NCBI GenBank assembly: GCA_934647195.1
Contig: CAKUFD010000002.1
Location: forward strand, 186,001 to 250,000
DNA: 64,000 nt
Direction: 5' to 3'
Source: an uncultured Collinsella sp.
GTDB taxonomy: Bacteria; Actinomycetota; Coriobacteriia; Coriobacteriales; Coriobacteriaceae
Shown: piece after piece, positions 1 to 64,000 of the stretch
Layout: every line of letters begins with the position of its first letter
How positions within the stretch are numbered: the first letter of the stretch is position 1
The notes under the pieces: generated by a model
What the model was told of the DNA's origin: nothing
What the model saw: the letters and a program-made list of their open reading frames with translations, nothing else
Database searches by the model: none
Position numbers and translations under genes: made by a program

Positions 1-309
1 GAGGATACTGGGCTTGTGCCGGATTGCGTCTTGATGGATGGCAACCCGCTAGGGGCGGTTCCTCGCGAGCGAAACGTCGTGCATGGCGACGCACATGTTG
101 CCTGCATTGCAGCTGCATCCATCGTGGCAAAGGTAACTCGTGACGAGATGATGGTCGAACTTGATGCTGAATACCCCGGGTATCATTTTGCACAATCAAA
201 AGGCTACGCATCTGCAGAGCATATCCAGGCCATCAAGGATCAAGGTCTCTCGCCGGTGCATCGTGTGTCGTTTTGTGGCAATTTCCTAGAAACAGAGACT
301 CTTTTCTAG
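1..309 (+). CDS. rnhB: Ribonuclease HII, C-terminal part (gene begins before the window)
   Basis: The reading frame is open from base 1 to a TAG at 307-309, so only the last 102 residues are seen. RNase HII removes RNA from RNA-DNA hybrids and misincorporated ribonucleotides in the cytoplasm. The visible part has the family's late signature: HGDAHVACIAAASIVAKVTRD followed by the YPGYHFAQSKGYAS block and a conserved S-P-x-H-R near the end. The catalytic Asp/Glu residues nearest the N terminus lie outside the window. It is followed by about 160 bases with no gene before the YraN-family gene. Confidence 0.93.
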   Translation, partial: EDTGLVPDCVLMDGNPLGAVPRERNVVHGDAHVACIAAASIVAKVTRDEMMVELDAEYPGYHFAQSKGYASAEHIQAIKDQGLSPVHRVSFCGNFLETETLF

Positions 310-482
310 GCGGCAATTGAACGAAATCTCTTTTCTGAACTTACTTTCAGCCTATTTACCTGCGTTGTTAGATTTAGGAGAGAAACAGGGGCTATTTAAA
401 TAAGCTTCCTGTGAGCTTCTGCGGTTAGTTTAGGCACTCGTGCCGTCGATACTTCCTCCAACACGGAAAGGAAGTGATCGTT

Positions 483-971
483 ATGTCTACAACGGATCGG
501 CAGGCTGAGCGAATCAGCAACTCAAGGCGCGTCGCGGAAGAAGCCCTTAAGAGCGGCGATGATTTCCCTGAGTTCATCGAAACGCTTACACCCAAGGAGC
601 TTGGTTATCTCGGAGAGGCGCTCGCTTGCTCGTATCTTGAGGAGCGGGGACTCGAGATAGTCGAGAGGCAGTACCGCTGTCGCGAAGGCGAGGCGGACAT
701 CATCGCCCATGACCTTGATTCGGATGAAATCGTACTTGTCGAGGTTAAGACAAGGCGCACTGCAAGATCTTCTACGATTAATATTTATCCTGAAGAAGCG
801 GTCGATGAGCGCAAACGTCTTCGGTACGCCCGCATTGCTTCTTGTTATGTGATGGAGCATTACCCAGTCACGTCTCTGCGTTTTGACATCATCGCCATTA
901 CCCTGCTGAGCGGAGGCGCCGCGCGCATCACCCATGTTCAGGATGCATTTGAATGGGATGCTCAACGATGA
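483..971 (+). CDS. YraN/UPF0102-family nuclease-like protein
   Basis: This protein of about 162 residues has the UPF0102 core: a GYLGEALACSYLEERG helix, then GEADII with the acidic residue and VEVKTRR, the D...ExK arrangement of restriction-endonuclease-fold proteins. The biochemical role of the family is not firmly established. ATG 483 is chosen because a purine-rich AAGGAAG sits about nine bases upstream; a GTG at 474 in the same frame is the alternative. The first 45 or so residues precede the usual YraN domain and are an extension. The stop overlaps the comM start (ATGA), so the two are probably co-translated, an order common beside rnhB and dprA. Confidence 0.85.
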   Translation: MSTTDRQAERISNSRRVAEEALKSGDDFPEFIETLTPKELGYLGEALACSYLEERGLEIVERQYRCREGEADIIAHDLDSDEIVLVEVKTRRTARSSTINIYPEEAVDERKRLRYARIASCYVMEHYPVTSLRFDIIAITLLSGGAARITHVQDAFEWDAQR

Positions 972-2485
972 GCGGACGCGAAGTCTATGCGATTCATGCT
1001 GCCTGCATTCGTGGCGTCGAAGCCTTTCCCGTGACTGTGGAGGTTTCGATGGCGGAGGGGATTCCCGGGATCACAATCGTCGGAATGCCCGATTCGACTG
1101 TTTTGGAAGCTCGAAGCAGGATTCGTTGCGCGCTACGTTCAACCAGTTTCGAAATCCCTCGCAAGAGCATTACCGTCAATCTATCTCCAAGCGATATAAG
1201 AAAGACGGGGTCAAGCCTCGATTTACCCATTGCTGTAGCGATATTGGCGCTTTCAAAGCAAATTCCGCGCGAAGGCCTTGAAGAGTACCTCTTCTTTGGA
1301 GAGATCGCACTCGATGGCAGCGTTCTCGCGACGCGAGGGGAAGTGCCCTATCAAATTCTCGCCCGAGAGATGGGACTGGATCTTGTTGGGGGAGAGATGG
1401 GCGAGGCGGTCTCGCTTGCAGGTGTTAACCGCTATCTCGTTCAAAGTATCAGTGCCTTTCGCGGTGGGAAAGATTCTTGGGCGGGCTTTCACGTTCAGGA
1501 TAAATACTCGCCGAAAACGTCGCCGCCTACTCTTGACTACGCCGATGTCGTTGGCCAGGAAATTGCGAAGCGCGGGATGGTCATCGCTGCTGCAGGCGAA
1601 CATGGTCTGATGATGATCGGAACGCCCGGTGCGGGAAAAAGCATGCTTGCCCAGCGGCTATGCGGCATATTGCCGCCCATCGACGATGCGGAACTTCAGG
1701 AGGCCTTATGCATTCATTCGGTTGTCGGAGAACCGATGGAGGCGCTCCTCTGCGGCCAGAGACCGTTTCGTCGCCCTCACCACAGCATTTCCGCCGCAGG
1801 TCTTTTGGGCGGCAATCGTCCCGTCCGCCCTGGGGAGGCGAGTTTAGCTCATGGGGGAGTGCTCTTTCTGGAAGAGATGGGGGAGTGGCCCTCTCATGTA
1901 CTGCAGATGCTCAGGCAGCCCATTGAAGAAGGAACTGTTCGCATTATCCGGGCGGACGGTTCGTATCTCTTTCCTGCGCGTTTTCAGCTGCTCGCCGCAA
2001 GCAATCCATGCCCTTGCGGCTATTTGGGCGACCCGGAAGTCGAATGCCGATGCACCCCGGCAGCAGTCGAGCGCTATCAGGCAAAGCTTTCGGGGCCTCT
2101 TGCCGATCGAATCGATATTTCCATCAGCGTCATGCGCCCCTCAGCCGAACTCATCGTTCAAGGAAGCGAGGGGATGTCAACCGCGGAAATGCAAACGCAG
2201 GTGCTTGAGGCAAAAGAATTCCGAGCGGCACGCATACGTCGAATCGAACGGGCTTTCGCATCGGATGCGCCTGCTTCGGCCGAAGCCTCTATCCAAACGC
2301 TCGATTTCGATGAGGACGGTCAGGATACTCTGCTTGCCTATTCAAAAAGGAATCTTCTTACGGCACGGGGCATCGTGCGCTTGGCTCGAGTAGCAAGAAC
2401 GGTCGCCGACCTATCGCATTCTGCTTCTGTAACGAGCGCGCATGTTCTTGAGGCCGCAATGTTTCAAGGAAGGGCGCGTGCGTAA
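968..2485 (+). CDS. comM: ComM/YifB-type Mg-chelatase-like AAA+ ATPase
   Basis: This protein of about 505 residues has a Lon-like N-terminal domain followed by an AAA+ Mg-chelatase-like module. Walker A is GTPGAGKSM, the Walker B region contains GGVLFLEEM, and the Cys-containing NPCPCGYLGDP...CRCTP insert is typical of YifB/ComM. In transformable bacteria ComM is a hexameric helicase that drives branch migration of incoming DNA during natural transformation. ATG 968 overlaps the upstream stop; an in-frame ATG at 953 is possible but has no better ribosome site. dprA follows immediately, so this is a conserved DNA-processing pair. Confidence 0.9.
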   Translation: MSGREVYAIHAACIRGVEAFPVTVEVSMAEGIPGITIVGMPDSTVLEARSRIRCALRSTSFEIPRKSITVNLSPSDIRKTGSSLDLPIAVAILALSKQIPREGLEEYLFFGEIALDGSVLATRGEVPYQILAREMGLDLVGGEMGEAVSLAGVNRYLVQSISAFRGGKDSWAGFHVQDKYSPKTSPPTLDYADVVGQEIAKRGMVIAAAGEHGLMMIGTPGAGKSMLAQRLCGILPPIDDAELQEALCIHSVVGEPMEALLCGQRPFRRPHHSISAAGLLGGNRPVRPGEASLAHGGVLFLEEMGEWPSHVLQMLRQPIEEGTVRIIRADGSYLFPARFQLLAASNPCPCGYLGDPEVECRCTPAAVERYQAKLSGPLADRIDISISVMRPSAELIVQGSEGMSTAEMQTQVLEAKEFRAARIRRIERAFASDAPASAEASIQTLDFDEDGQDTLLAYSKRNLLTARGIVRLARVARTVADLSHSASVTSAHVLEAAMFQGRARA

Positions 2486-3413
2486 GATGGAAGCCAACTG
2501 CTATGAAATCGAGCGCTTGGACCCACGCTTTCCTGCCAGCGTTCTCGAGTTGCCCAGTCCTCCAAATAAGCTGTACGTGCGCGGGGATATCGACCTTCTC
2601 AATAAACCCGCGCTTTCCATTATCGGAGCACGATCCGCTTCGCCCTATGGCCTGGCTATTGCCGAAATCGCTGCGACAATCGCCGCTCAATCAGACGTCT
2701 GCGTTGTGTCGGGAGGGGCAAAGGGCTGCGATCAGGCGGCGGGCCGCTCTGCTCTCGCCGCCGGCGGTAAGCATATTGTTGTTTTGGGGTGCGGTGCCGA
2801 TGTCGTCTATCCGCGCACTTCTAGGTCGCTCATAGATTTGACGCTTGCGCAGGGCGGCGCAATTGTCTCGCTTGACCCATGGGGAACGCCACCAAGAAAA
2901 TATGCATTTCCTCGTAGGAATCGAATTATCGCTGCTCTCGGCACCGCTCTATGCATAACTGAGGCAGGCCTGCCTTCAGGCACGTTTAGTACGGCAGAAA
3001 CGGCCATTGAGCTTGGTCGCGAGATATTCGCCATCCCCGGTTCGATCTTTTCTCCCGAGTCACGCGGGACCAACTACCTTATTGCCAATGGAGCTTGCTG
3101 CATTGCCGATGAAGATTCACTTGAAATGGCGATTTCGCGCGTGTTTGGAAAGCTAAGGATGTTTAGAGAGGGAGCTCGCGATCCCTTCGAGCAGCGCTCG
3201 TCCCTCGAACAGCGCATTTTACATGCTGTAATCGCAAATCCGATGTCCATAAACGAGCTGTCTTTATTCCTTAATCTCAATTCGATAGAGACGCTGCAGG
3301 CCATGAGTGGGTTGACGGTCGATGGATTCGTCGAGCGTTTGCTCGATGGACGATTTGCGCCGAGCAAAGAACTGCTTCAGGCTTCCTCGGCAATCATGCA
3401 CAATACAACATGA
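2478..3413 (+). CDS. dprA: DNA-processing protein DprA (Smf)
   Basis: DprA binds single-stranded DNA and loads RecA during transformation. The Rossmann-like core is clear: SIIGARSASPYG, VSGGAKGCDQAAGRSAL, GCGADVVYPR, FPRRNRIIAALG and a GTFSTAETAIELGREIFAIPG block. A short C-terminal winged-helix-like region (about residues 250-310) follows. GTG 2478 is preferred because AAGGAAGG lies just upstream and it overlaps the comM stop; ATG 2487 is the alternative. Translation from an upstream ATG at 2442 would lie inside comM and is unlikely. Confidence 0.92.
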   Translation: MRKMEANCYEIERLDPRFPASVLELPSPPNKLYVRGDIDLLNKPALSIIGARSASPYGLAIAEIAATIAAQSDVCVVSGGAKGCDQAAGRSALAAGGKHIVVLGCGADVVYPRTSRSLIDLTLAQGGAIVSLDPWGTPPRKYAFPRRNRIIAALGTALCITEAGLPSGTFSTAETAIELGREIFAIPGSIFSPESRGTNYLIANGACCIADEDSLEMAISRVFGKLRMFREGARDPFEQRSSLEQRILHAVIANPMSINELSLFLNLNSIETLQAMSGLTVDGFVERLLDGRFAPSKELLQASSAIMHNTT

Positions 3414-3441
3414 TGAATTGATTGACGGGGGAGTGTCTTCT

Positions 3442-4776
3442 ATGGATCAGATTGTGAGCGTTATCGGCGGAGGCCTTGCCGGGTGCGAATGCGCATGCCA
3501 GCTTGCTGATCGTGGCGTACGCGTGCGACTGTACGAAATGAGGCCGCACAAGATGTCTGCTGCACATCATACGGAGCACCTTGCAGAGCTCGTCTGCTCT
3601 AATTCTTTAAAATCTCTGCGCGAAGACTCTGCGGCGGGTATGCTGAAACGTGAGCTCACGCAGATGGGCTCTGTGCTTCTTGAGTGCGCCAAGGACGCTT
3701 CCGTGCCCGCTGGTGGCGCATTGGCTGTCGATCGCGATGTCTTTGCGTCTCGTGTTGAAGAGCAGATAGCGAAACGCGACCGCATTGAGGTGATTCGCGA
3801 GGAGGTAACATCTATTCCAGACGGCCCGGTTGTCATTGCGGCAGGTCCGTTATGTTCCGCTGCGCTCGCCGATGCCATCTCGGAGCTTACTGGGAGCACG
3901 CGTCTTTCGTTCTTTGATGCCGCCGCACCGATTGTCGAAGCCGATTCCCTCGATATGGACATCCTCTTTAGCCAATCGCGATATGAAGATTCCGATATGG
4001 GTGACTACCTCAACGCCCCTTTTTCAAAGGATGAGTATGTGGCGTTTATCGAGGCGCTCACTACAGCCGAGCGCGTCATCATGAAAGACTTCGAGACGCG
4101 CGACCTGTTCCAGGCTTGCCAGCCGGCAGAAGAAGTTGCCCGGAAGGGAATCGACGCAATACGATTTGGTGCCATGAAGCCGGTGGGCCTCACCGACCCG
4201 CGCACAGGCCGAAGGCCCTGGGCCGCAGTTCAGCTTCGTGCCGAAAATCGCGACTGCACCGCTTATAACCTTGTAGGATTTCAGACGAATCTGACGTTTC
4301 CGGAGCAAAAACGAGTTTTCCGCATGATTCCCGGCCTGGAGCACGCGGAGTTCTCGCGCTATGGTGTCATGCATCGCAACACCTTTATCGACAGCCCTCA
4401 CGTCTTGGACAAGACAATGCGTATACCTGGCACAAACGTGCGCTTTGCAGGACAAATTGCGGGAACCGAGGGTTACACCGAGGCTATAGCCTCTGGTCTG
4501 CTCGCCGCTCTCAACACCTTTGCAGACCTTTCGTCGCTTGCTCATCTCGAGCTCCCCACTACATCTGCACTGGGTTGCCTGATCGATTATGCGACCGATC
4601 CCACCGTTGAAGACTATCAGCCGATGCATGTGAATTTCGGCATCATGCCGCCTCTTGAAGACGGCGTTCGTCGCTCCAAGCGCGACCGTTATGCCGCTTA
4701 TTCTCAGCGGGGTAAAGATGCGCTTGAGCTGATGATTCTTGATAGGGGAGACCTTTTTGACCGCAGCGCTTTATAG
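3442..4776 (+). CDS. trmFO: Folate/FAD-dependent tRNA (uracil-54-C5)-methyltransferase
   Basis: TrmFO forms ribothymidine at position 54 of tRNA using methylene-tetrahydrofolate and FAD. The protein (444 aa) opens with the FAD-binding dinucleotide fold VIGGGLAGCECACQLA and has the family blocks LVCSNSLKS, YDFxNAP-like DYLNAPFSKDEY, and GQIAGTEGYTEAIASG. ATG 3442 is chosen: a GGGGGAG element lies about ten bases upstream, and the fold begins at residue 6. The gene overlaps the following xer gene by 20 bases; trmFO next to xer is a recurrent arrangement. Confidence 0.95.
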   Translation: MDQIVSVIGGGLAGCECACQLADRGVRVRLYEMRPHKMSAAHHTEHLAELVCSNSLKSLREDSAAGMLKRELTQMGSVLLECAKDASVPAGGALAVDRDVFASRVEEQIAKRDRIEVIREEVTSIPDGPVVIAAGPLCSAALADAISELTGSTRLSFFDAAAPIVEADSLDMDILFSQSRYEDSDMGDYLNAPFSKDEYVAFIEALTTAERVIMKDFETRDLFQACQPAEEVARKGIDAIRFGAMKPVGLTDPRTGRRPWAAVQLRAENRDCTAYNLVGFQTNLTFPEQKRVFRMIPGLEHAEFSRYGVMHRNTFIDSPHVLDKTMRIPGTNVRFAGQIAGTEGYTEAIASGLLAALNTFADLSSLAHLELPTTSALGCLIDYATDPTVEDYQPMHVNFGIMPPLEDGVRRSKRDRYAAYSQRGKDALELMILDRGDLFDRSAL

Positions 4777-5668
4777 CCATATCGATGCTTTCATCGGGTA
4801 TATTTCCCGCGTCCAAGGCTTGTCCCCAGAAACTGCACGCGCCTACCAGTCGCACCTGGGGGCGTATGCGCGGTGGTGCGAAAAAGAGCGTATTGAGGGC
4901 CTTTGTGTATCGGTCGCCGAATTGAGAGGGTATCTGGGTGACCGCCAGCGTGCAGGAGATGCGCCCCGTACGTTGACGGCACATCTATCCGCTATCCGTT
5001 CCTTTTATCGGTGGCTCAACATCAAGGGAATCATCGACAGGGATCCTGCGGCGGCTCTGCAGTCCCCCAAGCTTCCCTCGACGCTTCCCACTGTCTTGAG
5101 CGCAACTCAGCTTGACGCATTGTTTGAAGCAGTCGATGACTCTGCTCCCGGCGGCATCCGCGATCGCACAATGCTCGAATTGTTTATTGCAAGCGGGGCT
5201 CGCATTTCAGAGCTTTCACGCATCTGCCTTGACGATTTCGACCGCTCCCATCAAGTGCTGCGATTGCTTGGTAAAGGGTCAAAGGAGCGAATCGTGCCTC
5301 TCTATCAGAGGGCGTTCGACTCTCTAGATATCTATATTCAGCAGGCTCGACCTGCCTTGATCGCAAAGGCGACGCCCCCTCAAGCCAAGACGACCCGGCT
5401 TTTCATCTCTGACCGCGGTCGTCCCATGGACGCAGCTGCCTTGCGGAGGAGGTTCGACTCGCTTGTGCGCAAAGCAGGGCTTCCTGTAGGCATAACACCA
5501 CACACCATGCGTCATACGTATGCGACGGAGCTTCTTGAAGGAGGGGCGGATTTACGAAGTGTCCAGGAGCTTTTGGGCCACAGTTCGCTTTCTACAACGC
5601 AAATCTACACGCATTTAACGCCCGAGCGCCTTCGCGCGGCGATGCATCAAGCTCACCCGCGAGCATGA
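4757..5668 (+). CDS. xerC: Xer-type tyrosine recombinase
   Basis: This is a site-specific recombinase of about 303 aa with an N-terminal SAM-like core-binding domain and a complete catalytic domain: Arg in GARISELSR, a Lys in LLGKGSKER, HTMRHTYATELLEGG (HxxR), LGHSSLSTTQIYTHL with the second His and the Tyr nucleophile. Xer proteins resolve chromosome dimers at dif. TTG 4757 fits GGGGAG six bases upstream; TTG 4739 is an alternative. XerC and XerD cannot be separated reliably from this gene alone, so the symbol is tentative. It is chromosomal and unrelated to the prophage integrase at 17127. Confidence 0.85.
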   Translation: MTAALYSHIDAFIGYISRVQGLSPETARAYQSHLGAYARWCEKERIEGLCVSVAELRGYLGDRQRAGDAPRTLTAHLSAIRSFYRWLNIKGIIDRDPAAALQSPKLPSTLPTVLSATQLDALFEAVDDSAPGGIRDRTMLELFIASGARISELSRICLDDFDRSHQVLRLLGKGSKERIVPLYQRAFDSLDIYIQQARPALIAKATPPQAKTTRLFISDRGRPMDAAALRRRFDSLVRKAGLPVGITPHTMRHTYATELLEGGADLRSVQELLGHSSLSTTQIYTHLTPERLRAAMHQAHPRA

Positions 5669-5715
5669 GACGTGTCTGATTCGTGTTGGACCGTTCTTTT
5701 TATCAGAATCGTCTC

Positions 5716-5743
5716 TTGCGAATTTTCCTCTGGCTGTTATTAT
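5716..5743 (+). promoter_or_regulatory. Probable promoter of rpsB-tsf
   Basis: TTGCGA (5716-5721) and TATTAT (5738-5743) are separated by 16 bases and start a leader of roughly 130 bases ahead of rpsB. The 214-base gap 5669-5882 holds nothing else coding. The leader is long for a simple promoter, which would fit S2 autoregulation known in other bacteria, but I recognise no specific motif. Confidence 0.5.
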
Positions 5744-5882
5744 TTTGCAGGTTGTGCTTGGCACAGCTCTATTCATTTCACACGCACGGCTACTTGTCCG
5801 CCGCGGTGCTCGTCCCTAGGTAGCTCAGGGCCGAGTGGTGGATAAGGTCGACCCCGTGCGGAGGCAAACCAGGAGGTAAAAC

Positions 5883-6641
5883 ATGGCTACCAAGATTAAT
5901 GTCCGCACCCTTCTCGAGGCTGGCTGCCACTTCGGTCATCAGACCCGTCGCTGGAACCCCAAGATGAAGCCGTACATCTTCGGCGAGCGCAGCGGTATCT
6001 ACATTCTCGACCTCAAGCAGACCATCATGGAGGCCGACTCCGCTTACACGTTCATCAAGAACACTTGCGCACATGGCGGCAAGGTCCTCTTCGTCGGTAC
6101 CAAGAAGCAGGCTCAGGATGCTGTTAAGGCCTCTGCTGAGCGCGCTAACATGCCCTACATCAACCAGCGTTGGCTGGGCGGCATGCTCACCAACTTCGTG
6201 ACCATCCGCTCCCGCATGAACCGCATGGAGGAGCTCGAGGCCATGATCGAGGATGGCCGCATGGCCGTTCTGCCCAAGAAGGAGCAGGCTGTGCTCGGCA
6301 AGGAGCTCGCTAAGCTCCAGGCCAACCTCGGTGGCGCACGCGATATGAAGGCTCTGCCCCAGGCCCTCTTCGTTATCGACACCAAGCGCGAGGAGAATGC
6401 CATCAAGGAGGCCCAGCGCCTGAACATCCCCGTCGTCGCTCTTATCGACACCAACTCCGATCCCGACGTTGTCGACTATGGCGTCCCCTGCAATGATGAC
6501 GCCATCTCCGCTGTCGCCCTCATGTGCGATCTGTTTGCAGACGCCTGCCTCGCTGGCTCTGGCAAGGAGCAGATCACCGAGGCCGAGATGACGGCTCCCG
6601 CAGCCGAGCAGACCGCTGAGCCGGCTGCCGACGCTGAGTAA
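5883..6641 (+). CDS. rpsB: 30S ribosomal protein S2
   Basis: S2 is a late-assembling protein of the small ribosomal subunit. The 252-aa product shows the family signatures: [19 protein letters not shown] near the N terminus, [20 protein letters not shown] and [10 protein letters not shown]. The C-terminal tail is Ala/Glu-rich and poorly conserved, as expected. AGGAGGT lies nine bases before ATG 5883. Codon use is strongly biased to G/C-ending codons compared with neighbours, as for highly expressed genes. tsf follows in the same operon. Confidence 0.98.
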
Positions 6642-6683
6642 CACAGTTTCGCGATTGTACCTGGTTCAAGAAAGGACCCAATC

Positions 6684-7559
6684 ATGGCACAGATTACCGC
6701 CGCTATGGTCAAGCAGCTCCGCGAGATGACCGACTCTCCTATGATGGAGTGCAAGAAGGCTCTCGTCGAGGCTGATGGCGATATGGATACCGCCGTTGAC
6801 GTTCTGCGCAAGAACGGTCTTGCTAAGGCTGCCAAGAAGGCCGGCCGCGAGACCAATGAGGGCGCTGTCGCCGCATTCGTTTCCGAGGATTCCAAGACGG
6901 GCGCTCTGCTCGAGCTCTCCTGCGAGACCGACTTCGTTGGTTCGAACGCCAAGTTCACCGGCTTTGCCGCCAACGTTGCCGAGGTTGTCGCTACTACCGA
7001 GCCCGCTGATGTTGATGCCCTGCTCGCTGCTCCCATGAACGGTGCCACCGTTTCCGAGGAGCTCACCGAGATGATTCACGTCATCGGCGAGAACATGAAG
7101 ATCGCTCGCTTTACTGCACGCAAGGTCGAGTCCGGTGCTCTTTCCACCTACATCCACATGGGTGGCAAGATCGGCGTTATGGTCGAGTTTGCTTTCGAGA
7201 AGCCCGAGACCGCTTCTGCAGACGCATTCAAGACCTTTGCGCACGACGTTGCCCTTCAGGTTGCTGCCGCTGCCCCCATCTGTGCCACTCGTGAGCAGGT
7301 CCCTGCCGAGACCGTTGCCCACGAGAAGGAGATCTACATGGCTCAGGCTGCCGAGTCCGGCAAGCCCGAGGCTATACAGGAGAAGATGGCTGTTGGCCGC
7401 CTGGAGAAGTTCTACAAGCAGTGCGTCCTGAACGAGCAGGAGTTCATCAAGGATTCCAGCCTCACCATCAAGAAGTACGCAGAGCAGGTTTCCAAGGAGC
7501 TCGGTGACACCATCACCGTTGTCGACTTCGACCGTCTGGTTCGCGGCGAGGCAAACTAA
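6684..7559 (+). CDS. tsf: Translation elongation factor Ts
   Basis: EF-Ts recycles EF-Tu by exchanging GDP for GTP. The 291-aa protein begins with ITAAMVKQLREMTDSPMMECKKAL, the conserved UBA-like N domain, followed by ELSCETDFVGSN and HIGGKIGV-like HMGGKIGVMVEF core motifs. It lies 42 bases after rpsB with an AAGAAAGGA ribosome site and ends just before a strong intrinsic terminator at 7581. Confidence 0.98.
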   Translation: MAQITAAMVKQLREMTDSPMMECKKALVEADGDMDTAVDVLRKNGLAKAAKKAGRETNEGAVAAFVSEDSKTGALLELSCETDFVGSNAKFTGFAANVAEVVATTEPADVDALLAAPMNGATVSEELTEMIHVIGENMKIARFTARKVESGALSTYIHMGGKIGVMVEFAFEKPETASADAFKTFAHDVALQVAAAAPICATREQVPAETVAHEKEIYMAQAAESGKPEAIQEKMAVGRLEKFYKQCVLNEQEFIKDSSLTIKKYAEQVSKELGDTITVVDFDRLVRGEAN

Positions 7560-7580
7560 CCTCTCTTTTGAGCCTTTGAA

Positions 7581-7617
7581 AAGCAGGCTGTGGGTTTTGC
7601 CCATAGCCTGCTTTTTT
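7581..7617 (+). terminator. Intrinsic terminator after tsf
   Basis: A 14-bp stem (7581-7594 with 7600-7613, one G-U pair) with a five-base loop is followed by a run of six or more T. It separates rpsB-tsf from pyrH. Confidence 0.9.
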
Positions 7618-7676
7618 ATGGGTCGCAAGCTCATTCCTGATAGAATGAATCCAAATGAACAAGTAAGGAGGACCTC

Positions 7677-8399
7677 TTGTCTGATTACCTTTATAAGCGC
7701 GTCTTGCTCAAGCTCTCGGGTGAGGCTCTGATGGGCAACAACGGCTACGGTATCGATCCTTCCGTCACCGAGCGCCTGGCCACGCAGATCAAGCATCTTC
7801 ATGACGATGGTGTCGAGGTTGGTATCGTCGTGGGCGGCGGTAACATTTTCCGTGGCCTTGCCGGTGCCGCAGGCGGCATGGATCGCGCGCAGGCAGACTA
7901 TATGGGCATGCTCGCTACCGTTATGAACGCGCTTGCGCTACAGGATGCTTTTGAGCGCGTCGAGTGTCCGTGCCGCGTGATGAGCGCCATTCAGATGAAC
8001 GAGGTCGCAGAGCCCTACATCCGTCGCCGCGCAATGCGTCATCTTGAGAAGGGTGACGTTGTGATTTTTGCCGCAGGTTCTGGCAATCCGTATTTCACTA
8101 CCGATACCGCAGCTGCCCTGCGCGCATGCGAAATTGGCGCTGATTGTCTCGTCAAGGCGACTAAAGTCGACGGCATCTACGACAAGGATCCCGTCAAGAA
8201 TGAGGACGCTGTAAGGTTCGACAAGATCACGTATCACGAGGTTCTTGTGCGCGGTCTTCAGGTTATGGATTCAACGGCTGCTGCCCTATGCCAGGACAAT
8301 CGCATGCCGATCATGGTCCTCAATATCGAGGGCGAGAATAATATCCAGCGTGCTCTTGCGGGCGAGTCCGTGGGCACCATCGTGGTTCAGGAGGATTAA
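7677..8399 (+). CDS. pyrH: Uridylate kinase
   Basis: UMP kinase phosphorylates UMP to UDP and belongs to the amino-acid-kinase fold, not the P-loop kinases. The 240-aa protein has KLSGEAL at the N terminus, VGGGNIFRG, and the C-terminal block [20 protein letters not shown]. The start is TTG 7677, with AAGGAGG at 7663-7670. Two bases separate its stop from frr, so the two are translationally linked; pyrH-frr is a near-universal pair. Confidence 0.97.
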
Positions 8400-8401
8400 T
8401 C

Positions 8402-8935
8402 ATGTCTGACACTCGTGAAAAGATGGATAAGGCGATCGAGGCTCTCAAGCATAATTTCTCTAAGGTGCGCACTGGTCGTGCTAGCGCTAATATCCTGTCT
8501 GACATTACGGTCGATTATTACGGTGTTGCCACCCCGATTACTCAGGTTGCTGCCGTAAAGACCCCCGAGGCCCATATGCTCATGATTGAGCCTTGGGACA
8601 AAGCGTTGCTTAATGCCATCGTAAAGGCCATTAGCTCTTCCGATTTGGGTATTACCCCCAACAGCGACGGCAGCGTTGTGCGCCTTCCTTTCCCGGCACC
8701 TACCGAGGAGCGTCGTCGTGAGCTCGTTAAAGAGTGTCGCGAAATGGCCGAACAGGCTCGTGTCGCCGTGCGCAATGTTCGTCGTGAGGCAAACAATAAG
8801 CTCGAGCGCGATGAGGAGCTTTCTGAAGACGATGTCCGTCGCGAGCAGGCGAAGGTTCAAAAGCTCACCGACGAGTACGTCGCCAAGGTTGAAGAAGTCC
8901 TGAAGGCCAAAGAGGCCGAGGTCATGGAGATCTAA
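8402..8935 (+). CDS. frr: Ribosome recycling factor
   Basis: RRF splits post-termination ribosomes together with EF-G. The 177-aa protein is of normal family length, with the RTGRASANILSDITVDYYG block in the first helix/domain boundary and the C-terminal RRE..NKLERDEELSEDD..R region of the three-helix bundle. It lies between pyrH and uppS in one operon. Confidence 0.97.
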   Translation: MSDTREKMDKAIEALKHNFSKVRTGRASANILSDITVDYYGVATPITQVAAVKTPEAHMLMIEPWDKALLNAIVKAISSSDLGITPNSDGSVVRLPFPAPTEERRRELVKECREMAEQARVAVRNVRREANNKLERDEELSEDDVRREQAKVQKLTDEYVAKVEEVLKAKEAEVMEI

Positions 8936-8937
8936 TC

Positions 8938-9729
8938 TTGAAATACGACCAGGCTAAATTCGAGGCGTACTTTGCAGGCGCCCCCGAAGATATCGATATG
9001 AGTCTGCTTGATATGGCGCGCATTCCGCGCCATATCTCCTGCATTATGGACGGAAATGGACGCTGGGCAACCTCGCGTGGTCTTGCGCGCACCGAAGGCC
9101 ATAAAGCGGGAATTGTTTCCCTTCGGGAGATAATTACTGCATGCGTTCGCCTTGGCGTCGATGTCCTTTCGGCATATGCGTTCTCAACCGAAAACTGGAA
9201 TCGACCTCAGCACGAAGTCAATGTGCTTATGCATCTGTTTGCTAAGACGTTTATCGATGAGCTGCCTCTGCTCAAGCGCGAAAACGTTCGCGTTGTCTTT
9301 CTGGGGGACATTTCCGCTCTTCCAAAGAAGACGCGAGATGTATTTGAGTATGGTCTCGAGGAATGCCGCAACCACACAGGCATGGTTCTTGCACTCGCTG
9401 TTAACTACGGTGGTCGTGCCGAAATCGTTCGCGCGGCTCGCAAGATCGCTTCTGCTGTAGCCGCAGGCGATCTTAAGGTCGAAGATATCGACGAAGCTAC
9501 CTTTGCAACAGGTCTTTATACGAATGATTTGCCTGACCCCGAACTCATTATTCGCACTTCGGGGGAGATGCGCGTTTCGAACTATCTTCTGTGGCAGATA
9601 GCTTATTCCGAGTTTTTCATCACCGATACCTATTGGCCGGATTTTGACCGATGGGGGCTTATACGCGCCATCTTGGGGTACCAACATCGCGATCGTCGAT
9701 TTGGCGGCCTTAGCGCTGAATCCAAATAA
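8938..9729 (+). CDS. uppS: Isoprenyl (undecaprenyl) diphosphate synthase
   Basis: This cis-prenyltransferase makes the C55 lipid carrier for cell-wall synthesis. The 263-aa protein shows MDGNGRWATSRG (catalytic Asp and phosphate loop), AFSTENWNRP, and RTSGEMRVSNYLLWQ..YSEFF near the C terminus. The start is TTG 8938, three bases after the frr stop with GGAG in the frr 3' end. It precedes cdsA and dxr, so lipid-carrier and isoprenoid steps are grouped here. Confidence 0.95.
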   Translation: MKYDQAKFEAYFAGAPEDIDMSLLDMARIPRHISCIMDGNGRWATSRGLARTEGHKAGIVSLREIITACVRLGVDVLSAYAFSTENWNRPQHEVNVLMHLFAKTFIDELPLLKRENVRVVFLGDISALPKKTRDVFEYGLEECRNHTGMVLALAVNYGGRAEIVRAARKIASAVAAGDLKVEDIDEATFATGLYTNDLPDPELIIRTSGEMRVSNYLLWQIAYSEFFITDTYWPDFDRWGLIRAILGYQHRDRRFGGLSAESK

Positions 9730-9756
9730 CAATGCACTTTCTAGGACGTTTTAATC

Positions 9757-10635
9757 ATGGACCAAAGCTCAAATAGCACAACGGATAGCGCTGATACGGC
9801 AAGTGAGAACCCCTCTCAAAATAAAGGGAACTTCAGCTCGTTTTTCGTTCGCGCTGCCTCCGGTTTAATCTATGCCGGATTGTTTATCGCTTGCCTGTAT
9901 TTTGGCACTATTCCTACAACAATCTTTGTCTCTGCCATGAGCTGGCTTTGCTGCTTTGAGTTTTTCCGCATGATGAGGCTCGACGGTAAAGTTGCCAATG
10001 AGTTTATCGGTCTTACGGCATCGATTCTTTTCCCGATTGCGTCCATGTTCGGGAGCCTTTGGGTAACGATGCTATTCGCCGTGCTCGTCCTCGCGCTTGG
10101 CCTTTGGTATGTCTATTCTCCGCGCACGCGTATCGCTGACGTTGCAGTTACCGCCTTCGGTCCCCTCTATACCGGCTTCATGCTGTCTGCGATCGTTTTG
10201 CTGCGTGAGCAGGTTTATGGACCGCAAGGCGCTCTTCTTACCATCGGCGTATGCGCGTCTCTATGGGTGAGCGACTCGTTTGCCTATATCGTGGGAAGTC
10301 GCTTAGGCAAACACAAAATGGCTCCCAAAATTTCTCCCAAGAAAAGCTGGGAGGGCTTTTTCGGTGGAATTGTCGGCTCCATGATTATCTGGGGCATCCT
10401 GTGGTCAACTCAGTTCTATACCTTTGATTTGCCCTTTGCAATGCTTTGCGGCGTTGTCGTCTCTATTCTTGGTGTCTTTGGAGACCTCATCGAATCGCGC
10501 ATTAAGCGCGGTGTGGGCGTAAAAGACTCTGGCAATCTCATTCCCGGCCACGGCGGTATGCTCGATCGTTCTGATTCCCTCATTTTTGGATGCATCACCG
10601 CTTACCTGCTTCTTGGTGCCGGAGGAATCCTGTAA
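9757..10635 (+). CDS. cdsA: Phosphatidate cytidylyltransferase
   Basis: CdsA makes CDP-diacylglycerol from phosphatidic acid and CTP at the membrane. The 292-aa protein has a polar 30-residue N-terminal tail, about eight hydrophobic segments, and the C-terminal signature around GVKDSGNLIPGHGGMLDRSDS with its conserved Asp residues. Its stop overlaps the dxr start by one base (TAATG). Confidence 0.95.
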   Translation: MDQSSNSTTDSADTASENPSQNKGNFSSFFVRAASGLIYAGLFIACLYFGTIPTTIFVSAMSWLCCFEFFRMMRLDGKVANEFIGLTASILFPIASMFGSLWVTMLFAVLVLALGLWYVYSPRTRIADVAVTAFGPLYTGFMLSAIVLLREQVYGPQGALLTIGVCASLWVSDSFAYIVGSRLGKHKMAPKISPKKSWEGFFGGIVGSMIIWGILWSTQFYTFDLPFAMLCGVVVSILGVFGDLIESRIKRGVGVKDSGNLIPGHGGMLDRSDSLIFGCITAYLLLGAGGIL

Positions 10636-11825
10636 TGACAATGCTACGCTCTGCTCAAGAAGCTGAACGCAAGCGCATTGCCGTACTTGGTTGCACGGGC
10701 TCCATCGGGCGGCAGACACTCGATGTTTGTCGTCAACATGCAGACAAACTTGAGGTTGTGGCGCTTTCCGCTCATGGTAATACCGCCGAGCTCGTTGCCG
10801 CGGCTCGCGAGTTCAATGTTAAGCGTGTCGCCGTTACCAGCTCACAACACGCTCACGATTCCATACTCGAAGATCTTCCGCAGGACGCGAAGGTCTACAC
10901 GGGCCCACGCTCCGCTGTGGATATCTGCCTATTCGACGATGTTGACGAGGTGCTTGTAGCCATCGTCGGTGTAGCCGGCCTTTCAGCTAGCGCTGCAGTC
11001 TTAGCTTGCGGAAAACAACTGGCTTTGGCAAACAAGGAATCTCTTGTTGTCGGCGGCGATCTTTTGATGCCCATGGCACGTCCGGGCTTGCTGCTGCCTG
11101 TCGATTCCGAGCATGCAGCGATTTTTCAATGCTATCAAGGGGAAAATCCAAAGGACGCGCATTGTATCTGGCTTACCTGCTCTGGCGGTCCTTTTTTCGG
11201 AAAGAGCCGCTCGGAACTTTCCCGCGTTACGGTGAAACAAGCTCTCGCACATCCCGCTTGGAACATGGGCGCCAAGATTTCCATCGATTCTGCGACGCTT
11301 ATGAATAAGGGGCTCGAGCGAATCGAAGCCCTTCACCTATTCCATGTCGACATAGACTTCGTCAATGTTGTGATTCATCGCGAAGCGAAAATCCATTCGA
11401 TGGTCGAGTATATCGATGGTTCGGTTATGGCGCATCTTGGCGCCTCTGATATGCGCATTCCCATCCAATACGCTCTTTCATATCCTGATCGATGGGATAG
11501 TTCCTCGCCGCGTCTTGACTTTAGACAGCTCGCATCCCTTTCCTTCGGAGAGCCCGACATCGATACATTTAGATGTCTGAAGCTTGCCGACATTGCAGGA
11601 AGGGAGGGCGGAACGCTTCCTTGCGTGCTCAATGCCGCCAACGAGGTTGCCGTTGACGCTTTCCTTCATGATCAATGCTCGTTTACCGATATCGATGCCA
11701 TAGTCGAATATGCAATGAACCAGCATGACAACAGCCCTGTTTACTCGCTCGATCAGCTTTCAGATACTGATGCCTGGGCTCGCAACCAGGCACGATGTGC
11801 ACTTGACCGTATTTCACATCGATAA
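10635..11825 (+). CDS. dxr: 1-deoxy-D-xylulose 5-phosphate reductoisomerase
   Basis: Dxr converts DXP to 2-C-methyl-D-erythritol 4-phosphate, the committed step of the non-mevalonate isoprenoid pathway. Seen are the NADPH fold GCTGSIGRQTLDV, LANKESLVVGG, VDSEHAAIFQC and NMGAKISIDSATLMNKGLE, with the metal- and substrate-binding acidic residues. ATG 10635 overlaps the cdsA stop; ATG 10641 is an alternative. ispG, a later step of the same pathway, lies two genes downstream and ispH is at 58990. Confidence 0.96.
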   Translation: MTMLRSAQEAERKRIAVLGCTGSIGRQTLDVCRQHADKLEVVALSAHGNTAELVAAAREFNVKRVAVTSSQHAHDSILEDLPQDAKVYTGPRSAVDICLFDDVDEVLVAIVGVAGLSASAAVLACGKQLALANKESLVVGGDLLMPMARPGLLLPVDSEHAAIFQCYQGENPKDAHCIWLTCSGGPFFGKSRSELSRVTVKQALAHPAWNMGAKISIDSATLMNKGLERIEALHLFHVDIDFVNVVIHREAKIHSMVEYIDGSVMAHLGASDMRIPIQYALSYPDRWDSSSPRLDFRQLASLSFGEPDIDTFRCLKLADIAGREGGTLPCVLNAANEVAVDAFLHDQCSFTDIDAIVEYAMNQHDNSPVYSLDQLSDTDAWARNQARCALDRISHR

Positions 11826-11836
11826 TCGGAGCTTAC

Positions 11837-13201
11837 ATGCCTATCTTCCCGTCATTTATTGCCCCCATCTTTTGGGGTCTTTTACTCCTATCGGTCCTTG
11901 TATTCATTCATGAGGGCGGACATTTTCTTGCTGCGCGTGCCTGTGGCGTTCGCGTGAGTGAGTTCTTTCTGGGGCTCCCTTGCCGCTTTCGTCTGGCGCA
12001 TCGCTCGCGTCGATGTGGAACCCTCTTTGGCATCACGCCCATTCTCTTAGGAGGGTATGCTGCCATTTGCGGCATGGAACATGATGATTTGCCCTGCGCA
12101 CCAAACGTTTTAGGCGAAATAAATCGACGCGGAAAAGCCTCAGTTCAAGAAATCTCCGAGGCTCTTACCCTTGATTCCGAAGACGTCCTGAATGCGTGCA
12201 TCATGCTCATGGGCTGGGGGTCTATCGCTCCGGTCTACGAAGGAAACGACCGTCAATCTCGCGCATACTATGCTGAAACGTACGCTACGGTATCCCGCGA
12301 CCGTATGGGCAATACCATTTTGGATGGAAAGGCGTTCGATAAAAATCATACAACGACCGAAGGCGAACCCTGGTCGGGCGATATCGACAGCAGCCAGCTC
12401 TTTATGCAAGAGAAGAGCCGCACCTATGATGGTGCCTCATTTCCACGTAGGGCCTTCATTCTCCTGGCGGGGATTCTCGTAAACATTATTGCTGGCATGC
12501 TGCTGCTCATGAGCGTCTATTCGCTTATTGGGTTCACGGTGCCCCAAGATGTCAATCGCGTCGGTGAAGTTATCGAAGCCTCACCTGCGGCTAAAGCGGG
12601 AATCGTGGCTGGCGACAAAATCCTGCAGATCGACAATGTCGAAGTTGATACCTGGACAGACCTTGTCACACGGCTACAAGAGCATGAACAAGAAAATTCA
12701 GACGCTCCTATTTCGATTGTTTACGAGCATGAAGGAGAACAGCGTACGGCCGACGTGACGCTCGATGATGGAAAGCTCGGCATCTACGCAACCACCGAAC
12801 ATATCAGGTTCAATATCGTCGACTCAGCTCGTCTCTCGCTCTCCTATGTCGCTCAAACCGCAGCAGGCATAGCCCAGCTTCTTATTCCAACTCAGACAAT
12901 GCAGGTACTCGATCAGTCTACGTCTATTGTTGGCATTTCCATCATGTCTGCCCAGGCGGCGGCAGCGGGACCCGCGACTTTCCTCACGTTTGCTGGCCTC
13001 ATCTCCCTCTCGCTTGGCCTGATGAATCTGCTTCCTATCCCGCCGCTCGATGGTGGAAAACTTGTTATCGAGATCATCCAACGCATCAGGCGAAAGGAAG
13101 TCTCGCTGCGCGTCCAAACGATCATCTCTTATGGGGGCATAGCTATATTCGCCCTGTTATTTATTTATATGTTGCGAGCCGATATCCTTCGATTCTTCTA
13201 A
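11837..13201 (+). CDS. rseP: RseP-like site-2 metalloprotease with an insert between active site and PDZ
   Basis: This is an intramembrane zinc protease (M50). HEGGH is at residues 25-29 in the first membrane helix, a PDZ domain is at about residues 235-315 (VIEASPAAKAGIVAGDKI), and the second zinc/LDG motif NLLPIPPLDGGKL lies near the C terminus. Between the first catalytic region and the PDZ is an insert of about 120 residues (about 80-200) that is hydrophilic. Its first part, GKASVQEISEALTLDSEDV, reads like a winged helix. The dxr-rseP-ispG order is standard. The insert's function is unknown. Confidence 0.9.
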   Translation: MPIFPSFIAPIFWGLLLLSVLVFIHEGGHFLAARACGVRVSEFFLGLPCRFRLAHRSRRCGTLFGITPILLGGYAAICGMEHDDLPCAPNVLGEINRRGKASVQEISEALTLDSEDVLNACIMLMGWGSIAPVYEGNDRQSRAYYAETYATVSRDRMGNTILDGKAFDKNHTTTEGEPWSGDIDSSQLFMQEKSRTYDGASFPRRAFILLAGILVNIIAGMLLLMSVYSLIGFTVPQDVNRVGEVIEASPAAKAGIVAGDKILQIDNVEVDTWTDLVTRLQEHEQENSDAPISIVYEHEGEQRTADVTLDDGKLGIYATTEHIRFNIVDSARLSLSYVAQTAAGIAQLLIPTQTMQVLDQSTSIVGISIMSAQAAAAGPATFLTFAGLISLSLGLMNLLPIPPLDGGKLVIEIIQRIRRKEVSLRVQTIISYGGIAIFALLFIYMLRADILRFF

Positions 13202-13210
13202 GGAGCACCA

Positions 13211-14275
13211 ATGGCTGAATCACTAGCACGCACCCTGACACGCCCCGTGCACGTGGGCGATGTGGTCATCGGTGGGGGAGCACCCGTCGTCGTTCAATCC
13301 ATGACGTGCACGCCCACGGCAGATGCCAGAGCCACGTTGCAGCAGGTCGCCAATCTTGCCGAAGCGGGATGCGATATCGTACGCGTTTCAGTTCCAACCA
13401 AAGAGGCGTTGGAAAGCTTTCGCGAAATCTGCAGCGAAAGCCCTGTTCCGATTGTGGCTGACATCCATTTTGATTACCGCCTTGCCCTTGGGGCGCTTGA
13501 GGCGGGCGCCGCAAAGCTCCGAATCAATCCAGGCAATATCGGTTCTTGGGATAACGTCGATGCAGTTATCGATAAGGCGGGTTCACTGGGTGCGGCAATC
13601 CGCATCGGAGTAAATGCTGGATCAATCGAAAAAGACCTTTTAGAACGTACGGACCTCACGCAATCTGAAAAACTTGTCTCCTCGGCAATGCGATTTGTCG
13701 AACATTTTGAATCGCGCGGATTCAAAGACATCGTCCTGTCCGCCAAAGCACACAGCGTGAACACGACGATTGACACCTATCGCAAGCTGTCAAAAGAACT
13801 GCCTCAAGTGCCCCTTCATCTGGGCATCACGGAAGCGGGCGGCGTACGGCAGGGGACCATTAAAAGCTCTATCGCATTAGGTTCTCTGCTGGCGGAAGGC
13901 ATAGGAGACACCATGCGCGTGTCTCTCACCGCAGACCCTATCGAAGAGGTTCCCGTTGCGTGGGGCATTCTTTCAGCACTCGGCCTGCGTCGTCGTGGCC
14001 CCGAGATGATCTCGTGCCCCACGTGCGCGCGTTGCCAGGTCAATCTTATCGAAATTGCGAATGAGGTTGAGCGCCGCTTGAGCTCCTGCTCAAAACCCGT
14101 TTCGGTTGCAGTCATGGGATGTGCCGTCAACGGTCCGGGCGAAGCCAGCGATGCCGACGTTGGCGTGGCATGTGGCAAAGGATGCGCCCTTTTGTTTAAA
14201 CATGGCGAGATTATTCGCAAAATTCCCGAAGATGCCATTGTCGATGAACTATTGAATGAAATCTCAAAGCTCTAA
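13211..14275 (+). CDS. ispG: 4-hydroxy-3-methylbut-2-en-1-yl diphosphate synthase (IspG/GcpE)
   Basis: IspG is the [4Fe-4S] enzyme converting MEcPP to HMBPP. The 354-aa protein shows VQSMTCTPTADARATLQQ near the N terminus, KLRINPGNIG, and the cluster ligands in ISCPTCARC plus the late Cys in MGCAVNGPGEASDADVG. It starts nine bases after rseP with an AAGGAGC ribosome site. Confidence 0.97.
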   Translation: MAESLARTLTRPVHVGDVVIGGGAPVVVQSMTCTPTADARATLQQVANLAEAGCDIVRVSVPTKEALESFREICSESPVPIVADIHFDYRLALGALEAGAAKLRINPGNIGSWDNVDAVIDKAGSLGAAIRIGVNAGSIEKDLLERTDLTQSEKLVSSAMRFVEHFESRGFKDIVLSAKAHSVNTTIDTYRKLSKELPQVPLHLGITEAGGVRQGTIKSSIALGSLLAEGIGDTMRVSLTADPIEEVPVAWGILSALGLRRRGPEMISCPTCARCQVNLIEIANEVERRLSSCSKPVSVAVMGCAVNGPGEASDADVGVACGKGCALLFKHGEIIRKIPEDAIVDELLNEISKL

Positions 14276-14330
14276 TATCCTCTGCGGTATGATGAGAAGC
14301 TAACTGAACCTATTAGTTTGAGGAGTAACC

Positions 14331-16070
14331 GTGGCTACCACTAAGCGCGCGATGAAAATGTCCAGGCTTTACGCACCTACGCTCAAAGAAGATCCAGCAG
14401 AGGCTGAGCTTGCAAGCCATCGCCTGCTTCTTCGCGCTGGCATGATTCGTAAGGAAGCAGCTGGTCTTTATACCTATCTTCCTCTTGCCTGGCGCGCGAT
14501 TCGCAAAATCGAAGATATTGTTCGCGACGAGATGGACAGCCATGACGCCCAGGAGCTCATGATGCCCATTATGGTCGACGCTGAGCTTTGGCGCGAAAGC
14601 GGCCGTATTGACGCCTACGGCAAGGAGCTCGTGCGTTTCGACGATCGTCATGGACGCGAGTTTGTCTTAGGCCCCACGCATGAAGAGACGGTCACGGCCC
14701 TCGTGCGCAATGAGCTGCGCAGCTACAAGCAGCTTCCCGTCAATCTCTATCATATCCAGGATAAATTCCGCGATGAGTTCCGTCCTCGCTACGGCCTTAT
14801 GCGCGGGCGCGAATTCATCATGAAGGATGCGTATTCCTTCTCCGCAACGCAGGAAAGCCTGCAGGAAGAGTACGACAAGATGAAAGAGGCGTACGCCAAT
14901 ATCTGCACTCGCTGCGGCGTGCACGCCCTTCCCGTCGTGGCAGACTCTGGAGAGATTGGCGGTGATACCTCGGTCGAGTACATGGCGCTCGCCGATGCGG
15001 GCGAGGCAAGTCTTGTCTACTGCGACGACTGTGGATTTGCCGGTGATGACGAGGCGGCAAGTACTCAGGTGACCGTCACCGAGGGCCCCGGTGACGGAAC
15101 GCTTGAGAAGGTGGAGACCCCGGGCCTCGGCACCATCGAAGCCGTTGCCGAGTTCTTTGGATTCCCCAAGAACGGCACGCGCAAGTCGCTCGCCCTTATT
15201 GACTCCGAAGGTAAACCGGTTGTTGCGATCGTTCCCGGCGATCACGAGCTTAACGAGTGCAAGGCAGAGCATGTCTTTGGCAAGGACTATCGCATGATGA
15301 CCGAAGAAGAGCTTCAGGAGTTTGGCCTGTTTAAGGGCTTCATCGGTCCGGTAAATCTCCCTGCAGGCATCAAGCTCGTATGCGATTCCAGCCTCAAGGA
15401 ATCCAAGCGTTGGGCATGCGGCGCCAACGAGGTTGACTATCATTATACCGGTGCATGCCCCGATCGCGATTTCACGGTAGATGAGTGGGCGGACCTCGTG
15501 ACCGTACTCGCTGGTGACCCGTGCCCGCATTGCGGTAAGCCCCTTTCCGCCGCCCGCGGCATCGAGGTCTCCCAGGTATTCCAGCTCGGAACCAAGTACT
15601 CCGAGGCAATGGGCGCCACCTTTATGGACGAGGACGGCAAGGAAAAGCCTTTGATCATGGGTTGTTACGGTGTAGGCGTTTCTCGTACGCTCGCTGCCAT
15701 CGTTGAGCAGCACAATGACGAGAATGGCATTATCTGGCCTGTCTCCGTCGCTCCCTACGAGGTCTCCGTTATCCCCCTTGATCCCAAGAAAGAGGATTGC
15801 GCCGCAGCCACCGATAAGCTTGTTCAGGAACTCCTTGATGCCGGCCTAGATGTTGTCGTTGACGATCGTGACGAGCGCCCCGGATTCAAGTTTGCCGATA
15901 ACGACCTTATGGGCTTCCCGTATCAGATCGTCATTGGCAAGCGTGGCCTTAAGAACGGTACGTTTGAGCTCAAGGATCGCGCGACAGGGGAGCGCGAGGA
16001 CATTTCAATCGAAGAAGCTGCTACAATTGTTGCCGCACGCGTCAACGAAGCGAAACTAGCACTTGTTTAG
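14331..16070 (+). CDS. proS: Prolyl-tRNA synthetase, bacterial type with editing insert
   Basis: Charges tRNA-Pro. The 579-aa protein has class II motif 2 (KFRDEFRPRYGLMRGREFIMKD), an INS editing domain between motifs 2 and 3 (about residues 225-400, including GTRKSLAL and HELNE), motif 3 (GCYGVGVSRTLAAI) and a C-terminal anticodon-binding domain. The start is GTG 14331 after TTTGAGGAG. It is separated from ispG by 55 bases and may have its own promoter. Confidence 0.97.
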   Translation: MATTKRAMKMSRLYAPTLKEDPAEAELASHRLLLRAGMIRKEAAGLYTYLPLAWRAIRKIEDIVRDEMDSHDAQELMMPIMVDAELWRESGRIDAYGKELVRFDDRHGREFVLGPTHEETVTALVRNELRSYKQLPVNLYHIQDKFRDEFRPRYGLMRGREFIMKDAYSFSATQESLQEEYDKMKEAYANICTRCGVHALPVVADSGEIGGDTSVEYMALADAGEASLVYCDDCGFAGDDEAASTQVTVTEGPGDGTLEKVETPGLGTIEAVAEFFGFPKNGTRKSLALIDSEGKPVVAIVPGDHELNECKAEHVFGKDYRMMTEEELQEFGLFKGFIGPVNLPAGIKLVCDSSLKESKRWACGANEVDYHYTGACPDRDFTVDEWADLVTVLAGDPCPHCGKPLSAARGIEVSQVFQLGTKYSEAMGATFMDEDGKEKPLIMGCYGVGVSRTLAAIVEQHNDENGIIWPVSVAPYEVSVIPLDPKKEDCAAATDKLVQELLDAGLDVVVDDRDERPGFKFADNDLMGFPYQIVIGKRGLKNGTFELKDRATGEREDISIEEAATIVAARVNEAKLALV

Positions 16071-16083
16071 TCTGGAGCTCAAT

Positions 16084-16773
16084 ATGGACGATTTTGAGGG
16101 TATCTCACCTATCCAAAACGGCATTGCAGAAGGCAAGCCCATCTCTGTACGCCTCTACAATTTCATCATCGCCGCTTTGATCTTTATCGGCTTTTGTGTC
16201 ATGGGCGCGGGGTGCTACATCACTCACGACATTCGTTTTCTGATGTATTTGAGCTCTCATGCCTTTTCCGTCATGGGCATCACCTTCATGGGCACAATCG
16301 GTGGTTTGATTTTGATGAGCGTCGCGCAAAGCCGGCAAAGCGTTCCCATGTCGCTTGGCGGTTTTATTCTCTTTATATTGACGTTCGGTTTTATTTCCTC
16401 GATTGGGGTCATGTCAGCCGACCTCCCCACGATCAATGTGGCCTTCACTGCAACGGCCGCTATTACCGTTATCTTTGGAGCGCTAGGGGTTCTCTTCCCG
16501 CGATTCTTTGCCAAGGTTTCAGGTGTATTCCTTGGAGCACTCATGGCAGTGGTGCTTGTTGAATTTGTTTTGATGCTCATGGGCATCGATCAAACCGTGA
16601 CTGACTACATCATCGTCATTCTTTTTGCTGGTTTTATCGGATGGGATACCTATTGCGCTACCCAGGTTCCGCCTACAGTGCCAAATGCCGTGCTTATGGC
16701 AAGCAACCTGTTTGTCGACATCATGAACGTTTTCCTCCGTATTCTGAGCATCATTAACCGTTCGAACAACTAG
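16084..16773 (+). CDS. Bax inhibitor-1/YccA-family membrane protein
   Basis: This 229-aa protein has about seven membrane segments and the family's pattern of a polar N terminus followed by tightly spaced helices, with the conserved Asp in GFIGWDTYC near the sixth helix. Bacterial members are proposed pH-sensitive channels or FtsH-associated proteins; the role here is unproven. ATG 16084 is chosen over 16063 because GGAG sits six bases upstream and 16063 lies within proS. Confidence 0.8.
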   Translation: MDDFEGISPIQNGIAEGKPISVRLYNFIIAALIFIGFCVMGAGCYITHDIRFLMYLSSHAFSVMGITFMGTIGGLILMSVAQSRQSVPMSLGGFILFILTFGFISSIGVMSADLPTINVAFTATAAITVIFGALGVLFPRFFAKVSGVFLGALMAVVLVEFVLMLMGIDQTVTDYIIVILFAGFIGWDTYCATQVPPTVPNAVLMASNLFVDIMNVFLRILSIINRSNN

Positions 16774-16808
16774 ACAGAGGACGGCACGAAATTGATTGAA
16801 ACTTTTTC

Positions 16809-16837
16809 TTGCATCATCGTCCCGCTTCTCGTATAGT
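16809..16837 (+). promoter_or_regulatory. Promoter of the tRNA-Ala gene
   Basis: TTGCAT (16809-16814) and TATAGT (16832-16837) are 17 bases apart, 17 bases before the tRNA 5' end. Confidence 0.65.
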
Positions 16838-16853
16838 TATTTCCGCACCGCTT

Positions 16854-16929
16854 GGGGGCGTAGCTCAGCTGGGAGAGCGCTTGACTGGCAGTCAAGAGGT
16901 CAGGGGTTCGATCCCCCTCGTCTCCACCA
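16854..16929 (+). tRNA. tRNA-Ala (anticodon GGC)
   Basis: A complete 76-nt cloverleaf: the acceptor GGGGGCG pairs with CGTCTCC, D arm AGCTCAGCTGGGAGAGC, anticodon loop CTGGCAG (GGC, reading GCC Ala codons), a T arm with TTCGATC, and encoded CCA. A hairpin at 16940-16968 follows. Confidence 0.96.
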
Positions 16930-16939
16930 TTTGCACTTT

Positions 16940-16968
16940 ACAGCCTTTGGGAAACCGAAGGCTGTTTT
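16940..16968 (+). terminator. Hairpin with short T run between the two tRNAs
   Basis: ACAGCCTT pairs with AAGGCTGT around an internal GG/CC, followed by TTTT. It looks like a modest intrinsic terminator or processing hairpin. Confidence 0.5.
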
Positions 16969-16975
16969 GCTATAC

Positions 16976-17051
16976 GGGCTCATGGCGCAACGGTTAGCGC
17001 AGGGGACTCATAATCCCTGGGTTGCAGGTTCGAATCCTGCTGGGCCCACCA
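16976..17051 (+). tRNA. tRNA with CAT anticodon (Met elongator or Ile2); prophage integration site
   Basis: A complete 76-nt cloverleaf: the acceptor GGGCTCA pairs with TGGGCCC, anticodon loop CTCATAA, T loop TTCGAAT, encoded CCA. Base 1 pairs with base 72, so it is not the initiator. Elongator Met and lysidine-modified Ile2 cannot be told apart by eye. From base 17006 (anticodon loop region) onwards the sequence is repeated exactly at 51589, marking this as the phage attachment gene; the tRNA stays intact. Confidence 0.93.
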
Positions 17052-17068
17052 TCAAAACAGCAGGCCGG
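17006..17068 (+). repeat. Left att core (63 bp, identical to 51589-51651)
   Basis: It covers the anticodon arm, T arm and 3' end of the CAT tRNA plus 17 bases beyond CCA. The bases just outside both copies differ, which sets the limits. The exact crossover point within the 63 bp is not known. Confidence 0.95.
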
Positions 17069-17087
17069 GCCGTGTGCCCGGCCTTTT
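17062..17087 (+). terminator. Terminator of the CAT tRNA, completed by phage sequence
   Basis: A nine-bp stem (17062-17070 with 17076-17084) is followed by TTTT. Its 5' arm lies in the att core and its 3' arm in phage DNA; the chromosomal counterpart is at 51645. Confidence 0.8.
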
Positions 17088-17126
17088 GCATAAAGAGGCG
17101 GCGCGTCTCCACCGGGCTCCAAGGGG

Positions 17127-18257
17127 TCACTCGCCCATGATTCTATGCACCGCGCGGGCCGCGTCCTCCGCCTGCTCCGCGCCCGGCCGGAGGTAGTGCC
17201 TGTAGTCGGTCTGGAGGTCGGTGTGGCCGTGCAGGCGCGAGACGAGCGTGTCGGGGAGGCACGCGGCCTGCATCAGCGTCTCGGAGGTGTGGCGCAGCAT
17301 GTCCGGCGGGATGTACCGCAGGCCCGCGCGCTCCAGCTCGGCGCGCCAGACGCGCGCGAACCAGTTCCCTCCCCACGGGACGATGCGCGAGGCGGCCCAG
17401 GCGGCCGCCTCCCCCGGGTCGGCGGGACGGGCGTCGTCGAGGACGGCGAGCAGGCGCGGGCGGCCCGCGACGAGCACCGGGACGGTGCGCGCGGAGAACT
17501 CCGTCTTGGTCTTCCCCCTGAGGCCGTCGTCGTCGGTGTAGGTGCGGTCGACGATCACCGACACCGTGCGGTCGACCTCGCCGGTGGCCGCGTTGACCGT
17601 GGCCGAGACCGATATGCGGTCGGGCGAGACGGCCAGCGCCTCCTCCTTGCGCAGGCCGCTGAGGCCGAGGATGAGGTAGGCCTCGACGGGGGAGCCGCGC
17701 AGGGCGTCGAGGGCGCGGGCGCACTCCTCGGCCGTCCACGGCCTGACCTGCTCGCGGCGGCGGCGCGGCGTCGGGACGCGGCGCGAGAACGGCTTGGAGT
17801 CCATCAGCTCGTCGTCGTAGGCGGCCCGCAGGACGGCGCGCAGGACGGTCTTGCACCCGTGCGGGGCGCTGGCCGCCTGGACGACGGCCTTGACGTCGCC
17901 GTGGGTTATCTTGCAGACCGGGCGGTCGCCGAGGGCGGGGAGCACGAAGCGCTCCATGGCGGCGTCGTACTGCCGCAGGGTCGCGGCCGAGCGCGGCTCG
18001 CCCCTCGTGCTGGGGGCCGGGCGGAAGATACCGTAGTAATACTGCCGCAGGGTCACCGAGCCGCCGAGCGCGGCGGAGGCCCCCATCTCCGCCGAAAGGC
18101 GGATGCACTCGGCCTCGGCCTCCTCGCGTGTGTCCACGGTGCGCGAGACCGTCCGCTTCCTACCGTCCGCCTTCCGGCCCTTCGTGACGCGCACGCGCCA
18201 CCGTCCGGACTCGGTCCGGTATATCGTCCCGGCCCCCCTGCTTCTCTTCTGTGGCAT
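17127..18257 (-). CDS. int: Phage integrase, tyrosine recombinase family
   Basis: Catalyses site-specific integration into the adjacent tRNA. The 376-aa protein has a basic Arm-type N terminus (GTIYRTESGRWRVRVTKG), a core-binding SAM-like domain (about 65-150) and a catalytic domain: R203 in GLRKEEAL, box II PDMLRHTSETL with R322, H345 in GHTD and Y355 in YRHYL. The usual His of HxxR is Asp319 here (D-M-L-R), a departure from the consensus. It is transcribed towards the left att site, 59 bases away. Confidence 0.95.
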   Translation of the reverse strand: MPQKRSRGAGTIYRTESGRWRVRVTKGRKADGRKRTVSRTVDTREEAEAECIRLSAEMGASAALGGSVTLRQYYYGIFRPAPSTRGEPRSAATLRQYDAAMERFVLPALGDRPVCKITHGDVKAVVQAASAPHGCKTVLRAVLRAAYDDELMDSKPFSRRVPTPRRRREQVRPWTAEECARALDALRGSPVEAYLILGLSGLRKEEALAVSPDRISVSATVNAATGEVDRTVSVIVDRTYTDDDGLRGKTKTEFSARTVPVLVAGRPRLLAVLDDARPADPGEAAAWAASRIVPWGGNWFARVWRAELERAGLRYIPPDMLRHTSETLMQAACLPDTLVSRLHGHTDLQTDYRHYLRPGAEQAEDAARAVHRIMGE

Positions 18258-18366
18258 AATGGTGCCGTCCCTTCCGAGAACTCCGTCTCCTGGGATGCGG
18301 CCTCCGCGCGACGTTCCGATTCCGCGCGGGGGCCTTTCTATTTACTTGTCTCCTTTTTTGAGCGGG

Positions 18367-18954
18367 CTACTGGCCGCTGACCACGACGAGCGAGCCGCCG
18401 ACGGTCCTTATCTTGCTGTCGTACCGGTCGCCGTCTCGCCAGATGTGCACGCGCGCGGCGTAGGGCCTCGCGTCACGGTCCCAGTCGGCGTGCACGATCA
18501 CGGAGTCGCCCCCGCTGTAGTCCCAGACGACGAGGGTCCTGGCGACGCACTTCGGCACGAGGCCCGTCTCCGTGAGCGGGGACCAGGCAACCTCCAGGCG
18601 GTCCGGCACGCGGTCCTCGCGCACGCGCGCCGTGCACAGGCGGTTCGCGATGTCGAGCGAGTCGACGACGGCGCGCGCCGGTGAGATCGCGTCGACGTTG
18701 ACGCCCTCGACCTCGAGCAGCTGCCGCAGGAGGTCCTGCTTCCTGTCGTCGCGGTCGCGCCTGGCCTTCGCGGCGGCGCGGGCCTTCATCAGCTCCTTCT
18801 CGCTCATCTGGGCGCCGTCTAGGCCGTACACGGTGACGCCCTCCTTCACGACCTCGTCGTCGCCGAACATGAGGCCGTCGCGGTAGGCGACTGCGACGGC
18901 GCTGTTCCTCGCGGCCCTCTTCGCTGCGCCGGCTATCTTCCCGAGAACGCCCAT
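18367..18954 (-). CDS. Unknown 195-aa protein between integrase and repressor
   Basis: I do not recognise a family. The N terminus is an amphipathic, Ala-rich stretch (about residues 1-28), residues 50-80 form a highly charged helix (KARAAAKARRDRDDRK), and the C-terminal 100 residues are mixed beta-like (RTLVVWDYSGGDSVIVHADW...YAARVHIWRDGD). It lies four bases after the repressor on the same strand, so it is probably expressed in the lysogen. That position is typical of superinfection-exclusion or other lysogenic-conversion genes; this is inference only. Confidence 0.7.
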   Translation of the reverse strand: MGVLGKIAGAAKRAARNSAVAVAYRDGLMFGDDEVVKEGVTVYGLDGAQMSEKELMKARAAAKARRDRDDRKQDLLRQLLEVEGVNVDAISPARAVVDSLDIANRLCTARVREDRVPDRLEVAWSPLTETGLVPKCVARTLVVWDYSGGDSVIVHADWDRDARPYAARVHIWRDGDRYDSKIRTVGGSLVVVSGQ

Positions 18955-18958
18955 ACCG

Positions 18959-19579
18959 TTACCTCGCGTCCTTCTCGCCCATGTACCAGACGACGCGGCC
19001 CTTGCAGACCACGGGCTCGTCGTCTGGCCCGGCGAGGATGTCGTCGTACTCGCCGCTGTGGCTGTCCGCCGTGAGCATGACCGTGGAGCGGCCCCGGGTG
19101 TAGTTGCGCACGACGGCGCCGTAGTCGGCCGTCTCGGCGAGCACCGGCTGGCCGTTCACCGGCTCCATGTCGGGGTCGACAAGCAGCAGGGCGTCGTGCG
19201 GGAATCGGTTGTCCATGCAGCCGCCATGGGCGTGGACCATGAAGCCGCGCGGATGCGCGTCGGCGATGGAGGCGGGGACCTCGACCTCGTCGGCGAGCTC
19301 GCCCTCGTCCTCGAAGTCACCCATGTGGGCGTATCCGAGGAGCGGGACCATGCGGGAGGTGCCCTTGATCGCGGCCTCGGTGGTGTCCTCTCCCATGAGG
19401 TCAGCTGCGCTTGTCCCTAGAAGTTCGGCAAGCTGCCCTAACTTTGTTAGGCGAGGCTTCGCTCGGCCGTTTTCCCATGCCCCAATGGCCGCTGCCGACA
19501 CGTCAAGCTTTTCGGCAATATCTAGCTGGGTTAATCCTGCTTTCGTACGTAGCGACCGGAGCTTTTCACCAAATTCCAT
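18959..19579 (-). CDS. CI-like phage repressor: XRE HTH plus S24/LexA-like C-terminal domain lacking the Ser-Lys dyad
   Basis: This 206-aa protein has an HTH_3 domain at about residues 5-60 (LRTKAGLTQLDIAEKLDVSA) and a LexA/CI-like beta domain at 78-203. At the position of the usual nucleophile (GDSM) it reads HGGCMDN with Cys121, and the usual catalytic Lys is Arg158 (GAVVRNY), so RecA-stimulated self-cleavage in the standard way is doubtful. ATG 19579 has AGGAGG five bases upstream; an upstream start in the same frame would run into the promoter region. The HTH-coding half is much more AT-rich than the rest, indicating a mosaic join near 19400. Confidence 0.88.
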   Translation of the reverse strand: MEFGEKLRSLRTKAGLTQLDIAEKLDVSAAAIGAWENGRAKPRLTKLGQLAELLGTSAADLMGEDTTEAAIKGTSRMVPLLGYAHMGDFEDEGELADEVEVPASIADAHPRGFMVHAHGGCMDNRFPHDALLLVDPDMEPVNGQPVLAETADYGAVVRNYTRGRSTVMLTADSHSGEYDDILAGPDDEPVVCKGRVVWYMGEKDAR

Positions 19580-19618
19580 AAAGCCTCCTAACTGCGGTGT
19601 CTTTATCCTAAACAAAAA

Positions 19619-19664
19619 TAATTTTGGTTTAAAGCAAAAAGTAGTTGTGGTTAAACCCAAATTA
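19619..19664. promoter_or_regulatory. Repressor operator: inverted repeat between cI-like and cro-like genes
   Basis: TAATTTTGGTTTAA (19619-19632) and TTAAACCCAAATTA (19651-19664) are inverted copies with one mismatch, 18 bases apart, in the AT-rich divergent region. The right arm lies within the spacer of the rightward promoter, so binding would block it. Confidence 0.65.
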
Positions 19665-19673
19665 GATTATGAT
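19645..19673 (+). promoter_or_regulatory. Rightward early promoter (PR-like)
   Basis: TTGTGG (19645-19650) and TATGAT (19668-19673) are 17 bases apart and 23 bases before the cro-like ATG. The operator half-site occupies the spacer. Confidence 0.65.
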
Positions 19674-19696
19674 TAGGTCAACGAAAGGAGGAGCGG

Positions 19697-19900
19697 ATGC
19701 AAAACCTTAAGGAGTTTCGAGAAGCCGGAGCCAAGCGATTCCAGAAGAAAGAAATCGCCGCAGCTCTTGGAATTACCGAACCGACGCTAACGGCCATCGA
19801 GGACGCACAAGCGGACAAGCTTACTCCGACGATGGCGGACAAGCTGGGAAAGCACTTCGGCATTGACGGCAATATTTTTTTGGGTATCGACCCTAAATAA
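19697..19900 (+). CDS. Cro-like small HTH regulator
   Basis: This 67-aa protein is almost entirely an HTH: KKEIAAALGITEPTLTAIED forms the recognition unit. It is divergent from the repressor and the first gene of the early operon, the position of Cro. A strong AAAGGAGG precedes ATG 19697. Like the HTH part of the repressor, it is AT-rich compared with the genes around it. A perfect palindrome (19890-19908, ACCCTAA/TTAGGGT) overlaps its stop and may be another operator. Confidence 0.8.
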   Translation: MQNLKEFREAGAKRFQKKEIAAALGITEPTLTAIEDAQADKLTPTMADKLGKHFGIDGNIFLGIDPK

Positions 19901-19908
19901 ATTAGGGT
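19890..19908. repeat. Palindrome over the cro-like stop codon
   Basis: ACCCTAA and TTAGGGT are separated by five AT bases. There is no T run, so it looks more like a protein-binding site than a terminator. The half-site resembles the GGG/TATA palindromes seen elsewhere in the prophage only loosely. Confidence 0.4.
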
Positions 19909-19928
19909 GCAAACGAAACGGAGAGACC

Positions 19929-20039
19929 GTGAACGAAAACTTCATCGACATCGAGCTGGGCGGATGGAACATCCCCGAGACGATCGTGACGGAGCCGCAG
20001 CCGGTCGACGTGACCGACTACAGCGGGTTCGAGCTGTAA
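19929..20039 (+). CDS. Small acidic phage protein, 36 aa
   Basis: It opens at GTG 19929 with GGAG five bases upstream and ends at TAA 20037-20039. The product is acidic and Pro/Thr-rich with a GGWNIPETIV centre and a YSGFEL end. I know no function. Codon use (GC-rich third positions) matches the phage genes, supporting it as real. It lies between cro and the excisionase-like gene. Confidence 0.55.
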   Translation: MNENFIDIELGGWNIPETIVTEPQPVDVTDYSGFEL

Positions 20040-20069
20040 GGGTCGCAGGCGATGGCGACGCAGTCCCGC

Positions 20070-20135
20070 GCGGGAGGCGCGGCCCCGCAGGGTTCGTGTC
20101 TCCTCTCTCGCGGGCGTTCCGACCGCGCCTCCCGC
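20070..20135. other. Large stem-loop in a 130-base non-coding gap
   Basis: Fifteen bases at 20070-20084 pair with 20121-20135 with one G-U pair, enclosing a 36-base loop. There is no T run and no convincing reading frame of its own. It may be a structured RNA or an early-transcript regulatory site; nothing more can be said. Confidence 0.5.
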
Positions 20136-20169
20136 AGGGGGCTGCGGCCATCGACGGAAGGGGGAGCTG

Positions 20170-20424
20170 ATGCAGGGAAGGACGACGGAGAGGTTCGGCA
20201 GCCCGTGGCTCACGCCGGACGAGGCGGCGGCCTACGCGAGGTGCAGGAAGGACCTCGTGCGGCAACTCATGGCCACTGGCGCGCTCAGGGCCGTGACGAG
20301 GCTCGGCGAGAGGCCGGGGCCGGGGGCGAGGGTCCTCATCAACAAGGCGGACCTGGACGCGTGCATGTACGAGAACGAGGTCGATGCGGGGAGCATCGCG
20401 AGGGCCGTCAACGGGGCGGCATGA
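20170..20424 (+). CDS. Excisionase-like HTH (MerR-type, helix-turn-helix 17) protein
   Basis: This 84-aa protein contains SPWLTPDEAAAYARCRKDLVRQLM, the DNA-binding motif of the excisionase/HTH_17 group, followed by a short beta wing (VLINKADLDACM). Such proteins act as directionality factors or transcription regulators. Here it is far from int and on the other strand, so an excision role is plausible but unproven. Its stop overlaps the next gene's ATG. Confidence 0.7.
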   Translation: MQGRTTERFGSPWLTPDEAAAYARCRKDLVRQLMATGALRAVTRLGERPGPGARVLINKADLDACMYENEVDAGSIARAVNGAA

Positions 20425-20558
20425 GAGGGGAGAAAGGCGTGAAGGGAACGCTGGTCAAGGTCGCCTACATCGCCGGGCCGATGCTCGCGCTGTGCGCGCT
20501 CATCAGGCTCGCCGAGGTCGCGGCCGTCGCGCTCGGCCTCGCGCTGGGGACGCTATGA
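20421..20558 (+). CDS. Small membrane protein, 45 aa
   Basis: Starting at ATG 20421 (overlapping the upstream stop) or GTG 20439 (with GGGGAGAAAGG upstream), it encodes a basic N terminus and one or two hydrophobic segments (VAYIAGPMLALCALI and EVAAVALGLALG). The stop overlaps the rusA ATG. It is a phage protein of unknown role. Confidence 0.55.
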   Translation: MRGEKGVKGTLVKVAYIAGPMLALCALIRLAEVAAVALGLALGTL

Positions 20559-20989
20559 CGAGGCTCGATTCCGTGACGTTCACGGTGCCCTGGGTGCGCG
20601 GCAAGGCCCGCCCGAGGTTCACGAGGCGCGGCCATGCGTACACCGACGGCAGGACCGAGCGCGCCATGGACGAGGTAGCCTGGCGCTTCCGCGAGGTGCT
20701 GGCCCAGGGAGGGCGCGGCGGCGAGGTGCCGGCGTTCGGGGGCGACCCCGTGGAGGTGTCGATACACGTCCACTGCGAGCTGCCGAAGAGCAGGCCGAAG
20801 CGCGTCGAGAGCGAGGAGTACACGGTCACGCCCGACGTCGACAACGTCGCCAAGCTTGTGCTCGACGCGCTCAACGGCGTGGCGTGGGAGGACGACCGGC
20901 AGGTCGTGGGCCTCACGGTGCTCAAGCTGCCGAGGGTCAGGGGGTCGGGCACGCACACGGACGTGCGCGTCTCCAGGGTCAAGAGATAA
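20555..20989 (+). CDS. RusA-family Holliday-junction resolvase
   Basis: This 144-aa protein has the family's diagnostic acidic core, VTPDVDNVAKLVLDALNGVAWEDDRQV, which carries the metal-binding Asp residues, and an N-terminal VPWVRGKARPRFTRRG. RusA-like enzymes resolve four-way junctions during phage recombination and packaging. It precedes the Bet/RecT-type annealase, forming a recombination module. ATG 20555 overlaps the previous stop. Confidence 0.9.
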   Translation: MTRLDSVTFTVPWVRGKARPRFTRRGHAYTDGRTERAMDEVAWRFREVLAQGGRGGEVPAFGGDPVEVSIHVHCELPKSRPKRVESEEYTVTPDVDNVAKLVLDALNGVAWEDDRQVVGLTVLKLPRVRGSGTHTDVRVSRVKR

Positions 20990-21016
20990 GCAAGCAAGGA
21001 GAACGGAGTTCCAAAA

Positions 21017-21889
21017 GTGGCTAACGAGATCATCCAGTACAAGGACGACGCGGGGGAGACGGTGCGCTTCACCCCGCAGGAGATAAAGGAGCGGCTCTGC
21101 CCGACGGCGACCGACAGCGAGCTGGCGCTGTGCATCGAGCTCTGCAACCGCAAGCACCTGAACCCATTCACCAAGGAGGTCTACCTGGTCAAGTACGGCA
21201 GCGCGCCTGCGAGCATCATCACGAGCTACCAGGTCTTCAACCGCCGCGCTTGCCGCAACGATAACTACAACGGCATCAAGTCCGGCGTGGTGGTCATGCG
21301 CGGCCGCGAGATCGTCAAGAAGCGCGGCAGCGCCGTCTACAAGCAGGTGGGCGAGCAGCTCATCGGCGGCTGGGCCGAGGTGCAGTTCAGGGACGGCAAG
21401 GAGCCGGCCTACGCGGAGCTGGCGCTCAGCGACTACAGCACCGGCAAGAGCAACTGGGCCAAGATGCCGGGCGTCATGATCGAGAAGTGCGCCAAGGCGG
21501 CGGCGTGGAGGCTCGCCTTCCCGGACGACTTCAGCGGCATGTACGCGGCCGAGGAGATGGACCAGGCGCAGCCGCAGCCGCGCAAGGCGGCCGCCGAGGT
21601 CGAGGCGCCCAAGCCGGTCGACCTCCAGCCGGTGCGCGACCTCTTCAAGCCGTTCTGCCAGGCGCTCGACATCAGCTCGGGCGACGCCGTGGACCTCATC
21701 TGCGGCCAGGTCGGCGCCGAGAGCATGCAGTCCATGACCGAGATGCAGGCGCGCCGCGCGGTGTCGTACATGGAGGAGGAGATGGCGCACACGGTCGCCG
21801 TCGAGCCCGCCCCCGAGCCGGAGCCGATGCCGGATGGACCGGACGAGTACGTGGCCATGGGGTACGGCGACATCGAGGGGGAGTTCTGA
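21017..21889 (+). CDS. bet: Phage recombination protein Bet/RecT-type annealase
   Basis: A single-strand annealing protein for phage recombination. The 290-aa product shows the Bet/RecT core: CIELCNRKHLNPFTKEVYLVKYG, ITSYQVFNRRA, KMPGVMIEKCAKAAAWRLAFPDDFSGMY. The C-terminal 100 residues are Pro/Glu-rich and less conserved. The start is GTG 21017 after AAGGAG. No partner exonuclease gene (YqaJ or RecE type) was seen nearby. The stop overlaps the next start. Confidence 0.92.
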   Translation: MANEIIQYKDDAGETVRFTPQEIKERLCPTATDSELALCIELCNRKHLNPFTKEVYLVKYGSAPASIITSYQVFNRRACRNDNYNGIKSGVVVMRGREIVKKRGSAVYKQVGEQLIGGWAEVQFRDGKEPAYAELALSDYSTGKSNWAKMPGVMIEKCAKAAAWRLAFPDDFSGMYAAEEMDQAQPQPRKAAAEVEAPKPVDLQPVRDLFKPFCQALDISSGDAVDLICGQVGAESMQSMTEMQARRAVSYMEEEMAHTVAVEPAPEPEPMPDGPDEYVAMGYGDIEGEF

Positions 21890-22818
21890 TGGCGGCGGAG
21901 ATGGAGGGCACGGCGCTGGTCGTGTCGAGGGCCGGTATCGCGGAGGCGTCGAGCTTCAACGAACAGCTGGTCAAGATCACGGCCGACTGCAGGGAAGCGC
22001 TGGGGGCCACGCCGCCGATAGGCGAGGTCAAGGACGCCGAGGACTACCGCTACCTCAAGGCGGCGCTCGCCAACCTCAGGAAGCAGAGGAAGGAGGCCGA
22101 TGCGTGGCGCAAGTCCATCACGGGGCAGCTCGACGAGGCAAAGCGCGCCGTCACCAAGTGCGTTGGGCAGTCCACGGCCGAGCTGGACGACGCCGTCGCG
22201 AAGATGGCGACCCTCAAGGCGTCCACCGAGGACGGATGGCGCGCCGAGAAGCGCGGCCGCCTGGAGGCCTATTGGGAGCGGAAGTACCCCGCGCTGGCGC
22301 TCTGCACGGGCGAGGCGGCCGAGCCGCTGGTGCCCTTCGGCCGCATCCTCGACCCGGACTGGCTGAAGCGGGTCTCGGAGCTGTCGAGCGACGCCAAGGC
22401 CGAGCGCGCGATGGACGCCATCGCAGACGGCATCGCGGCGGGCCAGCGCGCAATCGAGTGCATCGAGGGCGACGACGACCTGAGGTCGCGCGCAATGGCG
22501 GGCCTCTTCCGCACGCTGGACGCGGGCGCGGCCATCGAGGCGGCCAAGGAGGAGCAGCGCCGCGCGAGGGACATCGAGCGCGTCGCGTCGCGCCCGGCAC
22601 CGGTCACCGAGGTGCGCGCGGCCGACGCCCCGACGGAGCTGTCGCAGGCGGTGGCCGACGTGGTGAGGGCGGCTGGCGCACCGGCACCGGAGCCGAAGCC
22701 GGAGCCGGAGCCGAGGGGATGGCGCATCGTCATCGAGTGCGCGACGCCCGACGAGGTGCGGCACGTGAAGGAGATCATGGTGGGCCACGGGGTCCACGGC
22801 AGAATTGAGAGGATGTAG
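21889..22818 (+). CDS. DUF1351-family phage protein
   Basis: This 309-aa protein is predicted to be largely helical. It contains the DUF1351-like core DYRYLKAALANLRKQRKEADAWRK followed by a long charged helix, then a Pro/Glu-rich hinge (PAPEPKPEPEP) and a small C-terminal beta unit (GWRIVIECATPDEVRHVKEIM). DUF1351 genes regularly lie beside recT/bet and ssb in phages; function unknown. ATGA overlap with bet. Confidence 0.75.
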   Translation: MAAEMEGTALVVSRAGIAEASSFNEQLVKITADCREALGATPPIGEVKDAEDYRYLKAALANLRKQRKEADAWRKSITGQLDEAKRAVTKCVGQSTAELDDAVAKMATLKASTEDGWRAEKRGRLEAYWERKYPALALCTGEAAEPLVPFGRILDPDWLKRVSELSSDAKAERAMDAIADGIAAGQRAIECIEGDDDLRSRAMAGLFRTLDAGAAIEAAKEEQRRARDIERVASRPAPVTEVRAADAPTELSQAVADVVRAAGAPAPEPKPEPEPRGWRIVIECATPDEVRHVKEIMVGHGVHGRIERM

Positions 22819-22820
22819 AG

Positions 22821-23129
22821 ATGTCGATTCCCGAGCTCGAGAACTGGCAGCGCCGACAGGCGCTGAAGAGGGCCATGGCGGCCAGGCACGAGCGCGCGTG
22901 CTTCCTGGCACGCTGCAAGGCGGGCGAGGTCGCCCCGGCGGAGGCCATGGCGGCCCCGGTGGCGCAGGGCGTCCCGGCGCGCCGCTTCATCGAGTCCTTC
23001 CCCGGCTTCGGCCGTGCCAGGGCCGAGGCGGTCATGGAGGACGCGGGCATCAGCTCGACGCGCCGCGTGCGCGGCCTGGGCTGCCGCCAGCGCGAGACCG
23101 TGCTGGCCGCGCTCGAGGGGAGGCGATAG
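22821..23129 (+). CDS. mIHF-like DNA-binding protein (actinobacterial integration host factor type)
   Basis: This 102-aa protein has a C-terminal half matching the mIHF core: RFIESFPGFGRARAEAVMEDAG followed by STRRVRGLGCRQRETVLAAL, a helix-hairpin-helix/H2TH-like DNA-binding unit. In Actinobacteria mIHF is a nucleoid protein that bends DNA and was first found as a host factor for phage L5 integration. A phage-encoded copy between DUF1351 and ssb suggests the phage brings its own architectural protein for replication or integration (inference). Confidence 0.75.
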   Translation: MSIPELENWQRRQALKRAMAARHERACFLARCKAGEVAPAEAMAAPVAQGVPARRFIESFPGFGRARAEAVMEDAGISSTRRVRGLGCRQRETVLAALEGRR

Positions 23130-23131
23130 GC

Positions 23132-23554
23132 ATGGCGATCAACCGAGTGGCCATCTCCGGCAACCTGACCCGCGACCCGGAGCTGCGCTTGACCGCCGGC
23201 GGCATGCAGGTGCTGTCCCTGGGCGTGGCGGTGAACGACCGCCGGAAGAACCAGGCCACGGGCGAGTGGGAGGACGTGCCCAACTTCGTGGACTGCACGA
23301 TGTTCGGCACCCGCGCCGAGGCCGTGAGCCGATACCTCTCCAAGGGGACCAAGGTCGCCGTCGAGGGCAAGCTGCGCTACAGCTCCTGGGAGACCAAGGA
23401 GGGCCAGCGCCGCAGCAAGCTCGAGGTCATCGTCGACGAGATCGAGTTTATGAGCCGCCGCGACGGGCAGGCGGCCCAGACGGCTGCCCCGGCGACGGCA
23501 GCGCCGGTGCAGACCGAGCCACTGGACGTGTACGACGAGGACATCCCCTTTTAA
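23132..23554 (+). CDS. ssb: Single-stranded DNA-binding protein
   Basis: This 140-aa protein has the OB-fold: MAINRVAISGNLTRDPELR, VNDRRKNQATGEWEDVPNFVDC, and KLRYSSWETKEGQRRSKLEV. The Gln/Ala/Pro linker ends in DVYDEDIPF, the acidic tail that recruits partner proteins. It lies two bases after the mIHF-like gene. Confidence 0.95.
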   Translation: MAINRVAISGNLTRDPELRLTAGGMQVLSLGVAVNDRRKNQATGEWEDVPNFVDCTMFGTRAEAVSRYLSKGTKVAVEGKLRYSSWETKEGQRRSKLEVIVDEIEFMSRRDGQAAQTAAPATAAPVQTEPLDVYDEDIPF

Positions 23555-23573
23555 GGGATAGAGGGCGCGGGAG

Positions 23574-24317
23574 ATGGAGAACTTCAACTTCAATCGGGAC
23601 TTCTACGAGGGCTGCAAGTCCCTCGGCGAGAAGGACGCGGCGGCCCTCGCGTGGGCGCTCCTGGCCTACGGCTACGAGGGCGTCGAGCCGAACCTGAAGC
23701 CCGCCCTCAAGGCCGCCTTCTCCTTCGCGAGGGGCCGCGTCGACGCCATGGTCAAGGGGTCGCAGGGAGGCAAGAAGCGCACGCGCTCGGCTTCCGCGAG
23801 CAAGGCCCCTTCCCATGGTGCTTCCCAAGGGGGTAGCCAAGACCCTAGGCAAGACCCTAGCCAAGGGGGTAGCCAAGACCCTAGGCAACAGAAAGAGAAA
23901 GAGAAGGAGAAGGAGAGTAAGCACACTAGCGTGTGCTTACCAGAGATCGCCGCGCCCTCGGCTATCCCCTGCGGTGAGGACGAGGGCTTCGAGGCCCCTT
24001 CCCTGGAGGCCGTCAGGGCCTACTTCGGGGCCAACTGCCTTCTGGGCGACCCGGAGGCGTTCTGGAGCCACTACGCCTCCCAGGGCTGGGAGAAGGGCAA
24101 CGGCTGCCGCGTGAGCGACTGGCGCGCGCTGGCCCTCAGCTGGGCGCGCCGCCAACGGTACATGGACGCCGAGGACAGGGCGCGCGGCAAGCCCACGCAG
24201 GGCGAGGTCGCCGAGGCGGCCTGGAAGCCGGTCGAGGACCCGGTCGCCAAGGCCAGGGCCGACGTGGCCAAGGCGGAGGCGGAGTACGCGAGGCTATACG
24301 GGGAGGTGCCGAGATGA
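23574..24317 (+). CDS. Replication protein with DUF6291-like N terminus; probable origin inside the gene
   Basis: In this 247-aa protein residues 1-70 (FYEGCKSLGEKDAAALAWALLAYGYEGVEP) resemble DUF6291, found at the N terminus of many phage replication initiators. Residues 80-125 are low-complexity repeats (SQGGSQDPRQ twice) and a KE-rich run. Residues 140-200 form the C-terminal DUF with AFWSHYASQGW..GCRVSDWRALALSWARR, common in phage primosomal proteins. The repeats and a palindrome in the DNA (23826-23940) suggest the origin is embedded here, as in lambda O. No helicase or polymerase gene was found. Confidence 0.75.
   Translation: MENFNFNRDFYEGCKSLGEKDAAALAWALLAYGYEGVEPNLKPALKAAFSFARGRVDAMVKGSQGGKKRTRSASASKAPSHGASQGGSQDPRQDPSQGGSQDPRQQKEKEKEKESKHTSVCLPEIAAPSAIPCGEDEGFEAPSLEAVRAYFGANCLLGDPEAFWSHYASQGWEKGNGCRVSDWRALALSWARRQRYMDAEDRARGKPTQGEVAEAAWKPVEDPVAKARADVAKAEAEYARLYGEVPR
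23826..23888 (+). repeat. 36-bp tandem repeat, iteron-like
   Basis: One full and one partial copy (starting at 23826 and 23862) each carry AAGGGGGTAGCCAAGACCCTAGG. The ACCCTAG/CTAGGG motifs recur several times. Located within the replication gene, ahead of a purine-rich tract and a palindrome. Confidence 0.75.
23888..23940. other. Putative replication origin: polypurine tract plus 10-bp palindrome
   Basis: A run of about 32 purines with a single interruption (23888-23920) precedes arms GTAAGCACAC (23917-23926) and GTGTGCTTAC (23931-23940) around TAGC. With the adjacent tandem repeats this is the usual shape of an origin inside an initiator gene. Confidence 0.5.
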
Positions 24318-24517
24318 TGACGACTGCCGAGCTGCTGCGGCGGTACCCGCCGAGCGGCAGCAGGTACCGCGAGGGAGACGTGCCGCTCATGGCGCTCCAC
24401 CGGGCGAACACGATCACGCGCGCAGAGTGGGCGGCCTACGAGCTGGAGCGCAAGCGCGAGTGGGCGGCTCAGGTGGCGGCCGAGCGCGCGGCGATGGAGG
24501 CGGCCCCATGGCAGTGA
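24314..24517 (+). CDS. Small phage protein, 67 aa
   Basis: A charged, helical protein (residues 35-60 AYELERKREWAAQVAAERAAM). Unknown function. It overlaps the replication gene stop and the next start, so it is part of the early operon. Confidence 0.6.
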   Translation: MMTTAELLRRYPPSGSRYREGDVPLMALHRANTITRAEWAAYELERKREWAAQVAAERAAMEAAPWQ

Positions 24518-24717
24518 CCGAGGCGACGTGGGCGGCGTGGCAGTCGCTCGACGACCGGGAGCGCGGGCAGGGCGCATGGGAGCCGCAGAGGTGCGCGGCG
24601 TGCGCGCTGTCCGGTAGGTGCCGCCGGGAGACGGCGGACGGCCCGGAGGGCGGCTACTGCGCCTGGTACGAGGATGTAGACGATGAAGGGAAAGACGATG
24701 GACGAGAAGACGGCTGA
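24508..24717 (+). CDS. Small Cys-rich phage protein, 69 aa
   Basis: Contains CAACALSGRCRRE and a later GGYCAWYEDV, four Cys in a spacing that could bind zinc, and ends in an acidic EGKDDG tail. It resembles the protein at 25578 in layout (CxxC, single late Cys, WxxF/V-D-D-GKDDG end), so the two may be paralogues. The end of the gene overlaps the start of the next by 20 bases in a sequence that is repeated at 25749. Confidence 0.6.
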   Translation: MAVTEATWAAWQSLDDRERGQGAWEPQRCAACALSGRCRRETADGPEGGYCAWYEDVDDEGKDDGREDG

Positions 24718-25321
24718 CGACAAGGCGGGTGCGGCGAGCGAGCGACTAGAGGACGTGTACAGCGACGCCGAGACGGTGTTCGGCTTCGACAAGGAGCTGC
24801 GGCCGCAGGACAGGGCGCACGCCTACCTGGCGGAGCGCCGGGTGCAGCGCGGGTTCTGCGACACGGCGATGCTGTGCGCGTGCCGCGACATGGTGGCGAG
24901 GGCCTACGGGCTGGGCGTCGAGGACGGCCGCGCGGAGGCGACGGGCGTCGAGGCCATGCGCGGCGCGATGGAGCAGATGGGCCGCGCGCTCATCGCGGCG
25001 GCGGGGGGGCGAGCGCTGATGGTGGACGGCTACCTGCTCGACTTGCGGGCCTTCCGCGAGGTCGAGGACTGCAAGGCGCAGGCCCTGAAGCCGCTGGAGG
25101 AGGCCGCCGAGGCCTTCGGCGCGTGGCAGCGGCGCGACGCCTACCGGGGCTGCGCCGTCGGGCCGTGCCGCGACGAGCTGAGGCGCGACCTCATCGACGA
25201 GTGCCTGGACGCCGTGCAGGCCACCGTCAACCTGCTGGCCGCCGTCGGGGCGACGCAGGGCGAGGTCACGGCGGCCATCGCGCGCCTGGACGCGCGCAAC
25301 GCCGAGAGGGGGCGGCTGTGA
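24698..25321 (+). CDS. MazG-like nucleotide pyrophosphohydrolase candidate
   Basis: A protein of about 207 aa, mainly helical. The last 80 residues carry EEAAEAFGAWQ and then DLIDECLDAVQATVNLL, an ExxE...ExxD arrangement as in all-alpha NTP pyrophosphatases (MazG/dUTPase-like), which remove non-canonical or signalling nucleotides. The N-terminal part (FGFDKELRPQDRAHAYLAERR) is not recognised. ATG 24698 follows GAAGGGA; ATG 24683 is possible. A G7 run lies at about 25008-25014. Confidence 0.6.
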   Translation: MDEKTADDKAGAASERLEDVYSDAETVFGFDKELRPQDRAHAYLAERRVQRGFCDTAMLCACRDMVARAYGLGVEDGRAEATGVEAMRGAMEQMGRALIAAAGGRALMVDGYLLDLRAFREVEDCKAQALKPLEEAAEAFGAWQRRDAYRGCAVGPCRDELRRDLIDECLDAVQATVNLLAAVGATQGEVTAAIARLDARNAERGRL

Positions 25322-25581
25322 TCCGCGACGCGCGCGTCCTTCCCGATGGCGAGGTCATGAGGACGATGAGGAGGCTGGCCCCGCCTCCCGGCGGCGACCG
25401 GCCCCCGCTCGAGGTGCGCCTCGCGGGCAGGCCCGGCAGCATCGGCCTTTGCGGGCTGTGCAGCCGCAGCGGGCACTGCCTCCGCAAGGGCACGCGCAGG
25501 GCGTGCCGATTCCCGGCGTCGGCCGTTGCGATCGCGCTGGTCAGGTGGGACCGGGAGCGAGAGAGAAGGGAGCGCGGATGA
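25318..25581 (+). CDS. Small Cys-rich phage protein, 87 aa
   Basis: It starts with GTG 25318 overlapping the upstream stop. Residues 45-60 contain CGLCSRSGHCLRKG plus a later Cys (RACRFP), a possible zinc site; the C terminus is a charged helix (RWDRERERRERG). Unknown function. Confidence 0.55.
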   Translation: MIRDARVLPDGEVMRTMRRLAPPPGGDRPPLEVRLAGRPGSIGLCGLCSRSGHCLRKGTRRACRFPASAVAIALVRWDRERERRERG

Positions 25582-25778
25582 CGGAGGAGAGGGAGTGCCT
25601 GATGTGCTCGAGGAGCATGCTCTCCCTGGTGAGGCGCGACGACGAGAGGTGCGAGGCGTACGACGTCCTGCTCCTGTGCAGGAGGGAGCCGATGCGCGCA
25701 CGCCGGGTCGAGTCGCACGGCACGTGCGAGAGATGGAAGGGATTCGATGACGATGGAGGAAAAGACGATGGGGAGTAA
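25578..25778 (+). CDS. Small Cys-rich phage protein, 66 aa
   Basis: Contains CLMCSRSM, CEAYDVLLLCRREP and TCERWKGFDDD with an acidic GKDDGE end, close in style to the protein at 24508. Probably zinc-binding; function unknown. The 3' end overlaps the next start. Confidence 0.55.
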   Translation: MTEERECLMCSRSMLSLVRRDDERCEAYDVLLLCRREPMRARRVESHGTCERWKGFDDDGGKDDGE

Positions 25779-26361
25779 CGGGAAGATCGCCCTGCCGAAG
25801 GATGCCGAGGGGCGGAAGATTCCGCTGGACACAAAGGTGCTGTATAGCTTGAGCGGCGAGGAGCACAAGGTGGACGAGTTCACTTATTCGCCTTCCGAGA
25901 ATATCTGGAGGGTGGCCCTCGCTAAGCAATCCGTGCATTTTTACACCTGCGACATGCATCTGGCTCCGGTCGTAGTTCTTTGCGCAGACGGGAAGCCCGT
26001 CAGAGTCGGGGACACGGTCTACTGCGACGACGACCCGGAGCCGTTGACGGTGAATAGTTTCAGCGTCAACGAATGCGGTCCCGTAGGCGTCAAATCCGCT
26101 GGCGGCGGGTACTACACCGTCCCTGCCGGGAGATTGACACACGAGTGCCCCGACAGCTGGGAGAAGCTGCTGGATGACCTGGACAACGCGGCCAAGGGCG
26201 GGGACAACGCCGAGTGCCTTTACATGCGAAGGGACGGCATAGAGCCCCAATGCCCAGAATGCAGGCTGTGCGTTGACGAGAGCGACCTAGAGTGCGCCTA
26301 CCTCGCCTACGCCGACATCGCCGCACGAATCCGCAAGCTAAGCGGTGAGGGCGATGCCTAG
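25768..26361 (+). CDS. Phage protein of unknown function, 197 aa
   Basis: Residues 10-110 hold two similar beta-rich units, GRKIPLDTKVLYSLSGEEHKV and GKPVRVGDTVYCDDDPEPLTV, each with the G-x-x-(L/V)-x-x-x-(D/T)-x-V-(L/Y) pattern. A helical region follows (SWEKLLDDLDNAAK) and then a CPECRLC motif. Similar two-unit proteins occur in phage early regions. ATG 25768 has GGAGGA seven bases upstream. From here to 28370 base composition is lower in GC than in the surrounding prophage. Confidence 0.65.
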   Translation: MGSNGKIALPKDAEGRKIPLDTKVLYSLSGEEHKVDEFTYSPSENIWRVALAKQSVHFYTCDMHLAPVVVLCADGKPVRVGDTVYCDDDPEPLTVNSFSVNECGPVGVKSAGGGYYTVPAGRLTHECPDSWEKLLDDLDNAAKGGDNAECLYMRRDGIEPQCPECRLCVDESDLECAYLAYADIAARIRKLSGEGDA

Positions 26362-26521
26362 CGGCTTGATGTCGTGGCTCTGGTTCATCGTCGCGCTTGC
26401 GTATGCCTTGCGTGTCTTTGCGGCACTCGCCGCCGGGCAAGGCGCGTTAGCGGACACGGTGCCGATGCTCACGGCGCTCGCACTCATGAAGCTCTACGAC
26501 ATGGACGGTGATGACAAATGA
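26354..26521 (+). CDS. Small membrane protein, 55 aa
   Basis: It starts at ATG 26354 inside the previous gene's last codons and ends TGA 26519-26521, overlapping the next ATG. Two hydrophobic segments are visible: SWLWFIVALAYALRVFAALAA and VPMLTALALMKLY. Unknown role. Confidence 0.55.
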   Translation: MPSGLMSWLWFIVALAYALRVFAALAAGQGALADTVPMLTALALMKLYDMDGDDK

Positions 26522-26799
26522 AGCGAGAGAAGACCGTAACCGCGTACACCTGCGACTGCTGCGGCGCCGAGATTGACGACAAGGCGAGTGCATCTATCAC
26601 CGTTGGATTCAACAGCGAGATCTGGTACGAGTGGTGGGTATGCGGAGACTACTGCAAAGAGTGCGGAGAGCTTTTGGCAAACGCGATCGTCAGGTCAATC
26701 CAGCTGCCCGAGCGCTACGATGACGCCTTCCGCGATAAGGAAGCGCGAGTCAAGGCAGAGGTCGAGATGATTGAAGAGCAGCGCGAGAGGACATGGTGA
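26518..26799 (+). CDS. Zinc-ribbon-like phage protein, 93 aa
   Basis: Two pairs of Cys, TCDCCGAEI and DYCKECGELL, with aromatic residues between, suggest a zinc ribbon like those of bacterial small DNA- or RNA-binding proteins. The C-terminal helix is acidic. ATGA overlap with the upstream gene. Confidence 0.65.
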   Translation: MKREKTVTAYTCDCCGAEIDDKASASITVGFNSEIWYEWWVCGDYCKECGELLANAIVRSIQLPERYDDAFRDKEARVKAEVEMIEEQRERTW

Positions 26800-26804
26800 G
26801 GACG

Positions 26805-26975
26805 ATGCCTAAGTACTTAGTCCAAATGAGCTACTTCCTCGACATTCCCGACGAGGAGCTTGAAGACGTGATGGAAGACACTGTGGAAATCGCCAATGAC
26901 GCTCAATCGTTTATCGATGAGTTTGCATACGAATCCTACTGTTCGTGGGTTGAAAGGGATAGTGACGATGCCTAG
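26805..26975 (+). CDS. Small acidic phage protein, 56 aa
   Basis: MPKYLVQMSYFLDIPDEELEDVMEDT followed by a helix; strongly acidic. It begins six bases after the upstream stop with GAGGAC ahead of ATG 26805. Unknown function; acidic small proteins in this position can be DNA mimics, but nothing here proves that. Confidence 0.5.
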   Translation: MPKYLVQMSYFLDIPDEELEDVMEDTVEIANDAQSFIDEFAYESYCSWVERDSDDA

Positions 26976-27168
26976 ACCGGAGCTGAAACCCTGCCCGTTC
27001 TGCGGGATTACCGATACGTTCATCACAAAGCAGACGCTTGACATGGATGTTGACGGCTCAGCAATCTACTGCATCCAATGCAGGTTCTGCCTTGCGTGCG
27101 GGCCTTGGGCTAGCAGCGAGAACAGAGCGATAAAAGCATGGAACAAGGAGCGTGGTAAAGATGACTAA
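26968..27168 (+). CDS. Lar/Ral-like restriction-alleviation family protein
   Basis: This 66-aa protein matches the Lar pattern: LKPCPFCGI at the N terminus, then YCIQCRFCLACGPWASS and a terminal AIKAWNKE. Lar family members in lambdoid phages modulate type I restriction of incoming DNA. The zinc-binding Cys pairs are intact. Many phages carry Lar-fold proteins with unproven roles, so the anti-restriction function is inferred. Confidence 0.75.
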   Translation: MPRPELKPCPFCGITDTFITKQTLDMDVDGSAIYCIQCRFCLACGPWASSENRAIKAWNKERGKDD

Positions 27169-27511
27169 GACCCTCACGCTGGGCAAGCCGAAGCTGTGGC
27201 CGGATAGCGGCGGAGTGTACTCAGTCAAGTGGGATTTGCTTGATGAGGACAGAAAGGGCTACTGCATCTCATGGATTGAGAAGGCATTCGACACCCTAAA
27301 GCCTGAGTGCATGGCCTTTCTTATCGATTACAACAGGCGTGGCACGCCATGGCTTGACTACCGTGAGAAGGCCGTGAGCTACAACCCCGATGCGGCGCTG
27401 GCGCTGAGAGACGTGATGGCGCAGCTCAAGGAGAAGCACGGATACGAGTACAACACGGAGGTAGAGGTTCAACTTCTGCCGGGAGAGGTGGTCGCAGATG
27501 GTGACTACTAG
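27161..27511 (+). CDS. Phage protein of unknown function, 116 aa
   Basis: It begins at ATG 27161 within the last codons of the Lar-like gene. The central part (GYCISWIEKAFDTLKPECMAFLIDYNRRG) looks alpha/beta; the C terminus is a charged helix then a short strand. No family recognised. Confidence 0.6.
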   Translation: MTKTLTLGKPKLWPDSGGVYSVKWDLLDEDRKGYCISWIEKAFDTLKPECMAFLIDYNRRGTPWLDYREKAVSYNPDAALALRDVMAQLKEKHGYEYNTEVEVQLLPGEVVADGDY

Positions 27512-27842
27512 GGAACCTTGCTGTGGAACTAGGGAAGTCAATAGCTCCCTAGTTGACCGAGTAACCGATGAGCAGCGGCGCGAGGTGGCGCAAACCCTTC
27601 GCGGACTGAGCGAGGGCAATTCCTTCGCAGCGGAAGTTCTCGACCGAGACGTGTATTACGACGCGCTTGTGCTGCGGGTAATCCGCGTAGCCGTGGGCGA
27701 GGGTGATATATTCCAACGTCTCGCAGATTTGATTGACCCTCAGACAACACCTTACATCTGCGAGAAATGCGGCGGCGAGTGGCCATCCGACATCATGTTC
27801 GAGCGTTGCCCATACTGCGGAGCGGAGGTGCTTGATGATTAA
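27498..27842 (+). CDS. Zinc-ribbon phage protein with LADLIDP motif, 114 aa
   Basis: Residues 15-80 are helical and contain RLADLIDP. The C terminus is a zinc ribbon, ICEKCGGEW...RCPYCGAEVLDD. It shares the LAD(L/F)ID block and the CGAEVLD end with the next gene, so the two are related. The last 23 bases before the next start are repeated at 28144. Confidence 0.65.
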   Translation: MVTTREPCCGTREVNSSLVDRVTDEQRREVAQTLRGLSEGNSFAAEVLDRDVYYDALVLRVIRVAVGEGDIFQRLADLIDPQTTPYICEKCGGEWPSDIMFERCPYCGAEVLDD

Positions 27843-28166
27843 CAAAAAGGAGCGCAGGCGAGCGGTGGCCGAGTTGCGTGAAGCATCGACCGGGGCATAC
27901 CGCCACGTCGATTCGCTTGACGTGATCGCAGACGCAGTCGGTGTCGAGATTGACGGCAAGTTCGGCCACGAGGTCGAGAACGAGACGTACGCGGCCCTTG
28001 CGGACTTCATCGACCGTCCGACATGCGAGTTCAAGCCAGCCTATGGACCCGACTTGATGGGAGAAGTTTCACTTGTCGAGTGCACCGCGTGCGCATGGAC
28101 GATTGAGCCTTGGATTGCATACGAGTTTCGCTATTGCCCCATGTGCGGAGCGGAGGTGCTTGATGA
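27816..28166 (+). repeat. 23-bp direct repeat at two successive gene junctions (27816-27838 and 28144-28166)
   Basis: Both copies are identical over 23 bases and contain the codons for CGAEVLD, the ribosome site GGAGGTG and the ATG of the next gene. The unit thus joins a zinc-ribbon end to the next start. Confidence 0.85.
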
Positions 28167-28182
28167 AGACGGCGCGAATTAA
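27835..28182 (+). CDS. Zinc-ribbon phage protein with ALADFIDR motif, 115 aa
   Basis: The N-terminal helices (KKERRRAVAELREAS, SLDVIADAVGVEID, ETYAALADFIDRP) are followed by a zinc-ribbon unit VECTACAW...RYCPMCGAEVLDED. It is paralogous to the preceding protein in its second half. Genes of this type occur in tandem in phages of gut Firmicutes and Actinobacteria; function unknown. Confidence 0.65.
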   Translation: MINKKERRRAVAELREASTGAYRHVDSLDVIADAVGVEIDGKFGHEVENETYAALADFIDRPTCEFKPAYGPDLMGEVSLVECTACAWTIEPWIAYEFRYCPMCGAEVLDEDGAN

Positions 28183-28369
28183 ATGGCGCAGCACCTATAA
28201 GTTGCGCTACGACGAGGTGCATCAAGACTACCAATGCACCTGCTGCGGCACGTGGCTCCAAGATGACTTTGTGACCACAATGGACGAGAACGATGTCCCA
28301 GGGATACGAGACATGAGCTATTGCCCCGTTTGCGGGGCTGAGTTCACGCAGCAGGAGGGAGTGATTTAG
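28163..28369 (+). CDS. Zinc-ribbon phage protein, 68 aa
   Basis: Contains YQCTCCGTW and YCPVCGAEF, the two halves of a zinc ribbon, after a basic beta start (IKWRSTYKLRYDE). It appears to be a shorter member of the same set as the two preceding genes, lacking the helical N-terminal domain. Confidence 0.6.
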   Translation: MKTARIKWRSTYKLRYDEVHQDYQCTCCGTWLQDDFVTTMDENDVPGIRDMSYCPVCGAEFTQQEGVI

Positions 28370-28371
28370 CG

Positions 28372-28611
28372 ATGGCGAGAAAATCATACGTCATCGACGG
28401 CAAGGCCATCGGCCATTGGCTAATCGACAACGACATGACGCGCAATCAGCTCGCGGCGGAGGCCGGGATAAGCGGCTCGACCCTGAGACACGCGATCAAC
28501 GACGGCCGCAACTGCGGCATCGACATCTTGTTGAACCTGTCCCGCGCCATGGACGTCCGCCCGTGGGACCTCGTGCGGGAGGCCGGGCCCATCGGGGGAG
28601 GCGCGCGATGA
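28372..28611 (+). CDS. Small XRE-type HTH protein, 79 aa
   Basis: KAIGHWLIDNDMTRNQLAAEAGISGSTLRHAIN is a clear helix-turn-helix, with a second-helix pattern as in phage Cro/CI relatives; DVRPWDLVREA ends the domain. Probably a regulator of the small-gene cassette or of late genes; no target is evident. GC-rich codon use resumes here. Confidence 0.75.
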   Translation: MARKSYVIDGKAIGHWLIDNDMTRNQLAAEAGISGSTLRHAINDGRNCGIDILLNLSRAMDVRPWDLVREAGPIGGGAR

Positions 28612-28889
28612 CGGAGGCCAAGAGGGACGCGTGGAGCGACGTCATCCTCGTCCCGGTGCGCATGTGCGCCGTGTGCGGGAAGCCCTTCATGCCGGGGAGC
28701 AAGACGGCGCGCTACTGCTCGCTCTCGTGCCGCGACGAGGCGACGAGGGAGCGCAAGCGCAGGTGGAACCGCGAGCACCCGAGGGCCGTCGAGCGGCCGC
28801 AGAAGAACGCGAAGGTCGACAGCTACTGCCCCTTCCGGGGCGACGTCGCCGACGAGATCAACCGTCTGAGGAGCGAGCTTGGCATGTAG
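28608..28889 (+). CDS. Zinc-finger phage protein, 93 aa
   Basis: MCAVCGKPFMPGSKTARYCSLSCRDEATRERKRRWNRE is a treble-clef/DUF2116-like zinc unit followed by a basic helix, as in many phage proteins located upstream of the packaging genes. The ATGA overlaps the HTH gene. Confidence 0.65.
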   Translation: MTEAKRDAWSDVILVPVRMCAVCGKPFMPGSKTARYCSLSCRDEATRERKRRWNREHPRAVERPQKNAKVDSYCPFRGDVADEINRLRSELGM

Positions 28890-28905
28890 GGGAGATGGCA
28901 CAACT

Positions 28906-29292
28906 GTGCCATCCACGAGACGCACACAACATTATAAGAAGCGCTACGAGCGATGGACCCCGGAGAGGGTCCGTAAGCTCCAGCGCTACCCGGACGCGAC
29001 CTCCCAGGAGGCCGCGTCCCTCCTGTCGACGACGCCGGAGGCGGTGCGCCACGCCCGCAGCCGGTACGGCAGGTGGCCGGCGTCGCCGGGAGACATCTGC
29101 TGCGCGTGCGGCGAGCGGCCCGTGTGGGCCGAGAGCGCGGCGGCGAGGGCGCTGCACCTGTGCAAGGGGTGCTGGCTCGAGGAGAAGGCGCGGAGGCTCG
29201 ACGAGCGCCGCGAGGAGGTGCGCCTGCGGCAGCGGGAGCTGAGGATAAGGCGGCAGGAGGCCGCCGCTAAAAAGAGGAAGCAAGGCCGTTGA
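28906..29292 (+). CDS. Phage protein with HTH-like N terminus and Cys motif
   Basis: This protein of about 128 aa starts at GTG 28906, with GGGGAG upstream; TTG 28879 is the alternative. Residues 10-50 (RWTPERVRKLQRYPDATSQEAASLL) look like a Myb/SANT-like or HTH unit. CCACGERPVW and LCKGCW form a zinc pair, and the last 40 residues are a long charged helix. Function unknown. The stop overlaps the ATG of the methyltransferase gene. Confidence 0.55.
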   Translation: MPSTRRTQHYKKRYERWTPERVRKLQRYPDATSQEAASLLSTTPEAVRHARSRYGRWPASPGDICCACGERPVWAESAAARALHLCKGCWLEEKARRLDERREEVRLRQRELRIRRQEAAAKKRKQGR

Positions 29293-30657
29293 TGGACAAG
29301 GGTAAGAGGCAGCCGGAGCTGGAGGTCGTGCGCGTGCCGCTCGGCGAGCTGCACGGCTACGAGGGCAACGCCAAGCAGCACACCAACGCGCAGCTGGACG
29401 CCGTGCGCAAGAGCATTTCGGAGTTCGGGTTCATCAACCCGGTCCTCGCGTGGCACGACGCTGACGGCCGCGCCGTGATCGTGGCGGGCCACGCCCGCTG
29501 CCAGGCCGCCAAGAAGGAGGGGCTGACCGAGGTGCCGGTGGTGTTCGTCGACCACCTCGGGGACGCGCAGCGTCGTGCCCTCACGCTCGCCGACAACCAG
29601 ACGACGATGATGACGGGGTGGGACGTGGACACCCTCAAGGCGGAGCTGGACGCGCTTGCCGACGAGTTCGACATGGCCGACTTCGGCTTCGATTTGGAGG
29701 AGATGGCCGGGGACGACGACGTCGAGGTCACCGAGGACGAGCCGGACGACAAGGCCGAGGACCGCGTGAGGCCGGGCGAACTGTGGCGCATGGGAGGGCA
29801 CGTCCTCCTGTGCGGCGACTCCACCGACCCGGACGGGATCGCGCGCCTGATGGCGGCCATGCCGGAAGCGGGGGGGGGCGGCGAGCGCGGACCTGCTCCT
29901 GACCGACCCGCCGTACAACGTCGCGCTCGGCCAGCACGACAGGCCCAGCGAGGCCAAGCAGCTGCACAGGCGCACTGACGGCCTCGTCATCGCCAACGAC
30001 AGCTGGAGTAGCGACGAGGGCTTCGTCGAGTTCCTGCGCGGCGCGCTCTCCAGTGCCATGTCAGCCATGAGGCCGGGAGCCGCCTTCTACGTCTGGTACG
30101 CCTCCATGCAGGGCGTCAACTTCCTCGAGGCGGCGAAGCGGGCCGGGATGGACGTGAGGCAGATTCTCGTCTGGGCCAAGAGCACGTTCGCGCTCGGCAG
30201 GCAGGACTACCAGTGGAGGCACGAGCTGTGCCTGTACGGCTGGAAGGGCGGGGCGTCGCATTACTTCACCGACAGCCGCAAGGAGACGACCGTCATCACC
30301 GACGACCGCAGCCCGCAGGGCATGAGCAAGGCCGAGCTAGTCGAGTTCGTCGAGGACCTGCTCGCCCAAAAAGGCGCGACGACGGTGCTGGAGTTCGACA
30401 AGCCGACACGCAGCGAGCTGCATCCGACGATGAAGCCCGTGGGCCTGTTCGCGTACCAGATCATGAACAGCACGAGACGCGGCCAGACCGTCCTCGACGT
30501 GTTCGGCGGGAGCGGCACGAGCGTCGTCGCGTGCGAGCAGACCGGCAGGCACTGCGCCTGCGTCGAGCTCGACCCGCACTACGCGAGCGTCATCGTCGAC
30601 AGGTGGGAGCGCCTGACCGGCGGCACCGCCGAGAGAGTGCAGCCAATGCCTCTCTAG
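29292..30657 (+). pseudogene. ParB-like domain plus DNA adenine/cytosine-N4 methyltransferase, frameshifted at a G9 tract
   Basis: Frame one (29292-29978) encodes a ParB/sulfiredoxin-like domain (VPLGELHGYEGNAKQHT, IVAGHARCQAAKK, LADNQTT) and the start of the MTase (LWRMGGHVLLCGDSTD). Frame two, open from about 29881 to 30657, continues it: LLLTDPPYNVAL (catalytic DPPY at 29905-29916), then HPTMKPVGLF and DVFGGSGTSVVACEQTGR (SAM-binding). Nine G at 29870-29878 mark the switch; eight would restore one ORF of about 454 residues. The normal gene is a phage DNA methylase that could protect phage DNA. The defect could be a mutation, phase variation or a sequencing slip. Confidence 0.85.
29870..29878. 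repeat. G9 homopolymer at the methyltransferase frameshift
   Basis: Nine consecutive G within the coding sequence, between the SAM-proximal strand and the DPPY motif; the reading frame changes exactly here. Confidence 0.85.
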
Positions 30658-30679
30658 GGTATAATTGCAATATATACCC
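30657..30679 (+). promoter_or_regulatory. Palindromic promoter element D
   Basis: GGGTATA (30657-30663) and TATACCC (30673-30679) form an inverted repeat; TATAAT (30660-30665) lies inside the left arm, about 30 bases before the small gene at 30697. It belongs with similar elements at 30880, 49808 and 50203. Confidence 0.55.
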
Positions 30680-30696
30680 AAGGGAAAGGGCGCGAC

Positions 30697-30876
30697 ATGG
30701 GCACACCGGCGCAGACCAAGGCGACCGTCAAGTATATCAAGAACAACACGAAGACCTTCGTTGTGAGGTGCAACGTCAGGACTGACTCGGACATCATCGA
30801 GTTTCTGGCCGGCAAGGACAACGTCGCTGGGTACATAAAGGGACTTCTAAGGGAAGAAGCGCGAAAGAATCTATAG
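30697..30876 (+). CDS. Small RHH-like phage protein, 59 aa
   Basis: ATG 30697 to TAG 30874-30876. A beta start (KTFVVRCNVRTDSDIIEFL) followed by helices (NVAGYIKGLLREEARKN) has the shape of a ribbon-helix-helix protein; similar short proteins are common in Firmicutes phages and plasmids. It may be a transcription repressor or an antitoxin-like protein. Its own promoter overlaps a palindrome. Confidence 0.6.
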   Translation: MGTPAQTKATVKYIKNNTKTFVVRCNVRTDSDIIEFLAGKDNVAGYIKGLLREEARKNL

Positions 30877-30879
30877 TTT

Positions 30880-30912
30880 ACTATATACTTGCCGTTGGAT
30901 ATATAGTATAAT
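30880..30912 (+). promoter_or_regulatory. Palindromic promoter element C
   Basis: ACTATATA (30880-30887) and TATATAGT (30900-30907) are inverted; TATAAT (30907-30912) follows, and the downstream GACAACGGCAGGGG matches the ACAACGACAGGGG after elements A and B at 49808 and 50203. Confidence 0.55.
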
Positions 30913-30944
30913 ATAGACAACGGCAGGGGAAAGGAGCCTTTGCC

Positions 30945-31091
30945 ATGGAAGAGACGGAGTACACGGAAATGACCAAGGACGAGATGCAGCGGTTCATCGA
31001 CCAGCAGATGCGCGACGGCAGGAGCTGGGCGGAGGCGCTCGAGAGGCTGGCCGAGGTGATCGGCATCAAGCCGAGCACCACGAGCAAGTAG
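30945..31091 (+). CDS. Small helical phage protein, 48 aa
   Basis: ATG 30945 with AAAGGAG upstream; ends TAG. It is entirely helical and charged (MTKDEMQRFIDQQMRDG, SWAEALERLAEVIGIK). It is followed at once by a terminator, so it forms a single-gene transcription unit driven by element C. Unknown function. Confidence 0.5.
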   Translation: MEETEYTEMTKDEMQRFIDQQMRDGRSWAEALERLAEVIGIKPSTTSK

Positions 31092-31095
31092 CCGC

Positions 31096-31126
31096 AAGGC
31101 CCCGGGGAACCGGGGCCTTTTCTTTT
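31096..31126 (+). terminator. Intrinsic terminator before the packaging genes
   Basis: A ten-bp GC-rich stem (31096-31105 with 31110-31119), loop GGAA, then a T-rich run to 31126. Confidence 0.9.
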
Positions 31127-31249
31127 GCCGTTACGCACCCGTTACGCTATGCCGCGCAAACGCGGGCGCTTGTGCGGCGACGCGTAACGGGGCGGAACGT
31201 CTTTCAGAACGGTATCCGCTACATCATCTACCAGCGGAAACGGTGAGCA

Positions 31250-31633
31250 ATGGCAGGACGCGGCAAGGAGAAGCTTACGAAGGACGGCATCAAGACCGCC
31301 CTCAGGCTGTGCCGCGCTGGGCTGCCGGACTGCCAGATCGCGGCAGTGCTGGGGGTGTCCAAGGAGACCTACAGCCGCTGGATAAACCACCCCAAGACGG
31401 ACAACCAGAATCAACTTCGTCAACAACTAAAAAAGGCCGACGCCGAGCGCGAGGCGGCCCTCGTGACCCGCATCATGCGCGCATCCGACGACACGTGGCA
31501 GGCTGCCGCGTGGCTGCTCGAGCGAAGGTACCCGGACCGCTACGCCAAGCCCGTGAGGCCGGTCGAGGACCGCTCCGCCGAGAGGGACGACGAGCGCATC
31601 AAGGGCTACATCGACGCGCTGGGGCTGCGCTGA
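31250..31633 (+). CDS. terS: Terminase small subunit
   Basis: This 127-aa protein has an N-terminal HTH (LCRAGLPDCQIAAVLGVSKETYSRWIN) for recognising the packaging site, a charged oligomerisation helix and the QAAAWLLERRYPDRYAKP block typical of small terminase subunits before the C-terminal interaction segment. Its stop overlaps the terL ATG. Confidence 0.88.
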   Translation: MAGRGKEKLTKDGIKTALRLCRAGLPDCQIAAVLGVSKETYSRWINHPKTDNQNQLRQQLKKADAEREAALVTRIMRASDDTWQAAAWLLERRYPDRYAKPVRPVEDRSAERDDERIKGYIDALGLR

Positions 31634-32877
31634 TGCAGGCTTACAGCGAGAAGCAGCGGGTCCTCGCCACGTGGTGGGCCGAGGGCCGGGAGACGAGCGG
31701 CATGGACGGCGTGATCGCCGAGGGCGCCATCCGTTCCGGCAAGACGCGGTCGATGGTGCTGGGCTTCATGCTCTGGAGCCAGCGCCGGTTCAGCGGCCAG
31801 CGGTTCATCATGGCCGGCGTCACGGTCGAGGCTTTGAAGCGCAACGTCGTCGGGCCGCTTGGGGAGATACTCGCGGACCTCGGCTGGGCGTGGACCTTCA
31901 ACCGCAGCGAGAACCGCATATCGGTGGGGACGAACGTCTACTACCTGTTCGGAGCCAACACCGAGAGGAGTCAGGACGCGATGCAGGGCCTCACGGCCGC
32001 CGGGGGCTACGCCGACGAGGTGGCGCTGTTCCCCGAGAGCTTCGTGGACCAGATGGTCGCGCGCTGCTCGGTGGAGGGGTCGAAGCTCTGGTTCAACTGC
32101 AACCCGAGCTACCCGACGCACTTCTTCAAGGTGCAGTTCGTGGACCGCGCCGCCGAGCTGAATCTCCTGCACCTGCACTTCGACATGGCAGACAACCCGA
32201 CGCTGTCGCGCGCGATCATCGACCGATACGAGCGAATGTACACGGGCGTCTTCCACGACCGCTACATCAAGGGGCTGTGGACGCTGGCCGAGGGCCTGGT
32301 GTACCCCGACTACGCCGACGCCGTGGAGGAGGAGCCTCCCGCGCCGGAGGGCATCGCCAAGTGGGCCGTGAGCCTCGACTACGGCACGCAGAACGCCTTC
32401 GCGGCGCTGCTGTGGGGCTTCGACGGGCGCGTCTGGCACGTGTGCCGCGAGTACCGCTACAGCGGGCGCGACGAGGCCCATCAGAAGACCGACGCGGACT
32501 ACGTCGAGGACATGGCCGCCTTCGTCGACGGCCTGCCGGAGCGGCCCTCATTCATCGTCGACCCGAGCGCGACCTCGTTCATAGCGGCCATGCGGCGCGC
32601 CGGGTTCAGGGTCAAGAAGGCCCGCAACGAGGTGATGGACGGAATCCGCGAGACCGGTGCGTGCATGGCGCAGGGCCGCATGAGGATAGCTGCGGGCTGC
32701 ACGGGCCTCATCAAGGAGCTTGGCGGCTACGCGTGGGACTCCCGCGCAGACGGCGACAGGCCCGTCAAAGTCGAGGACCACAGCTGCGACGCCCTGCGTT
32801 ACGGCGTCGCGACGCTGCGGATATACAGGGACGTCGGAACCGGTGCATACCGGGAGAGGATATGGGGGAAACGATGA
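31633..32877 (+). CDS. terL: Terminase large subunit (PBSX/Terminase_3-6 type)
   Basis: This 414-aa DNA packaging motor has an ATPase domain with Walker A GAIRSGKT (residues 31-38), Walker B region GGYADEVALFPE, coupling NCNPSYPTHFFK, and an RNase-H-like nuclease with acidic residues in VSLDYGTQNAFA, IVDPSATSF and VEDHSCDALRYG. An N-terminally longer frame into terS is a shadow. ATG 31633 overlaps the terS stop; the portal start overlaps its own stop. Confidence 0.95.
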   Translation: MQAYSEKQRVLATWWAEGRETSGMDGVIAEGAIRSGKTRSMVLGFMLWSQRRFSGQRFIMAGVTVEALKRNVVGPLGEILADLGWAWTFNRSENRISVGTNVYYLFGANTERSQDAMQGLTAAGGYADEVALFPESFVDQMVARCSVEGSKLWFNCNPSYPTHFFKVQFVDRAAELNLLHLHFDMADNPTLSRAIIDRYERMYTGVFHDRYIKGLWTLAEGLVYPDYADAVEEEPPAPEGIAKWAVSLDYGTQNAFAALLWGFDGRVWHVCREYRYSGRDEAHQKTDADYVEDMAAFVDGLPERPSFIVDPSATSFIAAMRRAGFRVKKARNEVMDGIRETGACMAQGRMRIAAGCTGLIKELGGYAWDSRADGDRPVKVEDHSCDALRYGVATLRIYRDVGTGAYRERIWGKR

Positions 32878-34241
32878 GCACGAGCACGATCATCACGGCG
32901 GAGGACATGCGCGCGGCGGCGTCGCCGGAGGCCTTCGCTAAGGACGCCGTTGAGCGCCACATGCAGTCGGAGATGTACCGCAACGCGGTCGCGGCCGATG
33001 AGTACTACCGCCAGCGCAACGTGACCATCAACCAGTTCGTGCAGAAGATCTTCTCGTGCACGGGCGAGGCGGCGGAGGACTTCACCGCGTCGCGCCTGCG
33101 CATCGCGTCGAACCTGTTCAAGAGGCTCAACGTCCAGCGCTGCATGTACAGCCTGGGCAAGGGCGTGTCGTTCGTGGACTGCCGGGACGAGAGCGGCGAG
33201 GACACGACCAAGGAGGCGCTGGGCAAACGCTTCGATGACGACGTGAAGGAAATCGGCCTGTACGCCCTCATGCACGGTATCTCCTTCCCGTTCTGGAACC
33301 TGGATCACATCGACGTGTTCACCGCCGACGGGTTCGCCCCGGTTTGGGACGAGGTGAGCGGCGCGCTGGTGGCTGGCGTGCGCTTCTGGCGCATCGACCC
33401 GCAGCACGCCTGGAACGCCACGCTCTACGAGGAGGACGGTTACACGCCCATGGCGGCGGCTGGCGCCGGGTCGCTCGCCTTCGCCGCGACCGGGGAGAAA
33501 CAGGCCTACAAGGTCACGTACCGGAGCGTGCCGGCCGACGGCCTCGCGCTGGCGGTCGACTCGGAGAACTACTCGCGCCTGCCCATCGTGCCGGTGTGGG
33601 GCAGCGACGCGCACCAGTCGACGCTGGTCGGCATGCGCGAGGGCATCGACGCCTACGACCTCATCAAGAGCGGCCTGTGCAACGACGTGCGCGACTGCGC
33701 GCAGGTGTACTGGCTCGTGAGCGGCGCGGCCGGCATGAAGCCGGAGGAGCTGGACGAGTGGCGCGCCCGCCTGAGCCTTACGCACATCGCGACGGCCGAG
33801 GACGACCAGGCGGTCACGCCCTACACGCAGGACGTTCCGGTCGCGTCCAGACGCGAGGTGCTGGCCGGCATCAAGGCCGACATCTACGAGGACTTCGGCG
33901 CGCTCGACGTGCACACCGTGGCGGCGGGCGCGACAAACGATCACATAGACGCGGCGTACCAGCCCCTGGACGAGGAGGCCGACGAGTTCGAGCGCCACAT
34001 CCGCGAGGGCATCATGGACCTGCTCGAGCTCCATGGCATCGTGGACACGCCCGTCTTCACGCGCAACCGCATCAGCAACGTCAAGGAACAGGTCGAGACC
34101 GTTACCCTCGAGGCCCCGTACCTGGACGAGGAGACCATCCTGCGCAAGCTTCCGAACATCACGCCCGACGAGAGGGCGAAGATTCTCGAGAAGCGCGACG
34201 CCGAGGACAGGGCGCGCTTCGGCATGGCCGACGCGGAGTAG
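32874..34241 (+). CDS. Portal protein (SPP1 gp6-type)
   Basis: This 455-aa portal forms the dodecameric DNA gate of the capsid. It follows terL and precedes a Mu F/SPP1 gp7-type protein, as in SPP1-like heads. Diagnostic blocks: LGKGVSFVDCRDE, the stem/wing region FWRIDPQHAWNA..., PIVPVWGSDAHQST, GIDAYDLIKSGLCNDVRD, and IREGIMDLLELHGI near the C terminus. ATGA overlap with terL. Confidence 0.92.
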   Translation: MSTSTIITAEDMRAAASPEAFAKDAVERHMQSEMYRNAVAADEYYRQRNVTINQFVQKIFSCTGEAAEDFTASRLRIASNLFKRLNVQRCMYSLGKGVSFVDCRDESGEDTTKEALGKRFDDDVKEIGLYALMHGISFPFWNLDHIDVFTADGFAPVWDEVSGALVAGVRFWRIDPQHAWNATLYEEDGYTPMAAAGAGSLAFAATGEKQAYKVTYRSVPADGLALAVDSENYSRLPIVPVWGSDAHQSTLVGMREGIDAYDLIKSGLCNDVRDCAQVYWLVSGAAGMKPEELDEWRARLSLTHIATAEDDQAVTPYTQDVPVASRREVLAGIKADIYEDFGALDVHTVAAGATNDHIDAAYQPLDEEADEFERHIREGIMDLLELHGIVDTPVFTRNRISNVKEQVETVTLEAPYLDEETILRKLPNITPDERAKILEKRDAEDRARFGMADAE

Positions 34242-34244
34242 CGC

Positions 34245-36329
34245 ATGACGTACACGGACAAGGGCCACGACGCCGCCGAGGAGGAGATAGCCAAGCTCTC
34301 GAAGCGCCTGCACGCCGAGTACAACAAGGCCCTGCGCGAGATGAAGAAGAAGGCCAAGACGCTCCTCGCCGAGCAGGCCGAGAAGGATGCGAAGATGGCC
34401 GCCAAGGTCGACGGCGGGGAGATGACGGCGGCGCAGCTGAAGGCGTGGCGCGAGGAGAGCGCACGCAGGGCCGGCTGGTATTCCGATATGGTCGACCAGC
34501 TGGCCGGTGACCTCGCGAGGTGCGACGCGCAGGCGGCCGCCATCGTCAACGGCCGGTCGCCGCACGTGTACGCGGAGAACGCCAACTTCGGGGCGTTCCA
34601 GGTCGAGAAGCTGACGGGGGCCGGCACCATGTGGACGCTCGTCGACGGAGATACCGTCGCGAAGCTCGTGAGGGACAGGCCGGACCTGCTGCCTCAGGTG
34701 GCTCCCAAGCCCGACAAGGCCGAGAGGTGGGCGCGGAGGAAGATCACGGCGGCCGTGACCCAGAGCGTGCTCATGGGCGAGTCGGTGCAGGGCGCGACGT
34801 CGCGCATCGCGGCCGTCGTCGAGATGGACGAGCGCGCGGCGATGAGGGCCGCGAGGACGGCGCTGACCGGCGCGGAGAACGCCGGCAGGCTCTCCTCCTA
34901 CGAGAGGGCGCGGTCGATGGGCATCGATGTGCGCGCCCAGTGGATGGCGACGCTCGACGGCCGTACACGCAGCAGCCACAGGCTGCTCGACGGCGTGATC
35001 GCGGACGGTGAGGGGAAGTTCCCCAACGGGCTGCGCTATCCGGGCGACCCGCAGGGCCCGGCGGCCGAGGTCTGGAACTGCCGCTGCACGCTCGTCCCGT
35101 CGATGCCGAGCTACGACGCCTCCAAGGGGCGCGGCACATCGAAGATAGGCGACGATTACGACGCCTGGAAGTACGGTGTCGAGGGGAAGCCAGACGAGGC
35201 GAAGCTCGCCGACATGGCGGCCGAGGAGGCGCTTCTCCGGAGGAAGCTGGCGTGGCTTGGCGCGGAGAAGTCATACGGCGGAATCTGGAAGGACCCCGTC
35301 ACCCTCGCCGACTGGTCGGAGAAGCAGGGGAAGGTCCAGGCGAAGCGCGACTACTTCGAGGCGCACCGCGCCGAGGACCCGGCCAAGTTCGACAGGCTGC
35401 TCGCGGACCTCGATGAATTCGACAGGCTCGGCCGCAAGTACGCGGGCGAGGCGCAGCCGGTGCTGGACAGGCTCGAGGCGCTGAAGGCTCAGCGCACGGC
35501 GCTCCGCGACGCCATGGTCAAGAGCGGGAAGATGAAGGACCCGGCCATCGACGCGTACAGCGCCGAGAGGAAGGCGGCCGCGCTCAGGGCCAAGAAGCCC
35601 CGCGAGGCCGATTCCGTGCTCAGGTCCTCCGCCGGAAGGGCGTGGAAGGCGGCGACGGACGCCGAGAGGGACGCCGTCTACTACTACACCGGCTCGTACA
35701 ACGGCATCAACTCGCCGCTCAACGGCTACGCAGCGCCATATGGCGAATGGTACGGCCAGCAGTACTTCAAGGGCGTCGGGAAGGTGTGGATCAACAGCGC
35801 CGGCGAGGGGGAGCGCATCAGGAAGATGACCGACTACATCGAGCGCTGCGAGCTGCCTGAGGACGTGTGGCTGGTGCGCGGCGTGAAGGGCCACACGACG
35901 CTGGACAACCTCCTCGGCTTGCCCGCCGGCACGGTCGACTCCATGACGGACGACGAGCTGAAAGGCCTGGTAGGCAAGGGCGGCGAGTTCGGAGCGTTCA
36001 CCTCTTGTGGTACAATGTCAGGTAAGGGTTTCGGCGGCGACCTGCGCATGACCATATACGCGCCGAAGGGCACGCACGCCGCATACGCCGAGCCGTTCTC
36101 GCAGTTCGGCAACGGTGCCAAGCGCTCGTGGGACGGAGAGTCAGGGCAGAAGACCTTCTCGAGCGAGTTCGAGACGATCATCCAGCGAGGAGCGAGCGTC
36201 GACGTCACATCCATCAAGAGAAGCGGCGGCGTCATCGAGGTCGAGCTCGAGCACCATCCGGAACGCGGCTATGACCTTTTCCAACAGGACCCGGACGAAT
36301 GGACCGGACCGAAGAAGCGAATGGCCTAA
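34245..36329 (+). CDS. Minor head protein (Mu F/SPP1 gp7-like) fused to an ADP-ribosyltransferase domain
   Basis: In this 694-aa protein residues 150-290 carry the head-morphogenesis domain (WMATLDGRTRSSHRLLDG...EVWNCRCTLVPSM). Residues 320-450 are charged coiled-coil linkers. Residues 465-685 are an ADP-ribosyltransferase: Arg545 in WLVRGV, Thr586-Ser587 in GAFTSCGTM, and Glu641-x-Glu643 in SSEFETIIQRGA, the R-S-ExE arrangement of arginine-specific toxins such as VIP2/C2-type. The enzyme part would be carried in or ejected from the virion with DNA. Target unknown. Confidence 0.9.
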   Translation: MTYTDKGHDAAEEEIAKLSKRLHAEYNKALREMKKKAKTLLAEQAEKDAKMAAKVDGGEMTAAQLKAWREESARRAGWYSDMVDQLAGDLARCDAQAAAIVNGRSPHVYAENANFGAFQVEKLTGAGTMWTLVDGDTVAKLVRDRPDLLPQVAPKPDKAERWARRKITAAVTQSVLMGESVQGATSRIAAVVEMDERAAMRAARTALTGAENAGRLSSYERARSMGIDVRAQWMATLDGRTRSSHRLLDGVIADGEGKFPNGLRYPGDPQGPAAEVWNCRCTLVPSMPSYDASKGRGTSKIGDDYDAWKYGVEGKPDEAKLADMAAEEALLRRKLAWLGAEKSYGGIWKDPVTLADWSEKQGKVQAKRDYFEAHRAEDPAKFDRLLADLDEFDRLGRKYAGEAQPVLDRLEALKAQRTALRDAMVKSGKMKDPAIDAYSAERKAAALRAKKPREADSVLRSSAGRAWKAATDAERDAVYYYTGSYNGINSPLNGYAAPYGEWYGQQYFKGVGKVWINSAGEGERIRKMTDYIERCELPEDVWLVRGVKGHTTLDNLLGLPAGTVDSMTDDELKGLVGKGGEFGAFTSCGTMSGKGFGGDLRMTIYAPKGTHAAYAEPFSQFGNGAKRSWDGESGQKTFSSEFETIIQRGASVDVTSIKRSGGVIEVELEHHPERGYDLFQQDPDEWTGPKKRMA

Positions 36330-36339
36330 GGAGGCTAAC

Positions 36340-36558
36340 ATGATTCATCCAGGGGAGCAGATGGGCGGCAAGCCCGCCGACTGCAAGGCGTGCCAAGGGT
36401 GCCTGTTCGCGCACGGGCCGGCACCGTTCGAGGACGCCCCGGATAAGGCGTACTGCCTCATCTACCGGCGCGGGGAGAGCACGGGGAAGCCGCGCTCCAT
36501 CCTGTTCGACGGCTCGCCGTGCGAGCACTTCAGGCCCGATACCGAGCCGCAGCCCTAG
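36340..36558 (+). CDS. Small Cys-rich phage protein, 72 aa
   Basis: AAGGAGG five bases before ATG 36340. CKACQGCLFAHG with later AYCLIY and SPCEHF gives five Cys, a probable metal site. Similar in style to the Cys-rich proteins at 24508, 25578 and 36657. It ends just before a terminator. Unknown function. Confidence 0.6.
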   Translation: MIHPGEQMGGKPADCKACQGCLFAHGPAPFEDAPDKAYCLIYRRGESTGKPRSILFDGSPCEHFRPDTEPQP

Positions 36559-36580
36559 AGACAACAGATCGTAAACGAAA

Positions 36581-36608
36581 AAGGCCCCGCCCCGGCGGGG
36601 CCTTTTTC
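36581..36608 (+). terminator. Intrinsic terminator within the head gene region
   Basis: Stem AAGGCCCCGCC with its complement across a CCGG-type loop, followed by TTTTT. Confidence 0.85.
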
Positions 36609-36656
36609 ATGCCGCGTGACCTTGGCCGGAACATCCTCCCGAACGAGGGAGGACCA

Positions 36657-36881
36657 ATGAACCCCATAACCGAATGCAAGCGATGCTCCGACTGCGCCAT
36701 CAGGCTAGGCTTCGGCTTCACCCAGCCCGACGTGCTGATATGCACCGTGCGAGGCGACGAGATTGGGCCGGGCGACGGCTGCACCCTGGGCAGCCCCGGC
36801 GAGCCCGTGCAGGCCGTCGAGGCGTGCGAGGTGGATGTGTCCGGCCGCGTCGGCTACGGGTGCGAGGTGCTGGACGCGTGA
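36657..36881 (+). CDS. Small Cys-rich phage protein, 74 aa
   Basis: Begins MNPITECKRCSDCAIRLGFG, then VLICTVRGDEI, GDGCTLG and a late EACEVDV and YGCEVLDA: seven Cys. ATG 36657 follows GGGAGGACCA. It may bind metal; function unknown. It lies in a transcription gap between two terminators. Confidence 0.5.
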   Translation: MNPITECKRCSDCAIRLGFGFTQPDVLICTVRGDEIGPGDGCTLGSPGEPVQAVEACEVDVSGRVGYGCEVLDA

Positions 36882-36997
36882 CAGTGGCGCGACCATGCGG
36901 CCATCGGGCCCGCGCGCTTCGAGGGACAGGGACCGCAACCCTGGGCGCGCGGGAAGCCGGCGGACACCCCACGGGGTAAAAGCGCCGACAACGGGAG

Positions 36998-37026
36998 AGG
37001 CCGGGGGAGACCCCGGCCCTTTCTTT
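36998..37026 (+). terminator. Intrinsic terminator before the gp10-like gene
   Basis: GGCCGGGG pairs with CCCCGGCC around GAGA, followed by TTTCTTT. The 162-base gap 36882-37043 holds this and no gene. Confidence 0.8.
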
Positions 37027-37043
37027 ACCGGGAAGGGGAGCAC

Positions 37044-37373
37044 ATGGGCCTGGAGGTCGTAAAGGACAACACGGAGGAGGCCGTCGACGCCATCGGGTCC
37101 GCGATCGCTGCGGCGCTCGAGGAGGTGGGCCTCGCGGCGGAGGGCTACGCGAAGGCGATATGCCCGGTGGACACGGGCCGTCTGCGGAACTCCATCACCC
37201 ACGTCGCGCGGCCGGACGAGAAGGCCGTGTACATCGGAACCAACGTCGAGTACGCGCCCGACGTTGAGCTTGGCACCGTGCACCAGAAGGCGCAGCCCTA
37301 CCTCAAGCCGGCGGCCAGCGAGCACGCCGACACCTACCGCGCCATCATCGAGAGGCGCCTAGGAGGCGCGTGA
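37044..37373 (+). CDS. HK97 gp10-like tail/neck component
   Basis: This 109-aa protein has the family pattern: an N-terminal helix, AKAICPVDTGRLRNSI, YIGTNVEYAPDVELGT, and KPAASEH near the end. In HK97-like phages gp10 acts at the head-tail joint or in tail completion, and its gene normally lies after the capsid and connectors. Here it precedes scaffold and capsid. GGAAGGGGAG upstream of ATG 37044. Confidence 0.8.
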   Translation: MGLEVVKDNTEEAVDAIGSAIAAALEEVGLAAEGYAKAICPVDTGRLRNSITHVARPDEKAVYIGTNVEYAPDVELGTVHQKAQPYLKPAASEHADTYRAIIERRLGGA

Positions 37374-37476
37374 CGCCGGGTCGACCATTCAGGGGCCGCG
37401 AGGGAACGCGGCGCGCGGCGCGCCCGAGGCAAGGGGAGGCGGCGCGTGAACCACTCTGAAGAACGGGAGAGAGAAG

Positions 37477-38037
37477 TTGGCACTCACACGCAAGATGCTC
37501 AAGGCAATGGGCATCGAGGACGAGAAGATCGAGCAGATCATCGAGGAGCACGTCGAGAGCGTCGACGGCCTGAAGGCCGAGCGCGACCGCTACAAGGCGG
37601 GAGCCGACGAGGCCGAGGGCCTGCGAAAGCAGCTCGAGGAGGCCAAGAAGGCCGGCGAGGGCGCCGGGGAGTACGAGGAGAAGTACAAGGCCAAGTGCAA
37701 GGAGTTCGACGACTTCAAGGCGAAGGTCGACGGCGAGGCGGCGGAGCGCGAGAAGCGCGGCCTGTACCGCGAGCTGCTGGCCGGCGCGGGCGTCGACCCC
37801 AAGCGCATCGACACCGTCCTCAAGGTGTCCGACCTGTCGGGCGTGACCGTCAAGGACGGCGCCATCGAGGGCGCGGACGACCTGACCGAGTCCATCAAGT
37901 CCGACTGGGCCGACTTCATCGCAACTACCAGCACGAAGGGCGCATCCGTGCCCAACCCGCCCAAGGGCGGCGGAGGCGCCGCAACGCCAAAGAACCTGCG
38001 CGAGGCGCTCCATCAACGCTACGAGAACAAGGAGTAA
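37477..38037 (+). CDS. Phage scaffolding protein (GP20-type)
   Basis: This 186-aa protein is almost wholly helical and charged (residues 20-110 form a coiled coil, EEHVESVDGLKAERDRY...KKAGEGAGEYEEKYKAKCKEF), ending in a Gly/Lys-rich and basic tail, as expected for a scaffold that is lost or cleaved during head assembly. TTG 37477 start with GGGAGAGAGAAG upstream. It directly precedes the capsid gene. Confidence 0.85.
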   Translation: MALTRKMLKAMGIEDEKIEQIIEEHVESVDGLKAERDRYKAGADEAEGLRKQLEEAKKAGEGAGEYEEKYKAKCKEFDDFKAKVDGEAAEREKRGLYRELLAGAGVDPKRIDTVLKVSDLSGVTVKDGAIEGADDLTESIKSDWADFIATTSTKGASVPNPPKGGGGAATPKNLREALHQRYENKE

Positions 38038-38040
38038 CAC

Positions 38041-39036
38041 ATGCCAATCACACTCGAAGAGGCAAAGGTCGGCATGGCCGACCACGTCGACCAGAACGTC
38101 ATCGACACCTTCCAGCGCTCGTCCCTCCTGCTGGACAAGCTGACGTTCGACAACACCATCTCGCCCGGCACCGGCGGCTCCACGCTGGCCTACGGCTACA
38201 CGCAGCTCAAGACCCCGGCGACCGCCGGCGTCCGCGCCATCAACGCCGAGTACACGGCGAACGAGGCCAAGCGCGTGGAGAAGACCACCAACGCCGTCAT
38301 CATGGGCGGCTCCTTCCAGGTCGACCGCGTGCTGCAGAACACCTCCGGCACAGTCGACGAGATGGCCTTCCAGCTGGAGCAGAAGATCAAGGCCGTGGCC
38401 AATGAGTTCCACTACCTCGTCATCAACGGCAAGTCGGCCGGCACCGCCGGCGCGGGCAAGCCCGACGGAACGTTCGACGGCCTCGCCAAGATGCTCACCG
38501 GCACCTCCAACGAGATCGGCTCCGAGGTCGACGTGTCCACCGCCGACCTCATGACCAAGAACGCCCAGGCGTTCCTCGACGAGGTCGATTACCTGCTCTC
38601 GCAGGTCGACGGCCCGAACATGCTGATGATGAACGGCAAGATGCTGACCAAGTTCCGAGGCATCGCCCGCCGCGCCGGCTACTACGAGCGCACCAAGGAC
38701 GATGCCGGCCGCTACATCGAGACCTACAACGGCGTGCCCATCGTGGACCTCGGAAAGTACTACAACGGCACCGCCTCCGTCGACGCCGTCGCCGACACCG
38801 CCGCGACGGCCTCCGCGCTCGGCAAGTCCGACATCTACGCCGTGTCCCTGGGCCTCGACGGATTCCACGGCATCTCGCCGACCGGCACCGGCGTGGTCCA
38901 GTCCTACATGCCCGACATGGCCCAGCCCGGCGCCGTCAAGACCGGCGAGGTCGAACTCGTGGCCGGCGTGGTCCTGAAGAACACGCTCAAGGCCGGCGTC
39001 CTCAAGGGTATCGGCACCGCACCGAAGCTGGCCTAG
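38041..39036 (+). CDS. Major capsid protein (HK97 fold)
   Basis: In this 331-aa protein the N-arm region (ITLEEAKVGMADHVDQNVID), an E-loop-like stretch, LVINGKSAG, a spine-helix region (LMTKNAQAFLDEVDYLLSQV) and the PNMLMMNGKMLTKFRGIAR/YNGVPIVDLGKYY A-domain strands match HK97-type capsid proteins of Gram-positive siphophages. GC-rich, highly biased codons fit strong late expression. Confidence 0.9.
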   Translation: MPITLEEAKVGMADHVDQNVIDTFQRSSLLLDKLTFDNTISPGTGGSTLAYGYTQLKTPATAGVRAINAEYTANEAKRVEKTTNAVIMGGSFQVDRVLQNTSGTVDEMAFQLEQKIKAVANEFHYLVINGKSAGTAGAGKPDGTFDGLAKMLTGTSNEIGSEVDVSTADLMTKNAQAFLDEVDYLLSQVDGPNMLMMNGKMLTKFRGIARRAGYYERTKDDAGRYIETYNGVPIVDLGKYYNGTASVDAVADTAATASALGKSDIYAVSLGLDGFHGISPTGTGVVQSYMPDMAQPGAVKTGEVELVAGVVLKNTLKAGVLKGIGTAPKLA

Positions 39037-39038
39037 CC

Positions 39039-39494
39039 ATGCTGGAAGCGGTCCTGGAGTACCTGCACAACTGGTTCGAGCGCAACCCCGTAACGCGGGA
39101 GCGCAACGTGGCCAAGGGCCGCTTCGAGGTCCGGGGCGGCACGCTGACCGGCGTGCCCTCCGGCCTGCTTGCCGACGGGCAGTTCTTCCGCATCCGTGGC
39201 TCGCGCTTCTCGGACGGCCTGCACACGTGGCCGTGCGAGGGGCAGCTGGAGGACGAGGAGTTCACCGGCTCGGTCTGGGCGCTGGCGGTGCCCAAGGCCG
39301 TGACCGACCTCGCCGACGAGATAACGGCGTGGTGCAAGGAGAACGGCGACGTCCAGAACAGCCCCTACGCCTCGGAGAGCTTCGGCGGGTACTCGTACAC
39401 CAAGGGCGGCGGCAGCGGCTCCTCCACGTCGTCTCAGGGCGGCACGTGGCAGTCCGTCTTCGCCGCCCGCCTGGCACCTTGGAGGAAGCTATGA
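39039..39494 (+). CDS. Head-tail connector/adaptor candidate, 151 aa
   Basis: This gene sits directly after the capsid, where the adaptor gene is expected. The N terminus (VLEYLHNWFERNP) is helical and the C-terminal 30 residues are Gly/Ser-rich before a final Trp-Arg block. Residues 20-75 look beta-rich (GRFEVRGGTLTGVPSGLL...RIRGSRFSDGLHTWP), unlike a typical helical adaptor, so the exact role is uncertain. Confidence 0.65.
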   Translation: MLEAVLEYLHNWFERNPVTRERNVAKGRFEVRGGTLTGVPSGLLADGQFFRIRGSRFSDGLHTWPCEGQLEDEEFTGSVWALAVPKAVTDLADEITAWCKENGDVQNSPYASESFGGYSYTKGGGSGSSTSSQGGTWQSVFAARLAPWRKL

Positions 39495-39844
39495 CGCGGC
39501 TGTACGAGCGCATGCGAGTGCCGTGCGTGAGGATGCTCCGCAGGAGCGTCGCCGACGGCGAGGGCGGCTGGGCCGAGACGTGGGCCGAGGGCCGCGGCTT
39601 CGCCGCGACGATCGTGCACGACACGTCGTCCGAGGCACGAATCGCCGAGGCGGCCGGCGTCGCCAACGCCTACACCGTGACGTGCTCCGAGGAGCTGTCG
39701 TTCGGCGACGTCTTCAAGCGCGTCTCCGACGGGCAGGTGTTCCGCGTCACGTCCAACGCCGACGACGGCCGTCCGCCCGCATGCGCGACGTTCACGTTCA
39801 CGCAGTGCACGGCGGAGGAATGGAGGCTGCCGGATGCCCAGTAG
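39491..39844 (+). CDS. Head closure (stopper) protein candidate
   Basis: This 117-aa protein is beta-rich with a pattern of short strands (AATIVHDTSSEARIAEAAGV, YTVTCSEELSFGDVFKRVSDGQVFRVTS), as in head-closure/minor capsid proteins placed between the adaptor and the tail terminator. ATG 39491 overlaps the upstream stop. Confidence 0.65.
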   Translation: MTRLYERMRVPCVRMLRRSVADGEGGWAETWAEGRGFAATIVHDTSSEARIAEAAGVANAYTVTCSEELSFGDVFKRVSDGQVFRVTSNADDGRPPACATFTFTQCTAEEWRLPDAQ

Positions 39845-40205
39845 GACCGCAGCCCTCCAGGCGTGGCTCGAGGGATTCGGCATGCCCGCCTACGCGGCGC
39901 AGGCCGTTCCCGACAACGCCGCGCTCCCGTACATCACGTACACGCCGGTGGCGGGCGCGTGGGGCGACGGGGAGCAGGGCGTGACCGTCGAGACCTGGCG
40001 GCGCACCGGGAGCGAGGCAAAGGCCAACGCCGACGCCGAGGCCATCGGGCGCGCGCTGGGGCTGGGCGGCCTCATGCTGCCCTGCGACGGCGGCGGGCTT
40101 TGGGTCAAGCGCGGCTCCCCGTTCTGGCAGGCCGCAGACTCGGGCGAGCCGGGCGTCAAGCGCAGGTACATCAACCTTTCCATCGAGAACATCACAACCT
40201 TTTAG
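39834..40205 (+). CDS. Tail terminator/tail completion protein candidate
   Basis: This 123-aa protein opens with a helix (AALQAWLEGFGMPAYAA), then PYITYTPVAG, a helix with AEAIGRALG, and YINLSIENITTF at the end, the order of the gpU/gp17-like tail terminator family. It immediately precedes the tail tube gene. Confidence 0.7.
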   Translation: MPSRTAALQAWLEGFGMPAYAAQAVPDNAALPYITYTPVAGAWGDGEQGVTVETWRRTGSEAKANADAEAIGRALGLGGLMLPCDGGGLWVKRGSPFWQAADSGEPGVKRRYINLSIENITTF

Positions 40206-40216
40206 GAGGTACCGTC

Positions 40217-40816
40217 TTGAAGTTCACGCAGATCCCGCAGGACACCTTCAAGAACATTCAGATGGGCGCAGGCGTCCTTCTGAAGAGCTTCAACCCGACC
40301 GAGGGCACGCTCGAGGCCGGCGGCATCATCGGAGCCACGAGCGGCGGCGTCAACTTCACCGCCGTCCCGACCTACAGCGATTTGGGCGAGGACATCGACA
40401 ACTGCCCGAAGAACATGAAGGAGCTGAAGCGCCTGGACTCCTGGGAGGTCAAGATGTCCGGCACCTTCGTCAGCGTCACCCCGGCAACGACCGGCATGCT
40501 GACCGGCCCGGCCGACGTCGAGGGCACCAAGGTCACCCCGCGCAACGACCTCAAGGACTCCGACTTCACCGACCTGTGGTGGGTCGGCGACTACAGCGAG
40601 GTCAACGAGGACGGCGCCAAGACCGGCAAGGCCGGCTTCATCGCCGTCCACATGACGAACTCCCTGAGCACCGGCGGCTACGCCATCCAGAGTTCCGACA
40701 AGGCCAAGGGCCAGTTCGCCTTCGAGTTCACCGGCCACTACTCCATGAGCGCGCAGGACACGGTGCCCTTCGAGGTCTACACCGTGGCCGGCACGGCAGA
40801 TGAGGCGGCGGCCTGA
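40217..40816 (+). CDS. Major tail (tube) protein
   Basis: This 199-aa protein starts at TTG 40217 after AGGAGGT. It shows the Gram-positive siphophage tube pattern: GVLLKSF, GIIGATSGGVNFTAVPTYSDLGEDIDNCPKNMKELKRLDSWEV (the ETK-like strand), and FAFEFTGHYSM near the end. High late-type codon bias. The next gene pair is the tail chaperone, which fixes the position. Confidence 0.88.
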   Translation: MKFTQIPQDTFKNIQMGAGVLLKSFNPTEGTLEAGGIIGATSGGVNFTAVPTYSDLGEDIDNCPKNMKELKRLDSWEVKMSGTFVSVTPATTGMLTGPADVEGTKVTPRNDLKDSDFTDLWWVGDYSEVNEDGAKTGKAGFIAVHMTNSLSTGGYAIQSSDKAKGQFAFEFTGHYSMSAQDTVPFEVYTVAGTADEAAA

Positions 40817-41190
40817 TGAGAATCAACGATTTGACGGCGGACGAGTTCGCCGCATCCATGGCGCTCATCGGCGAGGCCGTCGAGCACATCGCCAACGGCG
40901 AGCTGGGCAAGTCCCTGTTCGATGAGATGAAGGCGGGGGCCGGCAAGGCATCAAGCGAGGAGGACGCGGCCGAGTGGGGCATGGGCATCATCGCCAAGTA
41001 CCTGCCCAAGGTGCTCGAGATCTCGGTCGAGGACGCCTACCGAGTGCTGGCCGCAGTCGACGGCATGGGCCTCGACGAGTACAAGAAGGCCTTCACACCG
41101 GCGAAGTTCGCAGCGGACGTGCGCGCGCTCATCAAGGCGTGCGGGGAGGACGGCGACCTCCGCGCGCTGTTCGGCTCTTTTTTCGTCTAG
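40816..41190 (+). CDS. Tail assembly chaperone, short form (gpG-like)
   Basis: This 124-aa helical protein (INDLTADEFAASMALIGEAVEHI) wraps the tape measure during tail assembly in the manner of lambda gpG. A heptamer T-TTT-TTC (41178-41184) in the zero frame, six bases before the stop, allows a -1 shift into the downstream frame, giving the gpGT-like long form. Confidence 0.85.
   Translation: MRINDLTADEFAASMALIGEAVEHIANGELGKSLFDEMKAGAGKASSEEDAAEWGMGIIAKYLPKVLEISVEDAYRVLAAVDGMGLDEYKKAFTPAKFAADVRALIKACGEDGDLRALFGSFFV
41178..41184 (+). promoter_or_regulatory. Programmed -1 ribosomal frameshift site T-TTT-TTC
   Basis: A canonical X-XXY-YYZ heptamer in the zero frame near the end of the chaperone gene, with a continuous -1 frame beyond. 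Confidence 0.8.
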
Positions 41191-41477
41191 CCCTGGACGG
41201 CGAGGGGCGGCAATGGCTCTACATGGGTGCGTACGCGGGTCCACCGCGCATGCACCCTTTCTTTTGCTACCTCGACGCCCGCGACAGGGCGCACGCGCGC
41301 GACGAGGCCTTCCGGGTCTACGTCGCGGAATCGCTCAGGCTGGCCCCGCAGAACAGGGCGCTGGCCAAGTCGTACGCGGAAGTCATAGCCTCGCTGGGCG
41401 AGAGGCCCGACACGAGGACCGGCGACGAGATTGCGGCGGACGTCATCACTAGGCTCGGATTGGAGGTAACCGGATGA
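41178..41477 (+). CDS. Tail assembly chaperone frameshift extension (gpT-like part of gpGT)
   Basis: The -1 frame is read after slippage at 41178-41184 and adds about 98 residues (FRLALDGEGRQWLYMGAYAG..., ending GLEVTG). There is no good start of its own, the frame is open across the slip site, and its stop overlaps the tape-measure ATG, all as in lambda-type G/GT pairs. Confidence 0.8.
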   Translation, partial: FFRLALDGEGRQWLYMGAYAGPPRMHPFFCYLDARDRAHARDEAFRVYVAESLRLAPQNRALAKSYAEVIASLGERPDTRTGDEIAADVITRLGLEVTG

Positions 41478-43723
41478 ACCTCTTGGATTTGATGATCAAG
41501 ATCGGCGTGGACGACCAGGCGTCGTCCCGCATCGGTGCCATCGGCAGCGGCATCGCGGGCGCCGTCGGCGGCGCGGCGAAGGTCGCGGCGGCGGGCGTCG
41601 CCGCGACAGCCACGGGCCTGGCCGCCATCACCAAGGCGTCGCTCGACGGCTACTCGGCGTACGAGCAGGCCGTGGGCGGCGTGCAGAAGCTCTACGGCAA
41701 CATGGGGCTGAGCCTCGAGGAGTACGCGGCGAGTGTGGGGCAGACCACGGACCAGGCGCGCGCCAAGTGGCAGGCGCTGGGCAACGCGCAGACCACGATG
41801 CTCAAGCAGGCGCAGGGGGCCTTCGCCACGTGCGGAATGAGCGCGAACCGGTACATGGAACAGGCCACGAGCTTCTCGGCGGCGCTCATCAACTCGCTGG
41901 GCGGCGACACCGAGAAGGCGGCCGCGCAGACCCAGAAGGCCATGGTCGCAATGGCCGACAACGTCAACACCTTCGGCACGTCCATGCAGGACGTGCAGAA
42001 CGCCTTCCAGGGTTTTGCCAAGCAGAATTACACCATGTTGGACAACTTGAAGTTGGGCTACGGCGGCACGCAGTCGGAGATGCAGCGCCTCATCGACGAC
42101 GCGAACGAGTACGCCAAGAGCATCGGCAAGGCCGGCGACCTGAGCATCGACAGCTTCAGCGACATCGTCGACGCGATCGACCTGATTCAGCAGAAGCAGC
42201 AGATAGCCGGCACGACGTCGCGCGAGGCGGCGACCACCATCGAGGGAAGCGTCACGATGATGAAGGCGGCCTGGGAGAACTGGGTCACGTCGCTCGGCGC
42301 GGAGGACTGGGACGTCAGCGAGACCACGGTGGCACTCGTCGAGTCCATCGAGGCGGCGGCGTCCAACATCGTGCCGCGCGTCTCCGAGATCGTGACGACG
42401 GCAATCGAGGAGCTGCCGAAGCTCATCGGCACGCTCGCGCCGGAGCTGGCGGCGTTCCTCAAGGAGCTGTTCTCCACGGCGCTGGACACGCTGTGGAAGT
42501 CGCTGCCGGGGGACATCCAGGTAATGCTCGCGTCGGCGTTCCTGGCGCTCGACGAGAGCGGCCTGTCGGCTACGGTGAAGGGCATGCTCGAACGCGTGTT
42601 CGGAGGGGCCAAGCCTGACTTCTCGAGCGTGACCAAGGGCCTGACGGAGGCCTTCCAGTCCGACGCTTTCGTGTCGACGCTGGGGGCGCTTTCCACGGCG
42701 CTGCAGGTCGTGCAGAGCTTCTTCGACGGAATCGCGGAGACGGCGCAGAGCAACCTCGTCCCGGCCCTCTCGCCCCTCGTCGACGCATGGCAGCAGCTGA
42801 TGGACGCCATCCAGCAGGCGCAGCCCTGGCTCGACGTCGTGGCGGCCGGCCTCGGCGAGACGTTCGTCATCGCCGTGACGGGAGCGGTCGAGATACTGAC
42901 GACTTTCGTCGCGGGCATCGCCGAGATCATCCAGGGATTCACGGACTTCGTCAACTGGCTCGCGCAGGCGGCGCAGGGCGCGGCGGACTTCGTATCCGGC
43001 GTCGGCGAGACGCTGGCGGCGCTGCCGGGTCAGGTGGCCGCATGGCTGAACGGCGTGATCCAGTCGGTCGTGGGCTGGGCGACCAGCATGGCCACCCAGG
43101 CCGTAAGCGCCGGAACGTCCTTCGTCTCCGGTATCGCGGGCTTCCTGTCGGCGCTGCCGGGCAACGTGTCCTCTTGGCTGTCGGGCGTCATCTCTATCGT
43201 CGTCGGCTGGGTCGCCCAGTTCGGCAGCAACGCCGTGAGCGCGGCGTCGCAGTTCGGCAGCAAGCTGCGCTCGGGCCTCGCGGCCATCCCCGGCACGCTC
43301 GGAAACATCGGCTCGAACATCATCCAGGGCATCGTGAACGGCATCACGGGCGCGGCCGGCAGGGTCAAGGACGCTATCGCCGGGGCCATCGGCAACGCCA
43401 TCGACTTCGCCAAGGGCATCCTGGGCATCGCGTCGCCGTCGAAGCTCTTCAAGAAATTCGGTTACTACACCATGGAGGGCATGCGCCTCGGCATCGAGCA
43501 GAACGCCGGGCTGCCGCTGGGCGCCGCCGAGAAGGCCATGGCCGCCGTGGCGGAGGCCGGCAGCATCCAGATGGACGCGCCCGACGTGCGCAGCGCGGCG
43601 GCGACGGCGTCGGTCGTGGCGTGGCTCGACGCGAACCTGGGCGACGTGATCGCGAGCCGCACGCCGTACACCGGCATGAGGGACTTCGACCGGCTCGCGA
43701 GGAAGGCGGTGGCATATGCGTAG
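41474..43723 (+). CDS. Tail tape measure protein
   Basis: This 749-aa protein sets tail length. It has an Ala/Gly-rich start (GAVGGAAKVAAAGVAATATG), a repeated amphipathic helical centre, several Trp-containing hydrophobic blocks (FVNWLAQAAQGAADFVSG, QSVVGWATSMATQAVSAG) and the terminal KGILGIASPSKLFKKFGYYTMEGM, a motif common to siphophage tape measures. At 749 residues it predicts a fairly short tail (about 1.5 Angstrom per residue gives roughly 110 nm). Confidence 0.93.
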   Translation: MNLLDLMIKIGVDDQASSRIGAIGSGIAGAVGGAAKVAAAGVAATATGLAAITKASLDGYSAYEQAVGGVQKLYGNMGLSLEEYAASVGQTTDQARAKWQALGNAQTTMLKQAQGAFATCGMSANRYMEQATSFSAALINSLGGDTEKAAAQTQKAMVAMADNVNTFGTSMQDVQNAFQGFAKQNYTMLDNLKLGYGGTQSEMQRLIDDANEYAKSIGKAGDLSIDSFSDIVDAIDLIQQKQQIAGTTSREAATTIEGSVTMMKAAWENWVTSLGAEDWDVSETTVALVESIEAAASNIVPRVSEIVTTAIEELPKLIGTLAPELAAFLKELFSTALDTLWKSLPGDIQVMLASAFLALDESGLSATVKGMLERVFGGAKPDFSSVTKGLTEAFQSDAFVSTLGALSTALQVVQSFFDGIAETAQSNLVPALSPLVDAWQQLMDAIQQAQPWLDVVAAGLGETFVIAVTGAVEILTTFVAGIAEIIQGFTDFVNWLAQAAQGAADFVSGVGETLAALPGQVAAWLNGVIQSVVGWATSMATQAVSAGTSFVSGIAGFLSALPGNVSSWLSGVISIVVGWVAQFGSNAVSAASQFGSKLRSGLAAIPGTLGNIGSNIIQGIVNGITGAAGRVKDAIAGAIGNAIDFAKGILGIASPSKLFKKFGYYTMEGMRLGIEQNAGLPLGAAEKAMAAVAEAGSIQMDAPDVRSAAATASVVAWLDANLGDVIASRTPYTGMRDFDRLARKAVAYA

Positions 43724-44549
43724 CCTGGGCTACACGAGCGCGGTCACGCGCGAGCGCCACGACATGCAGTGCGCGCGCATCGTCGGCGGCGAGCCGGGGG
43801 CGGTGCGCGCCGACAGCTGGGACTATAAAGCGGGCTACCGCGACCTGTCATACGCGGCGCGCAAGGCGCGCAGGGAGACCGTCACTGTCGCGATGCTCGA
43901 CCTCGCGGCGGCGGACGCCCTGCGCCTGGCGGCCGACGCGGACCTCGCGTCCATGACGCCGGGCACGCTCGACTTCGACGGCTGGGGCCAGCGCTGCTAC
44001 ATCGCGGGCGTCGAGGTCAAGGCCGTGACCGGCGGCGCGGCCGTCGTGAAGCTGGAGGCCGTGCTGCTTGACGGCGTCTGGCGCAAGAAGGATGTCTACG
44101 AGTTCCGCCCGGGCGCGGGCTCAGGCACCGTGGGCGTGGGCCACGGCTACGCCTACGGATACGCCTACGGCTACCCATATAGCGAGGAGACGAGCCGCGA
44201 GATCGAGGTCGGCAGCATCGTCGCTTCGCCCTTCCGCATCATCGTCTACGGGCCGGCCGTGCGCCCGTCCGTGACGGTGGGCGGCAACAGGTACCAGGTC
44301 TCGACCGACGTGCCGGATGGCGGCTACCTGCTCATCGACTCCATCGAGGGCACCGTGACCAAGGTCGCCAAGAACGGCTACAAGATCAACGCCCTGCCGA
44401 ACGCCGTGCTCGGCGGCGGCGCAGGCAGCGGCTCGTACATCTTCGAGGACATCCCGGCGGGCACGTCAACCGTGAGCTACGACGGCAGCTTCGGCTGGGA
44501 CCTCGAGGTCTACCGAGAGGACGGTGCTGTGCCTTGGACCTCTTCGTGA
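43716..44549 (+). CDS. Distal tail protein (Dit-like)
   Basis: This 277-aa protein follows the tape measure. The N-terminal beta-rich part (TVAMLDLAAADALRLAADADLASM...VKLEAVLLDGVWRK) and a C-terminal galectin-like sandwich (FRIIVYGPAVRPSV...YLLIDSIEGTVTKV) match Dit. A short GYAYGYAYGYPY repeat (about residues 143-156) links the two. It forms the hub under the tail tube. Confidence 0.8.
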   Translation: MRSLGYTSAVTRERHDMQCARIVGGEPGAVRADSWDYKAGYRDLSYAARKARRETVTVAMLDLAAADALRLAADADLASMTPGTLDFDGWGQRCYIAGVEVKAVTGGAAVVKLEAVLLDGVWRKKDVYEFRPGAGSGTVGVGHGYAYGYAYGYPYSEETSREIEVGSIVASPFRIIVYGPAVRPSVTVGGNRYQVSTDVPDGGYLLIDSIEGTVTKVAKNGYKINALPNAVLGGGAGSGSYIFEDIPAGTSTVSYDGSFGWDLEVYREDGAVPWTSS

Positions 44550-45514
44550 CGGACCCGCAGGGGCGCACGGTCTCCCGCCTGCGCTCCTTCGAGCTGGACA
44601 TGGCCTTCGGCGCGGACGAGAACGATTTCGAGCTGTCGACGCCGGGGGCCTCAGGCATCGAGCCGGGGAGCCGCGTCTTCGTGCCCGGCACGGAGTACGG
44701 CGGCGTCGTGTCGGTCCTGTGCCCGGCGCGCACGCGCTACGGCGACACCATCGCGTACAAGGGCCGCACCTGGCACGGCATCCTGGAGGACCACGTCATC
44801 TGCCCGCCGTCGGGCAAGTCGCACCTCGCCGTGAGCGGCGACGCGAACGCGGTGCTGCGCCAGCTCGTGCAGGCGATGGGCCTCGGCGATATCTTCGGGA
44901 CCGGCAGCTACGCCGGCATAAACGTCTCCGGGTCCCTCCGTTACCGCGCGGGCTACACCGGCATCGTCGAGATGCTGGCCGCGTCCGGGGCGCGCCTCAA
45001 GGCAGCGTGGGACACGGCGGCCATGAGGTGCGTGCTGTCGGCGGTGCCCGTGCGCGACTGGGGCGACATGCCGGGCGTCTCCGGCTCGACCATGTACAGC
45101 GCGGAGCTGGACTACCGCAAGTACAACCATCTGATCGCGCTCGGCAAGGGCGAGGGCGCGTCACGCACCGTCTACCATCTCTACAGCGACGCGGCGGGGA
45201 CCATATCCGAACGTCAGACCATGACGGGCCTCGACGAGAGGACGTACACCTACGACTACAGCAACGCCGAGCTCGCGGACCTCAAGGTCAAGGCGCGAGA
45301 GAAGCTGGCGAAGCTGCGCCAGACCGACAGCATCGACGTCGACCTCGACTCGGGCGCTGGCGTGGCCGTGGGGGACACCGTCACGGCGTACTCGCCAGCC
45401 GTCGGCGTCTCGACACGGGGCACGGTGACGAAGCTGACCGTCAAGGTGGCCGACGGCCACGCGACCGTCACGCCGGACTTCACGGCGTGGAAGGACGAGA
45501 AGGAATTCGAGTAA
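44534..45514 (+). CDS. Tail protein, ReqiPepy6 gp37-like/Tal-like
   Basis: This 326-aa protein starts at TTG 44534, inside the end of the Dit-like gene. The pattern RSFELDMAFGADENDFEL, KGRTWHGILED, VLRQLVQAMG and, later, AREKLAKLRQTDSIDVDLDSG...TAYSPAVGVSTRGTVTKL fits baseplate-hub proteins that follow Dit in Actinobacteria and Firmicutes phages. Confidence 0.78.
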   Translation: MDLFVTDPQGRTVSRLRSFELDMAFGADENDFELSTPGASGIEPGSRVFVPGTEYGGVVSVLCPARTRYGDTIAYKGRTWHGILEDHVICPPSGKSHLAVSGDANAVLRQLVQAMGLGDIFGTGSYAGINVSGSLRYRAGYTGIVEMLAASGARLKAAWDTAAMRCVLSAVPVRDWGDMPGVSGSTMYSAELDYRKYNHLIALGKGEGASRTVYHLYSDAAGTISERQTMTGLDERTYTYDYSNAELADLKVKAREKLAKLRQTDSIDVDLDSGAGVAVGDTVTAYSPAVGVSTRGTVTKLTVKVADGHATVTPDFTAWKDEKEFE

Positions 45515-45523
45515 GGAGAGATC

Positions 45524-45784
45524 ATGCCGGTAACCGAGAACATGAGCTGCTGGGAGTGCGACTGCTGCGGCGGCCAGAGGCAGAACGACCAGAAACGTTA
45601 CATGGCCATGGGCGCCGAGAGCGCCATCGGCTGGGAGCGCATCCGCTACGTCTTCGACGACGGGACCGAGCGAAACGTCGTGCTCGGCCCCGACTGCGCG
45701 CGCGAGTACCACGAGCAGCGCAGGATGGCCGACAGCATGGTCAGCGCATTCTTCAACAGCTACAAGGACGACAAGAAGGAGTAG
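45524..45784 (+). CDS. Small Cys-rich phage protein in the tail region, 86 aa
   Basis: MSCWECDCCGGQ at residues 7-18 and a later GPDCAREYH suggest a metal site; residues 40-60 (ERIRYVFDDGTERNVVLG) form beta strands. Location between hub and fibre genes suggests a tail-tip or assembly role; function unknown. Confidence 0.55.
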   Translation: MPVTENMSCWECDCCGGQRQNDQKRYMAMGAESAIGWERIRYVFDDGTERNVVLGPDCAREYHEQRRMADSMVSAFFNSYKDDKKE

Positions 45785-45787
45785 CCC

Positions 45788-46615
45788 ATGGGCGTGAAGC
45801 TGATGACCGGCGCGACCGGGGAGCAGAACATTCAAGCCGCCGACGACCGCGAGTGCCTGGCGGGCATCACCGGCCTCGACAGCTACGTCTTCCCGACGGG
45901 GAGCCAGCTCAAGGCGACGCTCGTCGACGCCAACACCGTCACGATCGGCACCGGCGCGGGCAGCCTCCAGGGGTCCCGTTTCCGCTGCTCGACCACGACG
46001 ACCGTCAACATCCAGAGCGGCACGCAAGGACAGTTCAGGCGCGACATCATCGGCCTGCACTTCTCGCGCGAGGCAAGTGGCCGCGAGGGCCTTGAGTTCC
46101 AGGTGCTCACCGGCGATCCGGCGGCGAGCGAGGGCGCGGCGGCCGACCCGGCGTACACGGCGGGCGACCTGCTCAAGGGAGACGCCGAGGCGTTCATGCC
46201 GCTGTACCGCGTCAAGCTGAGCGGCATCAATGCGAGCGACCCGGAGCCGCTGTTCTCGGTCCTGACCCCGCTGGCCACCCTCGGGGATTCCGTATCCCCG
46301 AGGGGAATCATCGACGTGAAAAAAACCGACATTGCCTACGGTAACGTGTGGGCAGAGGCGTACGGCAATGTCGTGGTGGTCCACGTGGCCGCCGTTGGCC
46401 CGAGCAGCAATCACGGCGCATGGACCTCCTGGAAGTTTGGCCAGCTCCCCGTTGGCTACAGGCCGCAGAAATCCGTGACGGCGGTTGTGTACAGCAGACC
46501 TGGCACGGCGCTCATCCAGGCCAACGGCGATGGCAGTCTCTACTTCACTACCCGCGATAACGCCATGCAAACTGGTCAGAACCTCGACGGTACGCTCACA
46601 TTCGTGCGCGCATAG
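45788..46615 (+). CDS. Tail fibre/receptor-binding protein
   Basis: This 275-aa protein has an N-terminal region (ITGLDSYVFPTGSQLKATLVDANTVTIGTGAGSLQG) resembling baseplate/tail-fibre attachment domains. The C-terminal third (from about residue 175, base 46310) is a separate beta-rich module with lower GC, YGNVVVVHVAAVGPSSNHGAW, likely the receptor-binding head. The change of base composition inside the gene suggests the tip domain was exchanged. Confidence 0.72.
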   Translation: MGVKLMTGATGEQNIQAADDRECLAGITGLDSYVFPTGSQLKATLVDANTVTIGTGAGSLQGSRFRCSTTTTVNIQSGTQGQFRRDIIGLHFSREASGREGLEFQVLTGDPAASEGAAADPAYTAGDLLKGDAEAFMPLYRVKLSGINASDPEPLFSVLTPLATLGDSVSPRGIIDVKKTDIAYGNVWAEAYGNVVVVHVAAVGPSSNHGAWTSWKFGQLPVGYRPQKSVTAVVYSRPGTALIQANGDGSLYFTTRDNAMQTGQNLDGTLTFVRA

Positions 46616-46694
46616 CATTCCGTATCCCAGCTAGAAAGCGGCTACGTGATTTGTCTGGGATTTATCGGTTGAAGACCCGATGAAAGGAGAACAG

Positions 46695-47132
46695 ATGTTT
46701 CAACCACAACAGCCGTATCCGGGCTGGGGTGCGCCGCCCATGTGGCAGCAGCCCCAGTACCGCCCGCCAGACGACGGCGGCATACAGAACGTCCGCACGG
46801 TGGCGAACGAGGCGGAGGCGCGCCAGTGCGTGTGTCCGCTCGGGTCGCGCGTCCTGCTCATGGACGCGGGCGAGCCGCGCTTCTACCTGAAGGAGACCGA
46901 TTTCAACAACGTCTCGACAGTAAGGGCGTACGAGTTCCATGAGGTCACGGATACGCCCCAGCAGAGTGACTACATCACGCGAGCCGAGTTTGAGGAATGG
47001 AAGGCGAACCATGAATCCACTTTTCAATCAGAGACAGACCGGGCAGCAACCGGATATGCGGAAGCTGCTCCAGATGATGGGCCAGTACACACCCGAGCAG
47101 GCGAGGGCCGAGGTGGAGCGCATCGCCGCTGA
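46695..47132 (+). CDS. Phage protein of unknown function, 145 aa
   Basis: A Pro/Gln-rich start (QPQQPYPGWGAPPMWQQPQ) precedes ARQCVCPLGSRVLLMDAGEPRFYLKETDFN, a small beta unit seen in many siphophage genes at this location. ATG 46695 has AAAGGAG upstream; ATG 46680 is the alternative. The last 40 residues lie in the overlap with the next gene and have unusual composition, so the true end may be shorter in relatives. Confidence 0.6.
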   Translation: MFQPQQPYPGWGAPPMWQQPQYRPPDDGGIQNVRTVANEAEARQCVCPLGSRVLLMDAGEPRFYLKETDFNNVSTVRAYEFHEVTDTPQQSDYITRAEFEEWKANHESTFQSETDRAATGYAEAAPDDGPVHTRAGEGRGGAHRR

Positions 47133-47211
47133 GCGCGGCTACACGCCCGACCAGATGAATCGGGCCATAGAGCAGGCGCAGGGCATCGCCCGTATGCTCG
47201 GTATCTCATAG
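47011..47211 (+). CDS. Small helical phage protein, 66 aa
   Basis: MNPLFNQRQTGQQPDMRKLLQMMGQYTPEQARAEVE... two helices separated by a Gly-Tyr turn, ending AQGIARMLGIS. It starts within the previous gene in another frame; GAATGGAAGGCGAACC provides a weak ribosome site. Genes like this follow the preceding one in many phages. Unknown role. Confidence 0.6.
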   Translation: MNPLFNQRQTGQQPDMRKLLQMMGQYTPEQARAEVERIAAERGYTPDQMNRAIEQAQGIARMLGIS

Positions 47212-47326
47212 CGGGCAGGCACAGAAGGGAGGTGGTCCCGATGGGCACCTAGACGGGGCGTCGAAGGACAGCCCGAAGTGCAAGCGACGAATCAAGTGAA
47301 GGCATCCACGACGAAAGGATAGAAAG

Positions 47327-47926
47327 ATGTCTGAGGAAATGGGCGTCAGCATGGGCGACGCGCTGCAGATGGCGACACGCGCGAACGACGGGAACTGCTT
47401 CGGCGGAAACGGGGCATGGTGGATCATCGTGCTCTTCCTGTTCATGTTCGGCAACGGCGGCTTCTGGGGCAATCGCGGCAACGGGCAACCGGTGACCGAC
47501 TCCAGCCTCTGCGACGCCATGAACTTCAACAACCTCGAGAACGCCGTCGGTCGCCTGAGCGACAGCGAGAACCTGCACATGATGCAGCTCTCGCAGGGCC
47601 TGTCGTCCGTGGGCTACGAGAACCTGCGCAACTTCGCCCAGACCCAGGCCAACGTCAAGGACGGCGACTACGCGCTCAGCCGCCAGATGGCGGACTGCTG
47701 CTGCACCACGCAGCGAGCCATCGACTCGGTGAACGCGAACGTCAACGAGAAGTTCGCCGCCATCGAAAAGGGCCAGCTCCAGCAGACCATCTCTGCCCAG
47801 CAGAACCAGCTCAACCAGCTCTACATGCAGCAGCAGCTCTGCGGAGTGGTGCGCTACCCCAACGCCACCACGTACAGCGCGGGCTCAAACCCGTATTTCA
47901 ATGCTGGCTGCTGCGGCGGCTTCTAG
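47327..47926 (+). CDS. Phage structural protein of unknown function, 199 aa, with membrane segment
   Basis: Residues 28-45 (GAWWIIVLFLFMFGNGGF) are hydrophobic; residues 80-170 are Gln/Asn/Ala-rich helix (NFAQTQANVKDGDYALSRQMADCC, QQTISAQQNQLNQLYMQQQL); a Gly/Asn/Cys-rich end. This architecture is common in phages of gut anaerobes just before holin genes. The function is not known to me. Confidence 0.65.
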   Translation: MSEEMGVSMGDALQMATRANDGNCFGGNGAWWIIVLFLFMFGNGGFWGNRGNGQPVTDSSLCDAMNFNNLENAVGRLSDSENLHMMQLSQGLSSVGYENLRNFAQTQANVKDGDYALSRQMADCCCTTQRAIDSVNANVNEKFAAIEKGQLQQTISAQQNQLNQLYMQQQLCGVVRYPNATTYSAGSNPYFNAGCCGGF

Positions 47927-47938
47927 AGGGTGATGGCG

Positions 47939-48325
47939 ATGTCATCCATCCTTTCCACCTACACAACGGGCGGCGCGACCGTCACGGCGGGGGCCACGCT
48001 CCCGCTCGGCTCCGCCACCCACCGGTGCGGCTGCATGGCGCTCGACGGCAGCGCCGTCCGCGTGCCGTGCCCCGGCTACATCCGCGTCGACGCCAGCGTG
48101 TGCTTCGCGCCGACCGCAGCCGGTGCCGTCACCGTGAACCTGGTCGACGGCACCGTGGTCGTGGCCTCCGCCACCGCCACCTCGACGGTCGCGGACCAGA
48201 TGATCGCTATACCGCTTACCGCGACCCTCAAGGGGTCCCGTTGTTCCGACGCCAAGGTGCTCTCCATCACGGTGAGCGCCGCCGGGACGACCGGCCCCAC
48301 GAGCCTTCGCGTAGCGGGCGAATAG
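47939..48325 (+). CDS. Beta-rich virion protein candidate, 128 aa
   Basis: Alternating strands (YIRVDASVCFAPTAAGAVTV, TVVVASATATSTVADQMIAIPLTATL) and a pair of Cys suggest a small jelly-roll, as in capsid-decoration or host-binding proteins found near this place in related phages. ATG 47939 is eight bases after AGAGGG; 47933 is an alternative. Followed at once by a strong terminator. Confidence 0.6.
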   Translation: MSSILSTYTTGGATVTAGATLPLGSATHRCGCMALDGSAVRVPCPGYIRVDASVCFAPTAAGAVTVNLVDGTVVVASATATSTVADQMIAIPLTATLKGSRCSDAKVLSITVSAAGTTGPTSLRVAGE

Positions 48326-48332
48326 CCGGCAC

Positions 48333-48362
48333 GGGGCGGGGCTTTCGAGCCCCGCCCCTTTT
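48333..48362 (+). terminator. Strong intrinsic terminator with TTCG loop before the lysis genes
   Basis: An 11-bp stem (48333-48343 with 48348-48358), a TTCG tetraloop and a TTTT run. Confidence 0.9.
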
Positions 48363-48390
48363 CCATGAACTAACCGAAAGGAACAAAAGT

Positions 48391-48774
48391 ATGGATTCAA
48401 TTGTCCAACTCGCGGAGCCGGAGGTCTGGTCCATCGGGACGGCGCTCGTCCTCATGGTCCTGGACATCATCGTGGGCTTCGCCCAGTCGCTCATCACAGG
48501 CAGCTTCTCAAGCAGCGTCATGCGCGTCGGCCTGGGCCACAAGTTCGTGACCGCCGCGATCATCGCGATGAGCGTCATCTTGGAGACGGCGGGCAGCCAC
48601 GTCGCCGGTCTCCCATTCAGCGGCGCGACGACGGTGCTGGTCTGCGCCTACGTCGTGGTCATGGAGGTGGGCAGCATCCTCGAGAACGCCGCCAAGGCGT
48701 ACCCGGAACTGCGCGACACCCCGCTCTTCAAGCTCTTCGAGGACCAGGAGCATGGGAAGGAGGCCCAGCGATGA
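48391..48774 (+). CDS. Holin (phage_holin_4-type)
   Basis: This 127-aa protein has three hydrophobic segments (VWSIGTALVLMVLDIIVGFAQ, FVTAAIIAMSVILETAG, TTVLVCAYVVVMEVGSILENA) and a polar, acidic C terminus, the layout of holin family 4 (toxin secretion/phage lysis). It makes holes for the endolysin, whose gene is two ORFs downstream. Confidence 0.85.
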   Translation: MDSIVQLAEPEVWSIGTALVLMVLDIIVGFAQSLITGSFSSSVMRVGLGHKFVTAAIIAMSVILETAGSHVAGLPFSGATTVLVCAYVVVMEVGSILENAAKAYPELRDTPLFKLFEDQEHGKEAQR

Positions 48775-48863
48775 GCGACGAGGACATCAAGTCCAAGGAC
48801 GGCGGCGACGGAGACGGCCCGGCCGACATCTGCGAGCCCATCGAGGTGACCGCCCGTGGGTAG
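48771..48863 (+). CDS. Short acidic peptide between holin and endolysin, 30 aa
   Basis: MSDEDIKSKDGGDGDG...ARG; the ATG overlaps the holin stop and its own stop follows the endolysin GTG. It may just couple translation; no function known. Confidence 0.4.
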   Translation: MSDEDIKSKDGGDGDGPADICEPIEVTARG

Positions 48864-49737
48864 AGACATCCTCGACATCGAGCGCGGCGAGATCGGCTAC
48901 AGCCGATGGACCGACCCGGGAGTCGGCACGAAGTATACGCGCTACCTCGACAAGGTCAAGCCGGGGCACCATGCGTACAACGGCGAGCCGTTCTGCGCGG
49001 CCGGCCAGAGCTGGAGCTTCGGCCAGGGCGGCTACAAGGGACCCGGCATGCCAACGGCGGCGTGCGGCGACATCCGCGCAGCGGCGAAGCGGCAGGGCCT
49101 CGTCGTGGCCGACAGGCGCTCCGCGCGCCCGCGCGACATCGTGCTGTTCCGCTGGGACGGGCACATCGACGACGACACCTACAGCGACCACGTCGGCATG
49201 GTCGAGCTCAACCTGGGCCGCTCGCGCGGCATCCAGACCATCGAATACAACACCGGCAACGGCCGCGTCATGCGCCGCACGCGCGACTGGTCGGTCGTGC
49301 AGTACATCATCCGTCCGGGCTACGGCTCCGGCGCCGCACCCGCGCCGGTCAAGCCCGCGAGGCAGATCATCACGGTCGACGGCCTGTGGGGGAGCAACAC
49401 GACGACCTCGCTGCAGGTGCAGGCGGGATGCCCCTACGTCGACGGCGTCATCAGCCGCCAGAACCCGCAGCACCGCAGCCGCCTGAAGGGCTGCACGGTC
49501 GGCTGGGAGTACGTCTCGCCCGACGGCGAGGCCCCCGGCTCCTACGCCATCAGGGCGCTCCAGAAGAAGCTGGGCGTTACCGTCGACGGCATCATCGGAC
49601 CGGCGACCATCAACGCGCTCATCGCCTGGGGCATGAGGCACGGGAGCGGCGCGACCAAGCTGGACGGACGCCTGGACTGGGCGTCGCCCACGATCAAGAC
49701 GTTCCAGCGCTGCCTCAACGAGGGCGCGTTCTTCTAA
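48856..49737 (+). CDS. Endolysin: CHAP amidase/endopeptidase plus peptidoglycan-binding domain
   Basis: In this 293-aa protein residues 1-155 form a CHAP domain: Cys in EPFCAAGQSWS, His in YSDHVGMVE, and the third residue in IEYNTGNG. Residues 175-290 contain a peptidoglycan-binding unit (ALQKKLGVTVDGIIGPATINALI) and a second, weaker repeat (DGLWGSNTTTSLQ). It hydrolyses the host wall at the end of the lytic cycle. Start GTG 48856. Confidence 0.88.
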   Translation: MGRDILDIERGEIGYSRWTDPGVGTKYTRYLDKVKPGHHAYNGEPFCAAGQSWSFGQGGYKGPGMPTAACGDIRAAAKRQGLVVADRRSARPRDIVLFRWDGHIDDDTYSDHVGMVELNLGRSRGIQTIEYNTGNGRVMRRTRDWSVVQYIIRPGYGSGAAPAPVKPARQIITVDGLWGSNTTTSLQVQAGCPYVDGVISRQNPQHRSRLKGCTVGWEYVSPDGEAPGSYAIRALQKKLGVTVDGIIGPATINALIAWGMRHGSGATKLDGRLDWASPTIKTFQRCLNEGAFF

Positions 49738-49751
49738 GCCTCCCCTGCATC

Positions 49752-49777
49752 GGCCCCGCCTCGGCGGGGCCTTTTTT
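49752..49777 (+). terminator. Intrinsic terminator after the endolysin
   Basis: GGCCCCGC pairs with GCGGGGCC around CTCG, followed by TTTTTT. Confidence 0.9.
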
Positions 49778-49807
49778 ACCTGGGAAAACTCAAGATTCCC
49801 GATTGTC

Positions 49808-49829
49808 TATACCCCCTTTGGGGTATAAT
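49808..49829 (+). promoter_or_regulatory. Palindromic promoter element A
   Basis: TATACCCC (49808-49815) and GGGGTATA (49820-49827) flank CTTT; TATAAT (49824-49829) overlaps the right arm. Upstream GGGAAA...ATTCCC and downstream ATCAACGACAGGG...CCCCTGCAATCC match element B at 50203. A repressor or activator binding the palindrome would control the -10 box directly. Confidence 0.65.
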
Positions 49830-49880
49830 AGTATCAACGACAGGGACGGAAGGCCCCTGCAATCCTGATGGGAGAAGACA

Positions 49881-50162
49881 ATGTACGAGATCAAGCGAAT
49901 CAACGACACCGACATCCTCGAGCAGAACGCCCTGCGCAAGGTCCCTTGCATCACCGAGAGCGGCGAGTGCTGCATCGTCACCAGCGTCCGCATCTTCGAC
50001 GACGGCGAGCGCTTCGAGGTCATCGGCGGCAGCGACGTCAACGTCTTCGCCACCGAGCGCGAGGCCAGCGAGTGGGTCGCAAAGATGATGGCGGGCAAGC
50101 GCGACGCGGACCTGGCTATCAAGCACGCGTACACGGTGCGCTTCCATCAGGTCCAGCTCTAG
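49881..50162 (+). CDS. Orphan small protein, 93 aa, right end of prophage
   Basis: No family recognised. Alpha/beta pattern: a short N-terminal strand, RKVPCITESGECCIVTSVRIF, RFEVIGGSDVNVFATEREASEWVAKMM. It has its own palindromic promoter (element A), lies after the lysis terminator, outside all phage structural modules, and is followed by another such unit. This is the classical position of accessory genes such as anti-defence or lysogenic-conversion genes. Confidence 0.6.
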   Translation: MYEIKRINDTDILEQNALRKVPCITESGECCIVTSVRIFDDGERFEVIGGSDVNVFATEREASEWVAKMMAGKRDADLAIKHAYTVRFHQVQL

Positions 50163-50202
50163 CTGGGAAAAGGGCGGGAAAGTTTAAAAATTCCCGCCCA
50201 CT

Positions 50203-50225
50203 TATACCCCCAAAGGGGGTATAAT
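50203..50225 (+). promoter_or_regulatory. Palindromic promoter element B
   Basis: TATACCCCC (50203-50211) and GGGGGTATA (50215-50223) are perfect inverted copies around AAA; TATAAT is at 50220-50225. It is preceded by GGGCGGGAA/TTCCCGCCC (50173-50199). The transcribed leader after it repeats that of element A. Confidence 0.7.
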
Positions 50226-50278
50226 GTAAACAACGACAGGGGCGAAGGGCACCTGCAATCCGGATAGGAGAGAAGATC

Positions 50279-50935
50279 ATGAAGAACATCAAGAAGAGCC
50301 TCACCCGAGACGACGTCATCAAGAACGGCGAGTACATTGGATTCACCGAGTACGAGAGCGGGGCCACCGAGCAGCGCTGGCTTATCGACGGCCTAGTTTT
50401 TGCCGAGACCTGCACCGCAGACGGCCGCCGCTCCGGCTTCCGCTGCATGGGCAAGGCATCCAAGGTCTTGAAGCAGGCGGAAGCCGAAGAGGTTGAATTC
50501 GCGAAAGAGGACGATACCATGGCCACCGAGAACGACGGCACCATCACCTGCGAGGTATACGAGGACGGGGCCGGTTACCTCTGGCTGTACACGATCAAGG
50601 GCGAAGAGGTGACCTACGCGTGCTGCTACAGCCCGCTCGAGGCCTACGAGGCGGCGTGCAGCTACGTTGGAATCCTCGACCAGTGCCTCGACCCGGTCAA
50701 GGATGGCTGGGACTGCGGCAGCATCGTCGATGATATGCTCGCCGAGGACCCGACCATGACCCTTGGGAAGCTTTACGAGAGGGAGGCGGGCCGCATGATC
50801 GCGAGCGGCGACCTCGGCGCGGGCTACTGCGATCCAGCCTACACGGCGGCATCCCTCGACACCGTGTCGCTCGGAAACGCGGGCCGCGAGTTCTGCGAGA
50901 CCGTCGACCCGTCGCTCAAGGAGGATGACGAGTAG
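50279..50935 (+). CDS. Orphan acidic protein, 218 aa, right end of prophage
   Basis: No family recognised. It is acidic overall. Residues 1-60 (LTRDDVIKNGEYIGFTEYESGATEQRWL) are beta-rich; residues 85-135 contain YEDGAGYLWLYTIKGEEVTYACCYSPLEAYEAACSY; the rest is helical. Driven by element B. An ATG at residue 81 (MATEND) could give a shorter product. Position and promoter group it with the 93-aa gene and the following HTH gene. Confidence 0.6.
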   Translation: MKNIKKSLTRDDVIKNGEYIGFTEYESGATEQRWLIDGLVFAETCTADGRRSGFRCMGKASKVLKQAEAEEVEFAKEDDTMATENDGTITCEVYEDGAGYLWLYTIKGEEVTYACCYSPLEAYEAACSYVGILDQCLDPVKDGWDCGSIVDDMLAEDPTMTLGKLYEREAGRMIASGDLGAGYCDPAYTAASLDTVSLGNAGREFCETVDPSLKEDDE

Positions 50936-50961
50936 CGGCCGCAAGGCACAAGATACGCAAG

Positions 50962-50992
50962 GAAGCGCCCCCGCCGAGCACGGGGGCGCTTC
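50962..50992 (+). terminator. GC-rich hairpin before the HTH gene
   Basis: An 11-bp stem (GAAGCGCCCCC with GGGGGCGCTTC) with a nine-base loop and no T run. It may be a terminator-like structure or attenuate the HTH gene. Confidence 0.5.
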
Positions 50993-51012
50993 GCTCATAT
51001 ATAGGAGGAGAT

Positions 51013-51468
51013 ATGGAAGAGGCATACGACGACACGAGAAGCAAGGCGGACTTCAAGGCGCTGCGCGAGCGCGTGGGCTTGTCGCAGCAGGACGTTGCGA
51101 GCGCCCTGGACGTCAACATCAAGACCGTAAAGAACTGGGAGAATCCAAAGCAGGAACGTTACCTCATCCCGGTAGATGCGTGGGACTACCTCGAGGACGC
51201 GGCGGAGCTTCAGCGGCAGCAGGTGTCCTACGCCTGCGCCGTCATCGCGCAGCAAGTGGAGGCCTTCGGCATGGAGCCCGTGACCGTGCCGATCACGTAC
51301 TACCGAGACCAGAAGATGTACGACGAATTCGGGCGCGACCCCGGCCCATTCGGCCAGGCCAACGCGAACGCCCGCGCCATCGGGTACGAACTCGAGCGGC
51401 GCGGAATCGGCGTCGAGTACCGCTACCCATGCGAGGGGGCCATTAAAACGCCGGGCAGCGGGTACTAG
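51013..51468 (+). CDS. XRE-type HTH protein with YdiL/Aca2-like C-terminal region
   Basis: Residues 12-55 of this 151-aa protein (FKALRERVGLSQQDVASALDVNIKTVKNWENPK) are a helix-turn-helix. The C-terminal half (VPITYYRDQKMYDEFGRDPG...NARAIGYELERRGI) resembles the YdiL/DUF1870 layout used by some anti-CRISPR-associated regulators, judged by eye only. AGGAGGAG precedes ATG 51013. It is the last phage gene, 120 bases from the right att core, and a natural candidate to bind palindromes A and B upstream. Confidence 0.7.
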   Translation: MEEAYDDTRSKADFKALRERVGLSQQDVASALDVNIKTVKNWENPKQERYLIPVDAWDYLEDAAELQRQQVSYACAVIAQQVEAFGMEPVTVPITYYRDQKMYDEFGRDPGPFGQANANARAIGYELERRGIGVEYRYPCEGAIKTPGSGY

Positions 51469-51588
51469 GTCGGGGCGCGGCTCTGCATGTCTCCACGCCC
51501 CGGGCGGTATAGGGGAGAATAGGGCGGTTTCCAGTCCGCGAAAATGTATAACCGCAGGTAGGAGCGCCACCGGTATCCCTGGGCGCGA

Positions 51589-51651
51589 ACTCATAATCCC
51601 TGGGTTGCAGGTTCGAATCCTGCTGGGCCCACCATCAAAACAGCAGGCCGG
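51589..51651 (+). repeat. Right att core (63 bp, identical to 17006-17068)
   Basis: A partial copy of the CAT tRNA: anticodon arm to beyond CCA. There is no 5' half, so it is not a functional tRNA gene. Confidence 0.95.
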
Positions 51652-51670
51652 ACCACGTGTCCGGCCTTTT
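51645..51670 (+). terminator. Original chromosomal terminator of the CAT tRNA
   Basis: AGGCCGGA pairs with TCCGGCCT, followed by TTTT. Before integration it would have lain directly after the tRNA; the phage end at 17062 supplies an equivalent hairpin. Confidence 0.75.
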
Positions 51671-51762
51671 GCATATCACGGGGCCGAGACGCCCTGCGTC
51701 GCCACTTCTTCACCACTTCTCGTTATATTAGGTTGAGTAGATCCAAACTTTTCAAAAAAGTG

Positions 51763-51791
51763 TTGGACAAAGCGAGCTGTCATGGTATTAT
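51763..51791 (+). promoter_or_regulatory. Promoter of tRNA-Val
   Basis: TTGGAC (51763-51768), 17-base spacer, TATTAT (51786-51791), 21 bases before the tRNA. The rest of 51671-51762 shows no gene. Confidence 0.7.
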
Positions 51792-51812
51792 CAATTTCGC
51801 TGAAAAGCACAC

Positions 51813-51887
51813 GGGCGATTGGCTCAGGGGTAGAGCATATCCTTCACACGGATGGGGTCACAAGTTCGAATCTTGTATCGCCCACCA
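51813..51887 (+). tRNA. tRNA-Val (anticodon CAC)
   Basis: A 75-nt cloverleaf: GGGCGAT pairs with ATCGCCC, D arm GGCTCAGGGGTAGAGC, anticodon loop TTCACAC, T loop TTCGAAT, encoded CCA. Confidence 0.95.
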
Positions 51888-51897
51888 TCGAAAGAGC

Positions 51898-51930
51898 AGG
51901 TCAGGACGCAAGTCCTGACCTTTTCTTTTT
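51898..51930 (+). terminator. Intrinsic terminator after tRNA-Val
   Basis: A ten-bp stem (AGGTCAGGAC with GTCCTGACCT) around GCAA, followed by TTTCTTTTT. The following 51931-52184 holds no gene and no structure I can name, apart from a doubled AGCGCCA (51948 and 51959). Confidence 0.9.
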
Positions 51931-52184
51931 ACAGCAGATATGCCCTTAGCGCCAAATTAGCGCCACTTTTTCATCTCCCACCTCCTATATTGACCCCGCA
52001 CGGGAAAACAAAAAGCTTTTAATAAATAATCATCCTTGGAAATATGTCGACCGCTCAACAAATCAGCTCGCACATATCCATGTGCTATGATTCTGACGGC
52101 TCAAGCACGATGCATTTCGTTTTCTAGATTCAAGACCGAACGTGCTCTCAAACTACTTTCTACGACGTCATTCAGCGAGGATTC

Positions 52185-54227
52185 ATGATTCTGCTTGCCG
52201 ATAAAATCGAAAAGAGCTTTGGTGCCCGCGTACTGCTCAACGGCGCTTCATTTCAAATCAATGCAGGAGAGCGCTATGCACTCGTAGGACCCAATGGAGC
52301 GGGTAAGACCACGTTGCTCAAGATTATCATGGGCATCGATTCCTGCGACGGCGGCTCAATTCAATTTGCTAAAGACACTCAGGTGGGCTATCTGGAGCAG
52401 GAGACGAACCTCGCCTCGGACATCTCCATTCTTCAAGAAGTTGTTGCCTCGGCACACGAGATTCGTAAGATGGGGGAGCGCGCACAAGAGCTTCAAAGCA
52501 TGATTGCAGAGCTATCGGAAAAAGGGGAGGACGTTTCGTCCCTTCTCGACGAATATGGACGCGTTCAGGACCGTTTCGAGCACCTCGGTGGCTATGAAAT
52601 CGAGAGCAACGCGAAGAAAATCCTCTCGGGTCTCGGCTTTCATCCAGAAGATTTCAATCGGCCCTGTTCTGAGTTTTCAGGAGGCTGGCAGATGCGTATC
52701 GCACTTGCCAAGCTCTTTCTACGTCACCCGGACCTTCTTTTGCTCGACGAGCCTACAAACCACCTGGACCTCGAGAGCGTTCAATGGCTTCGTGGCTTTA
52801 TCTCCAATTACGACGGTGCCGTACTCATCGTAAGCCACGACCGCGCGTTTATGGACGCTTGCGTCGATCATGTCGCGGCCCTGGAAAACCGTCGTATTAC
52901 TACCTATACGGGCAATTACAGCTCATACCTCAAGCAACGCGAGGACAATCTTGAGCAAATGCGTGCAAAGCGTGCCGCCCAAGAACGCGATATCGCCCAC
53001 ATGCAGGTCTTTGTCGATAAATTCCGCTATAAGCCAACCAAGGCTGCGCAGGCTCAGGAGCGCATTAGGAAGATCGAACAGATCAAGAGCGAGCTTGTTA
53101 TCCTGCCCGAAGGCCACAAGCATATCGACTTCAAGTTCCCCGATCCGCCCCGTTCGGGAGATATGGTCGTATCCCTTGAAAACGCTTCAAAATCCTATGA
53201 TGACAAAACTATCTACGAAAACCTCGATGTTAAGCTCTATCGTGGCGACCACGTGGCACTTGTAGGCCCTAACGGCGCCGGCAAGTCCACGCTCATGAAG
53301 ATGCTTGCGGGGATTGAGCCCCTTTCGAGCGGAACGCGCGACCTGGGCACAAACGTTGGCATTGCCTACTATGCTCAGCACGCCCTCGAAGGCATGAACG
53401 AAAACAACTCAGTCCTCCAGGAAATCGATACCGTTACTCCTAAATGGACCGTACCGCAGCAGCGCAGCTTGCTCGGCGCCTTCCTCTTTAGCGACAATGA
53501 CGCTATCGAAAAGAAGGTTCGCGTTCTTTCCGGGGGAGAAAAAGCGCGCCTTGCACTTGCAAAGATGCTCGTTGCCCCCGAGGCGCTGCTGTGCCTCGAC
53601 GAACCTACAAACCATCTTGATATCGATTCCGTGGATATGCTCGAAAATGCCCTCAAGCGTTTCCCGGGCACCATCGTGCTCATCAGCCACGATGAGCATC
53701 TCGTGCGTGCCGTTGCCACACGCATTATCGATATCCGTGACGGGAAGATGACCGTCTACGACGGCGATTACGATTACTATCTATATAAACGCGAAGAATT
53801 GGCTCAACGAGCTGCCGCTTCATCAGGCTTGACCGCCGCGCCTGCTGCGCAATCAACCTCCAGCGAAGGGCGAACGCTTCGCCGCTCTCATACGCCAGAG
53901 GCAAGCGCGGCGCCGGCGCGTGAAGGTGGAAAAAAGACCAAGGAGCAGCGCCGCGCCGAAGCCGAGGCCAGAGCAGAACTCAATCGACGCCTCAAGAAAA
54001 CTAAAACGCGACTCGCCACGGTCGAAAAAAAACTGGAATCCCACCGTGCCCGCTATGATGAGTTAATGGAACTGATGGCTTCTGAAGAGCTTTATGCCGA
54101 TCAGGAGAAATTTAATCAGGCTCTTATGGAATATAACGGACTGAAAAAAGAGATTCCGGCACTCGAAGACGAGTGGCTGGAGCTTTCTACCACCATCGAA
54201 GAGGAGACCTCGCGTGGACGCGCATAG
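52185..54227 (+). CDS. ABC-F family ATPase, Uup-like with C-terminal coiled coil
   Basis: This 680-aa protein contains two ABC ATPase domains (Walker [12 protein letters not shown] at about 36 and [11 protein letters not shown] at about 365; signatures [14 protein letters not shown] and [14 protein letters not shown]; both with DEPTNHLD) joined by a 70-80-residue P-site-tRNA-interaction linker. No membrane domain is present. A charged C-terminal coiled coil ([17 protein letters not shown]) follows. ABC-F proteins act on ribosomes; some give antibiotic resistance, others are housekeeping. The subclass is not certain. Confidence 0.92.
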
Positions 54228-54510
54228 AGCGGCGGCGATTGCTTGCACCATCTTGAGTTGGATAGCGCGTCTTTGTGCCATAGCCCTGTGCGTTCTGGCC
54301 ATTATGCTGTGTTTTCCCAGCTTGATTGCCCGCCTTCATCTAACGGGATTCATCCTGGATATCTCCAATGCGCTGCCTTCCCTCATCGCGGGATACGGCC
54401 TGATACCCTCTCCGTTTGGCGGGGTGTTCCGATTTGATTTTGCCCTGAGCGCCGCCCTGCTCTTTCTCGTCGACTACGCTCTCCAGCGCGTTATCTTTAA
54501 ACTTCGCTAG
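54214..54510 (+). CDS. Small membrane protein, 98 aa
   Basis: Start GTG 54214 overlapping the ABC-F stop, with GAGGAG upstream. Hydrophobic segments lie at about residues 8-35, 38-60 and 75-92. Unknown function; it sits between ABC-F and a site-2 protease, all close-packed. Confidence 0.6.
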
Positions 54511-54521
54511 AACGGATTGGG

Positions 54522-55196
54522 ATGAATATCCAAACTCTACTTATTGACGCCGTTGCCCTTATTATCGGCATCGTGATACACGAAAGCGCGCATGCTCTTG
54601 CCGCATATGCGCTCGGCGACAAGACGGCTCGTTCGCGGGGAAGGGTTTCATTGAACCCTCTTGCCCATATTGATCCTTTTGGCACCGTTCTCCTGCCGTT
54701 GCTTATGCTTGCTGCCGGCGGACCTGTTTTCGCATTTGCAAAGCCCGTCCCAATTTATTTGAATAATCTCAAGCACCCTAAGCGAGACGAATTGCTCGTA
54801 GCGCTCGCCGGGCCACTTTCAAATGTTCTTTTAGCCCTTGCCGCCGCCCTGATCGGACATTTCTTAATACCCATCCTCGTCATGCAAGTCCCCATGGGCT
54901 TTATCTACTATCTCTTCTCCTTCTTTATGACGTTCATCGTTGTCAACCTTTCCCTAGCTTTCTTTAACCTGATTCCCTTGCCGCCGCTAGACGGATCTTC
55001 AATCCTTGTTCCTTTCTTGAAGGGAAAGGCCCTGCAAGAGTACTATCGCATCCAACAATATGCGATGCCGATTCTCCTGGTCATCCTCTATCTTCTCCCC
55101 ACCGTGCTAAATATCGACATTATCGGCATGTACTTCGATGTCACGGTCTATCCGTTGGCGCAAGGACTCACTTCATTCATGGTGAGCACGATATAG
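54522..55196 (+). CDS. Site-2 protease family protein (M50, FtsH-less Rip type)
   Basis: This 224-aa protein has the zinc motif HESAH in VIHESAHALAAYALGD (about residues 20-24), an N-P-x-D-G/DPFG block (LNPLAHIDPFGTVLLP) and the second motif NLIPLPPLDGSS. Multiple membrane segments; no PDZ domain. This type precedes scpA in many Gram-positive genomes. Substrate unknown. Confidence 0.88.
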   Translation: MNIQTLLIDAVALIIGIVIHESAHALAAYALGDKTARSRGRVSLNPLAHIDPFGTVLLPLLMLAAGGPVFAFAKPVPIYLNNLKHPKRDELLVALAGPLSNVLLALAAALIGHFLIPILVMQVPMGFIYYLFSFFMTFIVVNLSLAFFNLIPLPPLDGSSILVPFLKGKALQEYYRIQQYAMPILLVILYLLPTVLNIDIIGMYFDVTVYPLAQGLTSFMVSTI

Positions 55197-55250
55197 TAGA
55201 CTTATAGTTCTTTAAGTACGAACGCTTACGGCAAAGGATAAGGGGGATTC

Positions 55251-56066
55251 GTGTCATATCGCGTTTCAACGCAGGTCTACTCCGGACCCTTCGACCTCCT
55301 TCTCCAGCTTGTAAGTAGGCAAAAGGTCGATATCGGTTCCATCTCGATTACAGAAGTGACCAATCAATACCTGGCCGAGGTTGATCGCCTCGAAGCGCTC
55401 GACCTCGATGTTGCGAGCGATTTTCTACTCGTAGCGGCCACACTTCTCGACATCAAAGCCGCCTCTCTTGTTCCAGACGATACGGATTCGGCTCCAGCGC
55501 TCGACGAAGAGGATATGGGGGAGTACGCGAATCTCGACGGCGACGCCTTGCGTGAAGTCCTCATCGCCCGCCTCATTGCCTACAAGCAGTTCAAAAGTGC
55601 GGCTGCGGCCCTGGGAGCGCGCATGGAAGCGGAAAGCCGCATGCATCCTCGAGTTGCGGGACCTGATCCGGAGTTCCTCAATCTGATGCCCGATTACCTC
55701 TCTGGCATCACGCTACGAGGCCTAGCAGTTATCTGCGCAGACCTTGATGGACGCCGGGAGACGTTTCTTCTTGAAGCGGAGCACGTGGCGCCTCACCGCA
55801 TCCCGCTCGAGCTCACCGTTGCCTCGGTAGACCGTGTAACCATTTCGAAAGAGCACACCACATTCCAGGAGCTCCTTGATGGCGACGCAACGCCAGAACA
55901 ACTCGTAGCAACATTTCTTGCCGTACTTGAACTCGCAAAGCGAGGCTCCGTCACCTTGAAACAAGACGAGCTATTTGGAACGATTGAAATTGACCGTGTT
56001 GAAGGCGCTCCCGCGTACCATCCCGGAGAAGCGTTGGCTATTGAGGAGGGGGAAAACGATGAATGA
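55251..56066 (+). CDS. scpA: Segregation and condensation protein A
   Basis: The kleisin subunit of the SMC condensin complex. In this 271-aa protein YSGPFDLLLQLVSRQKVDI and the following EVTNQYL form the conserved N-terminal SMC-binding domain; the C-terminal winged helix ends in FLAVLELAKRGSVTLKQDELFGTIEI. Start GTG 55251. The stop overlaps the scpB start by eight bases. Confidence 0.95.
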   Translation: MSYRVSTQVYSGPFDLLLQLVSRQKVDIGSISITEVTNQYLAEVDRLEALDLDVASDFLLVAATLLDIKAASLVPDDTDSAPALDEEDMGEYANLDGDALREVLIARLIAYKQFKSAAAALGARMEAESRMHPRVAGPDPEFLNLMPDYLSGITLRGLAVICADLDGRRETFLLEAEHVAPHRIPLELTVASVDRVTISKEHTTFQELLDGDATPEQLVATFLAVLELAKRGSVTLKQDELFGTIEIDRVEGAPAYHPGEALAIEEGENDE

Positions 56067-56772
56067 ACTCGAAGCGCTTGATTCGTCTTCATTGAAAGGC
56101 GCCCTCGAGGCTATGTTGCTTGTATCAAGCGATCCCGTTAGCGCGCCGGCACTTGCTTCAATCCTCTCCATCACTCCTGGAGAGTGTGCGTCGCTTCTCG
56201 CGGAGCTTCAAGTTGAATATCAGGAAAAAAATCGCGGTATCCAGCTGCGCGAGGTTGCAGGCGGATGGCGCCTGTTTACGCATCCTGCGTTTCACGAGCA
56301 GGTCGAGGCACTCGTTCTCTCCTGGGATACGCAGCGCCTTTCGCAAGCCGCGCTCGAAACGCTTGCCGTGATCGCCTACCACCAACCGGTGACGCGCGAG
56401 ATGGTCAAGGGTATTCGTGGCGTCAACTCTGATGGCGTCATATCTTCTCTTGTCGACAAGGGGCTCGTTCGCGAGCTCGGGCGCGACCCTCAGCATGGCC
56501 AAGCAATCATCTATGGAACCACTAGCGCATTTCTCGAGAAATTTGGCCTGCGCAGCACGAAAGATCTTCCCGATCTTGAGCAGTTTGCGCCCGATGAGCA
56601 GTCTCGTCAGTTTATTCGCGAACGCCTCTCCGGTAGATCCATCCAATCGACGCTTGAAGAAACCGATGACGATCTTGAAGAGGAGCGCGAGCTCATCGAA
56701 ATCGAAGATGACGGTATCGACAGCTTGATTAACGAGGAGACAACGGGCGAGAGCGAAGACGACAATGCGTAG
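56059..56772 (+). CDS. scpB: Segregation and condensation protein B
   Basis: This 237-aa protein contains two winged helices (LKGALEAMLLVSSDPVSAPALASIL and the RLSQAALETLAVIAYHQPVTR block with IRGVNSDGVISSLVDKGLVRELG). It dimerises and binds ScpA in the SMC complex. ATG 56059 follows GAGGAGGGGG. An acidic tail (about residues 190-237) follows the conserved part. Confidence 0.95.
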   Translation: MNELEALDSSSLKGALEAMLLVSSDPVSAPALASILSITPGECASLLAELQVEYQEKNRGIQLREVAGGWRLFTHPAFHEQVEALVLSWDTQRLSQAALETLAVIAYHQPVTREMVKGIRGVNSDGVISSLVDKGLVRELGRDPQHGQAIIYGTTSAFLEKFGLRSTKDLPDLEQFAPDEQSRQFIRERLSGRSIQSTLEETDDDLEEERELIEIEDDGIDSLINEETTGESEDDNA

Positions 56773-57553
56773 CCTTTCCGAAGATGAACGCCTGGTCCCC
56801 ATGCGACTGCAGCGTTTTCTAGCGCGTGCGGGCGTTGCAAGCCGCCGTGGCTCCGAAGACCTGATGACTGCAGGCAGGGTCACCGTTAACGGCGAAGTGA
56901 AAACCGAAATGGGTACCAAGGTCGACCCACTTGTCGATCGCGTGGAAGTTGATGGCCGATCTGTGTCGCTTACTGCCGGCGCTACATACCTCGTTCTCAA
57001 CAAACCTACCGGCTATGTCACGACCATGAGCGACCCTCATGGTCGTCCCTGCGTTGCTGACCTTGTTCCCACCGATCGATATCCCGGCTTGTATCCCGTA
57101 GGAAGGCTTGATAAAGATACGACTGGTTTTCTTCTCTTCACAACTGATGGAGATTTGGGCCAAGCGCTCCTGCATCCATCCCATCACGTAGACAAAACCT
57201 ATATTGCGCTTGTCGACGGCATCCTCCATGACTCCGATTTCGAACCTCTCAGGCGCGGAATCATGCTAGACGACGGGCCATGCCGGCCCGCATCCTGCCG
57301 TGTCCTCATACAGCGCGAGGCAAAAGAAGTCGCACCAACAGGCATTCCACCTTACACCACCGCTGTTGAGGTGATTATCCACGAAGGACGGAAAAACCAG
57401 GTCAAGCGCATGCTTTCCGCCATTCATCACCCGGTGATCAAGCTCCATCGCTCCACATTTGGACCGCTCGCCCTCAATCGCGTCGACCGTGGCTCTTGGA
57501 GGCTGCTCGACCGCAACGAAATAGACCTTCTTCTGCACGCTGCAAAACACTAA
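56765..57553 (+). CDS. rluB: rRNA pseudouridine synthase (RluB/RsuA family)
   Basis: This 262-aa protein has an S4 RNA-binding domain (MRLQRFLARAGVASRRGSEDL...GRVTVNG) and a catalytic domain with Asp in GRLDKDTTGFLLFTTDGD, NKPTGYVTT and EGRKNQVKRML. It overlaps scpB by eight bases, the usual scpAB-rluB operon. ATG 56765 or, less likely, ATG 56801. Confidence 0.93.
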   Translation: MRSLSEDERLVPMRLQRFLARAGVASRRGSEDLMTAGRVTVNGEVKTEMGTKVDPLVDRVEVDGRSVSLTAGATYLVLNKPTGYVTTMSDPHGRPCVADLVPTDRYPGLYPVGRLDKDTTGFLLFTTDGDLGQALLHPSHHVDKTYIALVDGILHDSDFEPLRRGIMLDDGPCRPASCRVLIQREAKEVAPTGIPPYTTAVEVIIHEGRKNQVKRMLSAIHHPVIKLHRSTFGPLALNRVDRGSWRLLDRNEIDLLLHAAKH

Positions 57554-57570
57554 CCCGATAGAAAGGCCTC

Positions 57571-58260
57571 TTGGAAACAACCATGATTATCGCTATTGAC
57601 GGACCCGCTGGATCGGGCAAATCGACCATCGCCAACCTCATCGCCAAACGATTGCAGTTCGATAAGCTCGATACAGGGGCGATGTATCGTACCGTAGCGT
57701 TTATCTGCGCCTCTTCCGGAATCGACCTCGATGACGAGAAGGCGGTAACCACCTGTGCAAACGATCTGACCATCACATTCGATACCATCGACGGCGTCCA
57801 GCATGTTTTTGCCGACGGCCGCGATGTCTCCCGTGAGATCCGCACTCCAGAAACCGATCGCATCGTTTCCAAGGTCTCGGCGTACCCGGATGTTCGAAAG
57901 GCGCTTCTTCGCTGCCAACGGGATTTCGCTGCCACGCGCAACGTTGTCGCAGAAGGCCGTGATATTGGAACCGTTGTATTCCCGCAAGCAGAGGTCAAGG
58001 TATTTTTGACCGCCGACCCGCGTGAACGCGCTCGCCGCCGTGTGCTCCAGCGTCTTGGCGACACTCAGCTCAGTCAAGAAGAAATCGACGCACTTGTCGA
58101 AAAGACCCTTGCCGATATCGAGCGTCGTGACGACCTTGACTCCCATCGAGCAGTTGCCCCCTTGTGCGCCGCCGCCGACGCGTATCATATCGACTCTTCG
58201 TCCCAGAGCATCGAAGAGGTGTGCGATACAATTTGCGCTCTCGTCAAGCAGGTGAGCTAA
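57571..58260 (+). CDS. cmk: Cytidylate kinase
   Basis: CMP/dCMP kinase with P-loop DGPAGSGKSTIANLIA, LDTGAMYRTVAFI, the NMP-binding insert and AEGRDIGTVVFPQA. TTG 57571 is five bases after GAAAGG; ATG 57583 is an alternative. The product is 229 aa, normal size. Follows rluB, as is common. Confidence 0.95.
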   Translation: METTMIIAIDGPAGSGKSTIANLIAKRLQFDKLDTGAMYRTVAFICASSGIDLDDEKAVTTCANDLTITFDTIDGVQHVFADGRDVSREIRTPETDRIVSKVSAYPDVRKALLRCQRDFAATRNVVAEGRDIGTVVFPQAEVKVFLTADPRERARRRVLQRLGDTQLSQEEIDALVEKTLADIERRDDLDSHRAVAPLCAAADAYHIDSSSQSIEEVCDTICALVKQVS

Positions 58261-58261
58261 T

Positions 58262-58990
58262 ATGCATCACTTTACGTCAACGTATGAGGACTATTACAGC
58301 CATGGAATGCGCGAGTACCCTCTGGGACTCAGGGCGATGTACAGCATCGTTCTCGCCATTCTATTCGCCTTCTCAAAGATCATGTGGCGCTGGGACTTCG
58401 AAGATGCCGACAAGCTTTTCGACTCCAACAGCGAGCGCGGGACCGTGATCATCTGTAATCACACATCCATGGCGGAGGTTATCGCCATCGTTACCCATAT
58501 CTGGGCAAAGGGCCATCGAGTGCGTCCTATTTTTAAATCCGAGTTCAACAAAACGAAAATCGTCAAATGGGCCTTTTCGCGTGTTGGCGGCATTCCCGTT
58601 GCGCGCGGCACCGCAGACCTCAAGTCCCTCCGCTATGCTCAGCATGCCCTGCAACGTGGCGAAGACGTCTTGATCTTTCCCGAGGGAACGCGCATCCGCA
58701 CCGATGATCAACCCGTGGTGGTACACGGCGGCTTTGCAATCATCGCCAGCATGGGCAAGGCGACTATCTCCCCGATGGCCGTATGCGGATTCCGGGACTT
58801 GACCCCCAAAGGCTCAAAAATCACGAAACCGCTAAAGTGCTGGATGAAAGCGGGGGAGAGGTTGGGTTTCGATGACGCCCCCAAAGATCTCAAGCGAAAA
58901 GAGAAAAGCGCTTGGATTGAGAAGGAAGCGGTGGGCCGTATGTATGCGCTTCGAGACGAGCTCCAAGCCGAGCATCCCGGGAGGAAATAA
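58262..58990 (+). CDS. plsC: 1-acyl-glycerol-3-phosphate acyltransferase (PlsC family)
   Basis: This 242-aa membrane-associated acyltransferase has an N-terminal hydrophobic helix (residues 20-40), NHTSMAEV as the catalytic HX4D-type motif, here with Glu in place of Asp, and FPEGTRIRTD as the glycerol-phosphate motif. It makes phosphatidic acid for CdsA. The stop overlaps the ispH ATG by one base. Confidence 0.88.
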   Translation: MHHFTSTYEDYYSHGMREYPLGLRAMYSIVLAILFAFSKIMWRWDFEDADKLFDSNSERGTVIICNHTSMAEVIAIVTHIWAKGHRVRPIFKSEFNKTKIVKWAFSRVGGIPVARGTADLKSLRYAQHALQRGEDVLIFPEGTRIRTDDQPVVVHGGFAIIASMGKATISPMAVCGFRDLTPKGSKITKPLKCWMKAGERLGFDDAPKDLKRKEKSAWIEKEAVGRMYALRDELQAEHPGRK

Positions 58991-59838
58991 TGACTTCTCC
59001 TTCGATTCGGGTTGCACAACATGCAGGTGTCTGCTTTGGAGTGAAGCGCGCACTGGAAGAGGCCTCGAAGGTCCTTGCCGAGCAGCAAGGCTCCATTCAC
59101 ACCCTTGGCGAACTCATCCATAACCCACGCGTCGTTCGTGACTTGGAACAGCAGGGTGCACATGTTGCCTACTCAGTCGACGAAGTCAAAGACGGCACTT
59201 TGATCATTCGTGCGCATGGAGTTGCCCCCCAGGTCAAACAAGTCGCTGAATCCGCAGGATTACATGTCGTTGATGCCACGTGCCCCTTTGTAAAGCGCGT
59301 GCAGGACCATGCTCGGACCCTTTATAACGATGGCTACCAGGTCATCATCGTCGGTGAGGCCGGCCATCCCGAGGTCGAAGGAATTCTTGGCTGTACTGAC
59401 GGCAAGGCCTACATCGTCGGCTCCGCCCAAGAGGTTGAATCCCTTGATATCTCCTCGCGCGTAGGGGTTGTTGTGCAGACCACGCAGACCAGTAAAAATC
59501 TTCGCGAGGTTGTCGATTCCCTGCTCGTTCGCGCTCGCGAGGTTCGCGTCTTCGACACCATATGTAGCGCGACCAATGAACGACAGGAAGCGGCACGTGC
59601 CTTAGCCGCCACGTGCGACATCATGATCGTCATCGGAGGACGTAACTCGGGCAACACGCGACGCCTGGAACAGATTTGCCGCGACGCATGTCCTTGCACG
59701 TATCACATCGAAGACGCTCGGGAAATCAACCCTAAATGGCTGGCCTCCGCCGGTCACATAGGCATCACCGCAGGTGCTTCAACCCCGCAAGGGCAAATTG
59801 ACGATGTTTTATCAACCTTAAAGCAGATTACTTCTTAA
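58990..59838 (+). CDS. ispH: 4-hydroxy-3-methylbut-2-enyl diphosphate reductase
   Basis: The last enzyme of the non-mevalonate pathway, a [4Fe-4S] protein. The cluster Cys are in HAGVCFGVKRALE, VDATCPFVKRVQ and FDTICSATNERQ; TQTSKN, GGRNSGNT and GASTPQ match family blocks. 282 aa. Dxr and IspG are encoded upstream in the same window. Confidence 0.96.
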   Translation: MTSPSIRVAQHAGVCFGVKRALEEASKVLAEQQGSIHTLGELIHNPRVVRDLEQQGAHVAYSVDEVKDGTLIIRAHGVAPQVKQVAESAGLHVVDATCPFVKRVQDHARTLYNDGYQVIIVGEAGHPEVEGILGCTDGKAYIVGSAQEVESLDISSRVGVVVQTTQTSKNLREVVDSLLVRAREVRVFDTICSATNERQEAARALAATCDIMIVIGGRNSGNTRRLEQICRDACPCTYHIEDAREINPKWLASAGHIGITAGASTPQGQIDDVLSTLKQITS

Positions 59839-59839
59839 C

Positions 59840-61240
59840 ATGGATCAAACCATTACAGACTATGCCCATACGGTTGCAAACTACGGGCGCTCACGTGATC
59901 CGGAACCAGGGCAAGGCGCACTTGTGACAACGGTGCGTGAGGACTCCCCTGCCTACGACGTGGGAATTGAACCGGGCATGCGCGTCACTTCCGTCAATGG
60001 TAAGCCCCTCACCGATATGATCGTCTGGCTTTGGGAGGCGGATGATGAGACCGTTGCGCTTGAGGTCTTCGATCCAAGTGACGAAACCCTCACTCCCGTT
60101 GAGCTCGAGCGATTCCCTGGTGAGGACTGGGGCCTGCAGTTCGATGGGCCCATCTTTGATGAAATGCGCACATGCGTAAACGCCTGCGTCTTTTGCTTCA
60201 TGACCATGCTTCCCAAGGGCGGTCGCGATACCCTCTATATCCGTGACGATGACTATCGTCTGAGCTTCCTGCAGGGCAATTTTGTCACGCTCACCAACAT
60301 GAGCGATGAAGACGTGCGGAACGTCATCGAGCATGACATGAGCCCCATGAACGTATCCATACACGCCATCGATCCCGACGTGCGCCGCAAACTCATGGGT
60401 AAAAACGCCGGTCGCGGCATCGAGGTGCTCGAGGCGCTCATGGATGCAGGCATCGAGATTCATGCGCAAATCGTTTTGTGTCCCGGCCTCAACGATGGGG
60501 AAGAACTGGCGCGCACGCTTCGCTATTGCGAGGAGCATGAGCAGATTACGAGCCTGGGGATCGTTCCCCTTGGGTTTACCAAGCATCAGCATCGCTTTAC
60601 GACCTCGTACTCTGATGACCCAGCGTCTGCACGCAAAGTTATCGAGATGGTAAGGCCGTATCAGGATAGGGCTTACGAACGCTTTGGGCGCCATACCTTC
60701 CAGATGTCAGATGAGTTTTATCTAGATGCAAAGCTAGACCCACCCGCAGCCGACTTCTACGATGGATATCCGCAATACTACGATGGCATCGGCATGATAC
60801 GAAGCTATCTGGACGATACCGATCAGATACTCGCGTGCTGCCCCGAACGCCTTCATGCGATTCACAATGCTCTGGTCGACGCCAGCGTCACTGTAATGGT
60901 TGTTTCGGGAACGGCAGCTCGCGACGTGGTTTCCCAACTTGTCGAAGAAAGTCCCATAGGCGGCAAGGTCCTAGGAATCAAGAACCGTTATTTTGGAGGC
61001 AATGTCGATGTCACCGGCCTGATTTGCGCCGAAGACCTTCTTGAGCAAACTCCAGACAACCTTTCAAACGTTCTGTTCTTTATGCCTAGCGTCATGTTCA
61101 ACGCTGATGCCATGACGCTTGACGAGTATCATCAAGACCAGCTGACCCGCGAACTTGAATCGCGGGGGGCGCGGGTCTTCGTTGTCTCCACGATGCCGAA
61201 AGACCTGTTGCAAGCACTTGAAGAAGCACTCGACCTCTAA
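59840..61240 (+). CDS. DUF512 radical-SAM-like protein with PDZ-like N terminus
   Basis: This 466-aa protein has a PDZ-like N terminus (VTTVREDSPAYDVGIEPGMRVTSVNGKP) followed by a radical SAM-type Cys cluster region (CVNACVFCFMTMLPKG) and DDYRLSFLQGNFVTLTNM, then the DUF512 C-terminal domain. Its role is unknown, but the gene is placed before der in Clostridia and Coriobacteriia consistently. Confidence 0.88.
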   Translation: MDQTITDYAHTVANYGRSRDPEPGQGALVTTVREDSPAYDVGIEPGMRVTSVNGKPLTDMIVWLWEADDETVALEVFDPSDETLTPVELERFPGEDWGLQFDGPIFDEMRTCVNACVFCFMTMLPKGGRDTLYIRDDDYRLSFLQGNFVTLTNMSDEDVRNVIEHDMSPMNVSIHAIDPDVRRKLMGKNAGRGIEVLEALMDAGIEIHAQIVLCPGLNDGEELARTLRYCEEHEQITSLGIVPLGFTKHQHRFTTSYSDDPASARKVIEMVRPYQDRAYERFGRHTFQMSDEFYLDAKLDPPAADFYDGYPQYYDGIGMIRSYLDDTDQILACCPERLHAIHNALVDASVTVMVVSGTAARDVVSQLVEESPIGGKVLGIKNRYFGGNVDVTGLICAEDLLEQTPDNLSNVLFFMPSVMFNADAMTLDEYHQDQLTRELESRGARVFVVSTMPKDLLQALEEALDL

Positions 61241-61268
61241 TTCAGGTCCCGTATGCAAGGAGATACAC

Positions 61269-62612
61269 ATGAAGCCAATCGTTGCGGTCGTCGGTCGACC
61301 GAATGTCGGTAAATCCACTCTCGTCAACCGCATCGCCCAGACCTCCGATGCCATCGTCCACGAAAGCCGCGGCGTCACGCGCGATCGCTCTTATTACGAT
61401 GCTGATTGGTGCGGTCATGAGTTTACGCTTGTCGACACGGGCGGCATTGAACCCATGAAAAGCGACGACATTTTCTCCGCCTCCATTCGCGACCAGGCGC
61501 TTGCGGCAGCCGAAGAGGCCGACGTCATCTTGTTTGTCGTCGATGGATCCACCGGCGTCACCGAAGAGGACGAGAGCGTCGCACGCATGATCAAGCGTGC
61601 GAAAAAGCCCACGTTCTTGCTGGTCAATAAGCTTGACAACCCCGATCGCGAGCAGGAACGACTCTGGGAGTTCTACTCGCTGGGTGTAGGCGACCCCATT
61701 GCGGTTTCCGCTCTGCACGGTCATGGAACAGGCGATCTTCTGGATGACGTTGTCGCCCTGCTTCCCGACTCATATGAGGAAGAAGAAATCGATGACGGCA
61801 TCCTCTCTGTTGCCATCATCGGTAGACCCAATGCCGGCAAATCCTCATTGTTCAACAAGATTCTTGGCTCCGATCGCTCCATCGTGTCCAACGTTGCCGG
61901 CACTACGCGCGACGCTATCGACACCGTCATCGAACGCGGAGACAAGAAGTATCGCCTCGTAGACACTGCCGGCATTCGTAAGAAGAGCACCGTGTACGAG
62001 AACATCGAATATTACTCGATGGTCCGTGGCCTTCGTGCGATTGACCGCGCCGATGTCGCCCTGCTCGTTATCGACTCTTCCACCGGTATGACCGAACAGG
62101 ACCAAAAGGTCGCCAATCTCGCCATCGAGCGCGGCTGCGCCATCGTTGTCCTGCTCAACAAGTGGGACCTTCTGCCCGACGATCATGCGCGCGAGCAGAT
62201 GATGGAGACCGTAGAGCGGCGCATGGGTATGGCTAAATGGGCAAATTACCTGCGAATCTCCGCTCTTACCGGCCGCTCTGTCGAAAAGATCTGGGCACTC
62301 GTCGACTCTGCTGCACAAAATCGTGCAGCACGCATCTCGACCTCCAAGCTCAATCAGCTTTTGACTGATATGCGTGAGTTCGGGCACACCATTGTCGACG
62401 GCAAGCGTCGTCTGCGCATGCACTATGTAACTCAAACGGGCACTAACCCTCCCGCATTTACGTTCTTCGTCAATCATACCGACCTGATTAACGACAGCTA
62501 TCGCCGCTATATTGAAAACCGTATGCGCGCAACCTTTGATTTCAAGGGCACTCCCATTCGCTTGCGATTCCGCAAAAAGGATCAAAAAGAGATAGGGAAG
62601 GACGATAAGTAA
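61269..62612 (+). CDS. der: GTPase Der (EngA), ribosome assembly
   Basis: Two GTPase domains in tandem: GRPNVGKSTLVNRI with DTGGIEP and NKLD, then GRPNAGKSSLFNKI with DTAGIR and NKWD, plus a C-terminal KH-like domain. 447 aa. Der is essential for 50S maturation. ATG 61269 follows AAGGAG; upstream starts would run back into the previous gene. Confidence 0.97.
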   Translation: MKPIVAVVGRPNVGKSTLVNRIAQTSDAIVHESRGVTRDRSYYDADWCGHEFTLVDTGGIEPMKSDDIFSASIRDQALAAAEEADVILFVVDGSTGVTEEDESVARMIKRAKKPTFLLVNKLDNPDREQERLWEFYSLGVGDPIAVSALHGHGTGDLLDDVVALLPDSYEEEEIDDGILSVAIIGRPNAGKSSLFNKILGSDRSIVSNVAGTTRDAIDTVIERGDKKYRLVDTAGIRKKSTVYENIEYYSMVRGLRAIDRADVALLVIDSSTGMTEQDQKVANLAIERGCAIVVLLNKWDLLPDDHAREQMMETVERRMGMAKWANYLRISALTGRSVEKIWALVDSAAQNRAARISTSKLNQLLTDMREFGHTIVDGKRRLRMHYVTQTGTNPPAFTFFVNHTDLINDSYRRYIENRMRATFDFKGTPIRLRFRKKDQKEIGKDDK

Positions 62613-63313
62613 TGCAGAGCTTTTCCCTGGAGTCTTGCTTGCCGATCACCCTTGCCTGTGTCGTCGTATCCTTTCTTGTCTGCGGCATTCCCTTTGGATT
62701 GATTATCGGCAAGCTATCCGGCAACGGCGATATTCGAAATGCCGGATCGGGCAACATCGGCACCACAAACGCACTTCGCGTTGCAGGGCCTAAAGTTGCC
62801 GCGGCAACACTGCTTTTCGACGTACTCAAAGGTGTGCTCGGTGTCTGCATCTCCCGAGTCGTCATCGCAAATATGGCCTTTGAGGGCAACCTCGCCATGC
62901 TTGCTCCCGGAGCACCTGCCGACTGGGTGCTGGCTCTTATCGCTCTCACCTGCCTATGCGGCCATGTTTTTTCGCCATACCTTCATTTCCATGGCGGCAA
63001 AGGCATTGCCGTGGGAGTCGGTGTCCTTTTTGGCTGGTATTGGCCCCTCGCTCTTATTCACCTGGGCATTTTTATCGTTTTCGTAGCGATTACTAAATAT
63101 GTCTCCGTGGGTTCCATGGTGACTGCCGCCCTTGTTCCCGTAACGGTGAGCATCGCATTCCCTTATTCCTCGATTCCCTGTAAGCTATTGATGGCCGTCA
63201 TGGGTGTCATCGTTGTATGGGCCCATCGAAGCAATATCAAAAAACTACTGGCTGGAAAAGAATCAAAGCTTTCCTTCACGAAGCGCGTTTCGAAAATGGA
63301 TGATGCATCATGA
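62612..63313 (+). CDS. plsY: Acyl-phosphate:glycerol-3-phosphate acyltransferase
   Basis: A polytopic membrane enzyme making lysophosphatidic acid. GSGNIGTTNALRV and HFHGGKGIAVGVG are the family motifs; about six membrane segments. 233 aa, slightly long. Overlaps der by one base and gpsA by four. Confidence 0.94.
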   Translation: MQSFSLESCLPITLACVVVSFLVCGIPFGLIIGKLSGNGDIRNAGSGNIGTTNALRVAGPKVAAATLLFDVLKGVLGVCISRVVIANMAFEGNLAMLAPGAPADWVLALIALTCLCGHVFSPYLHFHGGKGIAVGVGVLFGWYWPLALIHLGIFIVFVAITKYVSVGSMVTAALVPVTVSIAFPYSSIPCKLLMAVMGVIVVWAHRSNIKKLLAGKESKLSFTKRVSKMDDAS

Positions 63314-64000
63314 AAATCACCCTGATCGGCTCCGGCTCCTGGGGAACCGCGATTGCTGGTCGAGCAGCGTCAAACGGCAACGACGTCATCATGTGGTCGC
63401 ATAGCGAAGCATGCGCCCAGGGTATCAATGAGCAGGGAATCAATCCTCGCTACCTCACTCAATATGAACTTCCCAAAACCGTAAGCGCAACTACGGATAT
63501 CGAAGAAGCGCTCGATGGCGCCGATGGCATTGTTTTCGCCGTGCCCTCCACCCACCTTCGCAGCATCGCAAATCAAGCAGCGCCTTATATCTCTGAAACC
63601 ACGCCGATCCTTTGCCTTACCAAGGGAATCGAGTCTGTAACTGGTCTCCTCATGAACGAAGTCATCGGCGACGAATGCGGACACCCGGAGCGCATTGCAG
63701 CTCTCTCGGGTCCCAACCACGCAGAAGAGGTATGCCAAGGCCAGCTCTCCGCCGCCGTTATTGCCGCCGAGGACAACGATGTCGCAAGCTTCTTCAAAGA
63801 GATCCTTTTGGCTCCAGAATTCCGAATCTATCTCTCCGGAGACGTCATCGGTGTCGAGATGTGCGGGGCGATCAAGAACATCATCGCCATTGTTTGCGGC
63901 ATAGCCTCGGGTGCCGGGTTCGGCGACAACACGCTTGCGCTCATCATGACGCGCGGCTTGGCAGAAATCAGCCGTCTCGTCCATGCCCGCGGCGGCGAGG
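63310..64000 (+). CDS. gpsA: Glycerol-3-phosphate dehydrogenase [NAD(P)+], N-terminal part (runs off the window)
   Basis: The open frame continues beyond base 64000, so the last part is missing. Seen are the dinucleotide fold GSGSWGTAIAGRAASNG, VPSTHLR, CLTKGIE, SGPNHAEEVCQGQLSA and CGAIKNIIAIVCGIASG. It supplies glycerol 3-phosphate to PlsY upstream. Start ATG 63310 overlaps plsY. Confidence 0.96.
   Translation, partial: MKITLIGSGSWGTAIAGRAASNGNDVIMWSHSEACAQGINEQGINPRYLTQYELPKTVSATTDIEEALDGADGIVFAVPSTHLRSIANQAAPYISETTPILCLTKGIESVTGLLMNEVIGDECGHPERIAALSGPNHAEEVCQGQLSAAVIAAEDNDVASFFKEILLAPEFRIYLSGDVIGVEMCGAIKNIIAIVCGIASGAGFGDNTLALIMTRGLAEISRLVHARGGE

Follow-up and report, generated by a model that had tools for sequence, protein, structure and literature searches.

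What function is served by the last three genes of a Collinsella prophage, two small genes of no recognised family and a gene for an HTH protein that follows them? The original prediction, made on the stretch of 64,000 nucleotides that we analysed as a whole (the window), was that this end of the prophage might be an anti-CRISPR/Aca-like locus. Aca proteins are described in connection with inverted repeats and repression (PMC9410906), and four predicted Aca families of Actinobacteria, all adjoining AcrIC5, are presented in PMC9765179. Pseudomonas AcrIC5 inhibits the type I-C system of Eggerthella lenta, and there are actinobacterial homologues of AcrIC5, in Cryptobacterium and Eggerthella (PMC7913775). 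Aca2, YdiL and SO3848 are treated in PMC8434428, E. lenta prophages and spacers in PMC8778435 and AcrIC9 in PMC10478522, while Birkholz et al. 2024 appears as a reference entry in PMC12456014 and PMC12948488. None of the open-access texts searched was found to pair 'anti-CRISPR' with 'Collinsella', and few pair it with 'Coriobacter' or 'Eggerthella lenta'. Taking the evidence given below together, we consider it probable that these genes make up an accessory locus of the aca type in a temperate phage, with the HTH protein acting as a repressor on palindromes and with two anti-defence genes, most likely anti-CRISPR.

The right end of the prophage

The prophage lies within the window and is delimited by a 63-bp direct repeat (Table 1). 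Both the lysin terminator and the right att site, which had been proposed as the borders of the locus, were recovered, attR pairing with the repeat in the tRNA-Met gene, and the three open reading frames (93 aa, 218 aa and the 151-aa HTH protein) were found where they had been placed, between the lysin terminator and attR. The right flank is closest, among 395 Coriobacteriales genomes, to a sequence with 86% identity across the ABC-F gene region; the phage host is a member of the Coriobacteriales and probably of the Coriobacteriaceae. The HTH gene lacks a palindrome of its own, and a very stable hairpin (stretch z -3.65 against shuffles) separates it from the two orphan genes. A strong hairpin 5' of the HTH gene was also seen in related loci L061, L063, L068, L069 and L070, and none was found in L001, L058 and L062.

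Table 1. Features of the prophage and of its right end, in window coordinates
Feature	Position	Strand	Remarks
attL, 63-bp direct repeat	17006..17068	+	3' end of tRNA-Met gene (16976-17051)
Phage lysin gene, left neighbour	48856..49737	+	peptidoglycan-binding domain above cut-off, CHAP below cut-off
Terminator 3' of lysin gene	49752..49771	+	
Putative operator palindrome 1	49808..49827	.	TATACCCC-CTTT-GGGGTATA; overlaps -10 box TATAAT 49824-49829
Leader of 93-aa gene	49841..49874	+	hairpin 49841-49859, then short hairpin at RBS
93-aa orphan gene	49881..50162	+	candidate anti-defence protein; matches no known family
Second inverted repeat, upstream of promoter 2	50172..50199	.	GGGCGGGAAA / ATTCCCGCCC
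Putative operator palindrome 2	50202..50224	.	TTATACCCCC-AAA-GGGGGTATAA; overlaps -10 box TATAAT 50220-50225
Leader of 218-aa gene	50237..50271	+	hairpin 50237-50255 (closing C-G, loop GAAGG), then short hairpin at RBS
218-aa orphan gene	50279..50935	+	two modules, pI 4.2
Intergenic hairpin	50962..50992	+	strong, without T run, immediately 5' of HTH gene
151-aa HTH protein gene	51013..51468	+	predicted Aca2/YdiL fold, aca-type regulator
attR, 63-bp direct repeat	51589..51651	+	partner of 17006-17068 copy

The two small genes had been called unrecognised, a description that stands, as neither protein matched a Pfam, PADLOC, PHROGs or NCBIfam model at E ≤ 0.001. Sequence homology to a characterised Acr was found for neither of them, and the structure-based check, in which the fold search covered the 93-aa protein, returned nothing significant. 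The 218-aa protein shares an N-terminal module of about 60 aa with proteins P0002 and P0003, and its C-terminal module with the orphan adjoining the HTH relative in L064. A 127-aa homologue of the latter module was also noticed at L179 in genome G079, in which the HTH family of the window was not found.

A predicted Aca2/YdiL fold in the HTH protein

The likeness of the C-terminal half of the HTH protein to the YdiL/Aca2 layout, originally seen by eye, held for the predicted fold and failed by sequence. The predicted structure consists of an N-terminal HTH and a C-terminal domain of the Aca2 fold, as in Aca2 of Pectobacterium phage ZF40 and in YdiL and SO3848, the structural relatives of that Aca2 (PF08965), at 11-18% identity; PF08965 (Aca2_YdiL) did not match the window protein at E ≤ 1, and matched 7 of 35 aligned members of its family at E ≤ 0.01. 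By this predicted fold the protein is a relative of Aca2 and not an Aca2. Unlike these three proteins, it belongs to a locus with a CCCC-GGGG operator, Coriobacteriales hosts and a promoter-leader cassette repeated 5' of each orphan. At E ≤ 1e-12, with the best 10 candidates per genome considered, the family was found in at least 22 of 395 Coriobacteriales genomes; one homologue is assigned by name to Collinsella aerofaciens.

Palindromes over the -10 boxes and the recognition helix

The promoters and leaders of the two orphan genes lie in a direct repeat of 56 nt with 82% identity, which places 5' of both orphan genes a palindrome over TATAAT, a leader foldable into two hairpins, and an RBS. 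Each orphan had been credited with a promoter overlapped by a palindrome: the palindromes do lie over both -10 boxes, each a perfect TATAAT, while a consensus scan of 49700-51600 gave no full sigma-70 site, so that the -35 boxes must be rated poor. Inverted repeats are thus situated inside the core promoter, and comparable layouts occur at other loci. Compared with dinucleotide shuffles, the palindromes gave P values of 0.027 (palindrome 1) and 0.003 (palindrome 2). A 23-bp pattern derived from palindrome 2, with up to 3 mismatches allowed, had palindrome 2 as its sole match, once per strand, for a chance expectation of 0; palindrome 1 is one base shorter and falls outside this pattern.

Palindromes likewise lie within or close to the core promoter of many first genes at the HTH loci; in a shuffle test of 16 promoters 8 reached P < 0.05 singly and 8 did not. 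The exact palindrome was absent from 176 loci. A near variant, TACACCCCC-TTT-GGGGGTATACT, precedes the orphan operon of L058, which comes from one of the 65 genomes in the bacterial family closest to the host; the HTH protein of L058 is 62% identical to that of the window, and its palindrome, TACACCCCC-TTT-GGGGGTATA, is nearly the window operator. That of L060 reads TATGCCCCC-CAA-GGGGGCATA, and that of L071, CCCCT-C-AGGGG, is weak and no better than chance (P 0.47). The HTH proteins of the window, L058, L060 and L071 share the recognition-helix motif [IV]-K-T-[VI]-K, which is lacking in 10 others, whose loci have GTCACC, TAGTCCT, GATACC and similar palindromes. Recognition helix and operator type were associated in a Fisher test (0.001, counts by eye) and in a Mantel test of 12 loci with hand-picked half-sites (r 0.44, P 2.5e-4), in which L063 was represented by the half-site TAGTCCT instead of its top-scoring palindrome TACTATAG-GG-CTATAGTA. 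Shared descent of promoter and regulator would mimic direct recognition in such comparisons.

These patterns suggest that the HTH protein, as a repressor of the Aca2/YdiL fold, would bind the CCCC-GGGG palindromes over the -10 boxes, presumably as a dimer, and would thereby damp both promoters, each of which would drive one small anti-defence gene, most likely anti-CRISPR. Judged from the sequences, repression through the two palindromes is probable. Several observations weigh against our reading of the locus as a whole: the incomplete promoters, the HTH gene with a hairpin and no palindrome 5' of it, the weak palindrome of L071, the lack of a match between either orphan and a known Acr and, as set out below, the nine loci outside the upstream-gene count, the three AcrIC5 copies with no HTH gene in their 3-kb locus, the AcrVA2-like protein with no family model, the poorly folding leader of the 93-aa gene, the alignment of leaders and the host data. 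It could also be imagined that a host regulator of the CsoR type binds the palindromes, with the HTH protein active at some other site; inverted repeats of G/C tracts are the operators of CsoR, and we take the window palindromes to resemble them. We consider this very unlikely, given that none of the 65 host-family genomes contains the exact palindrome together with its -10 box and that the operator sequence tracks the recognition helix of the phage HTH protein at other loci.

Genes accompanying the HTH relatives

Twenty-five distinct loci were read, comprising the window, 22 of 24 genome matches and the viral contigs L002 and L003; L059, L072 and L045 were dropped as duplicates or near-duplicates (of L001, L071 and L043, respectively), and the weak viral loci L004-L007 lay outside the set. 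By hand count, 16 of the 25 have a same-strand uncharacterised or Acr-like gene ending 0-261 nt 5' of the HTH match, which encodes <250 aa in 15 cases and 352 aa in L058. The other nine are L003 and L073 (recombinase-like upstream gene, by eye), L008 (167-aa ORF 275 nt away), L042 (a fusion), L066, L074, L040, L041 and L043. When the 25 upstream proteins were compared all against all, only two pairs were related, L058/L071 and the 218-aa protein of the window with L064. One HTH family is accordingly found with varied small genes in several mobile elements, at 16 of 25 loci. Several of the loci read adjoin a tRNA, or lysin- or integrase-like genes named by eye. A family of 208-217-aa orphans common to L058 and L071 (phmmer 5e-35) is a further anti-defence candidate.

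This variety bears on a further alternative, in which the three genes would form a toxin-antitoxin or superinfection-immunity unit with the HTH protein as antitoxin or immunity repressor. HTH antitoxins do resemble the N-terminal domain of the window protein; against this, the orphans match no toxin family, the HTH gene persists while its neighbours vary, and two promoters, one before each orphan, are unlike a toxin-antitoxin operon. We rate it the least likely of the readings discussed here.

A Pfam scan of 20 upstream proteins, in addition to the window pair and with those of L002 (131 aa), L071 (164), L074 (149) and L075 (133) excluded, gave one match above the curated cut-off, namely AcrIC5 (PF22147) in the 135-aa protein of L062 (84 bits; cut-off 27). 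This complete AcrIC5 domain is encoded in genome G260 two genes upstream of the HTH gene, with a 93-aa gene in between. The latter (286 to 5 nt 5' of the HTH gene) encodes a protein with a weak likeness, below cut-off at E 0.011, to Aca2_YdiL in its C-terminal half. Across the 395 genomes AcrIC5 occurs in 5: the copy of G260 is inside the HTH operon and that of G306 (L042 / L079) is part of a single 460-aa ORF in which an HTH of the window family is followed by an AcrIC5 domain and then by C-terminal repeats, which presumably resemble DUF285 repeats, whereas no HTH of this family was found within the 3-kb locus of the other three. Directly 5' of the HTH gene in L058, the 352-aa protein matches AcrVA2 in the PDB (7ci1; E 1.2e-4, 24.5 bits only) over residues 84-335, with PHxRRxHW common to both; no Pfam or NCBIfam model matched it.

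In the relatives the HTH gene is seen downstream of a gene with an AcrIC5 domain (L062) and of an AcrVA2-like gene (L058); the upstream genes of the window are orphans, neither of which matches AcrIC5. The Aca-like half of the original prediction gained from the predicted Aca2/YdiL fold, the AcrIC5-domain and AcrVA2-like operon genes, the AcrIC5 fusion, and operators that follow the recognition helix. On its predicted fold, its layout and the association of its family with Acr relatives, the locus is of the aca type. The two orphan genes share duplicated switch sequences and adjoin a regulator with relatives near known CRISPR-blocking genes, which makes their 93- and 218-aa products good candidates for CRISPR inhibitors of new kinds. 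The predicted Aca families of the AcaFinder study (PMC9765179) likewise pair an HTH gene with AcrIC5 in Actinobacteria or in phages of these; compared by description, the window family may coincide with one of these four or be distinct from them.

Leader RNAs

Thirteen leaders pooled fold better than their shuffles (Stouffer z -7.1). Singly, the leader of the 218-aa gene gave z -2.4 and -1.75, that of the 93-aa gene did not fold more stably than its shuffles (z 0.0 and -1.0), and the leaders of the 93-aa gene and L069 (z about -0.9) and of L071 (+0.1) were unremarkable. A hairpin closed by C-G (or U-G) around an A/G-rich loop (for example AAGGG, AAAGG, ACAAG or GAAGG) is present in 12 of 14 leaders and 43 of 305 control ORF leaders (Fisher 1.6e-8), and a strict loop list is matched by 8 of 14 and 1 of 305, the motif having been defined post hoc, after inspection of the data, with loop, half-sites and register picked by eye. 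The 14 include L060, which surfaced in the control scan and was reassigned to the positives. The gene start of L068 was chosen by hand; three orphan-preceded loci (L002, L064, L075) lack a leader of this type. The motif is missing from the leaders of the 93-aa gene and L058, which were left out of the register set. The remaining 12 were placed in register at the loops of their individual folds, and pairing was seen at 44 of 48 stem positions, with two-sided changes (P 5e-5); since the rows had each been selected for folding, this test is biased towards pairing. From a sequence alignment of 10 leaders no consensus pairs emerged, and the structure was not recovered. The RBS lies within a second hairpin in several leaders.

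From this similarity between loci, RNA control of the leaders is possible, less so for the 93-aa gene, and the hairpins common to both window genes may act as a second, translational brake. Aca2 itself is subject to RNA-plus-DNA control with a translational brake. A bolder version of our reading, which we regard as tentative and on balance doubtful, is that Coriobacteriales phages carry a perhaps undescribed family of Aca2-fold regulators with a rotating anti-CRISPR set controlled twice, by a promoter palindrome and by a leader RNA composed of an AAGG-like-loop hairpin and an RBS-holding hairpin, the cassette being copied in the window 5' of both genes, whose 93- and 218-aa products would represent two new Acr families. 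As part of an aca-type locus, the HTH gene would be a bait for anti-CRISPR discovery among phages that infect gut bacteria akin to Collinsella and Eggerthella, and the locus would test whether RNA-plus-DNA control is a general property of the Aca2 fold.

CRISPR-Cas in the hosts and spacer matches

Among the 65 host-family genomes, Cas9 was above cut-off in 11 and the type I-C protein Csd1 in 4; Cas12a was found in none, in a search run without a positive control. The gene cas1 turned up in 9 of the 22 genomes with the HTH gene, a count made in these genomes alone, with no background rate, and was not found in G151, G260 and G306, the three with Acr relatives. In the host family, 333 spacers (some counted twice), taken from 13 of the 15 loci with Cas9 or a type I-C system, matched the window over 16 nt at most, the same as the reversed control. 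The suggested association with CRISPR-bearing hosts is therefore weak, resting on the cas1 count and with no clear spacer match to the window; these results give little help to the anti-CRISPR reading, yet are compatible with it.

The same repressor logic would apply if the orphans were anti-restriction, superinfection exclusion or lysogenic conversion proteins, which we hold to be unlikely, though well worth considering. The negative spacer test for the window speaks for such proteins, as do the neighbours at HTH loci, most of which are orphans outside any family, and one survey (PMC9410906), in which only 35 of 1223 Aca2-like proteins had upstream acr genes. What tells against them is that the sole match at the curated Pfam cut-off among the 20 neighbours is AcrIC5, that one further neighbour is AcrVA2-like and that one HTH is fused to AcrIC5; two anti-defence genes, most likely anti-CRISPR, remain our preferred reading. 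Apart from the window, positions 15760-15779 of L059 match perfectly, over 20 nt, a type I-C spacer from a different genome (L083), a length slightly above the control.
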